From NCBI RefSeq assembly GCF_020169415.1, contig NZ_JAIULG010000008.1, forward strand, positions 1-64,000: a DNA stretch of 64,000 nt. Direction: 5' to 3'. The notes below the pieces were generated by a model that was given only the letters and a program-made list of their open reading frames with translations, ran no database searches and was not told the DNA's origin. A program made the position numbers and the translations under genes. The stretch's first letter is position 1. Each line of letters opens with the position of its first letter. This DNA comes from Tsukamurella sp. M9C (GTDB taxonomy: Bacteria; Actinomycetota; Actinomycetes; Mycobacteriales; Mycobacteriaceae). Shown piece after piece: positions 1-64,000 of the stretch.

Positions 1-271
1 GGCCGCGGTCGTGCCGCCGCAGCAGCCCTCGTCGCGCGTGGCCCCGCCGCCGGCCGGCCCCGGTGAGCCGGTCGCGCCGACGAGCATGCACCCCGTCGCG
101 GGCCGGCGCCCCGCGCCGCCCCGCCCGATCCAGCCCGCGCCGCGCCAGCCGACCGGCGAGACCGCGACGCGTCCGAAGCCTCCGACGCCCCAGGCGACTC
201 CGGAGACCGAGGAGTACGACCACAACCCGCCCACCTCCATGGGCCTGCCGCCGCAGCGCCCGCAGGACTAG
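1..271 (+). CDS. C-terminal end of a proline-rich protein (partial)
   Basis: This is the 3' end of a gene entering from the left edge. It is read in the frame whose codons begin at base 2 and ends at TAG 269-271. About 89 residues are visible. They are rich in Pro, Ala, Arg and Thr and look disordered, with an acidic patch (ETEEYD) near the end. No catalytic motif is visible, so no function is given. Its stop codon overlaps the stop of the convergent erm gene (268-270), so the two transcripts meet tail to tail with no spacer. Confidence 0.55.
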   Translation, partial: AAVVPPQQPSSRVAPPPAGPGEPVAPTSMHPVAGRRPAPPRPIQPAPRQPTGETATRPKPPTPQATPETEEYDHNPPTSMGLPPQRPQD

Positions 272-1032
272 GCGAACCGCTCGAAGGCCTCCACCCAGTC
301 GGGAGTGCCGAGGTCGCGGGGGAGGGGCGTGCCGCGGTGGCCCCGTCGGGCCGCCCACTTCCGCGCTTCCGCCCGACGGTGCCGCGGCGCCACGCCCGCC
401 AGGACCTCGGGCAGTCCGTGGCCGCGGCCGGTGAAGACGGCGTGCACGAAGGCGGCGTAATCGCGCCGGCGCGCCACCGGCACGAGGGGCGTGCTGCGGC
501 GCGCGATCGTCAGTAGTCCCGCGTCGACGGACGGACGGGGGGTGAAGGCCGCGGCGGGAACCCGGCCGGCGAGGCCGAATTCGTACCAGGGGGACCACTG
601 CGCGGTCATCATCGTCGCGCCACCGACACCGGCCCGCCGGCGCGCGACCTCCCACTGCACCACGAGGACCGCGCCGGTCCAGTGCGGCGCGTGCAGCAGC
701 TTGCGGAGCACGGCGGTGGTCAGGTGGAAGGGCAGATTCCCCACCACCGCATGGGGTTCCGCCGGTAGCCGGTGCCGCAGGAAATCCCCGTGCACGACGG
801 TCGCCTCCGGGTGTCGCTCGCGCAGGCGTCGGGCGTGGCCGCCGTCGATCTCGACGGCCGTGAGCGGTCGTCCCAGGCGAAGGAGTGGATCGGTCAATGC
901 GCCTGCGCCGGGACCGATCTCGAGGATCGGACCGTCGGTGCGGCGGGTGAGGTCGACGAATCGGCCGATGACGACATCGTCGGTGAGGAAGTTCTGGCCG
1001 TGCTCGTGACGGCCCCCGTGATGGGTGGGCAT
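268..1032 (-). CDS. erm: 23S rRNA (adenine-N6) methyltransferase, Erm family
   Basis: A 254-residue Rossmann-fold SAM methyltransferase of the Erm/KsgA superfamily. Erm enzymes methylate A2058 of 23S rRNA and give macrolide-lincosamide-streptogramin B resistance. The protein has the early QNFL motif (about residues 13-16), SAM motif I (EIGPGAGALT, about 38-47), an acidic residue after strand 2 (VEID) and the catalytic motif IV NLPF (about 99-102). The short His/Arg-rich N terminus and lack of KsgA features favour Erm over the 16S dimethylase RsmA. The start is ATG at 1030-1032. A GGAG lies ten bases upstream, inside the small palindrome GGAGAACTCC, which could partly hide it. No obvious leader peptide or WhiB7-type AT-rich promoter was recognised in the 210 bases upstream. 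Confidence 0.88.
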   Translation of the reverse strand: MPTHHGGRHEHGQNFLTDDVVIGRFVDLTRRTDGPILEIGPGAGALTDPLLRLGRPLTAVEIDGGHARRLRERHPEATVVHGDFLRHRLPAEPHAVVGNLPFHLTTAVLRKLLHAPHWTGAVLVVQWEVARRRAGVGGATMMTAQWSPWYEFGLAGRVPAAAFTPRPSVDAGLLTIARRSTPLVPVARRRDYAAFVHAVFTGRGHGLPEVLAGVAPRHRRAEARKWAARRGHRGTPLPRDLGTPDWVEAFERFA

Positions 1033-1242
1033 GAAGGGAGTTCTCCGGGTCGAGGATCACCCGGGCAGCGCGAATCGCCGCCCAGCGGAAGGATGCTGGG
1101 GCGGTGAAGCCGAGATGGTGTGGGAGGCTCCGCCGCCGCTACGCGCGGCCGCGGTCCACCACTGCCGCCGCTGCCGCGGCGGCTGCTGCCGAAGAACTCA
1201 CGGGGTGCACTCTAGGCGCCGTAGCGGCGGGGTGCCAACGGA

Positions 1243-1965
1243 TTATCCGCGCTGCAGCCAATAGGCCTGGGACTTGATCCGGTCCTTCGGCAGGCCGAAG
1301 TCGCGCTTGGCGGCCTTGGTGATCTCGCGCGTCGCCTTGGTCTCGGCGGCGACGAAGAGGAAGGCGTCCGCGCCGATCCCGGCGCCGACGACCGTGGACA
1401 CCAGTGTGGCGCCGCGGTTCTCGCGCGGCACCCAGGTGACGGCCTCGCTCTGCACGGGAAGCTCCCGCTCGCCGTCGTGCTGGTACTCCAGGTACACGCG
1501 GCACGGGGCCTGCGCGGTCCCGAGGATGCTGTTGATCGCGGGGATCGACGCGGCGTCGCCCACGAGCACGTATTCCGACGGTGCCGGCTCCTCCGGGACC
1601 GTCAGGTCGGCGCCCATCATGGTGGCGGCGATCCGGTCGCCCGGCTCGGCGTCCAGGGCCCAACTGGGCGCGGGACCGTCGTGCATCGCGAACTCGATGG
1701 TGAACTCCGAGCCCTCGGGCGCGACGATCGTGTAGCCGCGCTGCACGAGCGTCCCCTCGTCCGCGTCGGTCGTCGCGGCGCCGCTCTTCGGTACCCACAG
1801 GCGCACCCACATGGTCGGGAACCACGGGTTGTCCTGCAGGAAGTCGCCGCCGTCGAAACGGATGCGGTGATAGTGCTCGCTGACGGCCTTTGTCGACAGC
1901 ACCGTGAAAACGTAGTCGTCCGCCCGCATCGCCTTGAGGATCAGGCCGGTCACTCCTCTACCCAT
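1243..1965 (-). CDS. Siderophore-interacting FAD/NAD(P)H reductase-like protein
   Basis: A 240-residue member of the siderophore-interacting protein (ViuB/SIP) family of ferredoxin-reductase-like flavoproteins, which release iron by reducing ferric siderophores in the cytoplasm. An N-terminal FAD-binding barrel (about residues 15-115, including RLWVP and the GYTIV segment) is followed by a nucleotide-binding half (YVLVGDAASIPAINSIL, about 130-148) and a C-terminal KSQAYWLQRG ending. VGDAASIPAI and the Trp near the C terminus are typical of the family. ATG at 1965 is favoured because TAGCCT lies seven bases before it, giving a leaderless arrangement. The in-frame ATG at 1929 is an alternative. 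The gene is divergent from the BacA-like transporter, and a probable IdeR box abuts the start codon. Confidence 0.8.
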   Translation of the reverse strand: MGRGVTGLILKAMRADDYVFTVLSTKAVSEHYHRIRFDGGDFLQDNPWFPTMWVRLWVPKSGAATTDADEGTLVQRGYTIVAPEGSEFTIEFAMHDGPAPSWALDAEPGDRIAATMMGADLTVPEEPAPSEYVLVGDAASIPAINSILGTAQAPCRVYLEYQHDGERELPVQSEAVTWVPRENRGATLVSTVVGAGIGADAFLFVAAETKATREITKAAKRDFGLPKDRIKSQAYWLQRG

Positions 1966-1984
1966 GAAGCTGAGGCTACCCTAA
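1966..1984. promoter_or_regulatory. Probable IdeR/DtxR iron box
   Basis: The 19 bases GAAGCTGAGGCTACCCTAA match the mycobacterial IdeR consensus TWAGGTWAGSCTWACCTWA at 15 of 19 positions. The right half (TGAGGCTACCCTAA) is the stronger part. The site covers the presumed -10 (TAGCCT on the minus strand) of the siderophore-interacting protein, where a repressor would block RNA polymerase. It is about 100 bases from the start of the divergent BacA-like transporter, so dual control is possible. The iron link is an inference from the match and the gene content. Confidence 0.55.
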
Positions 1985-2079
1985 TCGACTCGATCATCGC
2001 GAGCACATGCCGCGTGCGCTGGGCTGATACGGGTTAAGCTTCCTCAATTTTTCACACGGTCCAGCAGAGGAGCCGCGGG

Positions 2080-3921
2080 ATGGAGATGTCCAACGATTGG
2101 AGTGCGGAGTGGGCCGCGAGTGCGTGGTGGCTGCTCAAGGCGGTCGCTATCACCACGCCGATCTTCGTGGTCGTGCTCGCGGTCTGCTTCGTGAGTACGA
2201 AGTGGGGCCGCCAGTTCTGGCGCGTCTCCGGCGCGTACTTCACGGGGCGTGACTCCTGGCGGGTCTATGCGCGCATCCTGCTGCTCATCGTGTCGACGCT
2301 CGCGGCCGTCCGGTTGTCCGTGCTGTTCACGTACTTCTACAACGACTCGCAGACGGCGCTGCAGTACGCCGTGCAGGCGGTGTCGAAGGGTGATTCGCCG
2401 GCGCTGCAGGCTGCCGAGGACGGGTTCTGGCTGTCGATGCGGATCTTCGCGCTGCTCGCCGTGCTGTGGGTGGCGCGGGCGTTGATCGACTACCTGGTGA
2501 ACCAATGGCTCGTCATCGACTGGCGGATCTGGCTCACCGAACGTGTCGTCGACGACTACCTCGACGGCGAGGCGTACTACCGCAATCGGTTCATCGACGA
2601 CACGATCGACAACCCCGACCAGCGGATCCAGGCGGACATCACCGCGTTCGTGGCCACGTCGGTGTCCCTGTCGTTCGGGGCGGTCAACGCGGTGGCGTCG
2701 ATCATCTCGTTCACGAAGATCCTTTGGGAGCTGTCCGCACCCATGACGATCCTCGGCGTCACGATTCCCCGCGCGATGCTGTGGCTGGTGTTCGCGTACG
2801 TGCTGATCAGCACGGTGATCGCCTTCTGGATCGGTCGGCCGCTCATCAATCTCAACTTCATCAACGAGCGCCTCACCGCCGCGTACCGGTACGCGCTCGT
2901 GCGTCTGCGGGACAATGCCGAGCGGGTGGCGTTCTACCAGGGTGAGCAGGTCGAGCGGCGCACGCTCCTCGGCCGGTTCTCCGCGGTGATCGCCAACACC
3001 TGGGCGATCGTGTTCCGCTCCTTGAAGTTCAGCGGGTGGAACCTCACCGTGAGTCAGACGGCGGAGGTGTTCCCGATGGTGATCCAGGCGCCGCGGGTCT
3101 TCTCCGGCGAGCTCACCATCGGTGACGTCAGTCAGACCGCGAGCGCGTTCCGGCAGGTGCACGACTCGCTGTCGTTCTTCCGTTTGTCGTACGACGACTT
3201 CGCGGAGTACCGCGCATCCCTCATCCGTTTGGACGGCCTCCTCACGGCCGACGATGAGTCCCGGAAGCTGCCGCGCGTCAAGGGAACCGACGAGGACCGG
3301 TCGGTTCGGCTCGACGGCATCGGCGTCCGCAAACCCGACGGGGTCGTTCTCGTCGACGATCTCCGGCTCCACCTGGAGCCCGGCGACGCCGTGGTCGTCA
3401 AGGGGGTCTCGGGATCCGGCAAGACGACCCTCCTGCGCGCGCTCGCCAGGATCTGGCCCTATGCGGACGGCGAGATCGGGCGCCCCGCTGGAGCCGAGAC
3501 GCTGTTCGTGTCGCAGCTGCCGTATCTGCCGCTCGGCGACCTGCGGACCGCGCTGAGCTACCCGGCGGAGCCCGGCGCGTTCGGCGACGACCTACTGCGG
3601 GAGGTCCTCGGCAAGGTCTTCCTGCCACATCTCGCGGACCGGCTGGACGACGAGGAGGACTGGGCGGCGGTGCTCTCCCCGGGCGAGCAGCAGCGCATCG
3701 CGTTCGCGCGCATCCTCCTGATCAGGCCGCAGGCCGTGTTCCTCGACGAGGCCACGTCCGCCGTCGACGAGGGGCTCGAGCACTCGCTGTACACGCTGAT
3801 CCGGGGCGAGGTGCCCGAGGCGGTTCTCGTGAGCGTCGCCCACCGCAGCACCGTCGACAGGCACCACGCGCACCGACTCGAGCTCAGCGGTAGCGGGTCT
3901 TGGGAGTACTCACCGCTGTAG
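2080..3921 (+). CDS. bacA: SbmA/BacA-type ABC transporter (fused permease and ATPase), Rv1819c-like
   Basis: A 613-residue full-length half-transporter. The N-terminal membrane domain (about residues 15-350) has six predicted membrane segments and SbmA/BacA hallmarks (WRIWLTE, YRNRFIDDTIDNPDQRIQAD). The C-terminal ATPase has Walker A GVSGSGKTT (about 446-454), a degenerate signature LSPGEQQR (about 535-542), Walker B AVFLDEATSA (about 552-561) and a switch His in VAHRS. The M. tuberculosis homologue Rv1819c moves vitamin B12 and other hydrophilic solutes inward; the same role is inferred here. An RBS-like GAGGAG precedes ATG 2080. Divergence from a siderophore reductase across a probable IdeR box suggests that nutrient or iron status matters to its expression. 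Confidence 0.85.
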   Translation: MEMSNDWSAEWAASAWWLLKAVAITTPIFVVVLAVCFVSTKWGRQFWRVSGAYFTGRDSWRVYARILLLIVSTLAAVRLSVLFTYFYNDSQTALQYAVQAVSKGDSPALQAAEDGFWLSMRIFALLAVLWVARALIDYLVNQWLVIDWRIWLTERVVDDYLDGEAYYRNRFIDDTIDNPDQRIQADITAFVATSVSLSFGAVNAVASIISFTKILWELSAPMTILGVTIPRAMLWLVFAYVLISTVIAFWIGRPLINLNFINERLTAAYRYALVRLRDNAERVAFYQGEQVERRTLLGRFSAVIANTWAIVFRSLKFSGWNLTVSQTAEVFPMVIQAPRVFSGELTIGDVSQTASAFRQVHDSLSFFRLSYDDFAEYRASLIRLDGLLTADDESRKLPRVKGTDEDRSVRLDGIGVRKPDGVVLVDDLRLHLEPGDAVVVKGVSGSGKTTLLRALARIWPYADGEIGRPAGAETLFVSQLPYLPLGDLRTALSYPAEPGAFGDDLLREVLGKVFLPHLADRLDDEEDWAAVLSPGEQQRIAFARILLIRPQAVFLDEATSAVDEGLEHSLYTLIRGEVPEAVLVSVAHRSTVDRHHAHRLELSGSGSWEYSPL

Positions 3922-4638
3922 GCCCGCGACGAGGTCGCGGCCGCCCACGTAGGTGGTGGTGTGCTCCGGCGAGCCGCCGGTGTCGACGGTGCCTGCGATC
4001 GCGGCGGCGAACTCGGTGGCGGTCGGCAGGGGGCCGTGGCTGCGCCGTTCCTCGACGGCGGCGGGGTCGCGGCGCTCCAGGAGCCGGACGATGATCGTGC
4101 CCTCGATCATGTCGCCCGAGACGACGCGCAGGTCGAGGCCGAGTTCCGCGGCGAGCGCGCGCAGGGCCCGCTCCCCGGCGAGCTTGCTGGCCGCGATCGG
4201 CTCGTAGCCGGCGGGCACGGGGTGGGTCTCGGAGAAGTGTGCCTGGTGGCTGGTGACGAAGACGATCCGCCCGCCCGGCCGCAGGTGCTCCGCGGCCGCG
4301 CGGGCCGCGGCGACCTGCGCGTCCCGGTTCAACCGCATCGCGTAGTCCTGGTCGGCGCCGAGCTCCAGGCCGCCGGAGGCGTTGAGGACCACCGCGTCGA
4401 TCGGGCCGAACGCGGCGACCGCCGCATCGAGGAGGTGGGCCGGTCCATCGGCCGCGGTCACGTCTGCGCCCACCGCGATCGCCCGCCCGCCGGCCTCGCG
4501 GACCAGGTCGCACACCTTCTCCGCCCGGCGTTCCTTCTCGCGGTAGTTCACCACCACGTCGTGCCCGCGCGCGCCGAGCGCCACCGCCGTCTCGGCGCCC
4601 ACCCCGCGGGACGCCCCGGTCACCACTACGACCGCCAT
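3910..4638 (-). CDS. Short-chain dehydrogenase/reductase (SDR)
   Basis: A 242-residue classical SDR fold. It has the cofactor motif TGASRGVG (about residues 7-14), an NASGG element replacing NNAG (about 86-90), a strand-5 Ser-containing segment VTSHQ and a YEPIAASK tract, in which the usual YxxxK is shifted to Y-x6-K. The active site is therefore atypical and the substrate is unknown. The start is ATG 4638 because GGAGGTT sits eight bases upstream; the longer frame to 4680 lacks an RBS. It is divergent from an HxlR regulator with tandem palindromes between them, so it is probably the regulator's target. Its stop overlaps the 3' end of the BacA-like gene by 12 bases on the opposite strand. Confidence 0.75.
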   Translation of the reverse strand: MAVVVVTGASRGVGAETAVALGARGHDVVVNYREKERRAEKVCDLVREAGGRAIAVGADVTAADGPAHLLDAAVAAFGPIDAVVLNASGGLELGADQDYAMRLNRDAQVAAARAAAEHLRPGGRIVFVTSHQAHFSETHPVPAGYEPIAASKLAGERALRALAAELGLDLRVVSGDMIEGTIIVRLLERRDPAAVEERRSHGPLPTATEFAAAIAGTVDTGGSPEHTTTYVGGRDLVAGLQR

Positions 4639-4652
4639 CGCTGAACCTCCAT

Positions 4653-4700
4653 GCTTCTGATTTAGAACTGCCGCCAGCATGACGCTTCGATTTCAGAAGC
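4653..4700. promoter_or_regulatory. Tandem palindromic operators between SDR and HxlR genes
   Basis: Two related palindromes share a GATTT core. TTCTGATTTAGAA lies at 4655-4667 (TTCT/AGAA arms) and GCTTCGATTTCAGAAGC at 4684-4700 (GCTTC/GAAGC arms). The outer arms GCTTCTGA (4653-4660) and TCAGAAGC (4693-4700) are also a perfect 8-bp inverted pair. The centres are about three helical turns apart, as expected for two dimers of an HxlR-type winged-helix regulator. Control of the flanking genes is inferred. Confidence 0.55.
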
Positions 4701-4718
4701 GCAAGTAGGCTCTGTCTC

Positions 4719-5027
4719 GTGTCAGTGCGCGATGTGGTGCCGCAGCGCCGCGAGGAACCGGATCCCGCGGCGGTCGCTGCGATGGACCTGCTCGGTCAGC
4801 GCTGGGTGTTGCGCATCGTCTGGGAGCTCGAGCCGGGATCGCTCGGCTTCCTCGAATTGCGCAGGCGCATGGGCAATTGCAGCTCCAGCGTGCTCGCCAC
4901 CCGGCTCGCGCAGCTGGTCGAGAAGGGCATCGCCCGCAAACTCCCCGACAAGCAGTACGAACTCACGCCTCGGGGCGAGGCCCTCGGCCGCGCCCTCTGG
5001 CCCGTCTGGGACTGGGCCGCCGACTGA
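4719..5027 (+). CDS. HxlR-family transcriptional regulator
   Basis: A 102-residue single-domain winged-helix protein of the HxlR/DUF24 family. Residues 18-100 carry the family pattern: a helix with DLLGQRW, the R/W-rich I-V-W-E-L segment, a recognition helix around SSSVLATRLAQLVEKGIA, and a wing ending YELTPRGEALG. A Cys (NC, about residue 53) could be a redox or electrophile sensor, since several HxlR regulators use one. The GTG at 4719 is used because it gives the expected family length. It is divergent from the SDR with tandem palindromes between them; autoregulation and control of the SDR are inferred. Confidence 0.8.
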   Translation: MSVRDVVPQRREEPDPAAVAAMDLLGQRWVLRIVWELEPGSLGFLELRRRMGNCSSSVLATRLAQLVEKGIARKLPDKQYELTPRGEALGRALWPVWDWAAD

Positions 5028-5102
5028 GCAGCACAGGTCGCCCCGCGAACTGTCCGGCCGATAGCAACGCCCCGGTCATGACGCTCGCTTAGGATGTTGC
5101 GC

Positions 5103-5486
5103 ATGCAGAAGCGGACGATTCGGACTTCCCGTGTTGCGCTCGCGGCGCTCGCGATGGCATTTCTGGTGCCCGGGGTGGTCGGGATGGGGGCGGCATCCGC
5201 CGACCCGTCGACGGGCTCGGAGTGCCGGATGTTCGACACCAAGCCCGGCTACGAGTGCCGGTTCGGGAAGTGGGAGCGCGACTTCACGCCGCCCTATCCG
5301 GGGAAGTCCTGCTCGATCGGCGAGGCTGCGCCGCCGCTCCAGCGACTCACCTGTTCCGGAGGGATCTGGATCGTCAAGCCCGCGGATCCCAACGGCGCGA
5401 AGTGCACCGCGGTCGGAGCCCAGCGCGTCGGTCCGGGTGGGCTTCAGACGTGCACGCACGGCCCCTACGGTTTCACCTGGGAATGA
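5103..5486 (+). CDS. Small secreted cysteine-containing protein, unknown function
   Basis: A 127-residue protein with a clear Sec signal peptide (basic MQKRTIRTSR, hydrophobic core, cleavage near ASADP, about residue 34). The mature part is about 93 residues with six cysteines, Pro and Gly rich, which suggests disulfide bonds outside the membrane. ATG 5103 is chosen over 5094 because TAGGAT (5090-5095) lies seven bases before it, giving a leaderless start. No known domain was recognised. A second small secreted protein follows at 5527 in the same direction, 40 bases after this stop, so they may be co-transcribed. Confidence 0.65.
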   Translation: MQKRTIRTSRVALAALAMAFLVPGVVGMGAASADPSTGSECRMFDTKPGYECRFGKWERDFTPPYPGKSCSIGEAAPPLQRLTCSGGIWIVKPADPNGAKCTAVGAQRVGPGGLQTCTHGPYGFTWE

Positions 5487-5526
5487 ACGCGCCGGCCCGT
5501 CGCGGCCGGCGAGGAGGAGGAGAACG

Positions 5527-5847
5527 ATGAAACGAGCGATTGCGGCCATCGGCGCGTGCGCGGGACTGGTGACGGTCGGGGCGGTGCTCACCGCGGGGCC
5601 CGCGGGCGCGGACTGCGGCGCCGCCGCGCGGGATGATTGCGTCGTCCAGCGCGACGCGACGCGGACGGAGACCGTCACGGTCACCCGGACGAAGACCACC
5701 ACGTCGACCACGACCACCACGTCGACGACGACGCGCACCACGACGGTCACCGTCACCGCGACGCGGACGCGTGCCGCCGCGCTCGGCGTCGCGCGGGTCG
5801 GGCACGACCCGGCCGACGGCCCCGTCGTCACCGCGCGACCGGACTGA
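5527..5847 (+). CDS. Small secreted threonine-repeat protein
   Basis: A 106-residue protein with a signal peptide (MKRAIAAIGACAG to AGPAGADC, cleavage around residue 28). It has a short cysteine pair and then a low-complexity stretch of about 30 residues that is almost all Thr with Val, Arg and Ser (residues 47-81). The DNA is a degenerate run of ACC/ACG codons (about 5690-5765). A purine-rich RBS (GAGGAGGAGGAGAA, 5511-5524) is just before ATG 5527. Thr-rich tracts of this type are often glycosylated or wall-spanning; that is only a suggestion. The function is unknown. Confidence 0.55.
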   Translation: MKRAIAAIGACAGLVTVGAVLTAGPAGADCGAAARDDCVVQRDATRTETVTVTRTKTTTSTTTTTSTTTRTTTVTVTATRTRAAALGVARVGHDPADGPVVTARPD

Positions 5848-5904
5848 GCGCCCGCGCGGCGAGGAGTCACCGCGCGACCGAATTAGAATCATCGTGAGCG
5901 AAAA

Positions 5905-5938
5905 GTGCCGCCGCCCCGAAAAATCGGGACGGCGGCAC
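5905..5938 (-). terminator. Terminator of fprA
   Basis: An inverted repeat with arms GTGCCGCC (5905-5912) and GGCGGCAC (5931-5938) plus an inner CCCG/CGGG pairing around an AAAAAT loop. Read on the minus strand it is followed by TTTTCGC, as expected for an intrinsic terminator about 20 bases past the fprA stop. Confidence 0.7.
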
Positions 5939-5958
5939 CGTCGTACGTGCGCTCGGGA

Positions 5959-7347
5959 CTAGTCCTGCTGGACCTTGCCCGGCTCCGAGGCGGCCAGCAT
6001 GTCGCCGCGCTCGACGACCTTCACGCGCTCGCGGCCCTCGGCCTCGCCCAGGCTGCGCTCGTGCTCGTCGAGGCGGTACCAGCCGTCCCAGGTGGTGTAC
6101 GGGGTGTCGTGGTCGTCCAGCCAGTCGGTGACGCCGGTGGTCGACGGGTCCGACGGGGCGTTCAGCTTGCCGGCGTGGAAGTCCTCCAGCAGGCAGGCGA
6201 TGGTCTCGTTGGCGTCGCCCTTGGTGTGGCCGATGAGGCCGACGGGGCCGCGCTTGATCCAGCCGGTGGTGTAGACGCCCGTGATGTGCTGACCTGCGTC
6301 GATGACGCGGCCGGCCTCGTTGGGGATGACGCCGGCCTGGTCGTCGAAGGGGATCTCGGGCAGGTCGTTCGAGAGGTAGCCGACGGCGCGGTAGACGGCG
6401 CCGAGCTCCCAGTCGGTGAACTTGCCGGTGCCCCGGACGTTGCCGGTGCCGTCGAGCTCGGTGCGCTCGGTGCGCAGGCCCGTGACCTTGCCGTTCTCGC
6501 CCAGGATCTCGACGGGCGACTCGAAGAGGTGGATGAACAGCTTGTGCGGGCGGTTGTTCGGCTCGCGGATCGCGTAGTTCTCGAGGATCGTGGCGACCTG
6601 GTCGGTGATCTTCGACTCGCGGCGGGCCTTGGCCGAGCCCTCGTCGTACTCGATGTCCTCGGGGTTCACGACGACCTCGATGGTCTGCGAGTGGTCGAGC
6701 TCCTTGAGCTCGAGCGGAGTGAACTTCACCTGCGCCGGGCCGCGGCGACCGAAGACGTGCACCTCCTTGGCCTTGTTGACCTTGAGGCCCTCGTAGACGT
6801 TCGGCGGGATCTCGGTGGGGAGCAGCTCGTCTGCGGTCTTGGCCAGCACGCGGGCCACGTCGAGGCCCACGTTGCCGACGCCCAGGACGGCCACCTTCTC
6901 CTCGGTGAGCGGCCACTCGCGCGAGAAGTCCGGGTGCCCGTCGTACCAGGCCACGAACTCGGCGGCGCCGTAGCTGCCCTCCAGGTCGATGCCGGGGATC
7001 TCCAGGTTGCGGTCGGCGACGGCGCCCGTGGAGAAGATCACCGCGTCGTAGTGGCGGCGCACGTCCTCGAGGGTGAAGTCCTTGCCGAAGTCGAGGTTGC
7101 CGAGCAGGCGGACCTGCGGCTTGTCGAGCACCTTGTGCAGCGCGGTGATGATGCCCTTGATCCGCGGATGATCGGGGGCGACGCCGTACCGGATCAGGCC
7201 GAACGGTGCCGGCATCTTCTCGAAGAGATCGATGCTGACGCCGGGGTCCTTCGCCTCGTCGGACTTCATGAGGGCGTCCGCTGCGTAGATACCAGCGGGG
7301 CCCGCGCCCACGATCGCGACGCGCAACGGGCGGTTCTGTTCGGTCAT
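5959..7347 (-). CDS. fprA: Ferredoxin/adrenodoxin-type NADP+ reductase FprA
   Basis: A 462-residue FAD/NADP(H) oxidoreductase of the adrenodoxin-reductase family, which passes electrons from NADPH to ferredoxins that feed cytochromes P450 and iron-sulfur assembly. It has the FAD-binding GAGPAGIYAA (about residues 13-22), the characteristic FGLIRYGVAPDH segment (about 47-58), NADP-binding GVGNVGLDVAR (about 153-163) and the C-terminal FAD contact IGHTKGDANET (about 390-400). The length agrees with M. tuberculosis FprA. ATG 7347 begins MTEQNRPLRV; the longer frame to 7392 adds an unlikely N terminus. It stands alone between a divergent membrane-protein gene and its own terminator. Confidence 0.93.
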   Translation of the reverse strand: MTEQNRPLRVAIVGAGPAGIYAADALMKSDEAKDPGVSIDLFEKMPAPFGLIRYGVAPDHPRIKGIITALHKVLDKPQVRLLGNLDFGKDFTLEDVRRHYDAVIFSTGAVADRNLEIPGIDLEGSYGAAEFVAWYDGHPDFSREWPLTEEKVAVLGVGNVGLDVARVLAKTADELLPTEIPPNVYEGLKVNKAKEVHVFGRRGPAQVKFTPLELKELDHSQTIEVVVNPEDIEYDEGSAKARRESKITDQVATILENYAIREPNNRPHKLFIHLFESPVEILGENGKVTGLRTERTELDGTGNVRGTGKFTDWELGAVYRAVGYLSNDLPEIPFDDQAGVIPNEAGRVIDAGQHITGVYTTGWIKRGPVGLIGHTKGDANETIACLLEDFHAGKLNAPSDPSTTGVTDWLDDHDTPYTTWDGWYRLDEHERSLGEAEGRERVKVVERGDMLAASEPGKVQQD

Positions 7348-7492
7348 GTGAAGTCGGCTACCTTGTCTGCATACGCGGTTGAAGTTCCCCACCAGGTTAG
7401 TGCGGACTTATCAACTGTTCCTAGTGCGGGTGGTCCATCCCACCCATCCAAGGAACTGGAACGTGTTCTAGTAGCAGAGGGTAGAGACTTCA

Positions 7493-7960
7493 GTGAGCGC
7501 AGACAAGGCCCCCGCCGGACCGCCGCCCGAACGCCGCACCACGGCGACCCCGTTCATCATCGCTCTCGTGGTCGCCGTCGTGCTCATCGGCGGCGTCCTC
7601 GCCTGGAACGCGATCCGCCCCTCCGATGAGCGGCTCAGCGACTCCGCGCAGGTCCAGGTCACGATCGGCCAGTACTACGGCGCCCTGAACAAGGGGCGGT
7701 ACGCGGATCTCGTCGCCAACACCTGCGCCAAGGACCGCTCCGCCGCCGACTTCCCGAAGGAGGCCGGCTTCCCCGACGCGCGCAAGGCCGTCGTCGAGCG
7801 CGAAGGCGAGGCGAAGCTGGACGAGAAGGGCGTCAAGAACCTCACCGTGAACGGCGACACCGCGTCCGCCGATCTGACGGTGACCTACGAGAAGGCGGGC
7901 GAGCGCACCGAGCAGGCGAAGTTCGTCCGCGAAGACGGCAAGTGGAAGAAGTGCTCGTGA
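7493..7960 (+). CDS. Single-pass membrane protein with NTF2/DUF4878-like extracellular domain
   Basis: A 155-residue protein with a short Pro-rich cytoplasmic N terminus, one membrane helix (about residues 20-42) and an external domain of about 110 residues. Its pattern (YYGALNKGRYADLV..TCAKDR, then alternating strands ending FVREDGKWKKCS) resembles NTF2-like lumazine-binding domains of actinobacterial membrane proteins. Two cysteines (near 75 and 154) may pair. The start is GTG 7493. The stop overlaps the first codon of the rhodanese gene (GTGA), so the two are translationally coupled. Its role in the rhodanese-metZ group is unknown. Confidence 0.6.
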   Translation: MSADKAPAGPPPERRTTATPFIIALVVAVVLIGGVLAWNAIRPSDERLSDSAQVQVTIGQYYGALNKGRYADLVANTCAKDRSAADFPKEAGFPDARKAVVEREGEAKLDEKGVKNLTVNGDTASADLTVTYEKAGERTEQAKFVREDGKWKKCS

Positions 7961-8370
7961 ACTACGCCGGAAACCTGACGCCGCGCGAGGCCTGGGAGCT
8001 GCTCGAACAGGACCCCGCGGCCATCCTCGTCGACTGCCGCACCGAGGCCGAGTGGAACTACGTCGGCATCCCCGAGCTCTCGCAGGTCGGGCGCAATCCC
8101 GTGCTCGTCGAGTGGCAGCGCTATCCCGACGGTGCGCTCAACCCCACGTTCGTCGACGAGCTCCGCGCCAAGGGCGTCACCGACGAGGCACCCGTGGTCT
8201 TCCTCTGCCGCTCCGGGCACCGCTCGATCGGCGCCGCGGAGACCGCCACCGCCGCCGGCGTGGCGCGCGCCTACAACGTGCTCGACGGCTTCGAGGGCCC
8301 CATCGACGCACTCGGGCATCGGGGCGTCGCGGGCTGGCGCGCCGACGGCCTGCCCTGGCGGCAGTTCTAG
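7957..8370 (+). CDS. Rhodanese-like sulfurtransferase (Rv0390-like)
   Basis: A 137-residue single-domain rhodanese with an intact active-site loop CRSGHRS (Cys about residue 86), so it should carry a persulfide. GTG 7957 is chosen because it overlaps the upstream stop (GTGA) and gives the N terminus VNYAGNLTP, matching the M. tuberculosis Rv0390 start from memory. It lies ten bases before metZ, repeating the Rv0390-Rv0391 pairing. A role in supplying sulfur for homocysteine synthesis by MetZ is inferred from this conserved neighbourhood. Confidence 0.88.
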   Translation: MNYAGNLTPREAWELLEQDPAAILVDCRTEAEWNYVGIPELSQVGRNPVLVEWQRYPDGALNPTFVDELRAKGVTDEAPVVFLCRSGHRSIGAAETATAAGVARAYNVLDGFEGPIDALGHRGVAGWRADGLPWRQF

Positions 8371-8380
8371 GCTGAAGCCC

Positions 8381-9586
8381 ATGACGGAGTTCAGCCCCCT
8401 GCCCGACGGCCTGCGGCCCGAGACGTACGCGGTGCGCGGCGGCGTCCTGCGCACGAACCACGAGGAGACCTCCGAGGCGCTCTTCCTGAACTCGGGCTAC
8501 ACCTACGAGAGCGCCGAGGCCGCCGAGGCCGCCTTCAACGGCGACATCGACCGGTTCGTCTACTCGCGCTACGGCAACCCGACGGTGGCGATGTTCCAGG
8601 AGCGCCTGCGCCTCCTGGAGGGCGCCGAGGCCTGCTTCGCGACCGCCTCCGGCATGTCCGCCGTCTTCACCGCTCTCGGCGCGCTGCTCAAGGCCGGCGA
8701 CCGGCTCGTCGCGGCCCGCTCGCTGTTCGGCTCCTGCTACGTCGTGTGCAACGAGATCCTGCCGCGCTGGGGCATCGAGACCGTCTTCGTCGACGGCGAG
8801 GACCTCGCCCAGTGGGAGGAGGCGCTCAGCGTCCCCGCCCAGGCCGTCTTCTTCGAGACCCCCGCGAACCCGATGCAGGGCCTCGTCGACGTGCGCGCCG
8901 TGGCCTCGCTGGCGCACGCCGCGGGCGCGCAGGTCGTGCTCGACGCCGGCTTCACCCCCGTCGGCTACCAGGATTCGCTCGGGATGGGCGCCGACGTGAT
9001 CGTGCACTCCTCCACCAAGACCATGGACGGCCAGGGCCGCGTCATGGGCGGAGCCATCCTCGGCCGGTTCGACTACATCGACGGTCCGGTGAAGCAGCTG
9101 ATGCGGCACACCGGTCCCGCGATGGCGCCGTTCAACGCCTGGGTGCTGCTCAAGGCGCTGGAGACGCTGGACCTTCGGGCCGAGCGGGTGAGCGCGAACG
9201 CGCAGAAGGTCGCCGAGTTCCTCGACGCCGACCCCCGCGTCTCGAAGGTGCTCTTCCCCTTCCTGCCCTCGCACCCGCAGCACGAGCTGGCGAAGGCGCA
9301 GATGAAGGCCGGCGGCACCGTGATCACCCTCGAGCTGGCCGATTCGGCGTCGGCCGCGGGCAAGGCGCGGGCCTTCGAGTTCCTCAACCGGCTGCAGGTC
9401 ATCGACATCTCCAACAACTTCGGCGACGCCAAGTCGCTGATCACCCACCCCGCCACCACGACGCATCGGGCGACGGGGCCGGAAGGTCGCGCGAAGATCG
9501 GGCTCACCGACTCGATGCTGCGCCTGTCCGTCGGGCTGGAGAACGTCGACGACCTCATCGCCGATCTGGATCAGGCCCTGGGCTGA
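8381..9586 (+). CDS. metZ: O-succinylhomoserine sulfhydrylase MetZ
   Basis: A 401-residue PLP enzyme of the Cys/Met metabolism family. It converts O-succinyl- (or O-acetyl-) homoserine plus sulfide to homocysteine in methionine synthesis. Visible motifs are YSRYGNPT (substrate and PLP contacts, about residues 60-67), ASGMSAV (about 90-96), the PLP-binding Lys in HSSTKTMDGQG (Lys about 216) and SLITHPATTTH (about 355-365). ATG 8381 follows the rhodanese stop by ten bases. The length is usual for the family. Convergent cutC begins six bases beyond the stop, with no clear terminator between them. Confidence 0.93.
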   Translation: MTEFSPLPDGLRPETYAVRGGVLRTNHEETSEALFLNSGYTYESAEAAEAAFNGDIDRFVYSRYGNPTVAMFQERLRLLEGAEACFATASGMSAVFTALGALLKAGDRLVAARSLFGSCYVVCNEILPRWGIETVFVDGEDLAQWEEALSVPAQAVFFETPANPMQGLVDVRAVASLAHAAGAQVVLDAGFTPVGYQDSLGMGADVIVHSSTKTMDGQGRVMGGAILGRFDYIDGPVKQLMRHTGPAMAPFNAWVLLKALETLDLRAERVSANAQKVAEFLDADPRVSKVLFPFLPSHPQHELAKAQMKAGGTVITLELADSASAAGKARAFEFLNRLQVIDISNNFGDAKSLITHPATTTHRATGPEGRAKIGLTDSMLRLSVGLENVDDLIADLDQALG

Positions 9587-9591
9587 GCCAC

Positions 9592-10263
9592 TCAGGGCCT
9601 CTGATCGTCGACGGCGGCGCGCCACGTCCGCACGGCCTCTGCTGACACCGGCGACATCCACCCCTGTGGCCGCGCGGCACTGCCGATGTGGAAGGCGTCG
9701 ATTCCTGCCTGCATGAGTGGCGGCAGGTGATCGAGGCGCAGGCCGCCGCCGGCCAGGATCCGTTGCAGTCCAGACGCTTCCGCGACCAGCGTGGCGATGC
9801 CGTGATCGACGCCGGAGGTCGCGCCCGCGGTGAGGAAGCCGTCGAGCCCCGGCAGCTCCGCCACGGCGGCCCGCAGCGCCGCGCGGTCCGCGCAGTGGTC
9901 GATCGCGCGGTGGAAGGTCCACGGCGCGCCGTCGATCGCCTCGACGACCCGCGTCACGGCCGGTAGGTCCACGGCGCCGTCTGCGGTGAGGAAGCCGAGC
10001 ACGAACTCCTCCGCCCCAGCGCTTCTCAGTTCGACGGTGCGCCGCACCAGCGCGCCGAGGTCCCCGGCCGCGAAACCGTCGGTGAGCCGGAGCATCACGC
10101 GCACGGGGATGTCCACGGCGGCACGGACCTCGGCGACGGTGGCGGGGGAGGGGCTCAGCCCGTCCGCCGCCATGTCGGCGACCAGCTCCACCCGGTCCGC
10201 CCCGCCCTCCCACGCGGCGACCGCGTCGCGCGTGTCCAGGGCGATCACTTCCAGCAGTGCCAT
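9592..10263 (-). CDS. cutC: CutC-family protein
   Basis: A 223-residue TIM-barrel protein of the CutC family. It has LEVIALD at the N terminus, GADRVELVADMAADGLSPS (about residues 20-38), the PVRVMLR strand, FHRAIDH (about 116-122) and the GLQRILAGGG tract (about 164-173), all typical. CutC was linked to copper homeostasis in E. coli, but the biochemical function remains uncertain and copper binding is weakly supported. ATG 10263 gives the normal length. It is monocistronic, convergent with metZ and divergent from the gene at 10323. Confidence 0.88.
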   Translation of the reverse strand: MALLEVIALDTRDAVAAWEGGADRVELVADMAADGLSPSPATVAEVRAAVDIPVRVMLRLTDGFAAGDLGALVRRTVELRSAGAEEFVLGFLTADGAVDLPAVTRVVEAIDGAPWTFHRAIDHCADRAALRAAVAELPGLDGFLTAGATSGVDHGIATLVAEASGLQRILAGGGLRLDHLPPLMQAGIDAFHIGSAARPQGWMSPVSAEAVRTWRAAVDDQRP

Positions 10264-10322
10264 GAACCCAGTCTCCCAAATCCGGTCGCACAGCCGGGCC
10301 TGCAGTGCCTACTGTGCAGGTC

Positions 10323-10700
10323 ATGGAATCGCCCGCGCCCGAGGAGCCGCGCCCGCTCACCGATATCGAGCGGGCGATCCTCGACGGCTTCCTGAGTTTC
10401 GGCTTCCCCGGCGTCGAAGAGCTCCGCTCCCAGGTGCCCACAGTGCGGGCTCGGCCGTCGTGTTCGTGCGGCTGCGGATCGATCGCGCTTCTCGCAGACC
10501 GCAGTGCGCCTGCATCGCTCCGGACCAGCTGGACTCCGCTCGAAGCCGCCCTCGCCGACGGCGAGGGCGGTGTGATCGGCGGACTTCTGCTGTTCACGAA
10601 TGACGGCTACCTCGACGCCCTCGAGGTCTACTCGTTCACGGACGAGCCTCTGCAACTGCCTCCCGTCGACCGCATCCGCTGGGGCGATGTCCGTGCATGA
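10323..10700 (+). CDS. Conserved hypothetical protein with CSCGCGS motif
   Basis: A 125-residue soluble protein. After a Pro-rich start come LTDIERAILDGFLSFGFPGVEEL (a likely helix), a cysteine cluster CSCGCGS (about residues 45-51) and a C-terminal half ending in strands (GGLLLFTNDGYLDALEVYSF). The pattern is shared by small uncharacterised actinobacterial proteins; I do not recognise a function. The cysteine cluster could bind metal. ATG 10323 is used; the frame from 10305 is also open. It overlaps the next gene by 14 bases, so the two are probably co-translated. Confidence 0.6.
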   Translation: MESPAPEEPRPLTDIERAILDGFLSFGFPGVEELRSQVPTVRARPSCSCGCGSIALLADRSAPASLRTSWTPLEAALADGEGGVIGGLLLFTNDGYLDALEVYSFTDEPLQLPPVDRIRWGDVRA

Positions 10701-11316
10701 GGTCGACGGAGTTCGACGACCGACCACCGAGGAACTGGCGGAGTTCGACGGCGCCTGGAGGCGGAGCTTCGGCGATGCGCCGCTGCGGGCGATCGACATG
10801 CGCGGTGCGTTCTCTCGTAATTGGGTTCGGCTGCACAGTCTTCCGGAGAGTAAGCGCTACGCGGACACCCAGGAGGAGTACGACGAGCTGCTGCGACGCT
10901 ATTTCGCCGTCCTGGACGAGTTGCGCGCAGGCGAAGGCGTACTGACGGTGTTGACGTGCGCGTTCTCGTTCTCGACATCGCCCCGTCCCGTGCGCCGATC
11001 GTCCCTGCTGGCCGGACTGCTCCCGCGCCCGCGCTACTGGCGCAGCGTTTCGGAGGGAGAAGAAGCGGGCGAGGAACAGGTCTGGACGCACCTGTACGTG
11101 CACCGCGTTCGCCGCACCGCGCCTGCCCTGCGGGACCTGTTTCGCGCGGCAGCCGACGATCGGACCGGCGATGTCATGGTTACCGGATCAGCGGTCAACT
11201 GGGTCCACTGCCCTTATGACGGCGGCGCCGACCTCATTCTTAAGTCGCCGGACGAACGAGACCGAGTATCGAATCTGTTCGCCGAGTGGCGGTCACCTTG
11301 GGACCACGGGCTGTGA
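10687..11316 (+). CDS. DUF3885-like hypothetical protein
   Basis: A 209-residue soluble protein. The C terminus (NWVHCPYDGGADLILKS, then RDRV and FAEWRSPWDHGL) resembles DUF3885 proteins, in which a Tyr-Asp-Asp/Gly-Gly segment precedes a short Ser/Trp tail. This family turns up among accessory and immunity-type genes, but a role here is unknown. ATG 10687 is preferred because it begins after the MSVHEVDG boundary and overlaps the upstream stop; the longer frame (10600) would overlap the previous gene by a third. No toxin gene was recognised next to it. Confidence 0.55.
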   Translation: MSVHEVDGVRRPTTEELAEFDGAWRRSFGDAPLRAIDMRGAFSRNWVRLHSLPESKRYADTQEEYDELLRRYFAVLDELRAGEGVLTVLTCAFSFSTSPRPVRRSSLLAGLLPRPRYWRSVSEGEEAGEEQVWTHLYVHRVRRTAPALRDLFRAAADDRTGDVMVTGSAVNWVHCPYDGGADLILKSPDERDRVSNLFAEWRSPWDHGL

Positions 11317-11366
11317 CCGGAGAAAGTCGGTGGACCGCGGCGGCGCCCTCGAATACGCTTCCCGAC

Positions 11367-11435
11367 ATGGATATGCGCAAGCTCCCCGAATCGCTGCGGC
11401 AGTGCTACTGCCGCCGGTTCGGCGTGCCCGCATAA
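11367..11435 (+). CDS. Candidate leaderless mini-ORF upstream of rtcB (22 aa)
   Basis: ATG 11367 follows a -10-like TACGCT (11354-11359) by exactly seven bases, the leaderless geometry seen at many genes in this window. The 22-residue product, MDMRKLPESLRQCYCRRFGVPA, has a Cys-Tyr-Cys-Arg-Arg run and ends at TAA 11433-11435. Two hairpins follow before rtcB. This is the layout of a translated leader that senses ribosome stalling. Translation and a regulatory role are inferred; neither is shown. Confidence 0.4.
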   Translation: MDMRKLPESLRQCYCRRFGVPA

Positions 11436-11446
11436 CCTGCGGCAAC

Positions 11447-11495
11447 CCGGGCCGTCGCTTCACCGCCGGCCCGGTGCCCATGCGTCACACGCATG
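11447..11495 (+). promoter_or_regulatory. Paired hairpins in the rtcB leader
   Basis: Hairpin 1 pairs CCGGGCCG (11447-11454) with CGGCCCGG (11467-11474). Hairpin 2 pairs CATGCGT (11479-11485) with ACGCATG (11489-11495) around a three-base loop. There is no T-run after either, so they look like leader structures more than a terminator. A second tiny frame (ATG 11480 to TGA 11510-11512, MRHTHGFSDR) starts inside hairpin 2. Confidence 0.4.
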
Positions 11496-11537
11496 GCTTC
11501 TCGGACCGGTGACCATCACATCGAGAACGAGAAAGCC

Positions 11538-12704
11538 ATGGAGAAGATCAGTAAGTCCTTGGTCTCGTGGGCGTCCATCCTGGACGAGAAGACCCGCGAG
11601 CAGGCGATCAACACGGCGAAGCTGCCGTTCATCTACCCGCACATCGCGTTGATGCCCGACGCCCACCTGGGCAAGGGCGCCACCGTCGGCTCGGTCATCC
11701 CGAGCCTCGGCGCCGTGATCCCCGCGGCGGTCGGCGTCGACATCGGCTGCGGCATGATCGCGGTCCGCACCCAGTTCACGAAGTCCGACCTGCCCGACGA
11801 CCGCGCGACGGTCCGCGAGGCCATCGAGCGGGCGGTCCCGCTCTCGCCCGGCCGCTACAACAAGAAGGTCGTGGCCACGGCGGAGCCCCGGATCGCGGAG
11901 CTGGAGACGCTCGCCGAGCGGGCGGACTTCAACCCGGCCCAGTACGCCGGGAACTGGAAGCTTCAGTTGGGCACGCTCGGCGGAGGAAATCATTTCGCAG
12001 AGCTAAGTATCGACGCCGACCAGCGGGTTTGGGCGTTCCTGCACTCCGGCTCTCGCGGCGTGGGCAACAAGATCGCCCAGCACCACATCGCCGTGGCCAC
12101 GCGCCTGTGCAAGCAGTGGTGGATCGAGCTGCCGGATCCGGACCTGGCCTACCTCGTGGAGGGCACGCCCGAGTTCCGCCGGTACATCGCCGAGCTGACG
12201 TGGGCGCAGCACTTCGCGCTGCTCAACCGTGAGGAGATGATGGACCGGGTGATCCGCCAGCTCGGCGAGTGGGTGGGGACGCCCGTCGTGGAGGCGGAGC
12301 GGATCAACTGCCACCACAACTTCACCAAGCGCGAGAAGCACTTCGGCAAGGAAGTGTGGGTGTCGAGGAAGGGTGCGATCGAGGCCACCGAGGGCAAGCT
12401 CGGCCTCATCCCGGGCTCGATGGGCACCGCGTCGTACATCGTCGAGGGCAAGGGCTTCGCCCCGTCGCTGAACAGCTCGCCGCACGGCGCGGGCAGGGAG
12501 TACTCCCGGTCCGCGGCGCGCAGGGCCTTCACGCACGAGCAGCTCCGGGAGGCCATGGTGGGCATCGAGTTCCGCGACAGCCCCGACTTCATCGACGAGA
12601 TCCCGCAGGCCTACAAGCCGATCGACCGGGTGATGGCCGATGCGGAGCAGCTGGTGACGGTCCGCGCCCTCCTGCGCCAGATCGTCAACGTGAAGGGCCA
12701 GTAG
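11538..12704 (+). CDS. rtcB: RNA-splicing ligase RtcB
   Basis: A 388-residue RtcB ligase, which joins RNA 2',3'-cyclic-phosphate or 3'-phosphate ends to 5'-OH ends using GTP and Mn2+. Metal and guanylate site elements are visible: MPDAHLGKG (about 39-47), GVDIGCGM (about 68-75), LGTLGGGNHF (about 144-153, with the Asn-His of the metal site), LHSGSRGVG (about 167-175) and the C-terminal SSPHGAGREYSRSAA (about 312-326, in which the His is the GMP-linked nucleophile in the family). ATG 11538 begins MEKISKSL, the family start. The gene stands alone; no RtcA, archease or Ro-type gene is adjacent. Its physiological substrate in actinobacteria is not settled. Confidence 0.93.
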   Translation: MEKISKSLVSWASILDEKTREQAINTAKLPFIYPHIALMPDAHLGKGATVGSVIPSLGAVIPAAVGVDIGCGMIAVRTQFTKSDLPDDRATVREAIERAVPLSPGRYNKKVVATAEPRIAELETLAERADFNPAQYAGNWKLQLGTLGGGNHFAELSIDADQRVWAFLHSGSRGVGNKIAQHHIAVATRLCKQWWIELPDPDLAYLVEGTPEFRRYIAELTWAQHFALLNREEMMDRVIRQLGEWVGTPVVEAERINCHHNFTKREKHFGKEVWVSRKGAIEATEGKLGLIPGSMGTASYIVEGKGFAPSLNSSPHGAGREYSRSAARRAFTHEQLREAMVGIEFRDSPDFIDEIPQAYKPIDRVMADAEQLVTVRALLRQIVNVKGQ

Positions 12705-12710
12705 AAAATT

Positions 12711-12760
12711 CTGCAGCTTGCGGCGGCGACACGCCGACGGTTCGCCGCCGCAAGCCGCAG
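12711..12760 (-). terminator. Long hairpin between rtcB and the convergent hypothetical gene
   Basis: A long stem pairs GCTTGCGGCGGCG (12716-12728) with CGCCGCCGCAAGC (12743-12755), extended by CTGC/GCAG at the outside. On the minus strand it is followed by AATTTTC, so it best fits a terminator for the minus-strand gene 12782-13369. It may also stop rtcB transcription. Confidence 0.6.
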
Positions 12761-12781
12761 ATGTTGTCCGTCTTGAGGGCT

Positions 12782-13369
12782 TCATCGGCCTGGCGTGCCG
12801 GCCTCCAATAGGAGCAGCGCCTCGGGCAATGCGTACACCGAGGACACAGTGGGGAGAAGCACGTCGAGGTCCGTGCGGCGGTGCGCTGCAGTCAGTCCCC
12901 AGACCTGCGTGCCGTTGCGGCGGACCCAGGCCAGCGTGCGGTTCACCCACCGCTCGAAGTCCGCCGACACGGCGCGCATCGAATCCGCCTGCGATCCGAT
13001 GGAGCCGATGGTGAGACCCTCGGCGGTGCAGGTCGCGGGTTCCCAGTACAGAACAGGTGACGCGTTCGAGTCGACGATGCCCTCCGTCGCGCCCGGCGCG
13101 AGCCGATCCCAGTTCAGGCGGTTGAACAGGGCTGATCGGGTTCGGCCGGACATGGCATCGCTTCCCTCGCGGATCACGACGGGCGGTCCCAGGGATCGGT
13201 CGGCGATCAGCACCTGACCGCTTTTCATCGCGGCTTCCCGCGACAGCGTCACCGTCGGTGACGCGACCACGGGCCACGGATGCAGCGTCACAGCATCGGG
13301 CTCACCGAGGTGATCCAGCAGGCGCGCGTGATCGACCGCGGTGGCATAGAAATGGATCGCGGTCACCAT
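12782..13369 (-). CDS. Hypothetical protein
   Basis: A 195-residue soluble protein of unknown function. It opens with MVTAIHFYATAVDHARLLDHLGEPDAV and contains VVIREGSDAM, NRLNWDRLAPG and a Trp-rich segment around FERWVNRTLAWVRRNG. No signal peptide, membrane helix or nucleotide-binding motif is visible. ATG 13369 is favoured; the frame stays open to 13537, but that part overlaps the TetR gene start region and has no RBS. It lies on the minus strand downstream of the TetR gene (66 bases apart), so it may be co-transcribed with it. Confidence 0.55.
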   Translation of the reverse strand: MVTAIHFYATAVDHARLLDHLGEPDAVTLHPWPVVASPTVTLSREAAMKSGQVLIADRSLGPPVVIREGSDAMSGRTRSALFNRLNWDRLAPGATEGIVDSNASPVLYWEPATCTAEGLTIGSIGSQADSMRAVSADFERWVNRTLAWVRRNGTQVWGLTAAHRRTDLDVLLPTVSSVYALPEALLLLEAGTPGR

Positions 13370-13434
13370 TGCCGAATACTCCCATGCTGTACGGGTGCGT
13401 GGAACAGTTGGTATGACCGAGTCTTCGGCGCCAT

Positions 13435-14040
13435 TCAGGGCTTCTGGAACAGGCGGGCGAGGTGGTACCGCGCCACCTCGATCGCGCGCTCCGGTGTGTG
13501 ATGCCCGATCGCCACGGCGGTGCTCAGGCCGTTGCACAGTGAGACGAGGGCGTCCGCCTCGGTGTCGGGATCCGCGTCCGCGGACAGTTCGCCATTGCTG
13601 ATGGCCGACCGGAGCGCGGAGAGGACTGCGTCTCGTAGCCGTGCGACGCCGCCTGCGAGGGGTTCCGCGGCGAGAGCGGGGTCGGTCAGGGCGAGACCGG
13701 TGAACGCGGTGGACACACGGTAGAAGTCGAGGCTCGGGCCGTCGGTCGGCAGCGCCTCCATGAGGAAGGCCTCAAGAACCTCCCGTGGTGGGGCAGTAGT
13801 CGTTCCACGGCTCAACCGCGCACGCCAGCGCTCGTTCGACTGCTCCTCCAGCCTGCGCATCGCCCCGATCAGTAGGTGCTCCTTGCTGTCGAAGTAGTAC
13901 TGGACGAGGCGCAGCGAGACACCTGCCTCAGCGGCCACGGACCGCATCGATACGGCGTGCAGGCCGTCGCGGGCGGCTACGCGGGCCAAGGCGTCGGCGA
14001 GCTGCGACCGGCGCACCTCGTGATCGACTGTCCGCGGCAT
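13435..14040 (-). CDS. TetR-family repressor
   Basis: A 201-residue TetR regulator. The N-terminal helix-turn-helix (about residues 9-55) includes ARVAARDGLHAVSMRSVAAEAGVSLRLVQYYFDSKEHLL, the usual recognition-helix layout; the C-terminal part is an all-helical ligand domain. ATG 14040 has GGAGG five bases upstream; GTG 14046 is an alternative. It is divergent from an MFS transporter, with a perfect 16-bp palindrome in the 69-base intergenic gap. Ligand-controlled repression of the transporter and of itself is the natural inference. Confidence 0.88.
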   Translation of the reverse strand: MPRTVDHEVRRSQLADALARVAARDGLHAVSMRSVAAEAGVSLRLVQYYFDSKEHLLIGAMRRLEEQSNERWRARLSRGTTTAPPREVLEAFLMEALPTDGPSLDFYRVSTAFTGLALTDPALAAEPLAGGVARLRDAVLSALRSAISNGELSADADPDTEADALVSLCNGLSTAVAIGHHTPERAIEVARYHLARLFQKP

Positions 14041-14054
14041 CGGCACCTCCTTGT

Positions 14055-14070
14055 TGATACAGTCGTATCA
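14055..14070. promoter_or_regulatory. Palindromic operator between TetR and MFS genes
   Basis: TGATAC-AGTC-GTATCA is a perfect palindrome with 6-bp arms. A third half-site TGATAC lies at 14080-14085. The palindrome sits just inside a TTGATA -35-like element for the transporter, where TetR binding would block RNA polymerase. Confidence 0.6.
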
Positions 14071-14109
14071 TATCCTTTGTGATACAGCTGACTAATGAAA
14101 GGAGTCGCG

Positions 14110-15468
14110 ATGCGCGGACGTGTTCTTGCCGCGGCCTGTCTTGCGCAACTGATGATCACGCTCGACGTCTCCGTCGTGAACATCGCCCTTCCCGCCGTCC
14201 GCGCCGACCTCGCATTGGGCTCCGTCGGGCTGCAGTGGGTGGTCACTGCCTACGCCCTGCCGTTCGCGGGCTGCCTTCTGCTCGGCGGTCGCGTGGTGGA
14301 CATGGTGGGGGTGCGTGCGGCCTTCGTCGGTGGTATGGCGGCGTTCACCGCGGCGAGCGCCGTCGCAGGCGCCGCACCGGGGCCCGAGGTGCTGCTGGCC
14401 GGTCGCGCCGCGCAGGGCTTGGCCGCGTCCCTGGTCGCACCGGCCGCCCTCGCCGCGATCACCACGACGTTCGGCGAGGGGGAGTCGCGAACGAGGGCGC
14501 TCGCTCGATGGACGGCGATGAGTATCGCCGGCGGCACCGCCGGAAACCTCTGCGGCGGCGTGCTCACGGAGTTCTTCGGCTGGCGTGCAGTGCTGTTGGT
14601 CAATCTTCCACTCGGCGCACTCGCCATCGTGCTTGCGGTGCGGGCCCTTTCGGCGGCCGGACACGAAGGACGAACCTCCGTCGGGATCGCCCCGGCGCCG
14701 CTCGCCACCGGCATGTTGGTGGTCGCGGCTATCGCCTTCGCCGCCGTCGGGGAGCAGAGTTGGGGGATCGGGATCGCCGCATCCGGTGTCGCAGTGGTCT
14801 GCCTCGCCGCCTTCGTGCGCAGTAACGGCACGGCGCGGAATCCGCTCATCCCGCCGACGTTGCTCGCGATCCGGTCCGTGCGGTGGGGTAATGCAGGGCT
14901 CCTGGTCATCGGTGCCACGCTCGTACCGATGTGGTTCTTCCTGTCCCTTCAGGTGCAGGTGGTTCTCGGCTACCCACCTCTGATGGCGGGCCTGGCCTTC
15001 CTGCCGCACACCGTCATCCAGCTGGTCGTGGGCCTCCACTGGACACCGCGGCTGTTGCGGATCACGACGCCGCCGCGCCTCGTCGCCGCCGGTGCGGCGC
15101 TCCTTGCGGGCGGGTTCGTCTGGCAGAGCGGGCTGGAGACCGGCTCAGCGTATTCCACCGCGGTTCTCGTCCCTGCGGTGCTCATCGCGGTCGGTGCGGG
15201 TCTGGTGAACCTTCCGCTCACCGCGATGACGGTGGCGGGTGTCCCCGCGTCCGACGCCGGCGCCGCAGCGGGCGTGATGAACTGCGCGAAGCAGGTCGGC
15301 GGCGGGATGGGGCTCGCGGTCCTGGTCGCCGCGACCGCGGCGATCGGGCCGCCGGAGCGTGCGTACGGCCTGGCGTTCCTGATCATGGCGGCGCTCGCCG
15401 CGGGAGTCGGGCTCGCGGCCCTGTCCGCCGCGCGCCCTGCGCGAGCGGATGGTTTCGCGTCGCCGTGA
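14110..15468 (+). CDS. MFS drug-efflux transporter, EmrB/QacA (DHA2) type
   Basis: A 452-residue integral membrane protein of the major facilitator superfamily, with about 12-14 predicted helices. It has the early DHA2 pattern DVSVVNIALPAVRADL, LQWVVTAYALPFAGCLLLGGRVVDMVG (motif A-like loop) and LAASLVAPAALAAI (motif C-like). Proton-driven export of drugs or other amphipathic compounds is the family role; the substrate is unknown. ATG 14110 has AAAGGAG (14097-14103) ahead of it, which favours it over ATG 14095. It is controlled, by inference, by the divergent TetR protein. Confidence 0.85.
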   Translation: MRGRVLAAACLAQLMITLDVSVVNIALPAVRADLALGSVGLQWVVTAYALPFAGCLLLGGRVVDMVGVRAAFVGGMAAFTAASAVAGAAPGPEVLLAGRAAQGLAASLVAPAALAAITTTFGEGESRTRALARWTAMSIAGGTAGNLCGGVLTEFFGWRAVLLVNLPLGALAIVLAVRALSAAGHEGRTSVGIAPAPLATGMLVVAAIAFAAVGEQSWGIGIAASGVAVVCLAAFVRSNGTARNPLIPPTLLAIRSVRWGNAGLLVIGATLVPMWFFLSLQVQVVLGYPPLMAGLAFLPHTVIQLVVGLHWTPRLLRITTPPRLVAAGAALLAGGFVWQSGLETGSAYSTAVLVPAVLIAVGAGLVNLPLTAMTVAGVPASDAGAAAGVMNCAKQVGGGMGLAVLVAATAAIGPPERAYGLAFLIMAALAAGVGLAALSAARPARADGFASP

Positions 15469-15506
15469 TTCGAACCTTGACGACGGGCGGCACGACAGGG
15501 CATTCT
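15462..15506 (+). promoter_or_regulatory. Promoter module shared with the 39.27 kb site
   Basis: CGTGATTCGAACC (15464-15476) is identical to 39267-39279 and covers the stop codon of the preceding gene in both places. It runs into the -35-like TTGACG (15477-15482). CATTCT at about 15501-15506 can serve as a -10. The downstream gene here is a cysteine-desulfurase-like protein, and at 39 kb it is a rhodanese-like protein, so a common sulfur-responsive activator site is inferred. Confidence 0.45.
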
Positions 15507-15517
15507 CGACGCAGGTC

Positions 15518-15586
15518 ATGAGTGCCAGCGACAAGCCCCGGCTCGCTGGTCGGCAACCCTCCTCCGCGGTGGGGTGCTCCGGGTGA
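15518..15586 (+). CDS. Candidate mini-ORF upstream of the desulfurase-like gene (22 aa)
   Basis: ATG 15518 to TGA 15584-15586 encodes 22 residues, starting MSASDKPRLAGR and ending AVGCSG. It lies 11 bases after a weak -10 (CATTCT), slightly more than the usual leaderless spacing. It is listed because the same promoter module at 39.27 kb drives a clear Cys-rich leaderless ORF. Only one Cys codon is present, so a cysteine-sensing role is much less certain here. Confidence 0.25.
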   Translation: MSASDKPRLAGRQPSSAVGCSG

Positions 15587-15678
15587 CGACCTGGCCGCAC
15601 CGAACGAGTGCGGCAAGCGCGGATTCGCGGCACGTCGGAAACGGGTGCCGTGCGTCCTCATACCGAAGGACATCTCTC

Positions 15679-16962
15679 ATGAGCATCGCCACCACCGAGC
15701 GCACCGCCGTCTGCCTGACCCCGACCGTCCGCAGCACGCCGCTGTCGCTGGGCCCCCTCGCCGCCGTGACCGGCGCCGACGAGTACGCCCCGCTCACCGA
15801 CGGCGCGACGGTCCGCTACGCCAACTTCGACTACGCCGCGAGCGCGCCGGCCCTGGTCGAGGTGCAGCAGGCGGTCCAGGAGGCGCTGGGCGAGTACGCG
15901 AGCGTGCACCGCGGCGCCGGCTACCTCTCGCAGCGCTCCACCTCCCGCTACGAGCGGGCCCGCGAGGTCGTCGCCGAGTTCGTGGGCGCCCGCGCCGACG
16001 ACCACGTGATCTTCACCGGCAACACCACCGACTCGATCAACCTGCTCGCGGGCTGCGTCCCCGGCGAGGTCGTGGTCCTCGACTGCGAGCACCACGCGAA
16101 CCTGCTGCCGTGGAAGCGGATCGGGGCCCGCGTGATCTCCGCTCCGCTGTCGATCGAGGGCACCCTCGAGGTGCTCGAGAAGGAGCTCCGCGCGCGCCCC
16201 GCGGCCCTGGTCAGCGTGACCGGCGCGTCCAACGTCACCGGCGAGGTGCTGCCGATCCGCCGGCTCGCCGCGCTCGCCCATCGGCACGGCGCGCGCATCG
16301 CGGTCGACGGTGCCCAGCTGGTCCCGCACCGTCGGATCTCGCTGCGCGAGAGCGGCGTCGACTACCTCGCCTTCTCGGGGCACAAGCTGTACGCGCCCTT
16401 CGGCTCCGGCGTGCTCGTCGGCCGCGCCGACTGGTTCGACGAGGCCGAGCCCGTCCGCTGCGGCGGCGGCGCCAGCTACGAGGTGATCGGCACGCCCGTC
16501 TCGAAGTCCGTCGAGGTCGCCTGGCACATCGGCCCCGCGCGGCACGAGGCCGGTTCGCCCAACGTCCTGGGCGCGGTCGCCATCGCCGCCGCGTGCGAGG
16601 CCATCGAGCGCCTCGGCGAGGACGCCATCGCCCGGCACGAGCGCTTCCTCACCGACCTGCTGCTGCGTTCGCTCGAGGGCATCGACGGTGTCCGCACGCT
16701 GAAGATCTGGGCCGACTCCACCGAGCGGGTGGGCATCGTCGCCTTCACCGTGGACGGCCGCACGCCCCGCGAGGTCGCCGAGTTCCTCTCGTCCGAGCAC
16801 GGGATCGGCGTGCGCGACGGGAAGTTCTGCGCCCACCCCGTCGTTAACCGATTGGGATGCTACGACGGCGCCGTCCGCGCGAGCATCGGCCTCGGCACGA
16901 GCGAGCACGACGTGCGCCGCCTGGCGCGCGCCCTCGAAGACCTGTCCGCACGAGCGAACTGA
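15679..16962 (+). CDS. Cysteine-desulfurase-like PLP aminotransferase (class V)
   Basis: A 427-residue fold-type I PLP protein of the class V/NifS-like group. It has YANFDYAASAPAL at the N terminus, ASVHRGAGYLSQRST (about residues 76-90), DCEHHANLLPW (about 137-147), the DGAQLVPHR cofactor Asp segment (about 212-220), the Schiff-base Lys in FSGHKLYAPFGSG (Lys about 236) and GKFCAHPVVNRL near the C terminus, in the position of the catalytic Cys loop. It could release sulfur from cysteine or a related compound; the true substrate is unknown. ATG 15679 follows a 210-base leader carrying a promoter module shared with another sulfur gene. The next gene starts 15 bases after its stop. Confidence 0.8.
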   Translation: MSIATTERTAVCLTPTVRSTPLSLGPLAAVTGADEYAPLTDGATVRYANFDYAASAPALVEVQQAVQEALGEYASVHRGAGYLSQRSTSRYERAREVVAEFVGARADDHVIFTGNTTDSINLLAGCVPGEVVVLDCEHHANLLPWKRIGARVISAPLSIEGTLEVLEKELRARPAALVSVTGASNVTGEVLPIRRLAALAHRHGARIAVDGAQLVPHRRISLRESGVDYLAFSGHKLYAPFGSGVLVGRADWFDEAEPVRCGGGASYEVIGTPVSKSVEVAWHIGPARHEAGSPNVLGAVAIAAACEAIERLGEDAIARHERFLTDLLLRSLEGIDGVRTLKIWADSTERVGIVAFTVDGRTPREVAEFLSSEHGIGVRDGKFCAHPVVNRLGCYDGAVRASIGLGTSEHDVRRLARALEDLSARAN

Positions 16963-16976
16963 ACCCGGAGGAATCC

Positions 16977-17363
16977 ATGACGACCGTCTCCCGCCCCGCA
17001 CTGGTGGTCACCGTCGACGGTGAGCCCGAGGCCTCGCACCTGACCCGCGTACGCGCCGCCGACCTGCGCATCGCCCAGCGGGAGCGCGGCTACCTGCGCG
17101 CCGAGGCCGAGCGCGCCGGGCGGGAGCCGGGCGCGGTCGCGCTCGAGGTCGACGTGGTGATCGACGAGCGCGCCGCCGACGCCCGCGCCAGCTACGCCCC
17201 GAGCGGCGCCGCGCCGCAGGGCATCACGTACATCGGCACCCCGTCGGGCCTGAAGTCCCTGATCGAGGACGTCTACGCGGCCGAGGTCGCCGACGCCGTC
17301 GTGCTGCGCCCCGTCGGCGGGGCGCGCACCAAGGACCTCATCGCCACCCTGCTCGCCGCGTAG
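16977..17363 (+). CDS. Small protein resembling the C-terminal part of luciferase-like monooxygenases
   Basis: A 128-residue protein. The middle (LRAEAERAGREPGAVALEVDVVIDE) and the end (YIGTPSGLKSLIEDVYAAEVADAVVLRPV) read like the last third of bacterial luciferase-like flavin monooxygenases, which finish with a Y-[IV]-G-[TS]-P helix and a G/A-D-[GA] strand. The barrel core and flavin site are absent, so it is unlikely to be an enzyme alone. It may be a remnant or a partner subunit. CGGAGGA precedes ATG 16977, and it lies in the operon of the desulfurase-like gene. The family assignment is tentative. Confidence 0.5.
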   Translation: MTTVSRPALVVTVDGEPEASHLTRVRAADLRIAQRERGYLRAEAERAGREPGAVALEVDVVIDERAADARASYAPSGAAPQGITYIGTPSGLKSLIEDVYAAEVADAVVLRPVGGARTKDLIATLLAA

Positions 17364-17386
17364 CGGGGGCGGGCATACTGATCGGC

Positions 17387-17869
17387 GTGACCGAGCAGTA
17401 CTCCGCCCGCACCGAGACCGTCCGCGCGGCCCTGGCCGCCGCGGGGCACCCGGACACCGTCCGCCTGGTGCCGGACGGTGCCAAGACCGCCGCGGAGGCC
17501 GCGGCGGCGCTCGGCTGCGAGGTGGGCGCGATCGCCAACAGCCTCGTCTTCCTGGCCGACGGTGCGCCGCTGCTCGTCCTCTCGAGCGGGCGGCACCGCG
17601 TGGACACCGACGGCCTCGCCACTCGACTCGGCTACGGCGCGATCACCCGCGCGAAGCCGGACGACGTGGCCGCCGCGACCGGCCAGGTCATCGGCGGCGT
17701 CTCGCCCGTCGGGCATCCGCGGCCGGTGGTCACCGTCATCGACGAGTCGCTCGCCGGCTATCCGGACCTGTACGCCGCGGCCGGGACGCACGACACGATC
17801 TTCCGCACCGACTTCGCCGCGCTCGTGGCGCTCACGGGTGCCAGAATCGTCACGACATCGGCGGCATAG
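17387..17869 (+). CDS. ybaK: YbaK/EbsC-type aminoacyl-tRNA deacylase
   Basis: A 160-residue single-domain protein of the YbaK/ProX family, which hydrolyses mischarged tRNAs (Cys-tRNAPro in the best-known members). The family features are the KTAAEAAAALGCEVGAIANSLVF segment (Lys and the cleft, about residues 33-55), LSSGRHRVD and the GGVSPVGHP loop (about 103-111) that shapes the active site. GTG 17387 follows CATACT by seven bases, a leaderless-type promoter. The gene lies between the desulfurase-like operon and the MarR gene in the same direction. Confidence 0.87.
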   Translation: MTEQYSARTETVRAALAAAGHPDTVRLVPDGAKTAAEAAAALGCEVGAIANSLVFLADGAPLLVLSSGRHRVDTDGLATRLGYGAITRAKPDDVAAATGQVIGGVSPVGHPRPVVTVIDESLAGYPDLYAAAGTHDTIFRTDFAALVALTGARIVTTSAA

Positions 17870-17885
17870 GCCGGTTCGCCCGAGT

Positions 17886-17926
17886 CGACTAGTTCTCCTA
17901 ATAGTTGTAGGCTGCACGTAGTTTTG
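17886..17926 (+). promoter_or_regulatory. AT-rich promoter/operator region of the MarR-transporter operon
   Basis: This AT-rich patch ahead of the MarR gene has three TAGTT repeats (17890-17894, 17902-17906, 17919-17923) and a CCTA-N7-TAGG inverted pair (17898-17912). MarR proteins usually repress their own operons from such sites. The exact operator is not resolved. Confidence 0.35.
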
Positions 17927-17973
17927 CATGTCCGAACACGGCGACGTGGGCGGACGGGACCTGCGGAGGCGTG

Positions 17974-18450
17974 ATGACGGACGAGGAACGGGCGGACCGG
18001 ATCGAGGGGATCGTCGGCGTGATCGCCGAGCTCACCCGGCTCAAGGAGCGGCACGCCGTGATGACGCGGCACGCGGTCGCGCCGGACGGCGTCGAACTGG
18101 CGGCGTACACCGCGCTCTTCGCCCTGGTGAAGGGCGGGCCCATGCGCTCGTCCGTGCTCGCGGACCAGATCCACACCGACCCGTCCACCGCGAGCCGGTA
18201 CGTGACCACCCTGACCAACCTGGGCTACGCCGAGCGCACCGCCGATCCCTCGGATCGCCGGGCGGCGCTCGTCTCCGCGACGGAGGCGGGGGAGGCCAAG
18301 GTCGAGTTCATCCGGCAGCAGCGCAACGAGAAGCTCCGGCCCCTCATGGAGCAGTGGACCGACGAGGAGATCGACCAGTTCGTGACGCTCGGGAACCGGG
18401 CGCTGGTGCAGTTCGAGCAGGCCCTCAAGCTGATGCGGGAAGGCGAGTGA
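17974..18450 (+). CDS. MarR-family transcriptional regulator
   Basis: A 158-residue winged-helix regulator of the MarR family. DNA-binding part: ALVKGGPMRSSVLADQIHTDPSTASRYVTTLTNLGYAERTADPSDRRAALVSATEAGE (about residues 48-105), with the DPSDRRA wing typical of the family; flanking helices form the dimer. GGAGG lies upstream of ATG 17974 (GTG 17971 is possible). Its stop overlaps the GTG start of the transporter gene (GTGA), so the two are translationally coupled and the transporter is the likely regulated target. Confidence 0.9.
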   Translation: MTDEERADRIEGIVGVIAELTRLKERHAVMTRHAVAPDGVELAAYTALFALVKGGPMRSSVLADQIHTDPSTASRYVTTLTNLGYAERTADPSDRRAALVSATEAGEAKVEFIRQQRNEKLRPLMEQWTDEEIDQFVTLGNRALVQFEQALKLMREGE

Positions 18451-21400
18451 CCGCCGCGACGGTCCAGCAGGAGGAGACCGCGGGCGCGGGCCTCACGCAC
18501 AAGCAGATCCTCTACATCCTGTCGGGGCTCATGACCGGCATGTTCCTGGCCGCGCTCGACCAGACGATCGTCTCCACCGCGATCCGGACCATCGCGGACG
18601 ATCTCAACGGCTACAAGCTGCAGGCGTGGGTCACCACGGCGTACCTCATCACCTCGACGATCGTCACCCCGCTGTACGGCAAGCTGTCGGACATCTACGG
18701 GCGCAAGCCCTTCTTCATGTTCGCCATCACGGTCTTCGTGATCGGCTCCCTGCTGTGCAGCACGGCCACGTCGATGTACGAGCTGGCCGCCTTCCGCGCG
18801 GTCCAGGGCCTCGGCGCCGGCGGCCTGATGTCGCTGGCGCTCACCATCATCGGCGACATCGTGCCGCCCCGCGAGCGCGCCAAGTACCAGGGCTACTTCC
18901 TCGCCGTGTTCGGCACCAGCTCGGTGCTCGGCCCCGTGCTCGGCGGCCTGTTCTCGGGCGCCGACAACATCCTCGGCATCGCCGGCTGGCGCTGGGTCTT
19001 CCTGGTGAACGTGCCGATCGGCATCGTCGCGCTCGCCGTCGTCTCCCGCGTGCTGCGCCTGCCGCACACCCGCCGCGAGGGCGTCCGCATCGACTGGTTC
19101 GGCGCGGTCGCGCTGTCCGTCGGCCTGGTCCCGCTGCTCATCGTCGCCGAGCAGGGCCAGGAGTGGGGCTGGGGCTCGACGCGGGCCATCGCCTGCTACG
19201 CCATCGGTGCGGTCGGCGTCGTCGCGTTCATCGCCATCGAGAAGTACATGGGCGAGGACGCGATCATCCCGCTGCGCATCTTCAAGAACGTCATCTTCGC
19301 GCAGGGCGTGCTCATCTCGATGGTCGTGGGCGCCGCGATGTTCGGCGGGATCTCGCTGCTTCCCCAGTACTTCCAGGTGGTCCGCGGCGCCAGCCCGACG
19401 AAGGCGGGCTTCCTCATGCTGCCGATGGTCGCGGGCCTCATGCTCGGCTCGATCCTGGCCGGCCAGGTGATCTCCCGCACCGGCCGCTACCGCGTCTTCC
19501 CGATCATCGGCGCGGTACTGCTCACCGCGGGCATGTTCGGCATGCACTACATCAGCGCGGACGTGCAGATCGGCTACGTCATGGCGGGTGCGGCCGTGAT
19601 CGGCTTCGGCCTCGGCAACCTGATGCAGCCGCTCACCCTGGCGCTGCAGAACATCCTGCCGCCGCGCGACATGGGCGTCTCCACCGCCGCCGCGACCTTC
19701 TTCCGCCAGATCGGCGGCACGCTGGGCGTCGCGGTCTTCCTCTCCGTGCTGTTCTCGCAGATGCCGCACAAGATGAGCAGCCGCATGACCGATGCGGCCG
19801 CGGACCCCGAGTACACGGCCGCCGTCCAGCGCGCCGCCGCCGGCCACGACGGCCCGGCCGCGCAGGACTTCGCCACGAAGCTCGTGCACGGCGATTCCAG
19901 CGCCGTCAGCGACGTCATGTCCGACACCTCCGCGCTGCAGAAGCTGCCCGACACCCTGGTGCACCCGCTCAAGGCCGGGTTCGCCGACTCCATGGACGTG
20001 GTCTTCCTCGCCGTCACCGTGCTGGCGGCGATAGGCCTGGTCCTCGTACTGTTCTGGAAGGCGGTGCCCCTGCGCACCGCCCCGGCCATCGAGGCGACCA
20101 CCCCAGAGGCCGGCGCCGCCGCGACGCCTGACAGCATCGAGACCGCGGAGATCAGCGCCGCCGCGGCATCCGTGGCGGGCACAGCAGCGACGGAGGAGAT
20201 CGTGACCGAACCGCCCACCGGCCCCGTCCCCACACCGCCCACGCCCGCGCAGGCCGCGGCCTCCCGCTCCGAGATCGACGAGCTCCGGGCCCAGAACGCC
20301 TCGCTCGCCGCCGAACTCGCCGAGCTGCGCACCGGCTACCGGGCGATCGCCGGCAACACCCGGCTGCGCGCCTCCGGCACCACCGACTCCGTGCGCTTCG
20401 CCGTCGAAGCCACCGGTCCCGGCGGGGCCCGATCGGGCCGGATGGTGCTGCCCCGCGGCGAGATCGCCACGCCCGCCTACGTGCCGGTGGCGAGCCGCGG
20501 CGCGATCGCCGGCCTCACCCCGCGCGAGCTGACCGACCTCGGCGCCGCGGCGCTGACCGTCGACCTGCACGAGCTGTACCTGCAGCCCGGTGTCGACGTC
20601 ATCGAGGGCGCCGGCGGCATCGGCGCCGCCATGGCCTGGGCGGCACCCACGATCGCCGACACCGGCGTCGCCGCCGTCGCGGAGCAGCGCAAGACGCGGA
20701 TCACCGACGAGGGCATCGCCTTCCGCGGCCGCCTCGACGGCTCGCCGCACCGCTGGGACCCCGAGGAGACGGTCCGCCTCGCGCACCGCATGGGCTTCGA
20801 CGTCGCCTTCGCCCTCGCCGACGCGGAGGACCCCGCGCGCACCGAGCGCTGGGCCCGCCGGGCGCTCGCCGAGCACGCCTGGCAGACCGCGGACCGGCAC
20901 GACGCCCTCTCGCTCTGGGCCGTGGTGACCGGCGGCGCGGATCCCGAGCGTCGACGGTCCGCGGCCCGCGCACTGCGCAGGCTCGCGGACGAGGACCGGC
21001 GGGCCGGCGGACTGGGCTTCGGCGGCTACCGGATCGAGGGCGTCGGTGCCCCCGCCCACGAGACCGCGCTGCTGCGCGCCGTCGTCGGCGAGCTCGAGAC
21101 GGACCGTCCGCGCTACCTCGGCGGCATCACCGGCCCGGCGGATCTGCTGGCCGCGATCGAGGCGGGCGTGGACCTGCTCGACGGTACCGAGCCCGCGCGG
21201 GCCGGCGCCGAGGGCCGCGTCTACACCTCGACGGGCGTCCTCGACGTCACCGATCCCGCGCTGCGCGCGGACTTCCGGCCGCTCGATCCCGCCGAGGGGC
21301 GCCCGGGCGGGCCCAACCGGACGGACGCCTTCACCCGCGCCTACGTGCACCACCTCTTCGCCGCGAACGAGGGCCTCGCCGTGACGCTGTGCACCCTGCA

Positions 21401-21509
21401 CAACGAGCACTTCTTCGTGTCCCTCGCCGCGGCCGCGCGCCGCGCGATCCGCGACGGGGGTTACCCGGCCTTCACCGCGTCGTTCCTGCGGCGGTTCGGT
21501 AAGGTCTAG
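18447..21509 (+). CDS. MFS efflux transporter fused in frame to a tRNA-guanine transglycosylase-like domain
   Basis: A single 1020-codon frame. Residues about 15-545 are a 14-helix EmrB/QacA transporter (DQTIVSTAIRTIADDL, GKLSDIYGRKPFF, GLGAGGLMSLALTIIGDIVP). A Pro/Ala linker and short coiled coil (about 605-635) lead to residues about 640-1020, which align by eye along the whole of bacterial Tgt. Asp738 in TIADTG and Asp912 in VDLLDGTEPAR match the two catalytic aspartates, and RAYVHHL and TLHN (His985) match the end of the fold. The CxCxxC zinc cysteines are absent and the FDE substrate Asp is altered, so ordinary tRNA base exchange is doubtful. GTG 18447 overlaps the marR stop. An in-frame GTG at 20202, preceded by GGAGGAG, could start a separate TGT-like protein. 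A queuine- or purine-analogue-linked transport role is speculative. Confidence 0.8.
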   Translation: MTAATVQQEETAGAGLTHKQILYILSGLMTGMFLAALDQTIVSTAIRTIADDLNGYKLQAWVTTAYLITSTIVTPLYGKLSDIYGRKPFFMFAITVFVIGSLLCSTATSMYELAAFRAVQGLGAGGLMSLALTIIGDIVPPRERAKYQGYFLAVFGTSSVLGPVLGGLFSGADNILGIAGWRWVFLVNVPIGIVALAVVSRVLRLPHTRREGVRIDWFGAVALSVGLVPLLIVAEQGQEWGWGSTRAIACYAIGAVGVVAFIAIEKYMGEDAIIPLRIFKNVIFAQGVLISMVVGAAMFGGISLLPQYFQVVRGASPTKAGFLMLPMVAGLMLGSILAGQVISRTGRYRVFPIIGAVLLTAGMFGMHYISADVQIGYVMAGAAVIGFGLGNLMQPLTLALQNILPPRDMGVSTAAATFFRQIGGTLGVAVFLSVLFSQMPHKMSSRMTDAAADPEYTAAVQRAAAGHDGPAAQDFATKLVHGDSSAVSDVMSDTSALQKLPDTLVHPLKAGFADSMDVVFLAVTVLAAIGLVLVLFWKAVPLRTAPAIEATTPEAGAAATPDSIETAEISAAAASVAGTAATEEIVTEPPTGPVPTPPTPAQAAASRSEIDELRAQNASLAAELAELRTGYRAIAGNTRLRASGTTDSVRFAVEATGPGGARSGRMVLPRGEIATPAYVPVASRGAIAGLTPRELTDLGAAALTVDLHELYLQPGVDVIEGAGGIGAAMAWAAPTIADTGVAAVAEQRKTRITDEGIAFRGRLDGSPHRWDPEETVRLAHRMGFDVAFALADAEDPARTERWARRALAEHAWQTADRHDALSLWAVVTGGADPERRRSAARALRRLADEDRRAGGLGFGGYRIEGVGAPAHETALLRAVVGELETDRPRYLGGITGPADLLAAIEAGVDLLDGTEPARAGAEGRVYTSTGVLDVTDPALRADFRPLDPAEGRPGGPNRTDAFTRAYVHHLFAANEGLAVTLCTLHNEHFFVSLAAAARRAIRDGGYPAFTASFLRRFGKV

Positions 21510-21544
21510 CCCGATCCGCTACCCCGATCGGCAGGAGAAAGCCG

Positions 21545-22219
21545 TTGCGCCGCAGTGACCAGACCCGTTCCCTCGGCATCCTCGCGGCGCTCGCCGCGTC
21601 GGGCCTCCTGCTCGCCGGCTGCGGCGGGAGCAGCGACGAGGCGGCACCGTCGTCCGCCGCCCCGGACGTCGACGTGCCCGCCAAGGCGCTCGCCCAGGCT
21701 GACCTGCCCGCGGGGCTGACCCTGACCACCGTGTCGAGCGACGACGCCTTCCAGGGCGCCATGAACTCCGTCGGCCAGGTGCAGGCGGCGCAGATCACGC
21801 CCGCGGGCTGCAAGGACAAGAACGTCGCCGCGCAGCAGGAGGTCGTGGAGACGATCAAGTTCGGCGTCCAGCAGAACATCGCGAAGGGCGACGCCGCCGT
21901 CTACGGCGTCACGCTGCTGCCGGGCTCGGCGCGCCTGGACGTCTTCGAGGCCGCCGGCACGGGGGAGTGCGCGACCGTGAAGTACGGCGATGCGCTGACC
22001 CAGACCGCCGTCCGCAAGGACCTGCCCGCGAACGTCGGCGGCACGGGCTTCGTGCTCGAGATGACCCGCACGATCAGCGGGCAGTCCGCCGGCGCCCGCA
22101 CCGCCTACTTCAGCAAGGGCGGCGTGGTCGCGATGGTCACCGCCAACCCGGGGGCCGACGGCAAGATCGACCAGGCCGGCTTCGAGGAGATCCTGGGGCG
22201 CGTCGCCGGCAAGCTGTAG
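21545..22219 (+). CDS. Lipoprotein, unknown function
   Basis: A 224-residue predicted lipoprotein. The N terminus is basic and then hydrophobic, ending in the lipobox LLAGC (Cys about residue 26), so it should be lipidated and held on the outer face of the membrane. A low-complexity Ser/Ala/Asp linker precedes a domain of about 170 residues with two further Cys. TTG 21545 is the only start with an RBS (AGGAGAAA) at good spacing. It may be co-transcribed with the MFS-TGT gene, 35 bases upstream. No family was confidently recognised. Confidence 0.7.
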   Translation: MRRSDQTRSLGILAALAASGLLLAGCGGSSDEAAPSSAAPDVDVPAKALAQADLPAGLTLTTVSSDDAFQGAMNSVGQVQAAQITPAGCKDKNVAAQQEVVETIKFGVQQNIAKGDAAVYGVTLLPGSARLDVFEAAGTGECATVKYGDALTQTAVRKDLPANVGGTGFVLEMTRTISGQSAGARTAYFSKGGVVAMVTANPGADGKIDQAGFEEILGRVAGKL

Positions 22220-22235
22220 CCCGCAAGCCCGGACA

Positions 22236-22279
22236 GACGCGAAGCGGCGGCGAGGAGATCCTCGCCGCCGCTTCGCGTC
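22236..22279. terminator. Perfect 21-bp hairpin between the lipoprotein and ppa
   Basis: Arms 22236-22256 and 22259-22279 are perfectly complementary with a two-base centre, between two convergent genes. There is no long T-run on either side. It should act as a bidirectional terminator or transcription block. Confidence 0.7.
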
Positions 22280-22287
22280 TCACGGTG

Positions 22288-22791
22288 TCAGTGCGCGTCG
22301 GACCCGGCGGTCTCGGCGCGGGCGATCGACCGGGCGATCTCCTCCTCGGCCTCCTTCTTGCCCACCCAGGTCGAGCCCTTGACGAACTTGCCGGGCTCGA
22401 GGTCCTTGTAGTGGACGAAGAAGTGCTCGATGGCGTCCAACTCGAACTTGTCGATGTCGCCGATGTCCTGGACCGAGTCCCAGCGGGGATCGCCGGCGGG
22501 CACGACGAGCACCTTGTCGTCGCCGCCCTTCTCGTCCTCCATCTTGAACATCGCGACGGCGCGGCAGTCGACCAGCGATCCGGGGATCACCGACTCCTGC
22601 AGCAGCACGAGCGCGTCCAGCGGGTCGCCGTCCTCACCCAGGGTGTCCTCGATGTAGCCGTAGTCGGTGGGGTAGCCGAAGGCCGTGTACAGATACCGGT
22701 CCAGCTTGAGCCGACCGGTCTTGTGGTCCACCTCGTACTTGTTCCGCGAGCCCTTGGCGATCTCGACGGTGACCTCGAATTCGACGCTCAT
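22288..22791 (-). CDS. ppa: Inorganic pyrophosphatase
   Basis: A 167-residue family I soluble pyrophosphatase, which hydrolyses PPi to drive biosynthesis. Motifs: [14 protein letters not shown] (about residues 13-26), [24 protein letters not shown] (about 40-63, with the metal-binding Asp cluster EDGDPLD) and [11 protein letters not shown] (about 126-136). Length and start (ATG 22791, [11 protein letters not shown]) agree with mycobacterial Ppa. It starts the stretch that matches the Rv3628-Rv3581 gene order and is divergent from dacB. Confidence 0.97.
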
Positions 22792-22898
22792 TGTTTCCCT
22801 TCGCTCGCGTCAACCATGCACGACGAGGATACCCTTTGCGAACCCGGTCCGACCCGCTCACTCCGCTCCCGGTTCCGGGCTGCCGTTAGGGTGGTGCG

Positions 22899-24269
22899 GT
22901 GCGACGCTCGCGGATTCGACGGACCCTCCTGCGCCTCGCGATCACCGTGGTCGTGCTGGCGCTGGTCGTCGGCGGCGCCGTCGCGGCCACCCTGGGGTAC
23001 GGCGTCTACCGCGACCGGCAGGCCGTGGCGGACACCGTGCCGCCGCGCCCCGCCGAGGCGCCCTACAGTCCCGCGATCGCGCAGGTCGCGGGCACCGTCG
23101 CGCCGAGCGCCGCTGGGATCACCGCCCAGATCGAGGCGGCCCTGCGCAATCCCGACCTGGGCGACTTCACCGGCGTCATCGCCGACGCCGGTACCGGGCA
23201 GGTGCTGTGGCAGCGGGACGCCACCCGCCCCCGCACCCCGGCGTCGACCACCAAGGTGCTCACCGCCGCCGCCGCGCTGCTGACCCTGCCCGCCGACAAG
23301 CGGATCACCACCACCGTGGTCGCGGGCGCCGTCCCAGGCGAGGTCGTCCTCGTCGGCGCGGGCGATCCGACGCTGCGCGCCGGCGGACCGTCGCTCTTCA
23401 CGGACGCGCCGAAGATCGCCGACCTCGCCGCGCAGATCCGCCGCGCGGGCACGACGGTCACCAAGGTCGTCGTCGACACCTCGCTGTTCACCGGCACCGA
23501 CTTCGCCCGCGGCTGGGAGCGCGCCGACATCGCGGGCGGCGACATCACCCCGTTGCAGTCGCTCATCGCCGACTCCGGCCGCATCCGGCCCGCCGAGGAC
23601 TACTCGCCCCGCGTCACCGACCCCGCGCTGACCGCCGGCCGCGCCCTCGCCGCCGCGCTCGGCCTGCCGCCGACCGCCGTCGCCGAGGGCACCGCGTCGC
23701 AGGGCGCCGTGCAGCTCGCCGCCGTCCGCAGCGCCCCGCTCAGCACCCGGCTGCACGACGCGCTGGTGCACTCCGACAACGTGCTCGCCGAGGCCATCGG
23801 CCGCGAGGTCGCGCTCGCCACGAACCAGCCCGCCTCCTTCGACGGTGCCGCCCGCGCGGTCACCGGGGCGCTCCGGAACGCCGGCTTCGACCTCACCGGC
23901 GTCGAGCTCTCCGACACCAGCGGCCTGTCCAACGCCAACCGCATCCCCGCGACGGTGCTCGACGGCATCGTCACCGCCGCCGCCGGTTCGGCCAAGCCCC
24001 AGCTGCGGCCCCTGCTGGACCTGCTGCCGGTCGCCGCCGCCACCGGCACCCTCGCCGACCGGTACACCACCGTTAACCGCCCCGGCGCCGGCTACGTCCG
24101 CGCCAAGACGGGAAGCCTGTCGGGCGTCTCCACGCTCGCCGGCTACGTCCCCGGGCGCGACGGTGCGGTGCTCACCTTCACGCTCATGTCCTCCGGTACG
24201 CCGGTCGACGTGGCCCGGCCCGCCATGGACGCCGTGACCGCCGCGCTTCGCGGCTGCGGGTGCCGCTGA
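22899..24269 (+). CDS. dacB: D-alanyl-D-alanine carboxypeptidase/endopeptidase (PBP4 type, S13)
   Basis: A 456-residue penicillin-binding protein of peptidase family S13, which trims peptidoglycan side chains outside the membrane. The N-terminal membrane anchor/signal spans about residues 9-32. The active-site triad motifs are STTK (about 118-121, nucleophile Ser), SDN (about 292-294) and KTG (about 405-407). GTG 22899 gives the short basic N terminus before the helix. It corresponds to Rv3627c beside ppa and is followed five bases later by the metalloprotease gene. Confidence 0.92.
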   Translation: MRRSRIRRTLLRLAITVVVLALVVGGAVAATLGYGVYRDRQAVADTVPPRPAEAPYSPAIAQVAGTVAPSAAGITAQIEAALRNPDLGDFTGVIADAGTGQVLWQRDATRPRTPASTTKVLTAAAALLTLPADKRITTTVVAGAVPGEVVLVGAGDPTLRAGGPSLFTDAPKIADLAAQIRRAGTTVTKVVVDTSLFTGTDFARGWERADIAGGDITPLQSLIADSGRIRPAEDYSPRVTDPALTAGRALAAALGLPPTAVAEGTASQGAVQLAAVRSAPLSTRLHDALVHSDNVLAEAIGREVALATNQPASFDGAARAVTGALRNAGFDLTGVELSDTSGLSNANRIPATVLDGIVTAAAGSAKPQLRPLLDLLPVAAATGTLADRYTTVNRPGAGYVRAKTGSLSGVSTLAGYVPGRDGAVLTFTLMSSGTPVDVARPAMDAVTAALRGCGCR

Positions 24270-24274
24270 TCGCC

Positions 24275-25306
24275 ATGGACGAGCCGAAGTCGGTACGCGC
24301 GCAGGTGGACTGGGCGCTCGTCGCGGCGTCCGGCCGCCGGGTGGCGGGTGTCCTCGGCGACGGCCCCGCCACCACCGCTTACACGCGCGAGCGCGCCGCC
24401 GAGGAACTGCTCGCGGACGCCGTCGCCGCGGAGGAGCACGTCCTGCGCGTCACCGGCCTCGTCACCCCGGGAGTGGTGCCGCCCGCCCGCACGGTGGACC
24501 GGCGCGCATGGGTCTCTGCGGCCGCCCGGTCGATGGAGGCGCTCATCGAACCCGACGATGCGGGGCACCCCGGCCTCGGCGCCCGCCTCGCGGGCGTGCA
24601 GGCCGGTGCCATGCTCGGGATGGTCTCCGGATCGGTTCTGGGCCAGTACGACCCGTTCGGCGTCGCCGGCGGCGAGTTGCTGCTCGTCGTGCCCAACGTG
24701 CTCGCCGTCGAGCGGGCGCTGCGGCTGCGGCCCGAGGACTTCCGCATGTGGGTGTGCCTGCACGAGGTGACCCATCGCGTGCAGTTCGCCGCGAATCCGT
24801 GGCTGCGGGACTACATGCGGGAGAACGTCGCCGCGCTCGCCGGGACGGCCGGCGCAGGCTCCGTCGGCGATCTCCTGGCCCGCACCCGGCGGGCGTTGTC
24901 CGGCGGCGCCCGCAACAGCGGCATCATCGGCGTGCTCGAGATCGCCGCCCCGCCAGAACAGTTCGCCGCGGTGGAGCGGCTGCTCATGCTCGGCACCCTG
25001 CTCGAGGGCCACGCCGACCACGTCATGGACGCCGCCGGGCCCGCCGTGATCCCCACCGTCGCGACCATCCGCGCCGCCTTCGACCGGCGGCGCGCGGCAC
25101 CGTCGAACCCGTTCCAGCGGCTCCTGCGCGCCCTGATGGGCATGGACGCGAAGATCGCGCAGTACGTGCGGGGCAAGAAGTTCGTGGACGCCGTGGTCGC
25201 CGAGGTGGGCATGGAGCGGTTCAACCGCGTGTGGACCGGCCCCGAGACGCTGCCGCTGCCCGACGAGCTCGACGAGCCGCAGCGATGGATCGCCCGGGTC
25301 CTGTGA
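24275..25306 (+). CDS. Zinc-dependent metalloprotease-like protein (DUF2342, Rv3626c-like)
   Basis: A 343-residue member of the actinobacterial DUF2342 / F420-biosynthesis-associated hydrolase family. The zinc motif is HEVTHRVQF (about residues 165-173), with a downstream LLEGHADHVMD (about 244-254) likely giving the third ligand. No substrate is established. ATG 24275 begins MDEPKSVRAQVDW; GTG 24260 is also possible. The conserved position between dacB and tilS matches Rv3626c. Its stop overlaps the tilS start (GTGA), indicating translational coupling. Confidence 0.85.
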   Translation: MDEPKSVRAQVDWALVAASGRRVAGVLGDGPATTAYTRERAAEELLADAVAAEEHVLRVTGLVTPGVVPPARTVDRRAWVSAAARSMEALIEPDDAGHPGLGARLAGVQAGAMLGMVSGSVLGQYDPFGVAGGELLLVVPNVLAVERALRLRPEDFRMWVCLHEVTHRVQFAANPWLRDYMRENVAALAGTAGAGSVGDLLARTRRALSGGARNSGIIGVLEIAAPPEQFAAVERLLMLGTLLEGHADHVMDAAGPAVIPTVATIRAAFDRRRAAPSNPFQRLLRALMGMDAKIAQYVRGKKFVDAVVAEVGMERFNRVWTGPETLPLPDELDEPQRWIARVL

Positions 25307-26241
25307 GCCGCCCCGGGCCGGCGGCGCTGCGCGTGCGGCACGCGGTCCGGGCCTGGCACGCCGCCCACGGATCGGGCCCGACGGTGGCCGTCGCCCTCTC
25401 CGGCGGCTCGGATTCCCTCGCCCTGCTCACCGGCGCTCTCGCGGAGGGCCTCGACGTGATCGCCCTCGTCGTCGACCACGGACTGCAGGAGGGCTCCGCC
25501 GCCGTGGCCGCGACCGCCGCCGCGACCGCCCGCGACCTCGGGGCGCGCCGGGCCGACGTCCTCCCCGTCGTGGTCGACGGTGCCGGCGGGCCCGAGGCCG
25601 CCGCCCGCGTAGCCCGGTACGCAGCCCTCGACGCCGCCCGTGACGGCGCCCCGGTGCTGCTCGGGCACACCCTCGACGATCAGGCGGAGACGGTGCTGCT
25701 GGGCCTCGGCCGGGGCAGCGGGGCGCGCTCGCTCGCCGGGATGGCGGCCTGGGCCACGCCGTACGGCCGCCCGCTGCTGGGCGTGCGCCGCGCCGACACC
25801 CGGGCCGCGTGCGCGGAGCTGGGGCTCACCCCGTGGGAGGACCCGCACAACCTCGACCCGAGGTACACCCGCGTGCGGGTGCGGAGCGAGGTACTGCCGC
25901 TCCTCGAGGACGTGCTCGGCGGGGGAGTGGCCGAGTCCCTCGCCCGCACCGCCGCCTCGCTGCGCGCCGACAACGACGCGCTCGACGCGCTGGCCCCGGC
26001 ACCGTCGGGCCCCGAGCTGGCGGTGGACGAGATCGCGGGACTGCCTGCGGCCCTGCGGGTCCGGGTGCTGCGGACCTGGCTCGCCGGGTGCGGCGCGCGT
26101 GCCCTCACGGCCGCCCACCTCGCGGCCGTCGACGCCCTCGTCACCGACTGGCGCGGGCAGGGCCCGACGGCGATCCCGGGCGGAAGTGCGGGGCGGCGGC
26201 TGCAAGTGCAGCGGGCAGGTGGCATCCTGAGAGCGTGGTGA
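25303..26241 (+). CDS. tilS: tRNA(Ile)-lysidine synthase
   Basis: A 312-residue N-type ATP pyrophosphatase, which converts C34 of the AUA-reading tRNAIle to lysidine. Key parts are the PP-loop SGGSDSLAL (about residues 30-38), [10 protein letters not shown] (about 56-65), [20 protein letters not shown] (about 119-138) and a C-terminal region with DLD..YTRVRVR. GTG 25303 overlaps the upstream stop; an in-frame ATG at 25285 would add six residues. It is followed by hpt with a four-base overlap, as in Rv3625c-Rv3624c. Confidence 0.94.
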
Positions 26242-26804
26242 ACGGCACTGGTGAGTTGTACGCGGGAGACATCGCCTCGGTGGTCCTCTCCGAGGAGCAG
26301 ATCAAGCAGCGGACCGCGGAGCTCGCGGCGCAGATCGCGGAGGAGTACGGCGATCGGGAGACCGACCTCCTGCTGATCACCGTCCTCAAGGGCGCGGTCA
26401 TGTTCGTGACCGACCTGGCCCGGGCGCTGCCCGTGCCCACCCAGCTCGAGTTCATGGCGGTGTCCAGCTACGGCTCGTCGACGTCGAGCTCCGGCGTGGT
26501 GCGGATCCTCAAGGACCTCGACCGCGACATCGCCGGCCGCGACGTGCTCATCGTCGAGGACATCATCGACTCCGGCCTCACCCTGAGCTGGCTGCTGCGC
26601 AACCTCGCGACCCGGCAGCCGAACTCGCTCGAGGTCGTCACCCTGCTGCGCAAGCCCGACGCCGTGCGCGTGGAGGTCGACGTGAAGTGGGTCGGCTTCG
26701 ACATCCCCAACGAGTTCGTCGTCGGCTACGGCCTGGACTACGCCGAGCGTTACCGCGATATGCCGTACATCGGCGTGCTGGAGCCCAAGGTCTACAGCGA
26801 ATGA
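26238..26804 (+). CDS. hpt: Hypoxanthine phosphoribosyltransferase
   Basis: A 188-residue type I phosphoribosyltransferase of purine salvage, which forms IMP or GMP from hypoxanthine or guanine and PRPP. The PRPP loop is [16 protein letters not shown] (about residues 113-128). Other marks are [13 protein letters not shown] (about 43-55), SSYGSS (about 76-81) and the substrate end [20 protein letters not shown] (about 163-182). GTG 26238 overlaps the tilS stop (GTGA); GTG 26235 is adjacent. Its own stop overlaps the amidase start (ATGA). Confidence 0.96.
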
Positions 26805-28114
26805 CCCTGCTCACCGCTGCGGCCACTGCGGAGCGGGTGCGATCGGGCCGGCTCACCGCCGTCGACGCCACCCGTCAGGCGCTGGCCCGCATCGGTGACG
26901 ACGCCGCCGTGCACGGCTGGCGCGTGCTGCGCCCCGAGCAGGCGCTCGCCGAGGCCGCCGCGGTCGACGCGCGGTCCGACCGGTACTCGCTGCCGCTCGC
27001 CGGCGTGCCCATCGCGATCAAGGACAACGTCGCCGTCTCCGGCCACCGGACGCTCGACGGGGTCTCCGAGGCCTGCGGCGCGGGGCTGCCGATCGAGCAG
27101 GCCGACCACCCCGTGGTGAAGCGGCTGCGCGCCGCCGGCGCCGTCGTGGTCGGCCTGACGCGCGTCCCCGAGCTCTGCCTGTGGGCCATGACGGACGACG
27201 CCCGCGAGGTCGTCGGCAACCCGCACCGGCCCGGCCGCACCGCGGGCGGCAGCTCCGGCGGCAGCGCCGCCGTCGTGGCCGCGGGCCATGTCGCGCTCGC
27301 GCACGGCAACGACGGCCTCGGCTCGCTGCGCGGCCCCGCGGCCTGCACCGGCATCGTCGCGATCAAGCCCGGCCGCGGCGTCGTGCCCGCGCAGCTTGGG
27401 CCCACGAACTGGTTCGGCATGTCCGAGAACGGGCCGATGACGCGCACCGTCGAGGACGCGGCCCTCGGCCTGTCCGTTCTCGCCGGGCGCCCCGAGCTCG
27501 CGACCGTCGGCGACGGCGCCGGCCTGCGCGTGGGGCTCGGCCTCAATCGGCCCACGGCCCTGACGTTCACCTCCCGCGCGATCACGCGGGCCGTGCGCGG
27601 CGCCGCGGATCGGCTCGCCGAGAGCGGGCACGCGGTCCGCGACGTGAAGGTGCCGTACCCCGCGTCGCCGCTGCCGCTGCTCGCCCGGTGGGCGGCCGCC
27701 GCCGCGACCGACGCCGACGACATCGTCGCCCGCGGGGCGAACCCTCTGCTCCTGCAGGCCCGCACTCGCCGGCACGCCGCCCTCGGCCGGGCCGTCGCGC
27801 GCCGCGGCCTGGTCCGGCCCGCCGACGCGGCCCGGCTCGAGAGTTCGCTCGAGCGGTTCTTCGCCGCGGAGGGCGTCGACGTGCTCGTGACGCCCGCCTT
27901 GGCCCGCCGGCCCGCGCCCGCCCGCCGGTACGCCGAGCTGCCCTGGGCCGCCAGCGCGATCCCCAGCCTCGCCTACGCGCCGTACCCGCCGCTGTGGAAC
28001 CTCGTCGGCTGGCCTGCGATGACGGTGCCCTTCCTCGGCGAGGGCGTGCAGCTCGTCGCCCGCCCCGGCGGCGAGGCGGACCTGCTCGCGCTGGCCGCGA
28101 AGATCGAGGTCTGA
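26801..28114 (+). CDS. Amidase-signature hydrolase
   Basis: A 437-residue amidase-signature enzyme. The Ser-cisSer-Lys triad is present: Lys in IAIKDN (about residue 73), cis-Ser in GLGSLRGPA (about 171) and the nucleophile in GGSSGGSAA (about 150). The GatA signature is divergent and no gatB or gatC is adjacent, so this is a free-standing amidase and not the tRNA amidotransferase; its substrate is unknown. ATG 26801 overlaps the hpt stop, so it belongs to the dacB-tilS-hpt run. Here it separates hpt from ftsH. Confidence 0.85.
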
Positions 28115-28136
28115 GGGCGGGTCGCCGCAGGGCCCG

Positions 28137-28697
28137 TCACGCGAGGGCGAGGGCCTGCAGGAACTCGTCGATCGGACCGGTCGGCGCAGCGGCGTAGACC
28201 AGGTCGAGTCGCGCGGTGCGGATGATCCGCAGCGGCCGGTGGTCGAGCCCGTCGGGGAACGGCGTTCCCGAGTAGGGCGCGACAGCGAACTCGGCGCCGC
28301 CGGCCCGCAGCTCTGCAACAGGGTCCGCGCATTCGATCAGCTTCGCGGGCAGCATCTTCTCGCGGTTCCAGTGCGCCATCGCGCTGTCGAGGATCGTGGG
28401 GAGCTCGCCCTCGCGGTACGCGAACCGCAGGACGGTGACAGGGGAGTCGTCGAGGGAGGCGAGGGCGTCGTAGTTCTCGAGGATGCTTTCGATCCGCCGG
28501 AACGCCTTGGCGGCGTCGCCGGTGGGGAGGGTCCCGTCCGGCGTGCGGTGGAACAAGGGGAATCCGACGAGCCGTTCCGTCGCCCTCACGGCACGGGTGA
28601 CGGTGGGCTGCGACAGCCCCGTCAGCTGCGCGACCTCGCTGATACTTCCGCTGCGCGCGACGGCGAGAACCAGCCGGAACCGGTCGATCTCAGACAT
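28137..28697 (-). CDS. Short LysR-type regulator
   Basis: A 186-residue protein. The first 65 residues are a LysR helix-turn-helix (MSEIDRFRLVLAVARSGSIS, then QLTGLSQPTVTRAVRATERLVGFPLFHR). What follows is only about half of a normal LysR effector domain (VLRFAYREGELPTIL to LVYAAAP), so it is about 110 residues short of the usual 300. It may be a truncated but working regulator or a decaying gene. ATG 28697 begins the HTH correctly. It is convergent with the amidase gene. Confidence 0.7.
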   Translation of the reverse strand: MSEIDRFRLVLAVARSGSISEVAQLTGLSQPTVTRAVRATERLVGFPLFHRTPDGTLPTGDAAKAFRRIESILENYDALASLDDSPVTVLRFAYREGELPTILDSAMAHWNREKMLPAKLIECADPVAELRAGGAEFAVAPYSGTPFPDGLDHRPLRIIRTARLDLVYAAAPTGPIDEFLQALALA

Positions 28698-29037
28698 GCG
28701 CGCGACTCTATGTCGGGCAGCCTGACCTGCGCGGTCGAATCGCTGCGGTTGCAAGGGGGTGCTGCGGCGCGGAACGGCAGGGGCGGTCGACGGACGAGTG
28801 ACGCGGAAGACGTGGGTGTTTCTGCGCGGTGTCCATACAGAAAATGAATAGTCGCTGGTGGGAGCCGTGGTGGCTGTCCGGACCTGCGAATATTCATTTT
28901 CTGTATGGACAGGAGTGAGCGGTATCGGGCTACGGCGCCGACGGCACGTTCGAGCCGGGGTCGCAGTCCTGAGGGGCTTGCGGCGTCGCGTGCTGTCGAC
29001 CCGCCCGGCGGTCAGGCGCCCACCACCCGAGGGCTGG
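28698..29037. other. 340-base intergenic region holding a perfect long inverted repeat
   Basis: No convincing gene lies here. A 65-codon frame from 28905 has no recognisable content. The region's main feature is the 20-bp inverted repeat at 28831-28910, whose arms are AT-rich in a very GC-rich genome. The right part (28920-29037) shows nothing distinctive. Confidence 0.6.
28831..28910. repeat. Perfect 20-bp inverted repeat with 40-bp spacer
   Basis: Arms 28831-28850 and 28891-28910 are exact reverse complements (left arm GTCCATACAGAAAATGAATA). Each arm is about two-thirds A+T, far from the local base composition. It could be a two-site operator for the divergent short LysR gene, a structured RNA, or the ends of a tiny mobile remnant. 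No direct target duplication was found beside it. Confidence 0.75.
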
Positions 29038-29625
29038 TCAGGTGCGCTTGCGGAACATGGGTGTCCCCTCGAAGGGGTTCCACCTGGTGCTGCCGCGGGT
29101 GACGTGGAGGAAGTAGGCCCAGTTCGCGACGCTCTGGTAGAGCAGGCCGGTCGCGATGCCGTAGGAGACGGCGGGGAACGTGAAGTCCAGCGCGGTCTCG
29201 ACCAGGCCGATGAGCACGACGATGCCCACCGCGATGCCGAACAGGCTCAGGCCCTTCCGCCACGGGCCCTTGATCGCGTAGTAGATCGGGCCGAAGAAGA
29301 ACGCCGGTCCGTTGAAGCCCAGGCGGAAGCGCTGCCCGAACGACAGCTGCTTGAAGGCGGCGGTGGCCTCCGGCGACGACGCGGGCTGGCCGTAGCGGGC
29401 GAAGAAGTCGAACCGGCTGCGCCAGCGCTCCGGCACGTCGACCGAGGCCGGCCCCAGGTAGGGCTGCTGACCGGGGTACGGCTGCTGACCGGGGTACGGC
29501 TGCTGGGCGTACGGGTTCGGCTGTCCGTACTGCTGCTGCCCGTACGGCTGCTGTCCGTACTGCTGCTGGCCGTAGGGGTCCTCCGGGCCGGACGGGTACG
29601 GGGGCGGTGCGCTGTTGTCGGTCAC
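29038..29625 (-). CDS. DUF2628-domain membrane protein with Gln/Pro/Tyr repeat N terminus
   Basis: A 195-residue protein. Residues 1-60 are a low-complexity cytoplasmic tail of GQQPY-type repeats. Residues about 68-195 form a DUF2628-like domain with FDFFARYGQPAS, FKQLSFGQRFRLGFNGPAFFFGPIYYAIKGPWRKGL and about three membrane segments. The function is unknown; such proteins are common beside cell-envelope genes in actinobacteria. ATG 29625 begins MTDNSAPPP. It is divergent from ftsH, which also carries a Q/P/G/Y-rich tail. Confidence 0.8.
   Translation of the reverse strand: MTDNSAPPPYPSGPEDPYGQQQYGQQPYGQQQYGQPNPYAQQPYPGQQPYPGQQPYLGPASVDVPERWRSRFDFFARYGQPASSPEATAAFKQLSFGQRFRLGFNGPAFFFGPIYYAIKGPWRKGLSLFGIAVGIVVLIGLVETALDFTFPAVSYGIATGLLYQSVANWAYFLHVTRGSTRWNPFEGTPMFRKRT
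29461..29576 (-). repeat. Coding tandem repeats in the DUF2628 gene
   Basis: Imperfect repeat units of 18 and 15-21 bases encode GQQPYP, GQQQY and related units. The unit around GGCTGCTGACCGGGGTACG is nearly identical twice. Slippage could change the tail length between strains. Confidence 0.55.
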
Positions 29626-29784
29626 CGGAGCAGCTTAAACTTCACGAAACGGACGTTGTTCGCTCAGGGCGCACCCACGCGACCGGCCCGGTCGCGACGC
29701 TGCACGGTAGCCTGGGAAGTCGACCCAGCGCGGCCCGCCGCGCGCCGGAAGAAGAAGGACTGACGAGCCGCGAGGCGAAGCCAT

Positions 29785-32219
<2,435 letters not shown>

Positions 32220-32220
<1 letters not shown>

Positions 32221-32816
32221 TGGGCAAGGACAGCGGGGCTGCCGTGGCCCCGTTCGACCACGAGCGCGCCGTCGCCGCGGTCCGCGAACTGCTGATCGCC
32301 GTCGGCGAGGACCCGGACCGCGAGGGCCTGCAGAAGACCCCGGAGCGGGTCGCGAAGGCCTTCAAGGAGGTCTTCGGCGGGCTGCACACCGACCCCGACG
32401 AGGTGCTCAACACCACCTTCGGCGAGGACCACGACGAGCTGGTGCTGGTCAAGGACATCCCGATGTACTCGACCTGCGAGCACCACCTGGTCTCCTTCCA
32501 CGGCGTCGCGCACGTGGGCTACCTGCCCGGCACCAGCGGCCGGGTCACGGGCCTGAGCAAGCTGGCCCGCCTCGTGGACCTGTACGCCAAGCGGCCGCAG
32601 GTGCAGGAGCGGCTCACCGCGCAGATCGCCGACGCGCTGGTCCGCAAGCTCGACCCGCGCGGCGTGATCGTCGTGATCGAGGCCGAGCACCTCTGCATGG
32701 CGATGCGCGGCATCCGCAAGCCCGGCGCGAGCACCACCACCTCGGCGGTGCGCGGCGCGTTCAAGGACAGTGCGACCTCGCGCGCCGAGGCGCTCGAACT
32801 GATCCTGCGCCGGTGA
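32220..32816 (+). CDS. folE: GTP cyclohydrolase I
   Basis: A 198-residue GTP cyclohydrolase I, the first step of folate synthesis (GTP to dihydroneopterin triphosphate). Zinc and catalytic elements: [11 protein letters not shown] (about residues 80-90), [26 protein letters not shown] and [12 protein letters not shown] (about 155-166). ATG 32220 overlaps the ftsH stop by one base. It is the first of four contiguous folate genes, all with overlapping or near-overlapping ends. Confidence 0.97.
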
Positions 32817-33652
32817 CGGAGCAGCCCGGCCGCACGCTCATCATGGGCGTCGTCAACGTCACCGCCGACTCCTTCTCCGACGGTGGCCGCTACCTCGCCC
32901 CCGACGCCGCCGTCGCGCGGGCGCGGGAGCTCGTGGCCGACGGTGCCGCCATCGTCGACGTGGGCGGGGAGTCGACCCGGCCCGGCGCGCACCGCGTGCC
33001 CGCCGAGCTGGAACGCGACCGCGTGGTGCCCGTGATCTCGGCGCTCGCCGCGGAGGGCATCGCCGTCTCGGTCGACACCATGCGCGCCTCCGTGGCCGCC
33101 GCCGCGCTCGACGCCGGCGCCGCGATCGTCAACGACGTCTCCGGCGGCCGGGCCGACCCCGACATGACGCGCGTCGTCGCCGACTCGGACGCGCCCTGGA
33201 TCCTCATGCACTGGCGGCCCTCGCCCGGCGCGCCCGGACCGGTGTGGGCCGGCATCCACCACGAGATCACCGAGTACGACGACGTCGTCGCCGAGGTGCG
33301 CGACGAGCTCCTGCACCAGGCCGACGCCGCGATCGCCGCCGGCATCGCCCCCGAGCGGATCGTGCTGGACCCCGGCCTCGGCTTCGCCAAGAACGCGGCT
33401 CACAACTGGGAGCTGCTGCGCGGCCTGCCGACCCTGCAGGACACCGGATTCCGAGTCCTCGTCGGGGCCTCCCGCAAGCGCTTCCTCGGCGAGCTGCTCG
33501 GCGGCCGCGAGCCCGCCGGCCGCGAGGTCGCCACCGCCGCGGTCTCCGCCCTCGCCGCGCAGGCCGGGGTGTGGGGCGTGCGCGTGCACGACGTGCGGTC
33601 GACGGCGGACGCCATCGCCGTGACCGAGGCCTGGACGAAAGGCGGTGCCTGA
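32813..33652 (+). CDS. folP: Dihydropteroate synthase
   Basis: A 279-residue dihydropteroate synthase, which joins para-aminobenzoate to the pterin; sulfonamides target it. Motifs: [14 protein letters not shown] (about residues 12-25), [11 protein letters not shown] (about 50-60), [28 protein letters not shown] (about 186-198), GASRKRF (about 219-225) and a C-terminal VRVHDV. GTG 32813 overlaps the folE stop. The length fits FolP1 of mycobacteria. Confidence 0.96.
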
Positions 33653-33653
33653 C

Positions 33654-34034
33654 ATGGCGGACCGGATCGAGCTCACCGGCCTGCGGGTGCGGGGCAACCA
33701 CGGCGTCTTCGAGCACGAGCGGCGCGACGGCCAGGAGTTCGTCATCGACCTCGTGCTGTGGGTCGACTCGCGGCCCGCGGCGGCCTCCGACGACCTGAAC
33801 GACACCGTCGACTACGGGGCGCTCGCGCAGCGCGCCCACGACATCGTCGCGGGGGAGCCGCGCAACCTCATCGAGACCGTCGCCGCGGAGATCGCCGACG
33901 ATATCGCGGCCGACGAGAAGGTGTACGCGGTCGAGGTGACGGTGCACAAGCCCTCCGCCCCGATCCCGTTATCTTTTGCCGACGTTGCCGTCGTCGCCCG
34001 TCGCTCGCGCTCCGGCGCGCGGAGCGTGCAGTGA
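33654..34034 (+). CDS. folB: Dihydroneopterin aldolase
   Basis: A 126-residue dihydroneopterin aldolase/epimerase of the tunnelling fold, giving 6-hydroxymethyl-dihydropterin. Motifs: [24 protein letters not shown] (about residues 9-32), [12 protein letters not shown] (about 46-57) and [17 protein letters not shown] (about 100-116, with the catalytic Lys). ATG 33654 lies one base after the folP stop and its end overlaps folK (GTGA). Confidence 0.95.
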
Positions 34035-34519
34035 GCCGCGCCGTCCTCTCGCTGGGCGCCAACCTCGGCGCCGCCGACGTGGCCGTCCGGGCCGCGATCG
34101 ACGCCCTCGGCCCGGCCCTGGTCCGCGCCTCGGCGCTGTACCGCACCCCGCCGTGGGGCGGCGTCGAGCAGGACGACTTCGTCAACGCGACCGTCCTCGT
34201 CGACGATCCCGCGCGCGACGCCGCCGGCTGGCTGGCCTTCGCCCGCGAGCGGGAGGCCGCCGCGCAGCGCGTCCGCGACGTCCGGTGGGGCCCGCGCACC
34301 CTCGACGTCGACGTGATCGCGGTCTGGGAGGGCGACGAGCCGGTGCTCTCCGACGACCCCGAGCTGACCCTGCCGCACCCCCGCGCGCACGAGCGCGCCT
34401 TCGTCCTCATCCCCTGGCGGGACGCCGATCCGGACGCGCTGCTGCCCGGGCACGGCACCGTCGACGACCTGCTGCGGGCCCTGCCCGCCGACGAGACCGC
34501 GGAGGTGACGCGCCTGTGA
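34031..34519 (+). CDS. folK: 2-amino-4-hydroxy-6-hydroxymethyldihydropteridine pyrophosphokinase
   Basis: A 162-residue HPPK, which transfers pyrophosphate from ATP to hydroxymethyl-dihydropterin. Signatures: [10 protein letters not shown] (about residues 6-15), [18 protein letters not shown] (about 38-55), [12 protein letters not shown] (about 84-95, metal-binding DxD) and [16 protein letters not shown] (about 114-129). GTG 34031 overlaps folB; the end overlaps the DUF3180 gene. Together the four genes supply the pterin arm of folate. Confidence 0.96.
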
Positions 34520-35043
34520 GCGGACCGTCGAAGGGCGTGGACCGGGAGCCCGAGGAGCCGGGCGGCCCGACGGTGCGCGCGACCGGCTGGGTCGAGCTGG
34601 TGGTGATCGTGCTGGGCGTGGGCCTGGGCTCGTACCTGCTGGTGCGCAACGTCGTCCCCGTCGTGCCCGTGTGGGCGGGCGCGCTGCTGTACGGCGTGGC
34701 CGCGGCGGACCTGTACATCGCGCAGCTGGTGCGCTCGCGGCTGAGCCGCGGCGAGGTCGGCTGGGGGCCGGGGCGGATCCACCCGATCGCCGTGGCCCGC
34801 GCCGTGGCGCTCGCCAAGGCGTCCGCCTACCTCGGGGCCGTGGCCCTGGGCTTCTTCGGCGGGATGCTCGTCTTCCTCCTCACCGAGGGCGCGAGCCTGA
34901 CCGCCACCCACGCGGACCGGCCGGGCGCCTGGATCGGCGCCGCCGGGGCGATGCTGCTCCTGGCCGCCGCGCTGTGGCTCGAGCGTTGCTGTCGCACACC
35001 CGACGATCCCGACGACCAGCCCGCCGACACATCGCCAGCCTGA
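34516..35043 (+). CDS. DUF3180 membrane protein (Rv3605c-like)
   Basis: A 175-residue membrane protein with about four hydrophobic helices (about residues 24-45, 48-66, 98-118, 134-153) and a conserved RSRLSRGEVGWGPGRIHPIAVARAVALAKASA loop typical of DUF3180. Conserved after folK in mycolic-acid bacteria (Rv3605c); function unknown. GTG 34516 overlaps the folK stop, so it is translationally tied to the folate operon. Confidence 0.88.
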   Translation: MSGPSKGVDREPEEPGGPTVRATGWVELVVIVLGVGLGSYLLVRNVVPVVPVWAGALLYGVAAADLYIAQLVRSRLSRGEVGWGPGRIHPIAVARAVALAKASAYLGAVALGFFGGMLVFLLTEGASLTATHADRPGAWIGAAGAMLLLAAALWLERCCRTPDDPDDQPADTSPA

Positions 35044-35079
35044 GGAATCCGACCTCAGGTAAAAGGTAAGGTCGCGGAT

Positions 35080-36081
35080 ATGACGCAACCGCCTATCCCG
35101 AGTTCACGAAAGCGCGCCCCGCGACGTTCCTCGGGTGCGGGGCAGTGGATGCTCGGTGCGGTGATCCTGCTGGCGGTCGTCGGGACCGGCATGTGGGTGT
35201 TCTCGGAGGACCGCCGCTGGGGCCTGGTCTCGCTGATCCTGCTGGTGTGGGGCCTCGTCATCGCCGCCTTCCTCATCGCGCGGTACTCGCGCGACCTGCG
35301 CGCCGCGGAGTCGAAGGAGAGCGGCCTCAAGACCGTCTACGGGCTGCAGCTCGAGCGCGAGATCAGCGCGCGCCGCGAGTACGAACTGCAGGTCGAGCGC
35401 GACATCCGCGCCGAGCTCAAGGGCGAGTCCAACGAGGAGTTGACCGCCCTCAAGGCCGAGGTCCTGGCGCTGCGCGCCAACCTCGAGGAGCTGCTCGGCC
35501 GCGACCTGGGCCCCTCGTACACCGAGCTCTACGCCGCGGCGGAGCAGCGGGCCCTGGACGCCCAGCGGGCCAAGTCCGTCTTCGAGGACGACGACCGGTT
35601 CCGCGCGCAGCAGGACTTCGCCGGCGTGCCCGAGCCCGCCGCCGCGGCGACCCCGGATGCGCAGCCGCCCGTCGATGTCGAGCACGTCGACCACGTGGCC
35701 GGCGACGACGAGCCCTTCGTGCCGCTCGCGCCGCAGTCCGGCTACCGCTCGCCGCTGCCGCCGCGCCCGTACACGCCGGACGTCCCGGCGACCCCGCCGA
35801 CCGTGTCCCCGGCGGCGCCGTACTCCCCGTTCCAGTCCGCGCCGCCGCAGGCTCCGCAGTTCCAGGGCCCGCAGCAGCCGGGTCAGGCGCAGGGGCGGCC
35901 GTGGGCGCAGGATCAGCAGCGCACGCCGCCGCAGCAGGCGCCCGAGGACCGGCAGGAGCAGCAGGTCGAGACGGGTCACGCCGGGCAGCACTCGTCGGGC
36001 AGCACCGTCGCGGATCTGATCGCCCGGATGAACGCCGACACCGAGCGCTCGAGCGGCGGCCGTCGGCGCAAGCCGGAGTGA
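35080..36081 (+). CDS. DUF6779 membrane protein with coiled coil and Pro/Gln-rich tail (Rv3604c-like)
   Basis: A 333-residue protein with two adjacent membrane helices (about residues 22-43 and 46-66). An acidic/basic coiled-coil region follows (about 70-145, ESKESGLKTVYGLQLEREISARREYEL onward), and then a long disordered Pro/Gln/Ala tail. It corresponds to Rv3604c, found between the folate and pantothenate genes. TAAGGT (35067-35072) ends seven bases before ATG 35080, so the gene has its own leaderless promoter. The function is unknown; a cell-envelope scaffold is possible. Confidence 0.8.
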   Translation: MTQPPIPSSRKRAPRRSSGAGQWMLGAVILLAVVGTGMWVFSEDRRWGLVSLILLVWGLVIAAFLIARYSRDLRAAESKESGLKTVYGLQLEREISARREYELQVERDIRAELKGESNEELTALKAEVLALRANLEELLGRDLGPSYTELYAAAEQRALDAQRAKSVFEDDDRFRAQQDFAGVPEPAAAATPDAQPPVDVEHVDHVAGDDEPFVPLAPQSGYRSPLPPRPYTPDVPATPPTVSPAAPYSPFQSAPPQAPQFQGPQQPGQAQGRPWAQDQQRTPPQQAPEDRQEQQVETGHAGQHSSGSTVADLIARMNADTERSSGGRRRKPE

Positions 36082-36190
36082 TGATCTAGCTCACACGCCG
36101 TTGCCCGCGGGACCGCGCGGGCATAGCCTTCTCCTGAACGTCTGGTACCCGCGGAGCGGGACTGGAACGAACCCTTGGAGGCGTACGCCC

Positions 36191-37141
36191 ATGCCCGAGT
36201 TCTCGGACTCGCCCGATGCCGTGGATCAGTTGTCCGGCATCCCCAATCCCCCCACCCCCGCGCGACTGTCCGTGGGCGTGATCTCCGCCGGCCGCGTCGG
36301 CACCGCCCTGGGCGCCGCCCTCGAACGGGCCGGCCACATCGTCACCGCCGCGTCCGCCCCGTCGGAGCGCTCCCGCACCCGCGCCGCGCACCGCCTTCCC
36401 GAGGCCCGCGTCGACGTCCCCGCGGTCATCGCCGAGAAGGCCGAGCTCCTCATCCTGGCCGTGCCGGACACCGAGCTCCCCGCGCTGGTCGAGGATCTCG
36501 CGGCGCGGATCAATCCGTCGGCGATCGTGCTGCACACCTCCGGCGCGCTCGGCGTCGGCGTGCTGGCGCCGCTCGCCCGGCTCGGCTGCACCACCATCGC
36601 CTTCCACCCCGCCATGACCTTCGTCGACGATCCCGACGACACCGCCCGGCTGGCCACCTGCTGCATCGGGATCACCGCCGCCGACGAGATCGGGCACGCC
36701 GTGGGCCAGGCCATCGCGCTGGAGATCGGTGCCGAGCCCGTCCGGGTGCCGGAATCGGCCCGGCCGCTGTACCACGCGGCGCTCGCGCACGGCGCGAACC
36801 ACCTGGTCGCGCTGGTCGACGATGCCGTGGTCGCGCTGCGCGCCGCGCTCGCCGGCGGGGTGGGCCTGGACACGGTCGGCGGACCGCCCGGCGACCTCGC
36901 CGAGCGGATGCTCGCACCGTTGGCCCGCGCCGCCCTGGACAACGCGCTGCGCAGCGGCGCGGCCGCCCTCACCGGGCCCGCCGCCCGCGGCGACGCGGCG
37001 GCCGTGACCCGCCACCTGGCCGCGATCGACACCGTCGACCCGGCCATCACCGACGCCTACCGCGCCCAATCCCGGCGCGCGGCAGCTCAATCCGGAACCT
37101 CAGCCATGATCGATCCCGCCCTCGAGAAGGACAACCGATGA
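36191..37141 (+). CDS. Rossmann-fold DUF2520 protein (Rv3603c-like oxidoreductase)
   Basis: A 316-residue protein with an N-terminal NAD(P)-binding fold ([22 protein letters not shown], about residues 25-46). A DUF2520-type helical C-terminal half follows, with FHPAMTFVD (about 137-145) and [20 protein letters not shown] (about 194-213). It resembles ketopantoate-reductase/6-PGDH-like folds. Its constant place before panC (Rv3603c) makes a supply of ketopantoate or pantoate a reasonable but unproven idea. GGAGG lies before ATG 36191. The stop overlaps panC (ATGA). Confidence 0.85.
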
Positions 37142-38031
37142 GCGCACCCACCCGTCCGTACACCCCCGGCCAGCTGACGGTGCACCACGACCCGGCGCAG
37201 CTGACCAAGGTCACCAGCGCGCTGAAGTCCACCGGCCGACAGATCGCCTTCGTGCCCACCATGGGCGCGCTGCACGCCGGCCACTTGGAGCTGGTGCACG
37301 CCGCCAAGCTCAACGGCGCCGTCGTCGTGGTCTCGATCTTCGTGAACCCGCTGCAGTTCGGTGCGAACGAGGACCTCGACGCCTACCCGCGCACGCTCGA
37401 CGCGGACGTCGAGAAGCTGCGCGCCGCCGGCGTCGAGCTGGTCTTCGCACCGTCGGCCGCCGACATGTACCCGAACGGCCCGCGCACCACGATCCAGCCC
37501 GGTCCCGCCGGGGTGGGCCTCGAGGCCGACAGCCGCCCGACGCATTTCGCGGGCATGCTGACCGTGGTCAACAAGCTGCTCAACATCGTGCGCCCGCACA
37601 CCGCCTACTTCGGCGAGAAGGACTACCAGCAGCTGGTTCTCGTGCGGCAGATGGTCACCGACCTCAACATGGACGTGAAGATCGTCGGCGTCCCGACGGT
37701 CCGCGAGGCCGACGGCCTGGCGATGAGCTCGCGCAACGTCTACCTCTCGGAGGACGAGCGGGAGGCCGCGACCGCCCTCTCCGCGGCGCTGCTCGCCGGC
37801 GCCTACGCCGCGCAGGGCGGCGAGCCCGCCATCCTGGCCGCCGCGAACGCCGTGCTCGCCTCGCGCCCCGGCATCGAGGTGCAGTACCTGGAGCTGCGCG
37901 CCCCCGACCTGGGCGTCGCGCCGGAGAAGGGCGACGGCCGCCTGCTGGTGGCCGCGAAGCTCGGCAACACCCGCCTGCTCGACAACGTGGGCATCGCCAT
38001 CGGTACCGGGTTCCTGGAGGAGGCCGAATAA
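37138..38031 (+). CDS. panC: Pantothenate synthetase
   Basis: A 297-residue pantoate-beta-alanine ligase, the last step of pantothenate synthesis. Motifs: [16 protein letters not shown] (about residues 38-53, HxGH nucleotide site), [20 protein letters not shown] (about 65-84), FGEKDYQQL (about 158-166) and MSSRNVYLS (about 196-204). ATG 37138 overlaps the upstream stop; its TAA overlaps the panD start by one base. It is coupled to panD, which makes its beta-alanine substrate. Confidence 0.97.
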
Positions 38032-38438
38032 TGCTGCGCACCATGATGACCAGCAAGATCCACCGCGCCACGGTGACCGAGGCGAACCTGCACTACGTGG
38101 GCTCGGTCACCGTCGACGCCGATCTGCTGGACGCCGCGAACCTCCTGGAGGGCGAGCAGGTGGCCATCGTCGACGTGACGAACGGCGCCCGGCTGGAGAC
38201 CTACACGATCGCCGGCGAGCGGGGGAGCGGCGTCATCGGGATCAACGGCGCCGCCGCGCATCTCGTGAACCCGGGCGACATCGTCATCCTCATCGCCTAC
38301 GGCCAGCTGAACGAGGAGGAGCTGAAGACCTACGCGCCCAGCGTCGTCTTCGTGGACTCCGACAACAAGCCCGTCGAGCTCACCGCCGACGCGGCGCACG
38401 TGCCCGACGGTTTCGGCCTGGTCACGGGCAGGGTCTGA
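38031..38438 (+). CDS. panD: Aspartate 1-decarboxylase (pyruvoyl)
   Basis: A 135-residue PanD proenzyme, which makes beta-alanine from aspartate. Self-cleavage between Gly24 and Ser25 (HYVGSVTVD) generates the pyruvoyl group. Lys9 and the segment [20 protein letters not shown] (about 49-68) complete the active site. ATG 38031 begins [16 protein letters not shown] as in mycobacteria, and the stop overlaps coaX (TGATG). The C terminus, where pyrazinoic acid acts in M. tuberculosis, is present. Confidence 0.97.
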
Positions 38439-39271
38439 TGCTGCTGGCGATCGACGCCGGCAACACCTCGGTCACCGTCGGGCTGTTCGCATCCGCCGAG
38501 GGCGAGGAGCTGCTCGGCACCTGGCGGCTGCGCAGCGACCCGCGGATGACTTCGGATGAGCTGGCGCTCATCCTGCGCGGCTTCCTCACGGGCGCGGGCG
38601 TCGAACCCGCCGCGGTCACGGGCGTGTCCGTGCTGTCGACGGTGCCCGAGCTGCTGCGCTCGCTGCGCGCCGTGATGCCCCGCTACTACCCGGCGGCCGA
38701 GCCCGTGATTCTCGAGCCCGGCGTCAAGACCGGCGTGCCGCTGCTCGTCGACAACCCGCGCGAGGTCGGCACCGACCGCGTCGCCAACGCCGCCGGCGCC
38801 TTCGAGCTGGTCGGCCGCGCGGCCGGGACCCCGTGCATCGTCGTGGATTTCGGCACGTCCACGCGGGTGGACGTGGTCAGCGCCAAGGGCGAGTTCCTCG
38901 GCGGCGCGATCGCCGCGGGCGTGGGGAGCGCGCTGGACGCGCTCGCCGAGCGGACCGTCGCGCTGCGCCGGGTGGAGCTCGTCGCGCCGCGGTCGGTGGT
39001 CGGGAAGAACACCGTCGAGGCGCTGCAGTCGGGCATCATCTACGGCTTCGCAGGCATGGTCGACGCGCTCGTCGGCCGCGCGCTCGAGGTGGCCCCCGGG
39101 GCCCGGGTGGTCGCGACGGGCGGCTTCGACGAGGGCATCGCCTCCGAGTGCGCGACCGTGACCGACCATCGCGCCGACCTCACGCTGCAGGGCCTGCGGG
39201 CCGTGTACCTGCGGGAGCGAGCCAACCGGGCGCAGCGGGACAGGCGCGCGCGGGATTCGCGTCACTCGTGA
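38438..39271 (+). CDS. coaX: Type III pantothenate kinase
   Basis: A 277-residue CoaX of the ASKHA fold, phosphorylating pantothenate at the start of CoA synthesis. Motifs: LLAIDAGNTSVTVGLF (about residues 2-17, phosphate loop), VGTDRVANAAGA (about 110-121), VVDFGTSTRVDVV (about 135-147) and GGAIAAGVGSALDAL (about 154-168). ATG 38438 overlaps the panD stop. Its own stop codon lies inside the promoter element of the next operon. Confidence 0.96.
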   Translation: MLLAIDAGNTSVTVGLFASAEGEELLGTWRLRSDPRMTSDELALILRGFLTGAGVEPAAVTGVSVLSTVPELLRSLRAVMPRYYPAAEPVILEPGVKTGVPLLVDNPREVGTDRVANAAGAFELVGRAAGTPCIVVDFGTSTRVDVVSAKGEFLGGAIAAGVGSALDALAERTVALRRVELVAPRSVVGKNTVEALQSGIIYGFAGMVDALVGRALEVAPGARVVATGGFDEGIASECATVTDHRADLTLQGLRAVYLRERANRAQRDRRARDSRHS

Positions 39272-39310
39272 TTCGAACCCTTGCCGCCGGTTGCGGCGGG
39301 GTGCTAGCTT
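39267..39310 (+). promoter_or_regulatory. Promoter module of the Cys-leader/rhodanese operon
   Basis: CGTGATTCGAACC (39267-39279), shared exactly with 15464-15476, is followed by the -35-like TTGCCG (39281-39286). After an 18-base spacer comes the -10 TAGCTT (39305-39310), seven bases before ATG 39318. The shared block is a candidate binding site for a sulfur-related regulator. Confidence 0.55.
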
Positions 39311-39317
39311 CGCTGTC

Positions 39318-39362
39318 ATGAGCCAGGTGCGCAGCTGCATGGAGTGTTGTCGGGTCCGTTAG
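39318..39362 (+). CDS. Leaderless cysteine-rich regulatory mini-ORF (14 aa)
   Basis: ATG 39318 to TAG 39360-39362 encodes MSQVRSCMECCRVR, with three Cys codons in five. Short leaderless Cys-run ORFs upstream of sulfur genes are known in mycobacteria to respond to cysteine supply: ribosomes stall when Cys-tRNA is short, and the downstream genes are then expressed. Everything needed is here: -10 TAGCTT at the right distance, the Cys cluster, and a rhodanese-type gene 67 bases later. Its action in this organism is inferred. Confidence 0.72.
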   Translation: MSQVRSCMECCRVR

Positions 39363-39429
39363 GAACCCGACCCCCTTTCGCTGCCCGGACGCGCCCTCCG
39401 CGCTCCGCCTCCCTCCTGGAGACTCTCCG

Positions 39430-39804
39430 ATGCACCCCGTGCACTTCACCCCCGCCACCGGCCAGATCGTCGTCGACGTCCGCGACCAGTCCGAGCGCAA
39501 CCGCGACGGAATCCTCCCCGGTGCCGTCGCCCTCGACGCGGCCGCCGTCGCCGCCCGGCTCGTCCCCGGCCTCCCCACCAGCCTGGCCGCCGCCGGCCCC
39601 GACGCCCAGTGGCTGCTGGTCAGCGGTAACGGCGCCACCGCCGCCGCGATCGCCACCCGCCTCCGGGACCGGGGCGTGCAGGCCTCGTCGGTCGACGGTG
39701 GCTTCCGGGCCCTGACCCTGGGCATCACGCCCGGCGCCGGCCGCGGTCGCGCGTCCGAGGCCTACGAGCGGGCGCTCGCCCAGTTCGCCGCCCACGAGGC
39801 CTGA
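39430..39804 (+). CDS. Rhodanese-like protein lacking the catalytic cysteine
   Basis: A 124-residue rhodanese-fold protein (IVVDVRDQSERNRDGILPGAV, about residues 14-34; WLLVSGNGATAAAIATRLRDRGV, about 58-80; VDGGFRAL). The active-site loop position that normally has Cys reads Ser-Gly-Asn-Gly, so it should not form a persulfide. It may bind or sense a sulfur compound or partner. It has no cysteine at all, which would suit a protein made under cysteine shortage. ATG 39430 has GGAG before it. It lies downstream of the Cys mini-ORF. Confidence 0.75.
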   Translation: MHPVHFTPATGQIVVDVRDQSERNRDGILPGAVALDAAAVAARLVPGLPTSLAAAGPDAQWLLVSGNGATAAAIATRLRDRGVQASSVDGGFRALTLGITPGAGRGRASEAYERALAQFAAHEA

Positions 39805-39849
39805 GGCTCCGCCGCCGCCGGGCAGTCGGCGCGGCGCCGTCTCCGGCGC

Positions 39850-40455
39850 TCAGTCGAGCAGCCGGTGCGCCTGCGCGTCGAGCGCGGCGCTGATCCGCTC
39901 CGGCGACAGCCCGCGCTCGCGCTGCTGCAGGTAGACCTCCGCCGCGACGGGCGCGAGGACCGCGTCCACCATCGCCTCCGGATCGTCGATCCCCGCCTCC
40001 GTCAGCAGGGCGCGGACGTGCGCGAACCAGAACCCGTAGGCCCCCGTCGCGAACCGCGCGCCCCCCGTCTCGGCGCCGAGCACGAGGTGTGAATGCGTTC
40101 CGAGCAGCCGGACCATCGCCGCGTAGAAGGCGGCCAGGCGGTCCCCGGGCGGCGCGCCCGGACCGAGCGGCGGGTCGCCGCGCAGGATCGCCTCCTGCAG
40201 TGAGCGCTCGTGGTCGTCGAGCAGCGCGGCCGCGATCGCGCCGCGGTCGGGGTAGCGCCGGTACAGGGTGCCGCGGCCCACGCCGGCGGCCTTCGCGATG
40301 TCGTCCATCGTCACGCTGCGCGGATCCCGCGTCGCGAACAGCTCGGCGGCCGCGTCGAGTACCTTCTGCCGGTTGCGGGCGGCGTCGGCCCGCTCGACGG
40401 GCGGCGCGGCCCCGTCGTCAGGGGTGCCCGCCAGGAGGTCCGGTCCGATCCGCAT
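39850..40455 (-). CDS. TetR-family repressor
   Basis: A 201-residue TetR protein. The HTH is AAELFATRDPRSVTMDDIAKAAGVGRGTLYRRYPDRGAIAAALL (about residues 36-79), followed by a helical effector domain. TAGATT ends seven bases before ATG 40455 on the minus strand, giving a leaderless start; ATG 40491 would place the operator inside the gene. It is divergent from an azoreductase-SMR pair with two matching palindromes between them, so it probably represses both sides. Confidence 0.88.
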   Translation of the reverse strand: MRIGPDLLAGTPDDGAAPPVERADAARNRQKVLDAAAELFATRDPRSVTMDDIAKAAGVGRGTLYRRYPDRGAIAAALLDDHERSLQEAILRGDPPLGPGAPPGDRLAAFYAAMVRLLGTHSHLVLGAETGGARFATGAYGFWFAHVRALLTEAGIDDPEAMVDAVLAPVAAEVYLQQRERGLSPERISAALDAQAHRLLD

Positions 40456-40485
40456 GGCATCGAATCTAGCCACGAATCTTGATAT

Positions 40486-40542
40486 GGACAAGCTGTCCGC
40501 TTGTGCGCTACCGTTCGATCACTACAAGCGGACAACGTGTCC
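40486..40542. promoter_or_regulatory. Two GGACA-N3-TGTCC operators
   Basis: GGACAAGCTGTCC (40486-40498) and GGACAACGTGTCC (40530-40542) are perfect palindromes of one design, with centres 44 bases apart (about four turns). They lie between the TetR gene and the azoreductase gene and are the probable TetR binding sites. Confidence 0.7.
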
Positions 40543-40562
40543 GGTTAACGGAAGGCGATGCC

Positions 40563-41240
40563 ATGACCCACCTCCTGCACCTCGACGCGAGTGCCCGGCG
40601 CGCGTCGATCAGCCGCGAGCTCAGCGCCGACTACGCCGCGGCCTGGCGCGTCGCCCACCCCGGCGGCGCCTACACCTACCGCGACCTCGCGGCCGACCCC
40701 GTTCCCCTCATCGACGAGGCGTGGACCGAGCTCTGCGACGCGGCGCTCGTCGCGGGGGAGACCGACCCGGCGCGGCTGTCCGTGCTGGCCCGGACGCCCG
40801 AACAACGGCGGGCCTGGGGCGTCGTGGAACCGCTGCTGAACGAGGTTCTCGCCGCCGATGTGATCCTCATCGGCACGCCCATGTACAACTTCTCCGTGCC
40901 GGCTTCGCTCAAGGCCTGGCTCGACCAGATCACCTTCCCGCGGATGTCGCTGGCGCCCCGGACCTTCGTCGTCGCCTCCGCCCGCGGCGGCGCCTACTCG
41001 CCCGGTGCGCCGCGCGAGCCCTTCGACCACGAGGAGCGGTACCTGCGCGACTTCTTCGCCGGCCACTTCGGTGTGACCGATGCGGTCTTCGTCGCGAGCG
41101 AGCTCGCCAACTCCCGCATCGACCCCGCGCTCGCGCACCTGCGCGACGCGCACGACGCCTCGCACGCCGCCGCCGTCGCGGACCTGCGCCGGCTCGCGAC
41201 CGATCGCGGCCGGGCCGGCGCCGGCGAGGTCGTCCGATGA
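40563..41240 (+). CDS. azoR: FMN-dependent NADH-azoreductase/quinone reductase
   Basis: A 225-residue flavodoxin-like-fold protein of the AzoR family: LLHLDASARRASISREL at the N terminus (phosphate-binding), IGTPMYNFSVPASLKAWLDQITF (about residues 101-123, flavin contact) and VVASARGGAYSPG (about 139-151). Such enzymes carry out two-electron reduction of quinones and azo compounds. ATG 40563 has GGAAGG upstream. The stop overlaps the SMR gene (ATGA). TetR control suggests induction by an electrophile or quinone, which is an inference. Confidence 0.88.
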   Translation: MTHLLHLDASARRASISRELSADYAAAWRVAHPGGAYTYRDLAADPVPLIDEAWTELCDAALVAGETDPARLSVLARTPEQRRAWGVVEPLLNEVLAADVILIGTPMYNFSVPASLKAWLDQITFPRMSLAPRTFVVASARGGAYSPGAPREPFDHEERYLRDFFAGHFGVTDAVFVASELANSRIDPALAHLRDAHDASHAAAVADLRRLATDRGRAGAGEVVR

Positions 41241-41557
41241 GCTGGCTGATCCTGGGGCTCGCGGGCCTCGTGGAGATCGCGTGGTCGCAGACGATCAAGC
41301 CCACCGCGAACTTCACCCGGTTGTGGCCGACGGTGCTGTGCATCGTGCTCGGGGTGCTCGCCGTGTACCTGCTGGCCCGCGCGATGCGGACCCTGCCGGT
41401 GGGCACCGCCTACGCCGTCTTCACGGGCATCGGCGCGCTGGGCGCGATCACCCTGGGCATCGTCGTGCACCGGGACCCCGTGACGGCGGGCCGGATGCTC
41501 GCGCTGTCGATGATCCTGGGCGGTGTGGTCCTGGCGCGGATCACGAATCCGGAGTGA
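41237..41557 (+). CDS. Small multidrug resistance (SMR) transporter
   Basis: A 106-residue four-helix SMR protein (EmrE/Gdx superfamily). The essential Glu is in LAGLVEIAWSQTIKPT (about residue 13); further marks are LLARAMRTLPVGTAYAVFTGIGALGAITLGI (about 45-75) and the last helix ending ARITNPE. The TIKPT segment is closer to the Gdx/SugE side than to EmrE, so guanidinium or quaternary cations are possible substrates. SMR proteins act as dimers and no partner gene is adjacent. It is coupled to the azoreductase. Confidence 0.88.
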   Translation: MSWLILGLAGLVEIAWSQTIKPTANFTRLWPTVLCIVLGVLAVYLLARAMRTLPVGTAYAVFTGIGALGAITLGIVVHRDPVTAGRMLALSMILGGVVLARITNPE

Positions 41558-41585
41558 CCGGGGCCGAGCGGTAGGATCACCACCC

Positions 41586-43370
41586 GTGAATGCTGCGCCC
41601 GTGACTGCACCCCTGGACGACTGGGTCTCCCGCCTCGCGGATGAGGCCGTGGCTTTCGCCGAGCGGAACGGGACACCCGTGAAGGTGGCCTCGGGGATCT
41701 CCCCGTCGGGGCCGATCCACCTGGGGAACCTCCGTGAGGTGATGGTGCCGCACCTGGTGGCCGACGAGCTGCGCCGCCGCGGCCTGCAGGTCGAGCACAT
41801 CATCTCCTGGGACGACTTCGACCGCTTCCGCAAGGTTCCGAACGTCCCCGGCGTCGATTCCTCCTGGGAGCAGCACATCGGTAAACCACTGACACGCGTT
41901 CCGGCGCCGCACGGCTCCGATGCGGAGAACTGGGCCGAGCATTTCCGGCGCGAATTGCAGGGCGCGCTGGAGGGTCTGGGCGTCGAGTACCGGGGAATCA
42001 GCCAGACGCAGATGTACACCTCTGGTGCATATGTCGATCAGGTGCTGCACGCGATGGCGCAACGCGGGCGCATTGATTCCATCCTCGAGCGCTATCGGAC
42101 GCTCGACCGCGGAGAAACACCAGCGGCGGACGGGAATGCATCGGAAACGGACACGGAATCGGACGCCGATGCGGCGTCGGGAGCGGCGGAGGAAGCGGAC
42201 GGATCGGGTGATTCCGGTTACTACCCGTACAAGCCCTACTGCTCGGTGTGCGGGACCGATTTCACCACGGTAACGGCGTACGACGACGATTCGACCGAGC
42301 TCACCTACGTTTGCCGGTGCGGACACGCGGAAACGGTGATTCTTCGCGATCACACCGACGGGAAACTGGTGTGGAAGGTCGATTGGCCCATGCGCTGGGC
42401 CTTCGAGAAGATCACTTTCGAGCCCTCCGGTGTCGATCATCAATCGCCCGGGTCGTCGTTCGCCGTGGGCAAGGACGTGGCGCCGATCTTCGGCTGGAAG
42501 CGGCCGCTCGGCCCGATGTACGCCTTCGTCGGCATCCGCGGCATGGCCAAGATGTCGTCCTCGAAGGGCGGGGTGCCGACCGCCGCGGTCGCGCTGCGCT
42601 ACCTCGAGCCGCCGCTGCTGCGCTGGCTGTACGGGCGCAAGAAGCCGAATCAGTCCTTCGACGTGGCGCTGGACGGCGACCTGCCCCGCACCTACGACGA
42701 GTGGGACGCGCTGGTCCGCAAGACGGCCGGGGAGAAGGCGCAGCCCGGCGACATCGCGGCGCACGCCCGGGCGGTGTCCGTGCAGGACACGAGGTCGCAG
42801 CAGCTGCGAGAGCTGCCGCTGACGCCCCGCCCCGTGCCGTACAAGACGCTGGCCTCCGTCGTCGACATCACGACCGGCGACGACGAGCAGACCCTGCGCA
42901 TCCTGGCCGCGCTCGAGCCCGACCAGCCGCTGGACGAGCTGGCGCCGCTGCGTCCGCGGCTGGACCGCGCCACCGCCTGGGTGGCCGAGCAGATGCCGGC
43001 GGAGGAGCGCACCGTCGTCCGGAGCGAACCGGACGCGGAGCTCCTGGCGTCCCTCACGGACGAGCAGCGGGAGGGCCTGAGGCTGCTGCTGGAGGGCTCC
43101 GGCACCCCCGCCCCCGCCGGGCTCGGCCGGCTCGAGGACGACTGGACGCTCGCCGGAATAACGCACCAGGTGTACGGCGTCGCGAAGGTGCAGCGCGGGC
43201 TGGGCGCGGATCAGATCGTCAAGGGCGATAAGGAACTCGCCGCAGCGCAGCGCGCATTCTTCGTCCTGCTCTACCGCCTGCTGGTGAGTAGCGATACCGG
43301 TCCGCGGCTGCCCACGCTGCTGCTCGCGATCGGTGTGGAACGGGTGCGTGCGCTGGTGTCGTTCCAGTAG
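41586..43370 (+). CDS. lysS: Class I lysyl-tRNA synthetase
   Basis: A 594-residue LysRS of the archaeal-type class I fold. HIGH element PSGPIHLGN (about residues 39-47), zinc-type CSVCG and CRCGH (about 219-250), KMSKS element MAKMSSSKGG (about 320-329), and a C-terminal helical anticodon-binding region. The M. tuberculosis gene at this place is class II, so this is a non-orthologous replacement at the same locus. Residues about 180-212 are an acidic Ser/Ala/Asp/Glu insert just before the zinc region, and the DNA from about 41880 to 42460 uses less GC-rich third positions than its flanks. GTG 41586 follows TAGGAT (41571-41576) by nine bases. Confidence 0.95.
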   Translation: MNAAPVTAPLDDWVSRLADEAVAFAERNGTPVKVASGISPSGPIHLGNLREVMVPHLVADELRRRGLQVEHIISWDDFDRFRKVPNVPGVDSSWEQHIGKPLTRVPAPHGSDAENWAEHFRRELQGALEGLGVEYRGISQTQMYTSGAYVDQVLHAMAQRGRIDSILERYRTLDRGETPAADGNASETDTESDADAASGAAEEADGSGDSGYYPYKPYCSVCGTDFTTVTAYDDDSTELTYVCRCGHAETVILRDHTDGKLVWKVDWPMRWAFEKITFEPSGVDHQSPGSSFAVGKDVAPIFGWKRPLGPMYAFVGIRGMAKMSSSKGGVPTAAVALRYLEPPLLRWLYGRKKPNQSFDVALDGDLPRTYDEWDALVRKTAGEKAQPGDIAAHARAVSVQDTRSQQLRELPLTPRPVPYKTLASVVDITTGDDEQTLRILAALEPDQPLDELAPLRPRLDRATAWVAEQMPAEERTVVRSEPDAELLASLTDEQREGLRLLLEGSGTPAPAGLGRLEDDWTLAGITHQVYGVAKVQRGLGADQIVKGDKELAAAQRAFFVLLYRLLVSSDTGPRLPTLLLAIGVERVRALVSFQ

Positions 43371-43555
43371 TACCGAATCGGTGAATTGCGCGCCGGCCGG
43401 CGCGATTCAACCGGAATGCGGCACCTTCTCGGTCGCGATCGTTACAGTATCGCGACAAATTTTCCGACGCCTCGAATCGAAACAATGTCAATAGTGTGTA
43501 TACACTCGATTTGAACGACGCAATGGAACCATTACTTCGAGAAGGGGCCAAAACT
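43371..43555 (+). promoter_or_regulatory. AT-rich lsr2 upstream region
   Basis: These 185 bases hold no gene and are much richer in A+T than the surroundings. They contain the palindrome GTGTATACAC (43494-43503). Lsr2 binds AT-rich DNA, so autoregulation here is plausible. An RBS-like GAAGGGG lies just before lsr2. Confidence 0.5.
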
Positions 43556-43900
43556 ATGGCGCGCAAGGTCACCGTTACGCTGGTCGACGACGTGGACGAT
43601 ACGCAGACCGCTGACGAGACCGTGGAATTCGGCCTGGACGGCGTCACGTACGAGATCGACCTGTCGTCCAAGAACGCCGCGAAGCTGCGCGGATCCCTGG
43701 AGGAATGGGTCGAGAACGCCCGCCGGGCCGGCGGCCGCAAGCGCGGTACGCGTGCCCTGGCCGCCCCGCGCGGCCGTACGCCGATCGACCGCTCGCAGAG
43801 CGCCGCGATCCGCGATTGGGCCCGCAAGTCCGGTTTGAAGGTCAACGACCGCGGCCGCATCAGCCAGGACGTGATCGACGCCTACAACGCGGCGAACTGA
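43556..43900 (+). CDS. lsr2: Nucleoid-associated protein Lsr2
   Basis: A 114-residue H-NS-like xenogeneic silencer. The N-terminal beta/helix dimerisation part begins [29 protein letters not shown]; the C-terminal DNA-binding part ends [29 protein letters not shown], with the RGR minor-groove hook (about residues 98-100). Length and position before clpC match M. tuberculosis Rv3597c. ATG 43556 gives the standard MARKV start. The upstream AT-rich region fits autoregulation. Confidence 0.97.
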
Positions 43901-43914
43901 CGCCCGTTCGACCC

Positions 43915-43941
43915 CACCCCGGCGCCCGGTGCGCCGGGGTG
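43915..43941 (+). terminator. lsr2 terminator
   Basis: CACCCCGGCGC pairs with GCGCCGGGGTG across a short CCGGT loop, 15 bases after the lsr2 stop. There is no long T-run, as is usual in high-GC actinobacteria. Confidence 0.65.
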
Positions 43942-43961
43942 AGTCGTATCCAGGGCCGTTT

Positions 43962-43972
43962 CGCTCACGGCG
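43962..43972 (+). promoter_or_regulatory. Possible ClgR box upstream of clpC
   Basis: CGCTCACGGCG matches the core CGCYNANRGCG of the actinobacterial ClgR operator; the flanking positions match less well. It lies about 30 bases before a -35-like TTGACC (44004-44009) in the 285-base gap before clpC. ClgR activates clp genes in relatives, so the site is plausible but unproven. Confidence 0.4.
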
Positions 43973-44185
43973 GAACGGGGATCAAAACCCGCCGGGGGCG
44001 CGTTTGACCTGGTGTATCAGGATCCGACCAGTGGGCGACGGGGCCTGCGGGCCCCGGCTGCGGGGCACTGCCGACACCACCGCTGACCGGTCCGAACTAC
44101 AGTGAGAAGACGTTGATGCAGACGGCTATCTGCGGGTTCGGCCTCGGCCGTTCCCCGAAGTAACCGGGATGTGAGGAAAATGGCC

Positions 44186-46768
<2,583 letters not shown>

Positions 46769-46800
46769 CGCGCCAGCGCAACCGACAGAGTTCCATCGAG

Positions 46801-46828
46801 GAGCCGTCACCCTTCGGGGTGGCGGCTC
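46801..46828 (+). terminator. clpC terminator overlapping the 3' end of the K+ channel gene
   Basis: GAGCCGTCACCC, a TTCG tetraloop and GGGTGGCGGCTC followed by TT, about 30 bases after clpC. It overlaps the last codons of the convergent minus-strand channel gene (stop at 46807). Confidence 0.75.
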
Positions 46829-47556
46829 TTCGCGTTCTCGACGGTGCCGTCCCTGAGCCGGCCGATCTCCTCGCGCAGGGCGCGGACCTCGGCGGTGAGC
46901 TCGTCGACCTCCCGGTCGGTGCGGCGGGCGCTCGCGTCGACGGCCTTGAGCTGGTCGACGACCCAGCTGGTCGCGGTGCCGATCACGAAGCTGATGAGGC
47001 CGATGCCGACGACCATGAGCAGGAGGGCGACGAACCGGCCCTCCGTGGTCACGGGATAGACGTCGCCGTAGCCGACGGTGGTGACGGTGACGGCCGCCCA
47101 CCACAGGGCGTCGCCGTAGCCGGTGACCTTGGTGTCCGGGGCGCCGCGCTCGGCGTCGAGGAAGGCCAGGCTGCAGAGGAAGACGACCAGGACGGACGTG
47201 GTGCCGACGAAGACCGCGAGGCGTGCACGGGTGAGCCGCGATCGGTGCAGGCCGCCGAGGAGGAGCGGTGCGGCACGGAGTGCCCGGAGCGGGCGGAACG
47301 GCGGCAGCGCGATCGCGAGGAGGTCGATCGGGTGCGTCCGCACGAACCGCCAGCGGTCCGTCGACAGCCGCACCCGGATCGCGTAGTCGGCGACGAAGGC
47401 CGCCCAGATGGCGATGTCGGTCCAGTCCACGAGGTGGCGCATCAGCGGGCTCGGCGCCACGTCGAGCACCTGCACCGCGTAGACGGCGAGGAAGGCCAGC
47501 GCCAGGGCGATCATCACGGGATTCGTCCGGCGCTCCCAGAGTTGCCTGCGGGTCAC
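46807..47556 (-). CDS. Voltage-gated-type potassium channel
   Basis: A 249-residue Kv-like protein with about six membrane segments. An S1-S4-like region (about residues 17-115) includes an Arg-rich stretch (RPLRALRAAPLLLGGLHRSRLTRARL), and a pore follows with the K+ selectivity filter TTVGYGD (about 165-171). A C-terminal coiled coil (LKAVDASARRTDREVDELTAEVRALREEIGRL) probably assembles the tetramer. GTG 47556 is favoured: TACCTT lies six bases ahead, and the 26 residues added by ATG 47634 look uncharacteristic. The end overlaps the clpC terminator. Confidence 0.82.
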   Translation of the reverse strand: MTRRQLWERRTNPVMIALALAFLAVYAVQVLDVAPSPLMRHLVDWTDIAIWAAFVADYAIRVRLSTDRWRFVRTHPIDLLAIALPPFRPLRALRAAPLLLGGLHRSRLTRARLAVFVGTTSVLVVFLCSLAFLDAERGAPDTKVTGYGDALWWAAVTVTTVGYGDVYPVTTEGRFVALLLMVVGIGLISFVIGTATSWVVDQLKAVDASARRTDREVDELTAEVRALREEIGRLRDGTVENAKSRHPEG

Positions 47557-47670
47557 CGGCGAAAGGTACTCCGAGCAGGGCCGTCTCCGCTGGGGAACCG
47601 CGCGCGTTGCGATCCGTGCAGTATGCAATAGCATCGCATCGGTATCTGGAGTTCAGGGTGGGGGTGGGCG

Positions 47671-48213
47671 ATGCGCTGGGACGTGCGGCGGTGGGTGTCC
47701 AGGGTGCTGCTGGCCCTCGCATCGTTGACCGCGCTCGCCACCATGGGGATCGTCGTCGACGAGGACGATCTCGGCGGCTCCCTGTTCCTCGTGGGCGTGG
47801 TCCTGTTCGTCGCCGCCACGGTCCTGCACTGCCGGCGACCGTCGCGACTGTCCGCGCTGGCGATCTGCTACGCGGCGGGCCTCGCCCTGATCCTGCTCGT
47901 GATCCTGCTGGCGGTGACGATCGGCCCGCACCACGCAGGTACGGGCGGGCACTGGGGGTGGCGCGATGCCGCCGTGGGGATCGGGATGTCGTGCCTCATG
48001 GCCCTCGCGACCCTGATCTGGTGTCTCGGCACGGACCCGCCCGGCCGCGCGCTGCGCAGGGCGGCCATCCCGCTGATCGCGGGGATCGCCGCGAGCGCGG
48101 TCCCCGTCCCGGTGATCCACGACCGGGCGGCCGCCGTCGCGATGGTGGCGGCGCTCGTCGGGGTCGTCCTATGCGAGGTCCGCCCCGTGGCGGAGGAGTC
48201 GGAGGCGCCATAG
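47671..48213 (+). CDS. Hypothetical membrane protein
   Basis: A 180-residue protein with about five hydrophobic helices (about residues 10-30, 36-52, 62-83, 97-117, 127-165) and short charged loops; the tail ends VRPVAEESEAP. No family was recognised. ATG 47671 is used; the 5' end lies 115 bases from the start of the divergent channel gene. A membrane role is all that can be said. Confidence 0.55.
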   Translation: MRWDVRRWVSRVLLALASLTALATMGIVVDEDDLGGSLFLVGVVLFVAATVLHCRRPSRLSALAICYAAGLALILLVILLAVTIGPHHAGTGGHWGWRDAAVGIGMSCLMALATLIWCLGTDPPGRALRRAAIPLIAGIAASAVPVPVIHDRAAAVAMVAALVGVVLCEVRPVAEESEAP

Positions 48214-48298
48214 GGCGCGCGAGCGGCGGCCGGATGGCGCGTGGGGGCCCGTCCGAAATTCGCTGGTGCCCGGATCGGCCGGGAACCACACTCGGAGT

Positions 48299-49102
48299 GT
48301 GCTGACCGACGAACAGGTGGAGGATTTCGTCCGCGACGGGTACGTCGCGATCCGTGGGGCGTTCAGCGCCGCGACGGCGGCCGCGGCCCGGGACGTCCTG
48401 TGGGCGGAGATGGCACCGTCGGGCATCGACCGGGACGACCCGTCGACCTGGGACCGGCCCGTGATCAGGCTGGGCGAGCACGGCGAGGAGCCCTTCCGCG
48501 AGGCCGCGGCGTCGTCGCTCGTGGCGGGGGCGGCGGACCGTCTGGCCGGGGCCGGAAAGTGGGCGCCGCGCGTCTCGATCGGCACCTTCCCGGTGCGCTT
48601 CCCGTGTGAGGACGGCCCCGGTGAGGACGGCCCCGGCGACGACGGCTGGCACGTGGACGCCAGCTTTCCGGGCGAACAGCCGGAGGCCTTCCTGCACTGG
48701 CGGGTCAACGTGCGCAGCAAGGGGCGCGCGCTGCTCATGCTGTACCTGTTCTCCGACATCGGCGACGACGACGCCCCGACGCGGCTGCGCGTGGGCTCGC
48801 ACCGGGCGATGGCGAAGATGCTGCAGCCCTACGGGGAGGAGGGGGCGGAGATGGGCGCGCTCATCCCTGAGTTCGCCGCGACCGAGGGGCTGCCGGAGGC
48901 ATGGGCGACGGGAGACGCCGGCGACGTCTACCTCTGCCACCCCTTCCTCGTGCACGCCGCGCAGGCCCTGCTGCCGGGGCCGGGACGCGGCGCCCGGTTC
49001 CTCGCGCAGCCCGCACTGCTCGGAGCGCCCGCCGACCTGGACCGGCCCGAAGAGGAACTCACCCCGGTCGCGCGGGCGATCGTCCTGGGCCGCCGCGGGT
49101 AA
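48299..49102 (+). CDS. Phytanoyl-CoA dioxygenase-like Fe(II)/2-oxoglutarate oxygenase
   Basis: A 267-residue PhyH-family protein with a double-stranded beta-helix core. Iron ligands: HxD in WHVDASFPG (about residues 117-119) and the distal His in YLCHPFLVHAAQ. TRLRVGSHR and an Arg further on suit the 2-oxoglutarate carboxylate. LTDEQVEDFVRDGYVAIRGAFS at the N terminus is typical. GTG 48299 is preferred to GTG 48266. The substrate is unknown, and the gene is not part of an obvious pathway. Confidence 0.8.
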   Translation: MLTDEQVEDFVRDGYVAIRGAFSAATAAAARDVLWAEMAPSGIDRDDPSTWDRPVIRLGEHGEEPFREAAASSLVAGAADRLAGAGKWAPRVSIGTFPVRFPCEDGPGEDGPGDDGWHVDASFPGEQPEAFLHWRVNVRSKGRALLMLYLFSDIGDDDAPTRLRVGSHRAMAKMLQPYGEEGAEMGALIPEFAATEGLPEAWATGDAGDVYLCHPFLVHAAQALLPGPGRGARFLAQPALLGAPADLDRPEEELTPVARAIVLGRRG

Positions 49103-49107
49103 GGATC

Positions 49108-49136
49108 ACGCCGAGTGGATCGGTGGCGCTCGGCGT
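49108..49136 (+). terminator. Hairpin after the PhyH-like gene
   Basis: ACGCCGAG (49108-49115) pairs perfectly with CTCGGCGT (49129-49136) across a 13-base loop, immediately after the stop. No T-run; a weak terminator is likely. Confidence 0.45.
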
Positions 49137-49229
49137 CCGCCGTGCGCAGGCTCGGTGGACCCGGCCGCGGGGCGTGCCGGGCGGTGGTGTGGCGCGCACC
49201 GTCGGAAACGGCGGGAGTAGGTTGGCAGC

Positions 49230-49781
49230 ATGACCGAGGCCGGATTCGATCAGCGCACGTTCCGACATGTGATGGGGCAGTTCTGCACCGGCGTCACGAT
49301 CATCGCGACGTCCAACGCCGAGGAGAACCCGGTCGGCTTCGCGTGCCAGTCGTTCGCCGCGTTGTCGCTGGACCCGCCGCTGGTGCTGTTCTGCCCGATG
49401 AAGACGTCGCGGACGTGGAAGCACATCGAGGCGTCGGGGAAGTTCGCGGTCTCCGTGCTTGGGCAGGAGCAGGAGTCCGTGAGCGCCGCGTTCGGCCGGT
49501 CGGTGGACGACAAGTTCGAGGGCCTGCGGTGGACGCCCTCGCCGCTCGGCAACCCGACGATCGACGGCTCGCTGACGTGGATGGACTGCACGCTCGAGAA
49601 CGTGCTCGACGGGGGAGACCACCACATCGCGATCGGCCGGGTGCACCACCTCGGCGATGTCGACGACGCGAAGCCGCTCCTGTTCTACCGCGGCGCGTAC
49701 CTCTCCACGAACCACCCGCAGCAGCACCCCGCGGCCAGCCTGGAGTCGTTCCTCACCTGGGACTCCGGCGCCTGGCTCTGA
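49230..49781 (+). CDS. Flavin reductase, HsaB-like
   Basis: A 183-residue flavin:NADH reductase of the FMN-binding split-barrel family, very like HsaB (Rv3567c), the reductase partner of the steroid-ring hydroxylase HsaA. GQFCTGVTII, VGFACQSFAALSLDPPLVLFCP (about residues 35-56), SGKFAVSVL and GGDHHIAIGRV support this. No hsaA, hsaC or hsaD gene is nearby, so the oxygenase partner must be elsewhere. TAGGTT ends six bases before ATG 49230, a leaderless start. Confidence 0.85.
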   Translation: MTEAGFDQRTFRHVMGQFCTGVTIIATSNAEENPVGFACQSFAALSLDPPLVLFCPMKTSRTWKHIEASGKFAVSVLGQEQESVSAAFGRSVDDKFEGLRWTPSPLGNPTIDGSLTWMDCTLENVLDGGDHHIAIGRVHHLGDVDDAKPLLFYRGAYLSTNHPQQHPAASLESFLTWDSGAWL

Positions 49782-49874
49782 CGCTCGGGCGCCGGCTGCC
49801 GGTGTGGGGGCGCGTGTTGCCGTGAGAGGCGATGCGTCACGCGCATGGCTCCGCGGAGCGACCTACGACCACCC

Positions 49875-50180
49875 CTACTGGCCGTAGGCGTACCGGAGGT
49901 CGGCGAAGACGAGGGTGCTGATCCGTCGGGCGACGTGGCGGACGTACTCCGGCCCCGGGAGAGGTTCCTCGGCGTACAGGACCCACTGCACGTCGGAGCC
50001 GCCGCCGCCGGGCTCGACGGTGAAGACCACGCGCAGGTCCGGGCGGTCGGGCCACAGCGAGGACCACTCGACCCGCGTCTCGCCGTCGGTGGACAGCACC
50101 GCCGGGGCTACCTCGTCGTCCGTCAGGCGCAGCCAGTGCCGGACGGTGCGCGGAACCGGCGCGGCCAGGTCCTCGCACAC
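49875..50180 (-). CDS. SRPBCC-like protein with an uncertain start
   Basis: At least 101 residues from GTG 50180. The C terminus (TRVEWSSLWPDRPDLRVVFTVE, then STLVFADLRYAYGQ) is like a group of actinobacterial START/SRPBCC proteins. The open frame continues upstream (RDSHEIASRRRNLPAPPRFVCEDL), where relatives have their first strand, but I find no ATG, GTG or TTG there before the mhuD stop. Either an unusual start is used in the 50181-50245 stretch or the gene is 5'-truncated. It is downstream of mhuD on the same strand. Confidence 0.5.
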   Translation of the reverse strand: MCEDLAAPVPRTVRHWLRLTDDEVAPAVLSTDGETRVEWSSLWPDRPDLRVVFTVEPGGGGSDVQWVLYAEEPLPGPEYVRHVARRISTLVFADLRYAYGQ

Positions 50181-50242
50181 GAACCGCGGCGGCGCCGGAA
50201 GGTTCCGGCGCCGGGACGCGATCTCGTGCGAATCCCGTGTGG

Positions 50243-50578
50243 CTACTGCCCGGCCTTGCCCTGCACGTCGAGGACGACCTCGAACTCGAGCAGGTCGGCG
50301 CCCGAGGCGACGGGCTTGCGGCCCTCGCCGCCGCCGGGGTTGCGCTCGCCGGCGTGGGCCTCGCGGGCCGGGCCGTCGCGCCAGGCGGCGAAGGCCTCCT
50401 CGGACTCCCACTGCGTGACCACGAAGTAGCGGTCGTCGCCCTTCACCGGGCGCAGCAGCTGGAAGCCCAGGAAGCCGGGCGAGTTCTCGACCGCGTGCGC
50501 GCGCTGGGCGAACCGCTTCTCGAGCTCGGGGCCCGCGCCCTCGGGGATGTGGATGGCGTTGATCTTCACTACCGACAT
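50243..50578 (-). CDS. mhuD: Heme-degrading monooxygenase MhuD
   Basis: A 111-residue ferredoxin-like alpha+beta barrel protein matching M. tuberculosis MhuD (Rv3592), which splits heme to iron and mycobilin without releasing CO. The functional residues fall at the same numbers: Asn7 (VKINAI), Trp66 (AFAAW) and His75 (AHAG), as does the run ENSPGFLGFQLLRPVKG. An extra Gly-rich insert (about residues 81-88) precedes LLEFEVVLDV. TATCGT lies six bases before ATG 50578, so the transcript is leaderless. It supplies iron from heme. Confidence 0.95.
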   Translation of the reverse strand: MSVVKINAIHIPEGAGPELEKRFAQRAHAVENSPGFLGFQLLRPVKGDDRYFVVTQWESEEAFAAWRDGPAREAHAGERNPGGGEGRKPVASGADLLEFEVVLDVQGKAGQ

Positions 50579-50619
50579 GACCCGACGATACCGTCGCCCG
50601 ACCCGGTAGGTTGGGCCGC

Positions 50620-51390
50620 GTGGATGAGTGTGTGGGCCTGAGAGATTGGGGTGGCCGCGAAGGAGCCGGACCGATCGTGCTGCTGCACGGCCTCATGGGC
50701 CGCGGCCGCACCTGGCGCCGGCAGATCCCGTGGCTGCGCCGCTACGGCCGCGTCTTCACCTTCGACGCCGAATTCCACCGCGGCCCCGGCTTTCCCGTAC
50801 CACCGGACGACATCAGCACCGAGCGCTTCGTCGCCGACGTCGCCGAGATCCTCACCTGCCTGGACCAGGGCCCGGCGACGCTGATCGGGCACTCCATGGG
50901 CGGCCTCCACGCCTGGTGCACCGCCGCCGAGTACCCCGAGCTCGTGCGCGCGCTCGTCGTCGAGGACATGTCGCCCGAGTTCGCCGGCCAGTCCACCGAC
51001 ACCTGGGCGCCCTGGTTCGCCAGCTGGCCCGACCGCTTCGCCTCGCAAGCCGAGTGTGAGGCGCTGTTCGGGCCGGTCGCCGGGCGCTACTTCTACGAGG
51101 CCTTCGACGACGGTGCCCTGCACGGCGAACTCGACGTCTTCCGCGCCATCGCCGACCACTGGGGTCCGCGCGACCACTGGCCGCAGTGGCGGGCCGTGCA
51201 GGCGCCCACCCTGCTCGTCGAGGCCGAGTTCACCGTCGTGCCGCCCGGGGTGGGCGAGCGCATGGTCCGCTCCTACACCGGCCCCGACCTGCGCTACCTC
51301 AAGGTCGACGGTGCCGGCCACCTCGTCCACGACGACGCGCCCGGCGTGTACCGCGGCGCCGTCGAGGCGTTCCTCTCCGGGCTGGACTGA
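50620..51390 (+). CDS. Alpha/beta hydrolase (Rv3591c-like)
   Basis: A 256-residue alpha/beta hydrolase: oxyanion segment LLHGLMGRGRTWRRQI, nucleophile elbow GHSMGG, an acidic residue in TLLVEAEFTVVPP, and the catalytic His in GAGHLVH. The substrate is unknown. TAGGTT (50607-50612) ends seven bases before GTG 50620, giving a leaderless start divergent from mhuD 41 bases away. It lies just ahead of the DNA-glycosylase gene, three bases apart. Confidence 0.85.
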   Translation: MDECVGLRDWGGREGAGPIVLLHGLMGRGRTWRRQIPWLRRYGRVFTFDAEFHRGPGFPVPPDDISTERFVADVAEILTCLDQGPATLIGHSMGGLHAWCTAAEYPELVRALVVEDMSPEFAGQSTDTWAPWFASWPDRFASQAECEALFGPVAGRYFYEAFDDGALHGELDVFRAIADHWGPRDHWPQWRAVQAPTLLVEAEFTVVPPGVGERMVRSYTGPDLRYLKVDGAGHLVHDDAPGVYRGAVEAFLSGLD

Positions 51391-51393
51391 CCG

Positions 51394-52185
51394 GTGCCCG
51401 AGGGCGACACCGTCCACAACCTGGCCGCGCGGCTGCGGCCGGTGTTGGAGAGGAAGGTGCTCACCGCCTGCGACATTCGGGTGCCGCGGTACGCCACAGT
51501 CGACCTGACCGGGCGCGAGGTGAGCGCCGTCACCGCGCGCGGCAAGCACCTGCTGATCGTCGCCGGGAACGCCGTTATCCACAGCCACCTGAAGATGGAG
51601 GGCGAGTGGCACGTGTACCGCCCCGGCGAGCGCTGGCGCCGCCCCGCGCACACCGCCCGCGCGGTGCTCGCCGTCGACGGGGCGCAGGTGGTCGGGTTCT
51701 CCCTCGGAACGCTCGAGATCCTCACGCCCGCCGAGGCCGACGGTGCCCTCGCCCGGCTCGGGCCCGACCCGCTCGGCCCCGACTGGGACGCCGACCGCGC
51801 CGCGGCGAACCTCGCGGCCGAGCCGGAGCGCCCCGTCGGGCTCGCGCTGCTGGACCAGACCGTGCTCGCCGGGGTGGGCAACGTCTACCGTAACGAGCTC
51901 TGCTTCCTGCGCGGCGCGCATCCGGCGACGCCGGTCGGGGAGTGCGGCGACCCGCTCGCCTGGGCCGACGGTGCCGCGCGGCTGCTGCGGGCCAACCTCG
52001 GGCGGACGCGTCGGGTGACGACGGGCGTCGACCGGAACGGCATGCGCGCCTTCGTCTACGACCGCGCGCGGCGCCCCTGCCTGCGCTGTGGGACGGCGAT
52101 CGTCGCGGGCTCCCTCGGCGGTCCGGGCGAGGCGGAGCGGGCGATCTGGTGGTGCCCGCGCTGCCAGCCGCAATCCTCTAACTAA
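51394..52185 (+). CDS. nei: Endonuclease VIII/Fpg-family DNA glycosylase (Nei2-like)
   Basis: A 263-residue base-excision-repair glycosylase/AP lyase for oxidised bases. The catalytic N terminus is PEGDT (Pro2, Glu3 after Met removal). Lys in ARGKHLL and the helix-two-turn-helix element [17 protein letters not shown] (about residues 161-177) are present. A C-terminal zinc finger has CLRCG and WWCPRCQ. GTG 51394 is the start because PEGDT must be N-terminal. The stop lies inside the first operator of the next operon. Confidence 0.93.
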
Positions 52186-52242
52186 CTAGTTGGTTGACAG
52201 TTGGCGGGATCGGCTCTAATCTTTCAACTAACCAGTTAGTTG
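52180..52242 (+). promoter_or_regulatory. Promoter with two TetR-type operators upstream of the SDR-TetR operon
   Basis: A near-consensus promoter TTGACA (52194-52199), 17-base spacer, TAATCT (52217-52222) is bracketed by AACTAACTAGTTGGTT (52180-52195) and the perfect palindrome CAACTAAC-CA-GTTAGTTG (52225-52242). The first covers the -35 and the second follows the -10. Repression by the TetR protein encoded at the end of the operon is the simple reading. Confidence 0.75.
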
Positions 52243-52259
52243 AATCGAAGGAGAACGAG

Positions 52260-53195
52260 ATGTACCAGGTCAGCGATCAGTCGGGCAGGACCTTCGTGGT
52301 CACCGGGTCGAACAGCGGAACGGGTAAGGAGGCGGCCAAGCGGCTCGCCGCGGCGGGCGCGACCGTGATCATGGCGGTCCGCACGCCGGAGAAGGGGGAG
52401 GCCGCGCGGCAGGAGGTCCTCGCGCAGGTGCCCGGTGCCGACCTCGCGGTCCGGCGCCTCGACCTCGCGGACCTGGCGTCCGTGCGGGCCTTCGCCGACG
52501 GCATCGTCGCCGGCGGTGTCGCGGTCGACGTCCTCGTCAACAACGCGGGCGTCATGACCCCGCCCGAGCGCTTCGAGACCGCCGACGGTTTCGAGCTGCA
52601 GTTCGGCTCGAACTTCCTCGGCCCGTTCGCGCTCACCAACCTCCTGCTGCCCGTGCTGCTCCAGTCCGCGGCGCCGCGCGTCACGACGATGAGCTCCGGC
52701 GTCGCCAACTTCGGCCGCATCGACTTCGACGATCCGCAGTCGCTGCGGAAGTACTCCCCGACCCGCGCCTACGGCCAGTCGAAGCTCGCCGACCTACTCA
52801 TGGCGAACCACCTCGCCGCCGAGAGCGAGCGCCGCGGCTGGGGCCTGCTCAGCGACGCCGCGCACCCCGGCTACACCCAGACCAACCTGCAGACCGCGGG
52901 CGCGAGCCTCGGCGCGGGCAGTGAGCGCGAGTCCGTGGTCACCCGCTTCGCCGGCCGCTTCCTGCCCTCGCAACAGCCCGAGCAGGGCGCCGAGCCGCTG
53001 CTGCTCGCCGCGAGCGATCCGCAGGCCCGGAACGGCGAGTACTACGGCCCCCAAGGACGATTCGGCCTCGTCGGCGCGCCGGGCGTGACCAAGAAGAACA
53101 CGAGGATGCGGGACGCCGACGTCGCCGCGAAGCTGTGGAAGTACGCTGCCGAGGTGACCGGAACCGACCTGCCGCGCGATGCCGCCCGCGCCTAA
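52260..53195 (+). CDS. Short-chain dehydrogenase/reductase (retinol-dehydrogenase-like)
   Basis: A 311-residue SDR with [12 protein letters not shown] (about residues 15-26; Thr replaces the usual Ile of TGxxxGIG), NNAGVM (about 96-101), a Ser in MSSG (about 143-146) and YGQSKLA (Tyr-x3-Lys, about 172-178). This matches the WWOX/retinol-dehydrogenase-like group found widely in actinobacteria. The substrate is unknown. GAAGGAG lies before ATG 52260. Its promoter is enclosed by two palindromes, and the next gene, a TetR repressor, overlaps its end by 17 bases. Confidence 0.87.
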
Positions 53196-53748
53196 GCAAC
53201 AGCGCGACGCCGCTGCGACCCGCGCCCGGCTGCTCGACGCCGCGATCGTCGAGTTCGCCGAGCACGGGCTCGCGGGCGCGCGCGTCGACCGGATCGCCGC
53301 CGCGGCCGAGGCCAACAAGCAGCTGATCTACGCCTACTTCGGCAACAAACGGCAGCTCTTCGACGCCGTCATCGAGGGCCGCGTCGCGGAGCTGCTGGAG
53401 ACGGTGCCCTTCACCGCCGAGGACCTGCCCGGCTACGCCGTGCGGTTGCGCGGCTTCAACCGTGCGCACCCCGAGCTGATGCGGCTCGTGCTCTGGCACA
53501 CGCTCGAGTGCCCGGGGGAGTTGCTGGAGCTGGAGTTCACGTCGGACTCGAACGCGAAGAAGATCGCCGCCCTCCAGGCCGCACAGGATGCGGGCGCGGT
53601 CACCGCGGCGACGCCCGCGCCGACGCTGCTCCTCGAGGTGCTCGCTCTCGTGCACGGCGACATCCTCACCGGGGGCAGCGAGGCCGTGGAGGTCATGCTC
53701 GACGACGATGCGCTCGCGGCAGCCGTGCGGCGGCTCACCGCGCCGTAG
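53179..53748 (+). CDS. TetR-family repressor of the SDR operon
   Basis: A 189-residue TetR protein. The HTH (about residues 14-60: [44 protein letters not shown]) is complete. The C-terminal region has the TetR_C pattern [17 protein letters not shown] 53179 lies within the end of the SDR gene, so translation is coupled. As the last gene of a two-gene operon with clear operators at its front, it probably closes a feedback loop responding to a substrate of the SDR. Confidence 0.88.
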
Positions 53749-53769
53749 GCCCGGTCGCGGGCCCGGGAC

Positions 53770-54477
53770 TCAGTCGCGCGGCGGCAGCTCGCAGCCGTCG
53801 GGACCGCACGCCTCGGCGTCGTCGCCGCCGATGACGGTGAGCGGCTCCTCACCGCGGGCCTTCGTCAGCGCCTCGGTGAAGACCTCGGGCGGCTGGGCGC
53901 CGGAGACGGCGTACTTGCCGTCGAAGACGAAGAACGGGACGCCGCCGATGCCGATCCGCTTGGCGGTCTCCTCGTCGGCGCGGACCGCGTCCGCGTAGGC
54001 GGACGGATCGTCGAGCACCGCGCGGGCGGCGGCACCGTCGAACCCGGCGGACTCGGCGATGGCGACGAGGCGGTCGCGGCTGCCGAAGGCGGGCGTCGGC
54101 TCGGCGAAGTTCGCGGCGTAGAGCGCGTCGAGCAGCGCCTCCTGCCGGCCGAGCTCGAGGGCCCAATGGAGCAGGCGGTGCATGTCGAAGCTGTTGCCGC
54201 TGTCGCGGCCGTCGACCTGGTAGGGCAGGCCGAGCTGCTGCGCCTGCGCGCCGAGGCCGCGCTCGTTCGCGGCGGCCTGCGCCTCACTGATGCCGTACTT
54301 GGCCGCGATCCGCGGGATGACGGGCTCGGAGTCGCCGGCGGTGGGGTCCAGTTCGTAGGAGCGGTGGATCACCTCGACCTGGTCGCGCTGCGGGAAATCC
54401 GCGAGCGCCTCCTCGAAACGCGCCTTCCCGATGTAGCAGAAGGGGCAGTTGATATCGGTCCAGACGTCCACGCGCAT
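53770..54477 (-). CDS. DsbA-family oxidoreductase, FrnE-like
   Basis: A 235-residue thioredoxin-fold protein with a long helical insertion. The active-site motif is CPFC (residues 11-14) right after the first strand, the cis-Pro is in GVPFF (about 176-180), and an extra Cys pair (CGPDGC) lies near the C terminus. There is no signal peptide, so it acts in the cytoplasm; FrnE-like proteins act as disulfide isomerases or in polyketide and stress contexts. ATG 54477 gives the family start (MRVDVWTDINCPFC). Confidence 0.9.
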   Translation of the reverse strand: MRVDVWTDINCPFCYIGKARFEEALADFPQRDQVEVIHRSYELDPTAGDSEPVIPRIAAKYGISEAQAAANERGLGAQAQQLGLPYQVDGRDSGNSFDMHRLLHWALELGRQEALLDALYAANFAEPTPAFGSRDRLVAIAESAGFDGAAARAVLDDPSAYADAVRADEETAKRIGIGGVPFFVFDGKYAVSGAQPPEVFTEALTKARGEEPLTVIGGDDAEACGPDGCELPPRD

Positions 54478-54643
54478 GAAAGGTTCAACCGTCGGCGGCC
54501 CGCGGTGATTCCGTGCTCCGCGTCACGAACGGGTGGAGGTACTCCTCGTGTCGTCTGATCAGGGGAATCTCACCCGTGGGCGTTGTCGGGTCGTCGCCCG
54601 GCCGCGATCATGGGATTCGACTTGATCGGATGGGAGAGAAGAC

Positions 54644-55003
54644 ATGCAACGTCTCGTATCTCGCGGTACCGCGGTGGCTCTGCTCGCGGCCGCGGTCCTC
54701 GCCGGTGCGGCGCAGCCCGCCAACGCGGCGCGGAATCCGTACTTCCCGAACGGCGCGGTGAACTGGTGCCAGGGTGGACAGGCTCCCGGGTACGGCGGCG
54801 CGCGGTACTGCCTGGGGAAGCCGTACTCCGACGGGAGTTTCTACGCGCAGTCCTGGAGTCTCACGTCGGCGGGCATCTTCGCTCCCGGCGTGTGGCACGC
54901 GACCGCCTCGTGTTCGGTCCGCATCGGTGGATCCATCCAGGGCGGGAGCCCGAACGGCCGACCGTCCTGCGGCGGAGGGCCGCAGTTCATCGACGTCCGG
55001 TGA
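54644..55003 (+). CDS. Small secreted protein, unknown function
   Basis: A 119-residue protein with a Sec signal peptide (cleavage about ANAAR, residue 29). The mature domain of about 90 residues is rich in Gly, Ser and aromatic residues and has four Cys (WCQGG, RYCLG, ASCSV, PSCGG), probably forming two disulfides. Similar small exported proteins occur in mycobacteria without a known role. GGGAGAGAA lies before ATG 54644. A strong hairpin follows the stop. Confidence 0.65.
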   Translation: MQRLVSRGTAVALLAAAVLAGAAQPANAARNPYFPNGAVNWCQGGQAPGYGGARYCLGKPYSDGSFYAQSWSLTSAGIFAPGVWHATASCSVRIGGSIQGGSPNGRPSCGGGPQFIDVR

Positions 55004-55044
55004 CGCGGGCGGTCGCATGTCCATGCCATGTGACCGCCCGCGTC
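55002..55044. terminator. Bidirectional terminator hairpin
   Basis: GACGCGGGCGGTC (55002-55014) pairs perfectly with GACCGCCCGCGTC (55032-55044), between convergent genes ending at 55003 and 55046. Confidence 0.75.
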
Positions 55045-55045
55045 C

Positions 55046-55885
55046 TCACACGGCGTAGGTGACGCCCGTGAGCTTCTCGGAGACGGCCCACAACTCGGCC
55101 CACTTGGCCTGATCCTTCGAGACCGCGGTGCTGGAGCACTTGCCCACCGGGCCGCGGGACTGGAAGAGCTGCGTCGGCCCCCACCACGGGTGCGGGTCGA
55201 GGTCAGGATCGGTCGCGGCCAGGATCAGCGACTGCGCGGCCTTCGCCGGCGGGTTCGCCAGCATCGCGACGGCGGGCTTCATCACGAGATCCAGCGGGGT
55301 GTCCGTGCGGGCGAACAGCCCGGTCGGCGAGACGCCGGGGTGCACGTAGTACGCCTTCTTCTCGGAACCCGCGGCCTCGAACCGGCGCTGCAGCTCGCGC
55401 GCGAACATCATGTTCGCGAGCTTGCTCTGCCCGTACGCCTCGGTGCGCAGGTACTTCCGGTTCTCGTAGTTCGGGTCGTCCATGCGCCAGCGGTAGTTCT
55501 GCCGGTGCGCCACCGACGAGACCGCGACCACGCGGTCCGTCAGCCGGTCGAGCAGCAGGCCGGTGAGGGCGAAGTGCCCGAGGTGGTTCACGCCGAACTG
55601 CATCTCGAAGCCCTGCTTCGTGCGGCGCAGCGGGATGTTCATCAGGCCGGCGTTGTTGACGAGCACGTCGACCTCGGCGGTGCGGTCGGCGAAGGCGCGC
55701 ACCGAGTCCAGGTCCGCGAGGTCGAGCTGCTCGACGGTCACGTCGCCGTCGATGCCGTCGGCGATGCGCTGGGCGCCCGCGACGTCGCGGCACGCCATCA
55801 CGACGCGGCCGCCGGTGGCGGCGAGACTGCGCGTCACGACCTCGCCGAGGCCGCCGTTCGCGCCGGTCACTACATAGGTGGTCAT
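55046..55885 (-). CDS. Short-chain dehydrogenase/reductase (retinol-dehydrogenase-like)
   Basis: A 279-residue SDR: TGANGGLGEVV (about residues 7-17), ACRD, NNAGLMN (about 78-84), SSVAH (about 126-130) and YGQSKLANMMFA (Tyr about 152, Lys about 156). This matches the light-dependent-protochlorophyllide-reductase/retinol-dehydrogenase-like branch. The substrate is unknown. ATG 55885 begins MTTYVVTGANGG; longer starts are less convincing. It lies 10 bases after the MpaB-like gene on the same strand, so the two may be co-transcribed. Confidence 0.87.
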   Translation of the reverse strand: MTTYVVTGANGGLGEVVTRSLAATGGRVVMACRDVAGAQRIADGIDGDVTVEQLDLADLDSVRAFADRTAEVDVLVNNAGLMNIPLRRTKQGFEMQFGVNHLGHFALTGLLLDRLTDRVVAVSSVAHRQNYRWRMDDPNYENRKYLRTEAYGQSKLANMMFARELQRRFEAAGSEKKAYYVHPGVSPTGLFARTDTPLDLVMKPAVAMLANPPAKAAQSLILAATDPDLDPHPWWGPTQLFQSRGPVGKCSSTAVSKDQAKWAELWAVSEKLTGVTYAV

Positions 55886-55895
55886 GGCGGCCAGC

Positions 55896-56825
55896 CTACG
55901 AGGCGGTCGCGGCGCGTGCCCCACGGCCGTACCGCTCCCGCGCCTGCGCGGGCGTGACGATGCCCGCGGGCTCGTCGCTCTGGGCGAAGTGGCGGCGCAG
56001 GATCCCGCCCGTCATGGGCGCCACCAGCCCGCCCAGCCGGACGGTGCCCGCGGCGTGCTGGGCCGAGGCGGCGCGGACCGCGAGGCGCACGGCGAGCGGA
56101 TAGGCGACGTCGACGACGCCGGGCTGATCGAAGCCGCCCATCTCGCGCATCCAGGCCGGCAGGGTCGCGATCGTGGCGGGAGCGATGAGCGCGCCGCCCA
56201 TCCGCAGGCGCGCGCCGCGATCCCGCGGGCGCAGCAGGTAGTGCATGCCGGTGCGGGCGCGCTCGGTGAGCGCGAGCGTCGGCCGGACGCGCGCGAAGTA
56301 CTCCCGCACCTCGTCGCGCGAGGTGGGCACGTCGGCCGGGTCGCAGGTCTGCAGCTCCGCGGCGACGACGCAGTCGCGCCAGTACCGCGCCTCCTCGTCG
56401 GCGGTGAGCGGCCCGGGACCGTACATCTCGTAGCACTTGAGCACCGAGTGCCAGCCGGTCACGTGGATCCACAGCTGCGAGGCCGGGTTGTTGGCGCTGT
56501 ACCGCTTGCCGGTGATCGGCTCGATGCCGGTGGCCTTGCGGTGCACGTCCATGAGGTGCTCGGAGGCCTCGATCGCGGTCTTGGAATCCGCGGTGGCGAC
56601 GAGGAGGAAGTAGGCGAGCGTCCGGTCGAGCCGGCCGAACGGGTCGGTGTAGATCCCCGCCGAGTCCGCGACCGCGGCGGTGAGGTTCGGGTCGAAGTGT
56701 TCCAGCACCACCGAGCGCTGGAAACCGATGAGTGCGGTGGGCGAGGCCCACACCTTCCACGTGGGCGAGTCCGGACCGAAGAATCCCTGGTCGGTGACGC
56801 GCAGCGGGCCGTCTGAGAGCTTCAT
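55896..56825 (-). CDS. MpaB/rubber-oxygenase-type protein (DUF2236)
   Basis: A 309-residue helical protein of the DUF2236 family, heme-containing oxygenases related to MpaB and latex-clearing protein Lcp. Family features are LIGFQRSVVLEHFDPNLTAAVADSAGIYTDPFGRLDRTLAYF (early helices), NNPASQLWIHVTGWHSVL (with a His likely near heme) and a late PAWMREM element. A true substrate is not known for most members. ATG 56825 gives MKLSDGPLRV. With the neighbouring SDR it may form a small oxidation/reduction operon. Confidence 0.82.
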   Translation of the reverse strand: MKLSDGPLRVTDQGFFGPDSPTWKVWASPTALIGFQRSVVLEHFDPNLTAAVADSAGIYTDPFGRLDRTLAYFLLVATADSKTAIEASEHLMDVHRKATGIEPITGKRYSANNPASQLWIHVTGWHSVLKCYEMYGPGPLTADEEARYWRDCVVAAELQTCDPADVPTSRDEVREYFARVRPTLALTERARTGMHYLLRPRDRGARLRMGGALIAPATIATLPAWMREMGGFDQPGVVDVAYPLAVRLAVRAASAQHAAGTVRLGGLVAPMTGGILRRHFAQSDEPAGIVTPAQARERYGRGARAATAS

Positions 56826-56872
56826 GGCTCGAATCTATCACCAATTCCTACAGCTGTGAATAAAAACATCCG

Positions 56873-57784
56873 TCACCCCTCGCCGGCGAGCGCGAAGCGT
56901 CCGTCCCCCGTCTGCTCGATCAGCCCGTCCACCAGCAGCGAGTCCAGCGCGCGGTCGCGCTGCGCCGGATCGCGCTCCCACGCCAGGTCGAGCGCGGCGC
57001 GGGGGACGGCACCGTCGGCCCCGCGGAGCACGTCGAGGAGCCTCCCGCGCGCCTGTCGGTCGGTGCCCTCGTACTTCTGCACCTTCCGCGGCGCGACGGT
57101 GCCCGCCGGCGCCCCGGCCGCGAGCCAGGCGCAGTCGGCGTGGATCGGGCACTCGCCGCAGCGCGGCGACCGCGCGGTGCAGACCAGCGCACCCAGCTCC
57201 ATGAGCCCGGCCGAGAGCCGCGTCCGGCGGTCCGCGGGCACGGTCTCCAGGGCCGCCGTCGCCGCCGCCAGGTCGCGCTTGGCCGACGGTGCCGCCGCGT
57301 CGGAGTCGCCGTCCGCGGCGCGGGCGAGGACCCGGCGCACGTTGATGTCGACGACGGGCACGTCCTGGCCGAAGGCGAAGCAGGCCACCGCGCGGGCGGT
57401 GTAGTCGCCGACGCCCGGCAGCGACAGCAGTTCGTCGACGTCGCCGGGGACGGCGCCGTCGAACCGCTCGACGAGGGCCTGCGCGCACGCGTGCAGCCGC
57501 ATCGCCCGGCGCGGGTAGCCGAGCTTGCCCCAGGCGCGCACGGCGTCGGCGCCGGTGGCGGCGGCGAGATCGGCAGGGGTGGGCCACCGCTCCATCCACG
57601 CGCGCCATACGGGCTCGACCCGCACCACGGGGGTCTGCTGCAGCATCACCTCGCTGACCAGGATCGCCCACGCCCCGACGTCCGGGGCCCGCCACGGGAG
57701 GTCGCGCTCCGCGGCGTCGAACCATCCCAGCACCGGTGTGAAATCCGGGACAGAATCCGCTCCGGTGTCTCGCGTCGACGTCAC
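56873..57784 (-). CDS. mutY: A/G-specific adenine glycosylase MutY
   Basis: A 303-residue HhH-GPD glycosylase, which removes A opposite 8-oxoguanine. Elements: catalytic Glu in SEVMLQQT (about residues 43-50), HhH LPGVGDYTARAV (about 120-131), catalytic Asp in VVDINVRR (about 143-150), and a 4Fe-4S loop Cys-x6-Cys-x2-Cys-x5-Cys. The C-terminal 8-oxoG-recognition domain is short. GTG 57784 is chosen because CATAAT lies seven bases ahead (leaderless); ATG 57793 would sit inside that -10. It corresponds to Rv3589. Confidence 0.93.
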   Translation of the reverse strand: MTSTRDTGADSVPDFTPVLGWFDAAERDLPWRAPDVGAWAILVSEVMLQQTPVVRVEPVWRAWMERWPTPADLAAATGADAVRAWGKLGYPRRAMRLHACAQALVERFDGAVPGDVDELLSLPGVGDYTARAVACFAFGQDVPVVDINVRRVLARAADGDSDAAAPSAKRDLAAATAALETVPADRRTRLSAGLMELGALVCTARSPRCGECPIHADCAWLAAGAPAGTVAPRKVQKYEGTDRQARGRLLDVLRGADGAVPRAALDLAWERDPAQRDRALDSLLVDGLIEQTGDGRFALAGEG

Positions 57785-57790
57785 GAAGTG

Positions 57791-57797
57791 CATTATG
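57791..57797. promoter_or_regulatory. Shared bidirectional -10 of mutY and the carbonic anhydrase gene
   Basis: CATTATG reads as CATTAT for the plus-strand carbonic anhydrase (six bases before ATG 57803) and as CATAAT for mutY (seven bases before GTG 57784). Both genes thus appear leaderless and use the same seven base pairs on opposite strands. Confidence 0.6.
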
Positions 57798-57802
57798 GAC
57801 CC

Positions 57803-58456
57803 ATGCCCACCTCGACTCCTCCCGGCGCCTGGCGCGCCCTCCGTGAAGGCAACCAGCGCTTCGTCGAAGGCGCGCCGGCGCACCCGAACCAGGGCGCCAG
57901 CCGCGTGGCGGAACTCGCGAGCGGACAGCAGCCCACCGCGGTGCTGTTCGGCTGCGGCGACTCCCGCGTCGCCGCCGAGGTGATCTTCGACCAGGGCCTC
58001 GGCGACATGTTCGTGGTCCGCACCGCCGGCCACATCATCGACGCCGCCGTCCTCGGCTCGATCGAGTACGCCATCGAGGTGCTCAAGGTGCCGCTCATCG
58101 CGATCCTCGGGCACGACAGCTGCGGCGCCGTCGCGGCCACCGTGAACTCGATCGACACCGGCACCATGCCGCCCGGCTACATCCGCGACATCGTCGAACG
58201 GCTGACCCCGTCGGTGCTCGCCGGCCGCCGCGAGGGCCTGTCGGACGTCAACGACATCACCGCGCAGCACGTCATGGAGACCAGCTGGCTGCTGATCGAG
58301 CGCTCGCGGATCATCGCCAAGGGCGTCGAGGAGGGCCGGGTCGCGATCGTCGGCCTCACCTACGAGCTCGCCGAGGGCAAGGTGCACCTGCGCGGCTCCG
58401 TCGGCGACATCGGCGAGGCGGCCACGTCGCCCTTCCAGGCCGTCCGGCCGGAGTGA
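57803..58456 (+). CDS. canB: Beta-carbonic anhydrase
   Basis: A 217-residue beta-class carbonic anhydrase (CO2 to bicarbonate). Zinc ligands: Cys in GCGDSR (about residues 50-55), His and Cys in GHDSCGAV (about 103-110). Asp-Arg of DSR and the region VVRTAGH match the Rv3588c type. No membrane helix or signal. ATG 57803 fits the shared-promoter layout. It lies between mutY and the DUF4232 gene as in M. tuberculosis. Confidence 0.95.
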   Translation: MPTSTPPGAWRALREGNQRFVEGAPAHPNQGASRVAELASGQQPTAVLFGCGDSRVAAEVIFDQGLGDMFVVRTAGHIIDAAVLGSIEYAIEVLKVPLIAILGHDSCGAVAATVNSIDTGTMPPGYIRDIVERLTPSVLAGRREGLSDVNDITAQHVMETSWLLIERSRIIAKGVEEGRVAIVGLTYELAEGKVHLRGSVGDIGEAATSPFQAVRPE

Positions 58457-58525
58457 TCCGTACCGATTCGTGACACGCCGCCGCAGGTCAGCGGCGTGAG
58501 GTCGGGGAAACGTTACGGTTGAGGC

Positions 58526-59335
58526 GTGCTTGAGCCCAACGGACCCCTGCCGCCCGAGATCTACTGGCGCCGCCGCGTGCTGGCCGCCGTCTTGGCGCTG
58601 TTCGCGGTGCTCGTCGTGGTGCTCCTGATCGTCTTCGTCGGTGGCGGCAAGGACTCGTCGCAGAACGCGGCGGCGACCTCGTCGACGTCGGTCACCACGT
58701 CCGACCTGCCCCCGTCGCAGGCGCCCGACGGTGCCGACCCCTCCGCCGGGAACAACAACGGCGGCGGCTCGGGCGGGGCCGGCGGCTCGGGCGCGCCCCA
58801 GTCCGGCGCACCGGCTTCGGGTTCAGCTTCGGCCTCCGCCAGCTCCTCGGGCGGCGGCGTTCCGACGCCCGGCGCGGTCGTCGCCGGCGGCCCCTGCCCC
58901 GACGCGAACATCTCCGTGGTGGTCGGCGCCGACAAGCCGACGTACGCGCTCGGCGAGCAGCCGACCTTCGAGGCGACCGTGACGAACGCCGGCCCGGTGG
59001 CCTGCTCGCGCGACATCGGCTCCGGGCAGCAGCAGCTGATCGTGCTCACCCTCGACGGCAGCAAGCAGCTGTGGACGAACTTCGACTGCACCTTCCAGCC
59101 CGGGATCAAGAACGAGGTGCTGCAGCCCGGCCAGCAGCTGCGCTACAAGCTGCAGTGGGCAGGCACCACCTCGGCGCCCGGCTGCCAGGCGCAGCGCGTC
59201 CCCGTCGCGCCCGGCGCGTACCAGGTGGTCGCGCAGCTCGGCGCCAAGCGCAGCGCGCCGGTCACCTTCAACATCGTCCGGGCGGCACCCACGCCGGAGG
59301 CCGGCGCGGACGCCGGTACGGGCACCGGCAACTAG
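58526..59335 (+). CDS. DUF4232-type membrane-anchored exported protein (Rv3587c-like)
   Basis: A 269-residue protein: a short cytoplasmic stretch, one membrane helix (about residues 19-39), a Ser/Gly/Ala/Pro-rich linker of about 75 residues, and an Ig-like external domain (about 125-255) with Cys pairs (PCPDANISV, ACSRDIG, FDCTF, APGCQ). This corresponds to Rv3587c, whose role is not clear. TACGGT lies six bases before GTG 58526. The long linker would let the domain reach into the cell wall. Confidence 0.82.
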   Translation: MLEPNGPLPPEIYWRRRVLAAVLALFAVLVVVLLIVFVGGGKDSSQNAAATSSTSVTTSDLPPSQAPDGADPSAGNNNGGGSGGAGGSGAPQSGAPASGSASASASSSGGGVPTPGAVVAGGPCPDANISVVVGADKPTYALGEQPTFEATVTNAGPVACSRDIGSGQQQLIVLTLDGSKQLWTNFDCTFQPGIKNEVLQPGQQLRYKLQWAGTTSAPGCQAQRVPVAPGAYQVVAQLGAKRSAPVTFNIVRAAPTPEAGADAGTGTGN

Positions 59336-59356
59336 CCGCGCGGAACCCGCAGCGGC

Positions 59357-60430
59357 TCAGAAGCGCTCGACCGAGGCCTCGGCGAGGCGGGAGAGGCCCT
59401 CGCGGGCCTGCCGCGCACCGTCGGACCCGATCCCGGGCACGGCCTGCAGGTCCGCGGCGGAGGCGGCGAGCAGCGTCTGCAGCGAGCCGAACGCGGCGAC
59501 CAGCGCCTCGACCTGCGAAGGACGCAGCCGCGGGATCGAGCCGAGCAGGCGGTGCCCGCGCGGCGAGACCGGCTCGTCCTGCGCCTCGACGGTGCCCGAG
59601 AAGCCCAGGGCCGCAGCGATGGTGGTGGCGGCGAGCAGGTCCGCATCGCTGAGCGTGTCGATGCGGGCGACGGCGGCGTCCACGGAGTCGCCGTCGCCGA
59701 GGTAGTCGCGCAGTACGGGCTCGCGGAGCGAGATCGACTCGCCCAAAAGGTCTTCCAGCTGCAGCGCGATCTGCCGGCCCGAGGTGCCGAGCTCCAGCAC
59801 GTGCTGCTCGATCTCGACGGCCAGGCGCCGCACCAGCTCCAGCCGCTGCACGACGAGCGCGACCTCGTGGACGGTCACCACGTCCTCGATCTCGGCGCGG
59901 GAGAGCTGCGTGAGCACCTCGTCGAGGCGGTGGGCGTACCGCTCGAGCGTGGCGATCGCGAGGTTGGCGCGGGAGAGGATGGGCGCCGCGTCGTCGACGA
60001 GGTGCCGCACCCCGCCGACGTAGGCGTGCACGATCGACATCGACGCGCTCACCGAGATCACCGGGTAACCGGTCTGGATCGCGGCACGCTCGGCCGAGCG
60101 GTGCCGCGTGCCCGACTCCTGCGTGGGGATCGCGGGATCCGGCACGAGCTGCACGTTCGCCCGCACGATCCGGCTGCCGTCGGTGGAGAGCACCACCGCG
60201 CCGTCCATCTTCGCCAGCTCCCGCAGGCGGGTGGGCGCGAACTCGACGTCCAGGTGGAAGCCGCCGTCGCAGATGCCCTCGACCGCGTCGTCGTAGCCCA
60301 GCACGATGAGCGCGCCCGTGCGGCCGCGGAGGATCCGCTCGATCCCGTCGCGCAGCCCGGTGCCCGGGGCCACCCGGATCACGGTGTCGCGGAGCGACGC
60401 GTTCCCGCCGAACGCGGCTTCGAGGTCCAT
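59357..60430 (-). CDS. disA: Diadenylate cyclase DisA (c-di-AMP synthase)
   Basis: A 357-residue DNA-scanning diadenylate cyclase making c-di-AMP from two ATP. The DAC domain has Asp76-Gly-Ala (KMDGAVV) and Arg109-His-Arg (GTRHRSAE; Ser where many have Thr). A helical spine follows, with a C-terminal HhH DNA-binding region ([17 protein letters not shown], then [20 protein letters not shown]). ATG 60430 lies nine bases after the radA stop on the same strand. The radA-disA pairing is widespread and ties c-di-AMP to branched-DNA surveillance. Confidence 0.96.
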
Positions 60431-60439
60431 AGCGGTAGG

Positions 60440-61843
60440 TTAGCGCTCCTTCTTGCCGCTCGGCGCCAGGGAGCCCAGACGGAGGGCGTCGGCCAGCGTC
60501 GCCGCTTCGCCGATGTGGATGCCGTCGACCTTGAGCTTCTGCCCGTCGGGCGAGGGCGGCACGATGGCGTGGGTGAAGCCGAGGCGGGCGGCCTCCGCGA
60601 GGCGCCGCTCCAGGCCGGTCACGCGCCGCACCTCGCCGGCCAGGCCCACCTCGCCCAGCACGACGGTGTTCGGGCGCAGCGCCTTCTCGACCGCGCCGGA
60701 CGCGACGGCCAGCGCCAGCGCGAGGTCGGCCGCCGGCTCGGTGATCTTCATGCCGCCGACCGTCGCCGCGTAGACGTCCTTCTGCGGCAGGTTCTCGATG
60801 CCGCCGTGCTTGGTCAGCACGGCCAGGATCATCGCCACCCGGGCCGAGTCCAGGCCGGAGACGGCCCGCCGCGGCGAGGGCAGGGGAGTGGGCGTCACGA
60901 GCGCCTGGAGCTCGCCCAGCATGGGCCGCTTGCCGTCGAGGCCGACGGTGACCGCGGTCCCGGCCGCGGCCTGGTCGCGGTGGTGCAGGAACAGGCCCGA
61001 CGGGTCCGTGACCTCGACGATGCCGGACTCGCGCTGCTCGAAGCAGCCCACCTCGTCGGAGGCGCCGAAGCGGTTCTTGATGCCGCGCACCATGCGCAGC
61101 GTGGAGTGCTTGTCGCCCTCGAAGCTGAGCACCACGTCCACGAGGTGCTCCAGCGAGCGGGGACCGGCGACGGCGCCGTCTTTGGTGACGTGGCCGACGA
61201 GGATCACCGCGATGCCGGAGGCCTTCGCGAGCGAGGTGAGCGTCGTCGTGATCGCGCGGACCTGCGTGACGCCGCCGTGCACCCCGTCGACGCCGGACGC
61301 CGAGAGGGTCTGCACCGAGTCGACCACCATGAGGGTGGGGGCGATCTGCTCGACGTGGCCGAGCACCGTGCCCAGATCGGACTCCGCGGCGAGGTACAGC
61401 TGATCCGAGAGGGCGCCGGTGCGCTCGGCGCGCAGCCGCACCTGGCCCGCGGACTCCTCGCCCGTGACGTACAGGGACTTGCCGCGGCCCGTGGTGGCCC
61501 AGCGGTGCACGACCTCGAGCAGCAGCGTCGACTTGCCGACGCCGGGCTCACCGGCGAGCAGGATCACGGAGCCGGGGACGATGCCGCCGCCGAGAACGCG
61601 GTCGAGCTCGCCGATGCCGACGGGCAGCGCGCGCGTCGAGTTCGGGTCGATCTTCGTGATCGGGACCGCGGGGGTCTTCGGGAGCGTCAGCCCGACGTTG
61701 GCCGCCGGGCCGGAGCCCGCGGCGCGGGCGGGCGCGCCCTCCTCCATCGTGGACCAGGCGCCGCACGACGGGCAGCGGCCGACCCACTTGGCCACGGTGT
61801 GGCCGCACTCGGTGCAGGTGTACTGCACCTTGGCTCGTGCCAT
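60440..61843 (-). CDS. radA: DNA repair protein RadA
   Basis: A 467-residue RecA-related branch-migration helicase. An N-terminal C4 zinc motif (CTECG and CPSCG), Walker [10 protein letters not shown] (about residues 97-105), the KNRFG motif (about 264-268) and a C-terminal Lon-like domain ([25 protein letters not shown]) are visible. It processes recombination intermediates. ATG 61843 is the start; disA follows, and lpqE lies 15 bases upstream on the same strand, so lpqE-radA-disA may be one transcript. Confidence 0.96.
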
Positions 61844-61858
61844 GAAGTACCGAGGGGC

Positions 61859-62452
61859 CTAGTGGCCGCCGGTGCCCTCGCCCGCACCGTGCTCGCCACC
61901 CTCGGTGGGGGTGATGCCAGCGGCGGAGGCGGGGGCGGCGCCGGCGTCGATCGGGACGTCGATCGGCAGCGAGCCGGCCTTCTCGAGGTGGAACCAGAGC
62001 TTGTTGGTCAGGCCCGGACGCCAGTTCGCGTCGACGGGGACGGAGACCGTGAGGCGGGTGATGCCGGCGGCCTTCGTGTCACTGCCCGCAGGGGCGGTGC
62101 CGTACAGCGAGCCGTTGGGCGCGAGGGTGGTGTCGCCGCCGATGGTGGCGAAGCGACCCTTCTCGTCCGAGATGCCCTTGAGCTTGTCGCCCTGGTGCGC
62201 GTTCAGGTTGGTCAGCACGAAGGCGAGCTTGCCCTGGCTGCCCGACACCGGGTACAGGACGTGCACGTCGCTGAGGGTGATCTTCTGGTCCACGAAGGTC
62301 TGGTTGGCGCCGTTGATCGCGGCCACCTGGTTCGCGGTCTGCGAGATCTGGCCCGCGCCGCAGGCGGACACCGAGAGCAGGGCGCCGGCGGCGAGCAGGG
62401 CGCCCGCGACGGTGGTGGCGGTGCGGCGGGTCGAGACGGTGCGTGCGGACAC
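61859..62452 (-). CDS. lpqE: Lipoprotein LpqE
   Basis: A 197-residue lipoprotein with lipobox LSVSAC (Cys about residue 31), positioned as M. tuberculosis LpqE (Rv3584) between radA and carD. The mature domain has a beta-rich fold ([32 protein letters not shown]) resembling PCuAC-type copper chaperones, but their Met/His metal motif is not apparent. The C terminus is Gly/Glu/His-rich. ATG 62452 begins [10 protein letters not shown]. It is divergent from carD across a 282-base gap. Confidence 0.9.
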
Positions 62453-62734
62453 GGTTCCTCCAGTTTCCTCCCCGTGCGCGGCGACACCCGCGTGCGGACG
62501 GTGCTGAGTATGTCACCACGCAGCGTAGTAGAAGGCGGGTCGGCCCGTGCCGCCGGGCGGCAAGTAGGGCGCGAGTACTACGCGCCGTCGTGCACTCCGC
62601 CGGTTGCCGGAACCTGCGGAGAACATCCACGGCTTCGTTTGTCAAGCCCAGGACGAGTCCTGACCTGCGACGTTGCCTCGCAGCCCGAATTCGCCCCGTG
62701 TTATCCTGGTCATATCGAAAGGGGCAAGGATCAG
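62453..62734. promoter_or_regulatory. lpqE-carD divergent regulatory region
   Basis: 282 bases with no gene. The carD side ends with a strong RBS (AAAGGGGCAAGG) and has TTATCC (62701-62706) as a possible -10. A perfect palindrome CAGGAC-GA-GTCCTG lies at 62649-62662 and could bind a regulator. Nothing distinctive was seen in the lpqE half. Confidence 0.45.
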
Positions 62735-63223
62735 ATGATTTTCAAGGTCGGAGACACCGTTGTCTACCCCCATCACGGTGCCGCACTGATCGAAGCTATC
62801 GAGATCAAGACCATCGGTGGACGTGAGCGCGAGTACCTCGTGCTCAAGGTCGCACAGGGTGATCTGACGGTCAAGGTTCCCGCTGAGAACGCCGAGGTCG
62901 TCGGCGTTCGTGACGTGGTCGGCCAGGAGGGCCTGGACAAGGTCTTCCAGGTGCTGCGCGCGCCGCACACCGAGGAGCCGACGAACTGGTCGCGCCGGTA
63001 CAAGGCGAACCTCGAGAAGCTCGCGTCGGGCGATGTGAACAAGGTGGCCGAGGTCGTTCGCGACCTGTGGCGTCGGGAGCAGGATCGTGGCCTGTCGGCC
63101 GGCGAGAAGCGCATGCTGACGAAGGCCCGCCAGATCCTCGTGGGTGAGCTCGCGCTCGCCGAGGCGACGGACGACGGCAACGCCGAGTCCCGTCTGGACG
63201 AGGCGCTGGCGGCGGCCTCCTGA
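62735..63223 (+). CDS. carD: RNA polymerase-binding regulator CarD
   Basis: A 162-residue essential regulator, which binds the RNA polymerase beta subunit (N-terminal RID, residues 1-60) and stabilises the open complex at rRNA and many other promoters. The C-terminal helical DNA-binding part includes Trp85 (NWSRRYK), the residue that wedges the -10 fork in M. tuberculosis. ATG 62735 begins [15 protein letters not shown]. The ispD reading frame starts at or just before its stop, so the two are coupled. Confidence 0.97.
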
Positions 63224-63882
63224 CCGTCGTCGCGCTGGTCCCCGCCGCTGGGCAGGGGACACGCCTGGGGCTGAACATCCCCAAGGCCTTCGTGACTCTG
63301 AAAGACCGTTCACTGCTCGAAAGGGCAGTGAACGGTCTTTTGGCGTCCGGGGCCGTTGACGAGGTGGTCGTGATGGTGCCGCCGGACATGATCGAGCGGG
63401 CCCGGGAGCTGGTGCCGCGGGCACGCGTCGTCGTGGGCGGGGCGGAACGCACCGACTCCGTCCGCGCGGGCCTCGCCGCCGCGGGATCGGCCGACCTGGT
63501 CCTGGTGCACGACGCGGCCCGGCCGCTGACGCCCGGCCCGATGATCGAGCGGGTGGTCGCCGCGCTGCGCGCCGGAGCCTCCGCCGTGATCCCCGTGTTG
63601 CCCGTCGCCGACACCATCAAGCGGGTCGGGCCCGACGGTGCCGTCGAGGCCACCGTCGACCGGGCCGACCTGCGCGCCGTGCAGACGCCCCAGGGCTTCA
63701 CCGCCGCGGCGCTGCGCGCGGCCTACGACGCCGCGCCCGGCGAGCTCGCCACCGACGACGCGGGCCTCGTCGAGCGGGCGGGCGGCACCGTAGTCACCGT
63801 TCCGGGCGACCCGCTCGCCCTGAAGATCACCACCGCCTTCGACCTGCGGGTCGCGGAAGTCCTTGCGCAGGAGCAGAGATGA
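63220..63882 (+). CDS. ispD: 2-C-methyl-D-erythritol 4-phosphate cytidylyltransferase IspD (CTG start proposed)
   Basis: A protein of about 220 residues in the non-mevalonate isoprenoid pathway, making CDP-methylerythritol. The CTP loop [20 protein letters not shown] (about residues 5-24) is complete, followed by [13 protein letters not shown] (about 72-84), [10 protein letters not shown] (about 93-102) and VQTPQGF (about 147-153). That loop lies upstream of the first GTG (63292), and no ATG, GTG or TTG precedes it in frame, so CTG 63220, overlapping the carD stop as CTGA, is the likely start. A perfect 16-bp hairpin followed by TTTT lies inside the coding region (63301-63341). The stop overlaps ispF (ATGA). 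Confidence 0.85.
63301..63341 (+). terminator. Terminator-like hairpin inside the ispD coding region
   Basis: AAAGACCGTTCACTGC (63301-63316) and GCAGTGAACGGTCTTT (63325-63340) are exact complements across an eight-base loop, and the run ends in TTTT (63338-63341). It has the form of an intrinsic terminator or attenuator placed 80 bases into ispD, downstream of carD. The codons still encode a normal IspD segment ([13 protein letters not shown]). Confidence 0.65.
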
Positions 63883-64000
63883 TCATTCCCCGTGTCGGCA
63901 TCGGCACCGACGTCCATCCGTTCGAGCCGGGCCGAGAGTGCTGGATGCTCGGTCTCCTCTTCGACGGTGACGGCTGCTCCGGCCACTCCGACGGTGACGT
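63879..64000 (+). CDS. ispF: 2-C-methyl-D-erythritol 2,4-cyclodiphosphate synthase IspF (partial)
   Basis: The first 40 residues of IspF, cut by the window's right edge. It forms the cyclodiphosphate in the isoprenoid pathway after IspD and IspE. The zinc-binding GTDVHPF (Asp-x-His, about residues 9-15) and the SGHSDGDV element (about 34-41) are clear. ATG 63879 overlaps the ispD stop, so carD-ispD-ispF form a coupled run, as in mycobacteria. Confidence 0.95.

Follow-up and report, generated by a model that had tools for sequence, protein, structure and literature searches.

A DHA2-type exporter of Tsukamurella fused to a leucine zipper and a TGT-derived domain that has lost base-recognition residues

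Results

The Fusion Gene and Its Surroundings

The window, a stretch of 64,000 nucleotides from Tsukamurella sp. M9C, contained on its forward strand a gene for a MarR-family regulator (17971..18450, +; Pfam MarR_2/MarR above cut-off), which overlapped, as already described in the initial annotation, the start of a single intact frame of 1020 amino acids (18447..21509, +); the overlap was four bases. In this frame a DHA2 MFS exporter was followed by a linker, a leucine zipper and a TGT-derived domain. The frame had been read as an EmrB/QacA-type transporter joined to a full-length TGT-like domain, and both families were recovered above their cut-offs. The EmrB/DHA2 efflux transporter domain (18516..20054, +) passed the exporter model TIGR00711 with 267.3 bits (cut-off 230.2), and MFS_1 was matched at residues 28–427 with 172 bits in the Pfam search. 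The TGT-derived domain (20424..21497, +) matched PF01702 at residues 660–1017 (227.3–230.6 bits, cut-off 26.3) and TIGR00449 (188.6 bits, cut-off 47.6), thus passing the curated cut-offs of the TGT superfamily, while its 195.6 bits with the Tgt equivalog TIGR00430 remained under the cut-off of 306.75. Seven Pfam families were found in the fusion protein, and PF02592 (the QPTR domain) was not among them. Judged by these matches, the protein is an EmrB/OtrB-type exporter carrying a TGT domain, and drug export is its predicted activity.

The two domains were separated by a poorly conserved linker (20124..20267, +), whose identity was 0.39 to the fusion of genome G008 and 0.24 to the copy G010a, and by a four-heptad leucine zipper (20274..20348, +) with I, N, L, Y at the a positions and L, L, L, I at the d positions. 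The linker contained the GTG at 20202 that had been proposed as an internal start, together with GGAGGAG at 20192–20198. This combination recurred in 8 of the 14 fused loci, the window included, with GGAGGAC in one more, but five loci had no such motif. The last part of the TGT domain (residues 963–1019; 21333..21503, +) included the dimer-interface helix with the sequence RAYVHHL.

Distribution in the Genus and the Family

Fourteen of 16 Tsukamurella genomes carried the fusion frame uninterrupted, which rules out a sequencing error or frameshift as its origin, a doubt that had been raised at the outset. The counterpart in T. ocularis was 97% identical over the TGT part, and a MarR match lay upstream of all 13 other intact fused loci. 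In Tsukamurella sp. PLM1 the MFS part was missing and the zipper and TGT formed a frame of their own, again behind a MarR gene. Similarly, in T. tyrosinosolvens the transporter part of a second type of fusion, MMPL2, was cut and the zipper-TGT was still there. Stand-alone MFS orthologues of other genera had MarR upstream in 19 of the 21 fetched.

Outside the genus, 29 loci (16, plus 13 with long frames) were drawn from 201 genomes, among the matches listed. The MFS and MMPL queries matched none of their TGT frames, again among the matches listed, so the extra length of the long ones resembles read-through in GC-rich DNA. The frame of L135 was 1066 amino acids long, with about 650 residues ahead of the TGT that matched none of the transporter queries. 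In 8 of the 16 stand-alone family loci (1.5-kb flanks, among the matches listed) the gene immediately preceding tgt encoded an MMPL protein. Since only one of the 13 further stand-alone loci, taken with longer flanks, showed a same-strand upstream MMPL among the matches listed, the pair is not general.

Paralogous Fusions and the Tgt of the Genome

Three TGT genes were present in the genome of the window. The only one passing TIGR00430 (375.3 bits, cut-off 306.75) was fused to an MMPL domain, which suggests that the working Tgt of the genus is membrane-bound. Altogether the zipper-TGT module was found on five backbones: MMPL1, MMPL2 (about 41% identical to each other) and three DHA2-type MFS proteins (25–30% identical mutually). 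The MMPL2 fusion occurred in 8 of 16 genomes of the genus, and the other MFS fusions were likewise patchy. In the tree, a branch with support of 100/96 set the TGT domains of the MFS and MMPL2 copies (25 rows) apart from the others, and the degenerate copies had longer branches than the MMPL1-TGT rows. The sequence MMPL1_G011, truncated where its contig stops, was excluded from the TGT alignment, the residue counts and the tree.

Residues Kept and Lost in the TGT Domain

The TGT clade of the window comprised 15 rows, namely 13 window-type fusions, G007b and the PLM1 copy without MFS. Asp738 and Asp912 aligned with the catalytic Asp102 and Asp280, and both were present in all 15 rows, in agreement with their reported conservation. 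Of the residues that read the base in Tgt, Asp156 was replaced by Ala (the alteration of the substrate-binding Asp had been correctly noted), Gln203 by Thr or Ala, and Phe106 by a gap in all 15 rows; the loop of the base pocket was deleted in the domain of the window. Hence the domain presumably no longer reads guanine or a 7-deazaguanine base, and queuine insertion into tRNA is not expected; it may be catalytically inactive. The MFS-linked copies G010a and G010b had Glu and Asn at position 102 and retained Asp280; G010a, with Asp156 still present, was an intermediate. In the MMPL2 rows the nucleophile was replaced by Glu in seven of eight.

The zinc site of Tgt consists of three Cys and one His. 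In the fusion His985 was present and the cysteines were missing. Their reported loss was therefore real but not specific, as they were also missing in nine stand-alone family TGTs and eight MMPL1-type rows and present in two rows from other phyla, so that the loss seems ancestral.

Eighteen canonical TGTs had 100 invariant columns in common, of which 27 were lost throughout the 15 clade rows (the Gly229/Gly230 columns, where family rows were misaligned, were inspected by eye and left out of the counts). Losses were concentrated in the Asp102-loop segment, with 10 of 14 invariant columns lost in all rows, while in the C-terminal segment 13 of 14 were kept in all rows and none was lost in all (Fisher p 0.0002 and 0.0009, respectively, for segments picked after the alignment had been viewed). 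Tyr330, His333, Phe92 and Trp326 are hot-spot positions of the Tgt dimer (PMC5395182). Tyr330 and His333 were present in 17/17 MFS-labelled rows. Nevertheless, three observations were contrary to a conserved dimer: Phe92 was Ala or Val in all 15 clade rows, the Trp326 position was non-aromatic in seven of eight MMPL2 rows, and just 7 of the 14 C-terminal residues were kept in all MMPL2 rows.

The Shared Zipper and Selection on the Module

A zipper of four heptads in identical register was found in 32/32 scanned Tsukamurella tails reaching the site, across the five transporter backbones, and in 0/11 stand-alone TGTs, by a pattern defined after the alignment was seen. The scan covered 33 tails, of which MMPL1_G011 stops short of the site; outside it lay the MMPL1 tails from eight additional genomes, as well as the truncated tail on contig C358 of G011. 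In the window's own genome no further zipper was found, the next match having an E value of 0.15. In degenerate TGT copies the zipper was mostly the best-conserved part.

Pairwise dN/dS was 0.07–1.17 for the linker, 0–0.21 for the zipper in the 13 nearer pairs and 0.08–0.45 for the TGT part in 13 pairs (G010a left out); the module is thus under purifying selection at the sequence level. Values were lower for the zipper than for TGT in 7/7 MMPL2 pairs, 12/14 MFS-type pairs and 3/6 intact MMPL1-TGT pairs, a comparison resting on 25 codons and on pairs that have one reference in common. The C-terminal dimer segment gave 0.07–0.23 in ten nearer usable pairs, in most of them equal to or above the 0.04–0.15 of the middle segment (rows G004 and G014 were not used by segment; the zipper/TGT comparison has all 14 pairs). 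Special constraint on the dimer segment within the clade was therefore not supported.

Queuosine Context

QueA was found in none of the 16 Tsukamurella genomes by a search that was positive in 9 of 14 control genomes; as far as QueA shows, queuosine is not made de novo in the genus. A separate QPTR gene (PF02592) was present in 16/16, and GluQRS was present in the genus; therefore, by gene content, the genus probably salvages queuine. No preQ1 riboswitch was found near the fusion at gathering score. The only hits of the same RNA-family search were a SAM-IV element (15514–15625 of the window) and, in locus L073, a tRNA.

Discussion

We tentatively favor, as the leading interpretation, that the zipper and the pseudoTGT serve as a dimerization module through which exporters dock either to one another or to the Tgt in the membrane. 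In an ancestor of Tsukamurella, a DHA2 drug exporter under MarR control would have gained a C-terminal zipper and TGT module, copied, if the direction is right, from the line that led to the MMPL-TGT of the genus, itself probably born from an adjoining MMPL-tgt gene pair. After losing base recognition, the domain would put no queuine into tRNA, and it may have been retained for dimerization through zipper and TGT interface at the cytoplasmic face. This would join exporter subunits to one another and, given the zipper common to the paralogues, probably to the active MMPL-TGT, to some putative benefit of the cell. The catalytic Asp pair kept in 15/15 rows counts against docking, as a pure scaffold would not need both. 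Moreover, PLM1 and T. tyrosinosolvens keep the module with the transporter lost or cut, so its role may be unrelated to the transporter.

An extended version, which we consider somewhat unlikely, makes the tail a genus-wide plug-in that was transferred to five or more exporter backbones, with drug and lipid exporters gathering through their zippers round the sole active Tgt, itself bound to the membrane; this would create a physical link between export and the wobble modification of tRNA at the inner membrane. The same Asp738 and Asp912, with the purifying selection on the TGT part, lowest in the middle segment in most nearer pairs, would suit an enzyme that cuts and re-forms the glycosidic bond of another base or nucleic-acid substrate in a changed pocket. 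This is unlikely, given the deleted loop, the missing Asp156 and Gln203 with no replacement set of pocket residues identified, the Glu and Asn at position 102 in G010a and G010b, and the Glu at the nucleophile in seven of eight MMPL2 rows. The long branches, the strong decay of the MMPL2 rows and the patchiness of these and other MFS fusions recall a duplicated tail carried along passively, tolerated while it slowly decays, which is also quite unlikely, as frames are open, dN/dS is well below 1 in nearer pairs and the zipper is spared.

Two further explanations give the domain a role in transport. DHA2 transporters have 14 helices, and their C-terminus is expected to be cytoplasmic; with the fold kept and MarR control, the domain could be a sensor gating transport upon binding of tRNA or a metabolite. 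Nevertheless, the usual ligand pocket is dismantled, five different backbones including MMPL bear the same module, and PLM1 retains it without MFS, so a sensor is distinctly unlikely. Very unlikely is an import of queuosine precursors by the MFS part with hand-over to TGT, the interpretation under which PMC11130926 lists the fusion. Its basis is the fusion itself, preQ1 transport by a Bartonella MFS in that paper, and a genus that, without QueA, needs salvage; against it, the MFS belongs with EmrB/OtrB-type exporters and has orthologues standing alone beside MarR in other genera, QPTR is in every genome, and the fused TGT has no base-reading residues. For these last two reasons, and because a better-scoring Tgt exists, the binding of a deazaguanine or queuine-like base proposed in the initial annotation is also disfavored. 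The Tsukamurella MFS-TGT fusion is thus poor evidence for precursor import by MFS, which weakens a published lead. Our results suggest that one genus has turned the domain of a tRNA-modifying enzyme, once it no longer recognized the base, into a tail carried by several exporters; the shared zipper predicts pairing of paralogues.

Comparison With Known Systems

The initial annotation named no described protein that joins these families, but PMC11130926 (Quaiyum et al., 2024) names the Tsukamurella MFS-bTGT Tpau_0550 and MMPL-bTGT Tpau_4044 as candidate queuosine-precursor transporters; the tested MFS and MMPL proteins in the relevant part of its Table 1 come from Bartonella and Corynebacterium. 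The gene of the window has the same two domains in the same genus (D5USC3 itself was left out of our alignment), and the fusion type was thus already known. Lost TGT residues, the zipper and further backbones are not mentioned in the abstract, the relevant passages or section 2.2 of that paper; relative to these, the loss of base recognition, the shared zipper, the further backbones and the finding that the only TGT above the Tgt cut-off is the MMPL-fused one are additions.

The fusion resembles EmrB/OtrB-type DHA2 pumps with MarR in passing TIGR00711 and in its MarR-MFS pair, the zipper-TGT tail being its extra. Its domain is like bacterial Tgt (TIGR00430, PF01702; Z. mobilis, E. coli) in the full-length match, the catalytic Asp pair and the RAYxHHL dimer helix, but differs in lying under the equivalog cut-off, in lacking base-recognition residues and pocket loop, and in being joined to a membrane protein. 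QTRT2, the non-catalytic partner in the eukaryotic TGT, is an enzyme paralogue that performs no exchange and serves the dimer. The domain may work in a comparable manner, by analogy only, although it retains the catalytic Asp residues and sits on exporters.

Results

Translation of the frame at 18447-21509 (+) yielded 1020 residues without an internal stop, in which Pfam placed MFS_1 at residues 28-427 and TGT at residues 660-1017 (227 bits), confirming the one-frame fusion of a transporter and a TGT-like domain proposed in the initial annotation. With the NCBIfam profiles, the MFS part was assigned to the EmrB efflux subfamily (267.3 bits versus a cut-off of 230.2), and its top raw scores were those of OtrB and Tcr3, each under its own cut-off. 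The TGT nature of the C-terminal part was also borne out: it scored 188.6 against the TGT superfamily (cut-off 47.6) and matched 55 distinct PDB sequences (best E 7.3e-49). Its score of 195.6 lay below the cut-off of 306.75 for the equivalog of tRNA-guanine(34) transglycosylase (Tgt). The closest named relatives of this part were found in T. ocularis (97% identity), T. sputi (86%), T. spumae (81%) and Tsukamurella sp. PLM1 (73%). A T. tyrosinosolvens record with 96.9% identity contained the fused frame (1048 residues, spanning query residues 1-1020); the gene table of its collection, which is incomplete, gives the TGT part only.

The same fusion was found intact in 14 of the 16 Tsukamurella genomes compared, the exceptions being G009, without the MFS part, and G011, an assembly of 890 contigs where it was not found. 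In PLM1 (loci L008 / L084), MarR was followed by a frame with an ATG encoding the leucine zipper and TGT domain, the MFS part being missing. This is possibly a real deletion or an assembly error; the latter is possible because the assembly reaches 83% completeness and places the parts for MMPL1 (the MMPL fusion with an intact TGT) and TGT in separate frames.

The genome of the window carried three TGT genes. That on contig C28 (L073) encoded a protein of roughly 1440 residues that joins MMPL to TGT and scored above the Tgt equivalog cut-off (375.3 bits), and that on contig C31 was degenerate and truncated by the contig end. The C28-type TGT was matched in 16/16 genomes, once partially at a contig end; its MMPL part was verified in one frame with the TGT in six (G000, G004, G006, G008, G010 and G012), the two were in different frames in G009, and the linkage in the remaining genomes rests on frame length. 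MMPL2, a more degenerate MMPL-linked TGT, was seen in 8/16 genomes, with the MMPL part confirmed by Pfam in G005 and not visible in the genome of the window. A second DHA2 protein with the zipper-TGT module was present in G007, and a third in G010 and, cut by the contig end, in G011. Mutual identity was 25-30% among the three module-bearing MFS parts and about 41% between the two MMPL parts.

The G011 protein (L105, contig C358) resembled the transporter of G010b, carried the zipper and the start of the TGT domain, and adjoined a frame resembling a PadR-type regulator (named by eye). In T. tyrosinosolvens NCTC13231 (L133, 1232-5080), an ISL3-type transposase directly preceded a shortened MMPL2-TGT gene whose zipper-TGT part was open; a frame of the same length, 840 residues, was present in G015. 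In another genus, a 1066-residue frame (L135, 1578-4775 (+)) had TGT at 654-1061, and its first 650 residues matched none of the transporter queries used.

The residues of the TGT domain were compared with 100 columns invariant in 18 canonical TGTs (7 MMPL1 and 11 stand-alone, the latter including two from other phyla). In the 15 rows of the window's clade, made up of 13 window-type fusions, G007b and the PLM1 copy that lacks MFS, with G010a and G010b outside the count, 51 columns were kept in all, 27 were lost in all and 22 were mixed. Losses affected 10/14 columns of the Asp102-loop segment (Fisher p 0.0002), and 13/14 columns of the C-terminal segment were kept (p 0.0009), these segments having been drawn with the alignment already seen. 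The eight MMPL2 rows kept 31/100 columns in all and 7/14 in the C-terminal segment. Positions 106, 156, 203 and 230 and the zinc ligands carry the numbers that we take to be theirs. As initially annotated, both catalytic aspartates, Asp738 and Asp912, were present and the substrate-binding Asp was altered. Throughout the clade the two catalytic residues were kept, and Asp156, Gln203 and the Phe106/Gln107 loop were lost. The aromatic dimer hot spot was partly kept: Tyr330 and His333 occurred in 17/17 MFS-labelled rows, position Trp326 held Phe in 15 of them, Tyr in G010a and Pro in G010b, and Phe92 was lost in all 15 clade rows (92, 102, 280, 326, 330 and 333 numbered as in PMC5395182).

A Tgt without zinc cysteines seems to be ancestral in the family, since the three cysteines were absent from nine stand-alone family TGTs that kept the base-reading and catalytic residues (L057, L058, L062, L064, L066 and L068-L071).

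Directly before the TGT domain, a four-heptad leucine zipper in a single register was detected in all 32 tails reaching the site (33 scanned; those of MMPL1 from 8 other genomes lay outside the scan), and it was common to five exporter backbones. It was found in 0/11 stand-alone TGTs, and elsewhere in the window's genome no zipper match was better than E 0.15. Its a positions were I/L, N, L and Y, its d positions mainly L/I/M, and its e positions R, A/V and R with one Lys. Zippers that form parallel dimers typically have an Asn at a core a position. Paralogous zippers were 45-54% identical, no higher than the TGT domain, the register being the constant part, and we saw no e/g charge pattern that would be expected to bar pairing of paralogues.

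Selection was estimated pairwise (NG86) with the window's copy as reference. In 13 pairs, dN/dS was 0.08-0.45 for the TGT part and 0-0.21 for the zipper (0.68 and 0.50 for the distant G010a); the linker gave 0.07-1.17. The zipper value was lower than that of the TGT part in 12/14 pairs, being higher in G015 and equal to two decimals in G003, in 7/7 MMPL2 copies, and in 3/6 other genomes for MMPL1. This sparing of the zipper is a trend and not proof, because the pairs share one reference and the zipper has only 25 codons.

Discussion

The fused part may best be read, tentatively and short of an even expectation, as a tail derived from TGT that serves dimerisation and docking. Within the clade, residues 941-1019, which form the C-terminal dimer segment, were under no stronger constraint than other TGT segments, and this counts against the reading. 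The earlier proposal that the domain could bind a queuine-like base in the course of transport is disfavoured, since the clade has lost Asp156, Gln203 and the Phe106/Gln107 loop. Tsukamurella itself looks like a queuine salvager, as QueA was found in 0/16 genomes, and the queuosine-precursor importer family QPTR (PF02592) and GluQRS, above its cut-off, in 16/16; the membrane-bound Tgt would be the working enzyme. By coordinates, GluQRS and the C28-type TGT were no more than 2.5 kb apart in 15/16 genomes and on separate contigs in G012.

Regarding the origin of the tail, near-full-length stand-alone MFS orthologues (55-70% identity) were present in 36/58 family genomes outside the genus, and the 21 loci fetched showed a MarR match upstream in 19 and a TGT match in none. 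These gene arrangements make MarR-MFS the older unit, to which the tail was added. The simplest origin of MMPL-TGT is a merger of neighbouring genes: an MMPL gene lay directly upstream on the same strand at 8/16 stand-alone family TGT loci (1.5-kb flanks). The pair is not general; at 13 further loci, selected because their frames were long and covered with more flanking sequence, MMPL was upstream on the same strand in one and on the opposite strand in one. In a tree of 43 TGT rows, the MFS and MMPL2 rows were placed together, and a split (100/96) separated them from the rows of MMPL1 and of stand-alone TGTs. The MFS rows did not form one group, G010a and G010b standing apart, and the tree tool warned that the join of MMPL2 and G010b may be false. 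G010a was the first branch within the MFS/MMPL2 half of the midpoint-rooted drawing, and its residues were intermediate (Glu at 102, Asp156 kept, Gln203 replaced by Gly).

Upstream of MarR, a YbaK-type aminoacyl-tRNA editing domain gene was present at 17387-17869 (+), with matches at 12/13 other intact fused loci (all except L079), at PLM1, and at 0/21 stand-alone MFS loci (1.5-kb flanks). Also in the window, a SAM-IV riboswitch (15514-15625 (+); 109 bits, gathering 38) was located at the start of the ORF at 15574-16962. This ORF encodes a class-V aminotransferase similar to SufS, which did not reach the SufS cut-off when 15679-16959 was compared with the profile.

Literature searches on queuosine, TGT, MMPL and fusion brought up no report of Tsukamurella TGT-transporter fusions other than PMC11130926. 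An MMPL protein from Corynebacterium tested there did not complement. The paper describes three transporter domains fused with bTGT as candidate queuosine-precursor transporters, namely QPTR, the MFS protein Tpau_0550 and the MMPL protein Tpau_4044, the last two "unique to different Tsukamurella species". Hence, the initial remark that no described protein was known to join these families does not hold, as an MFS-TGT fusion of the genus, Tpau_0550, was already in print.
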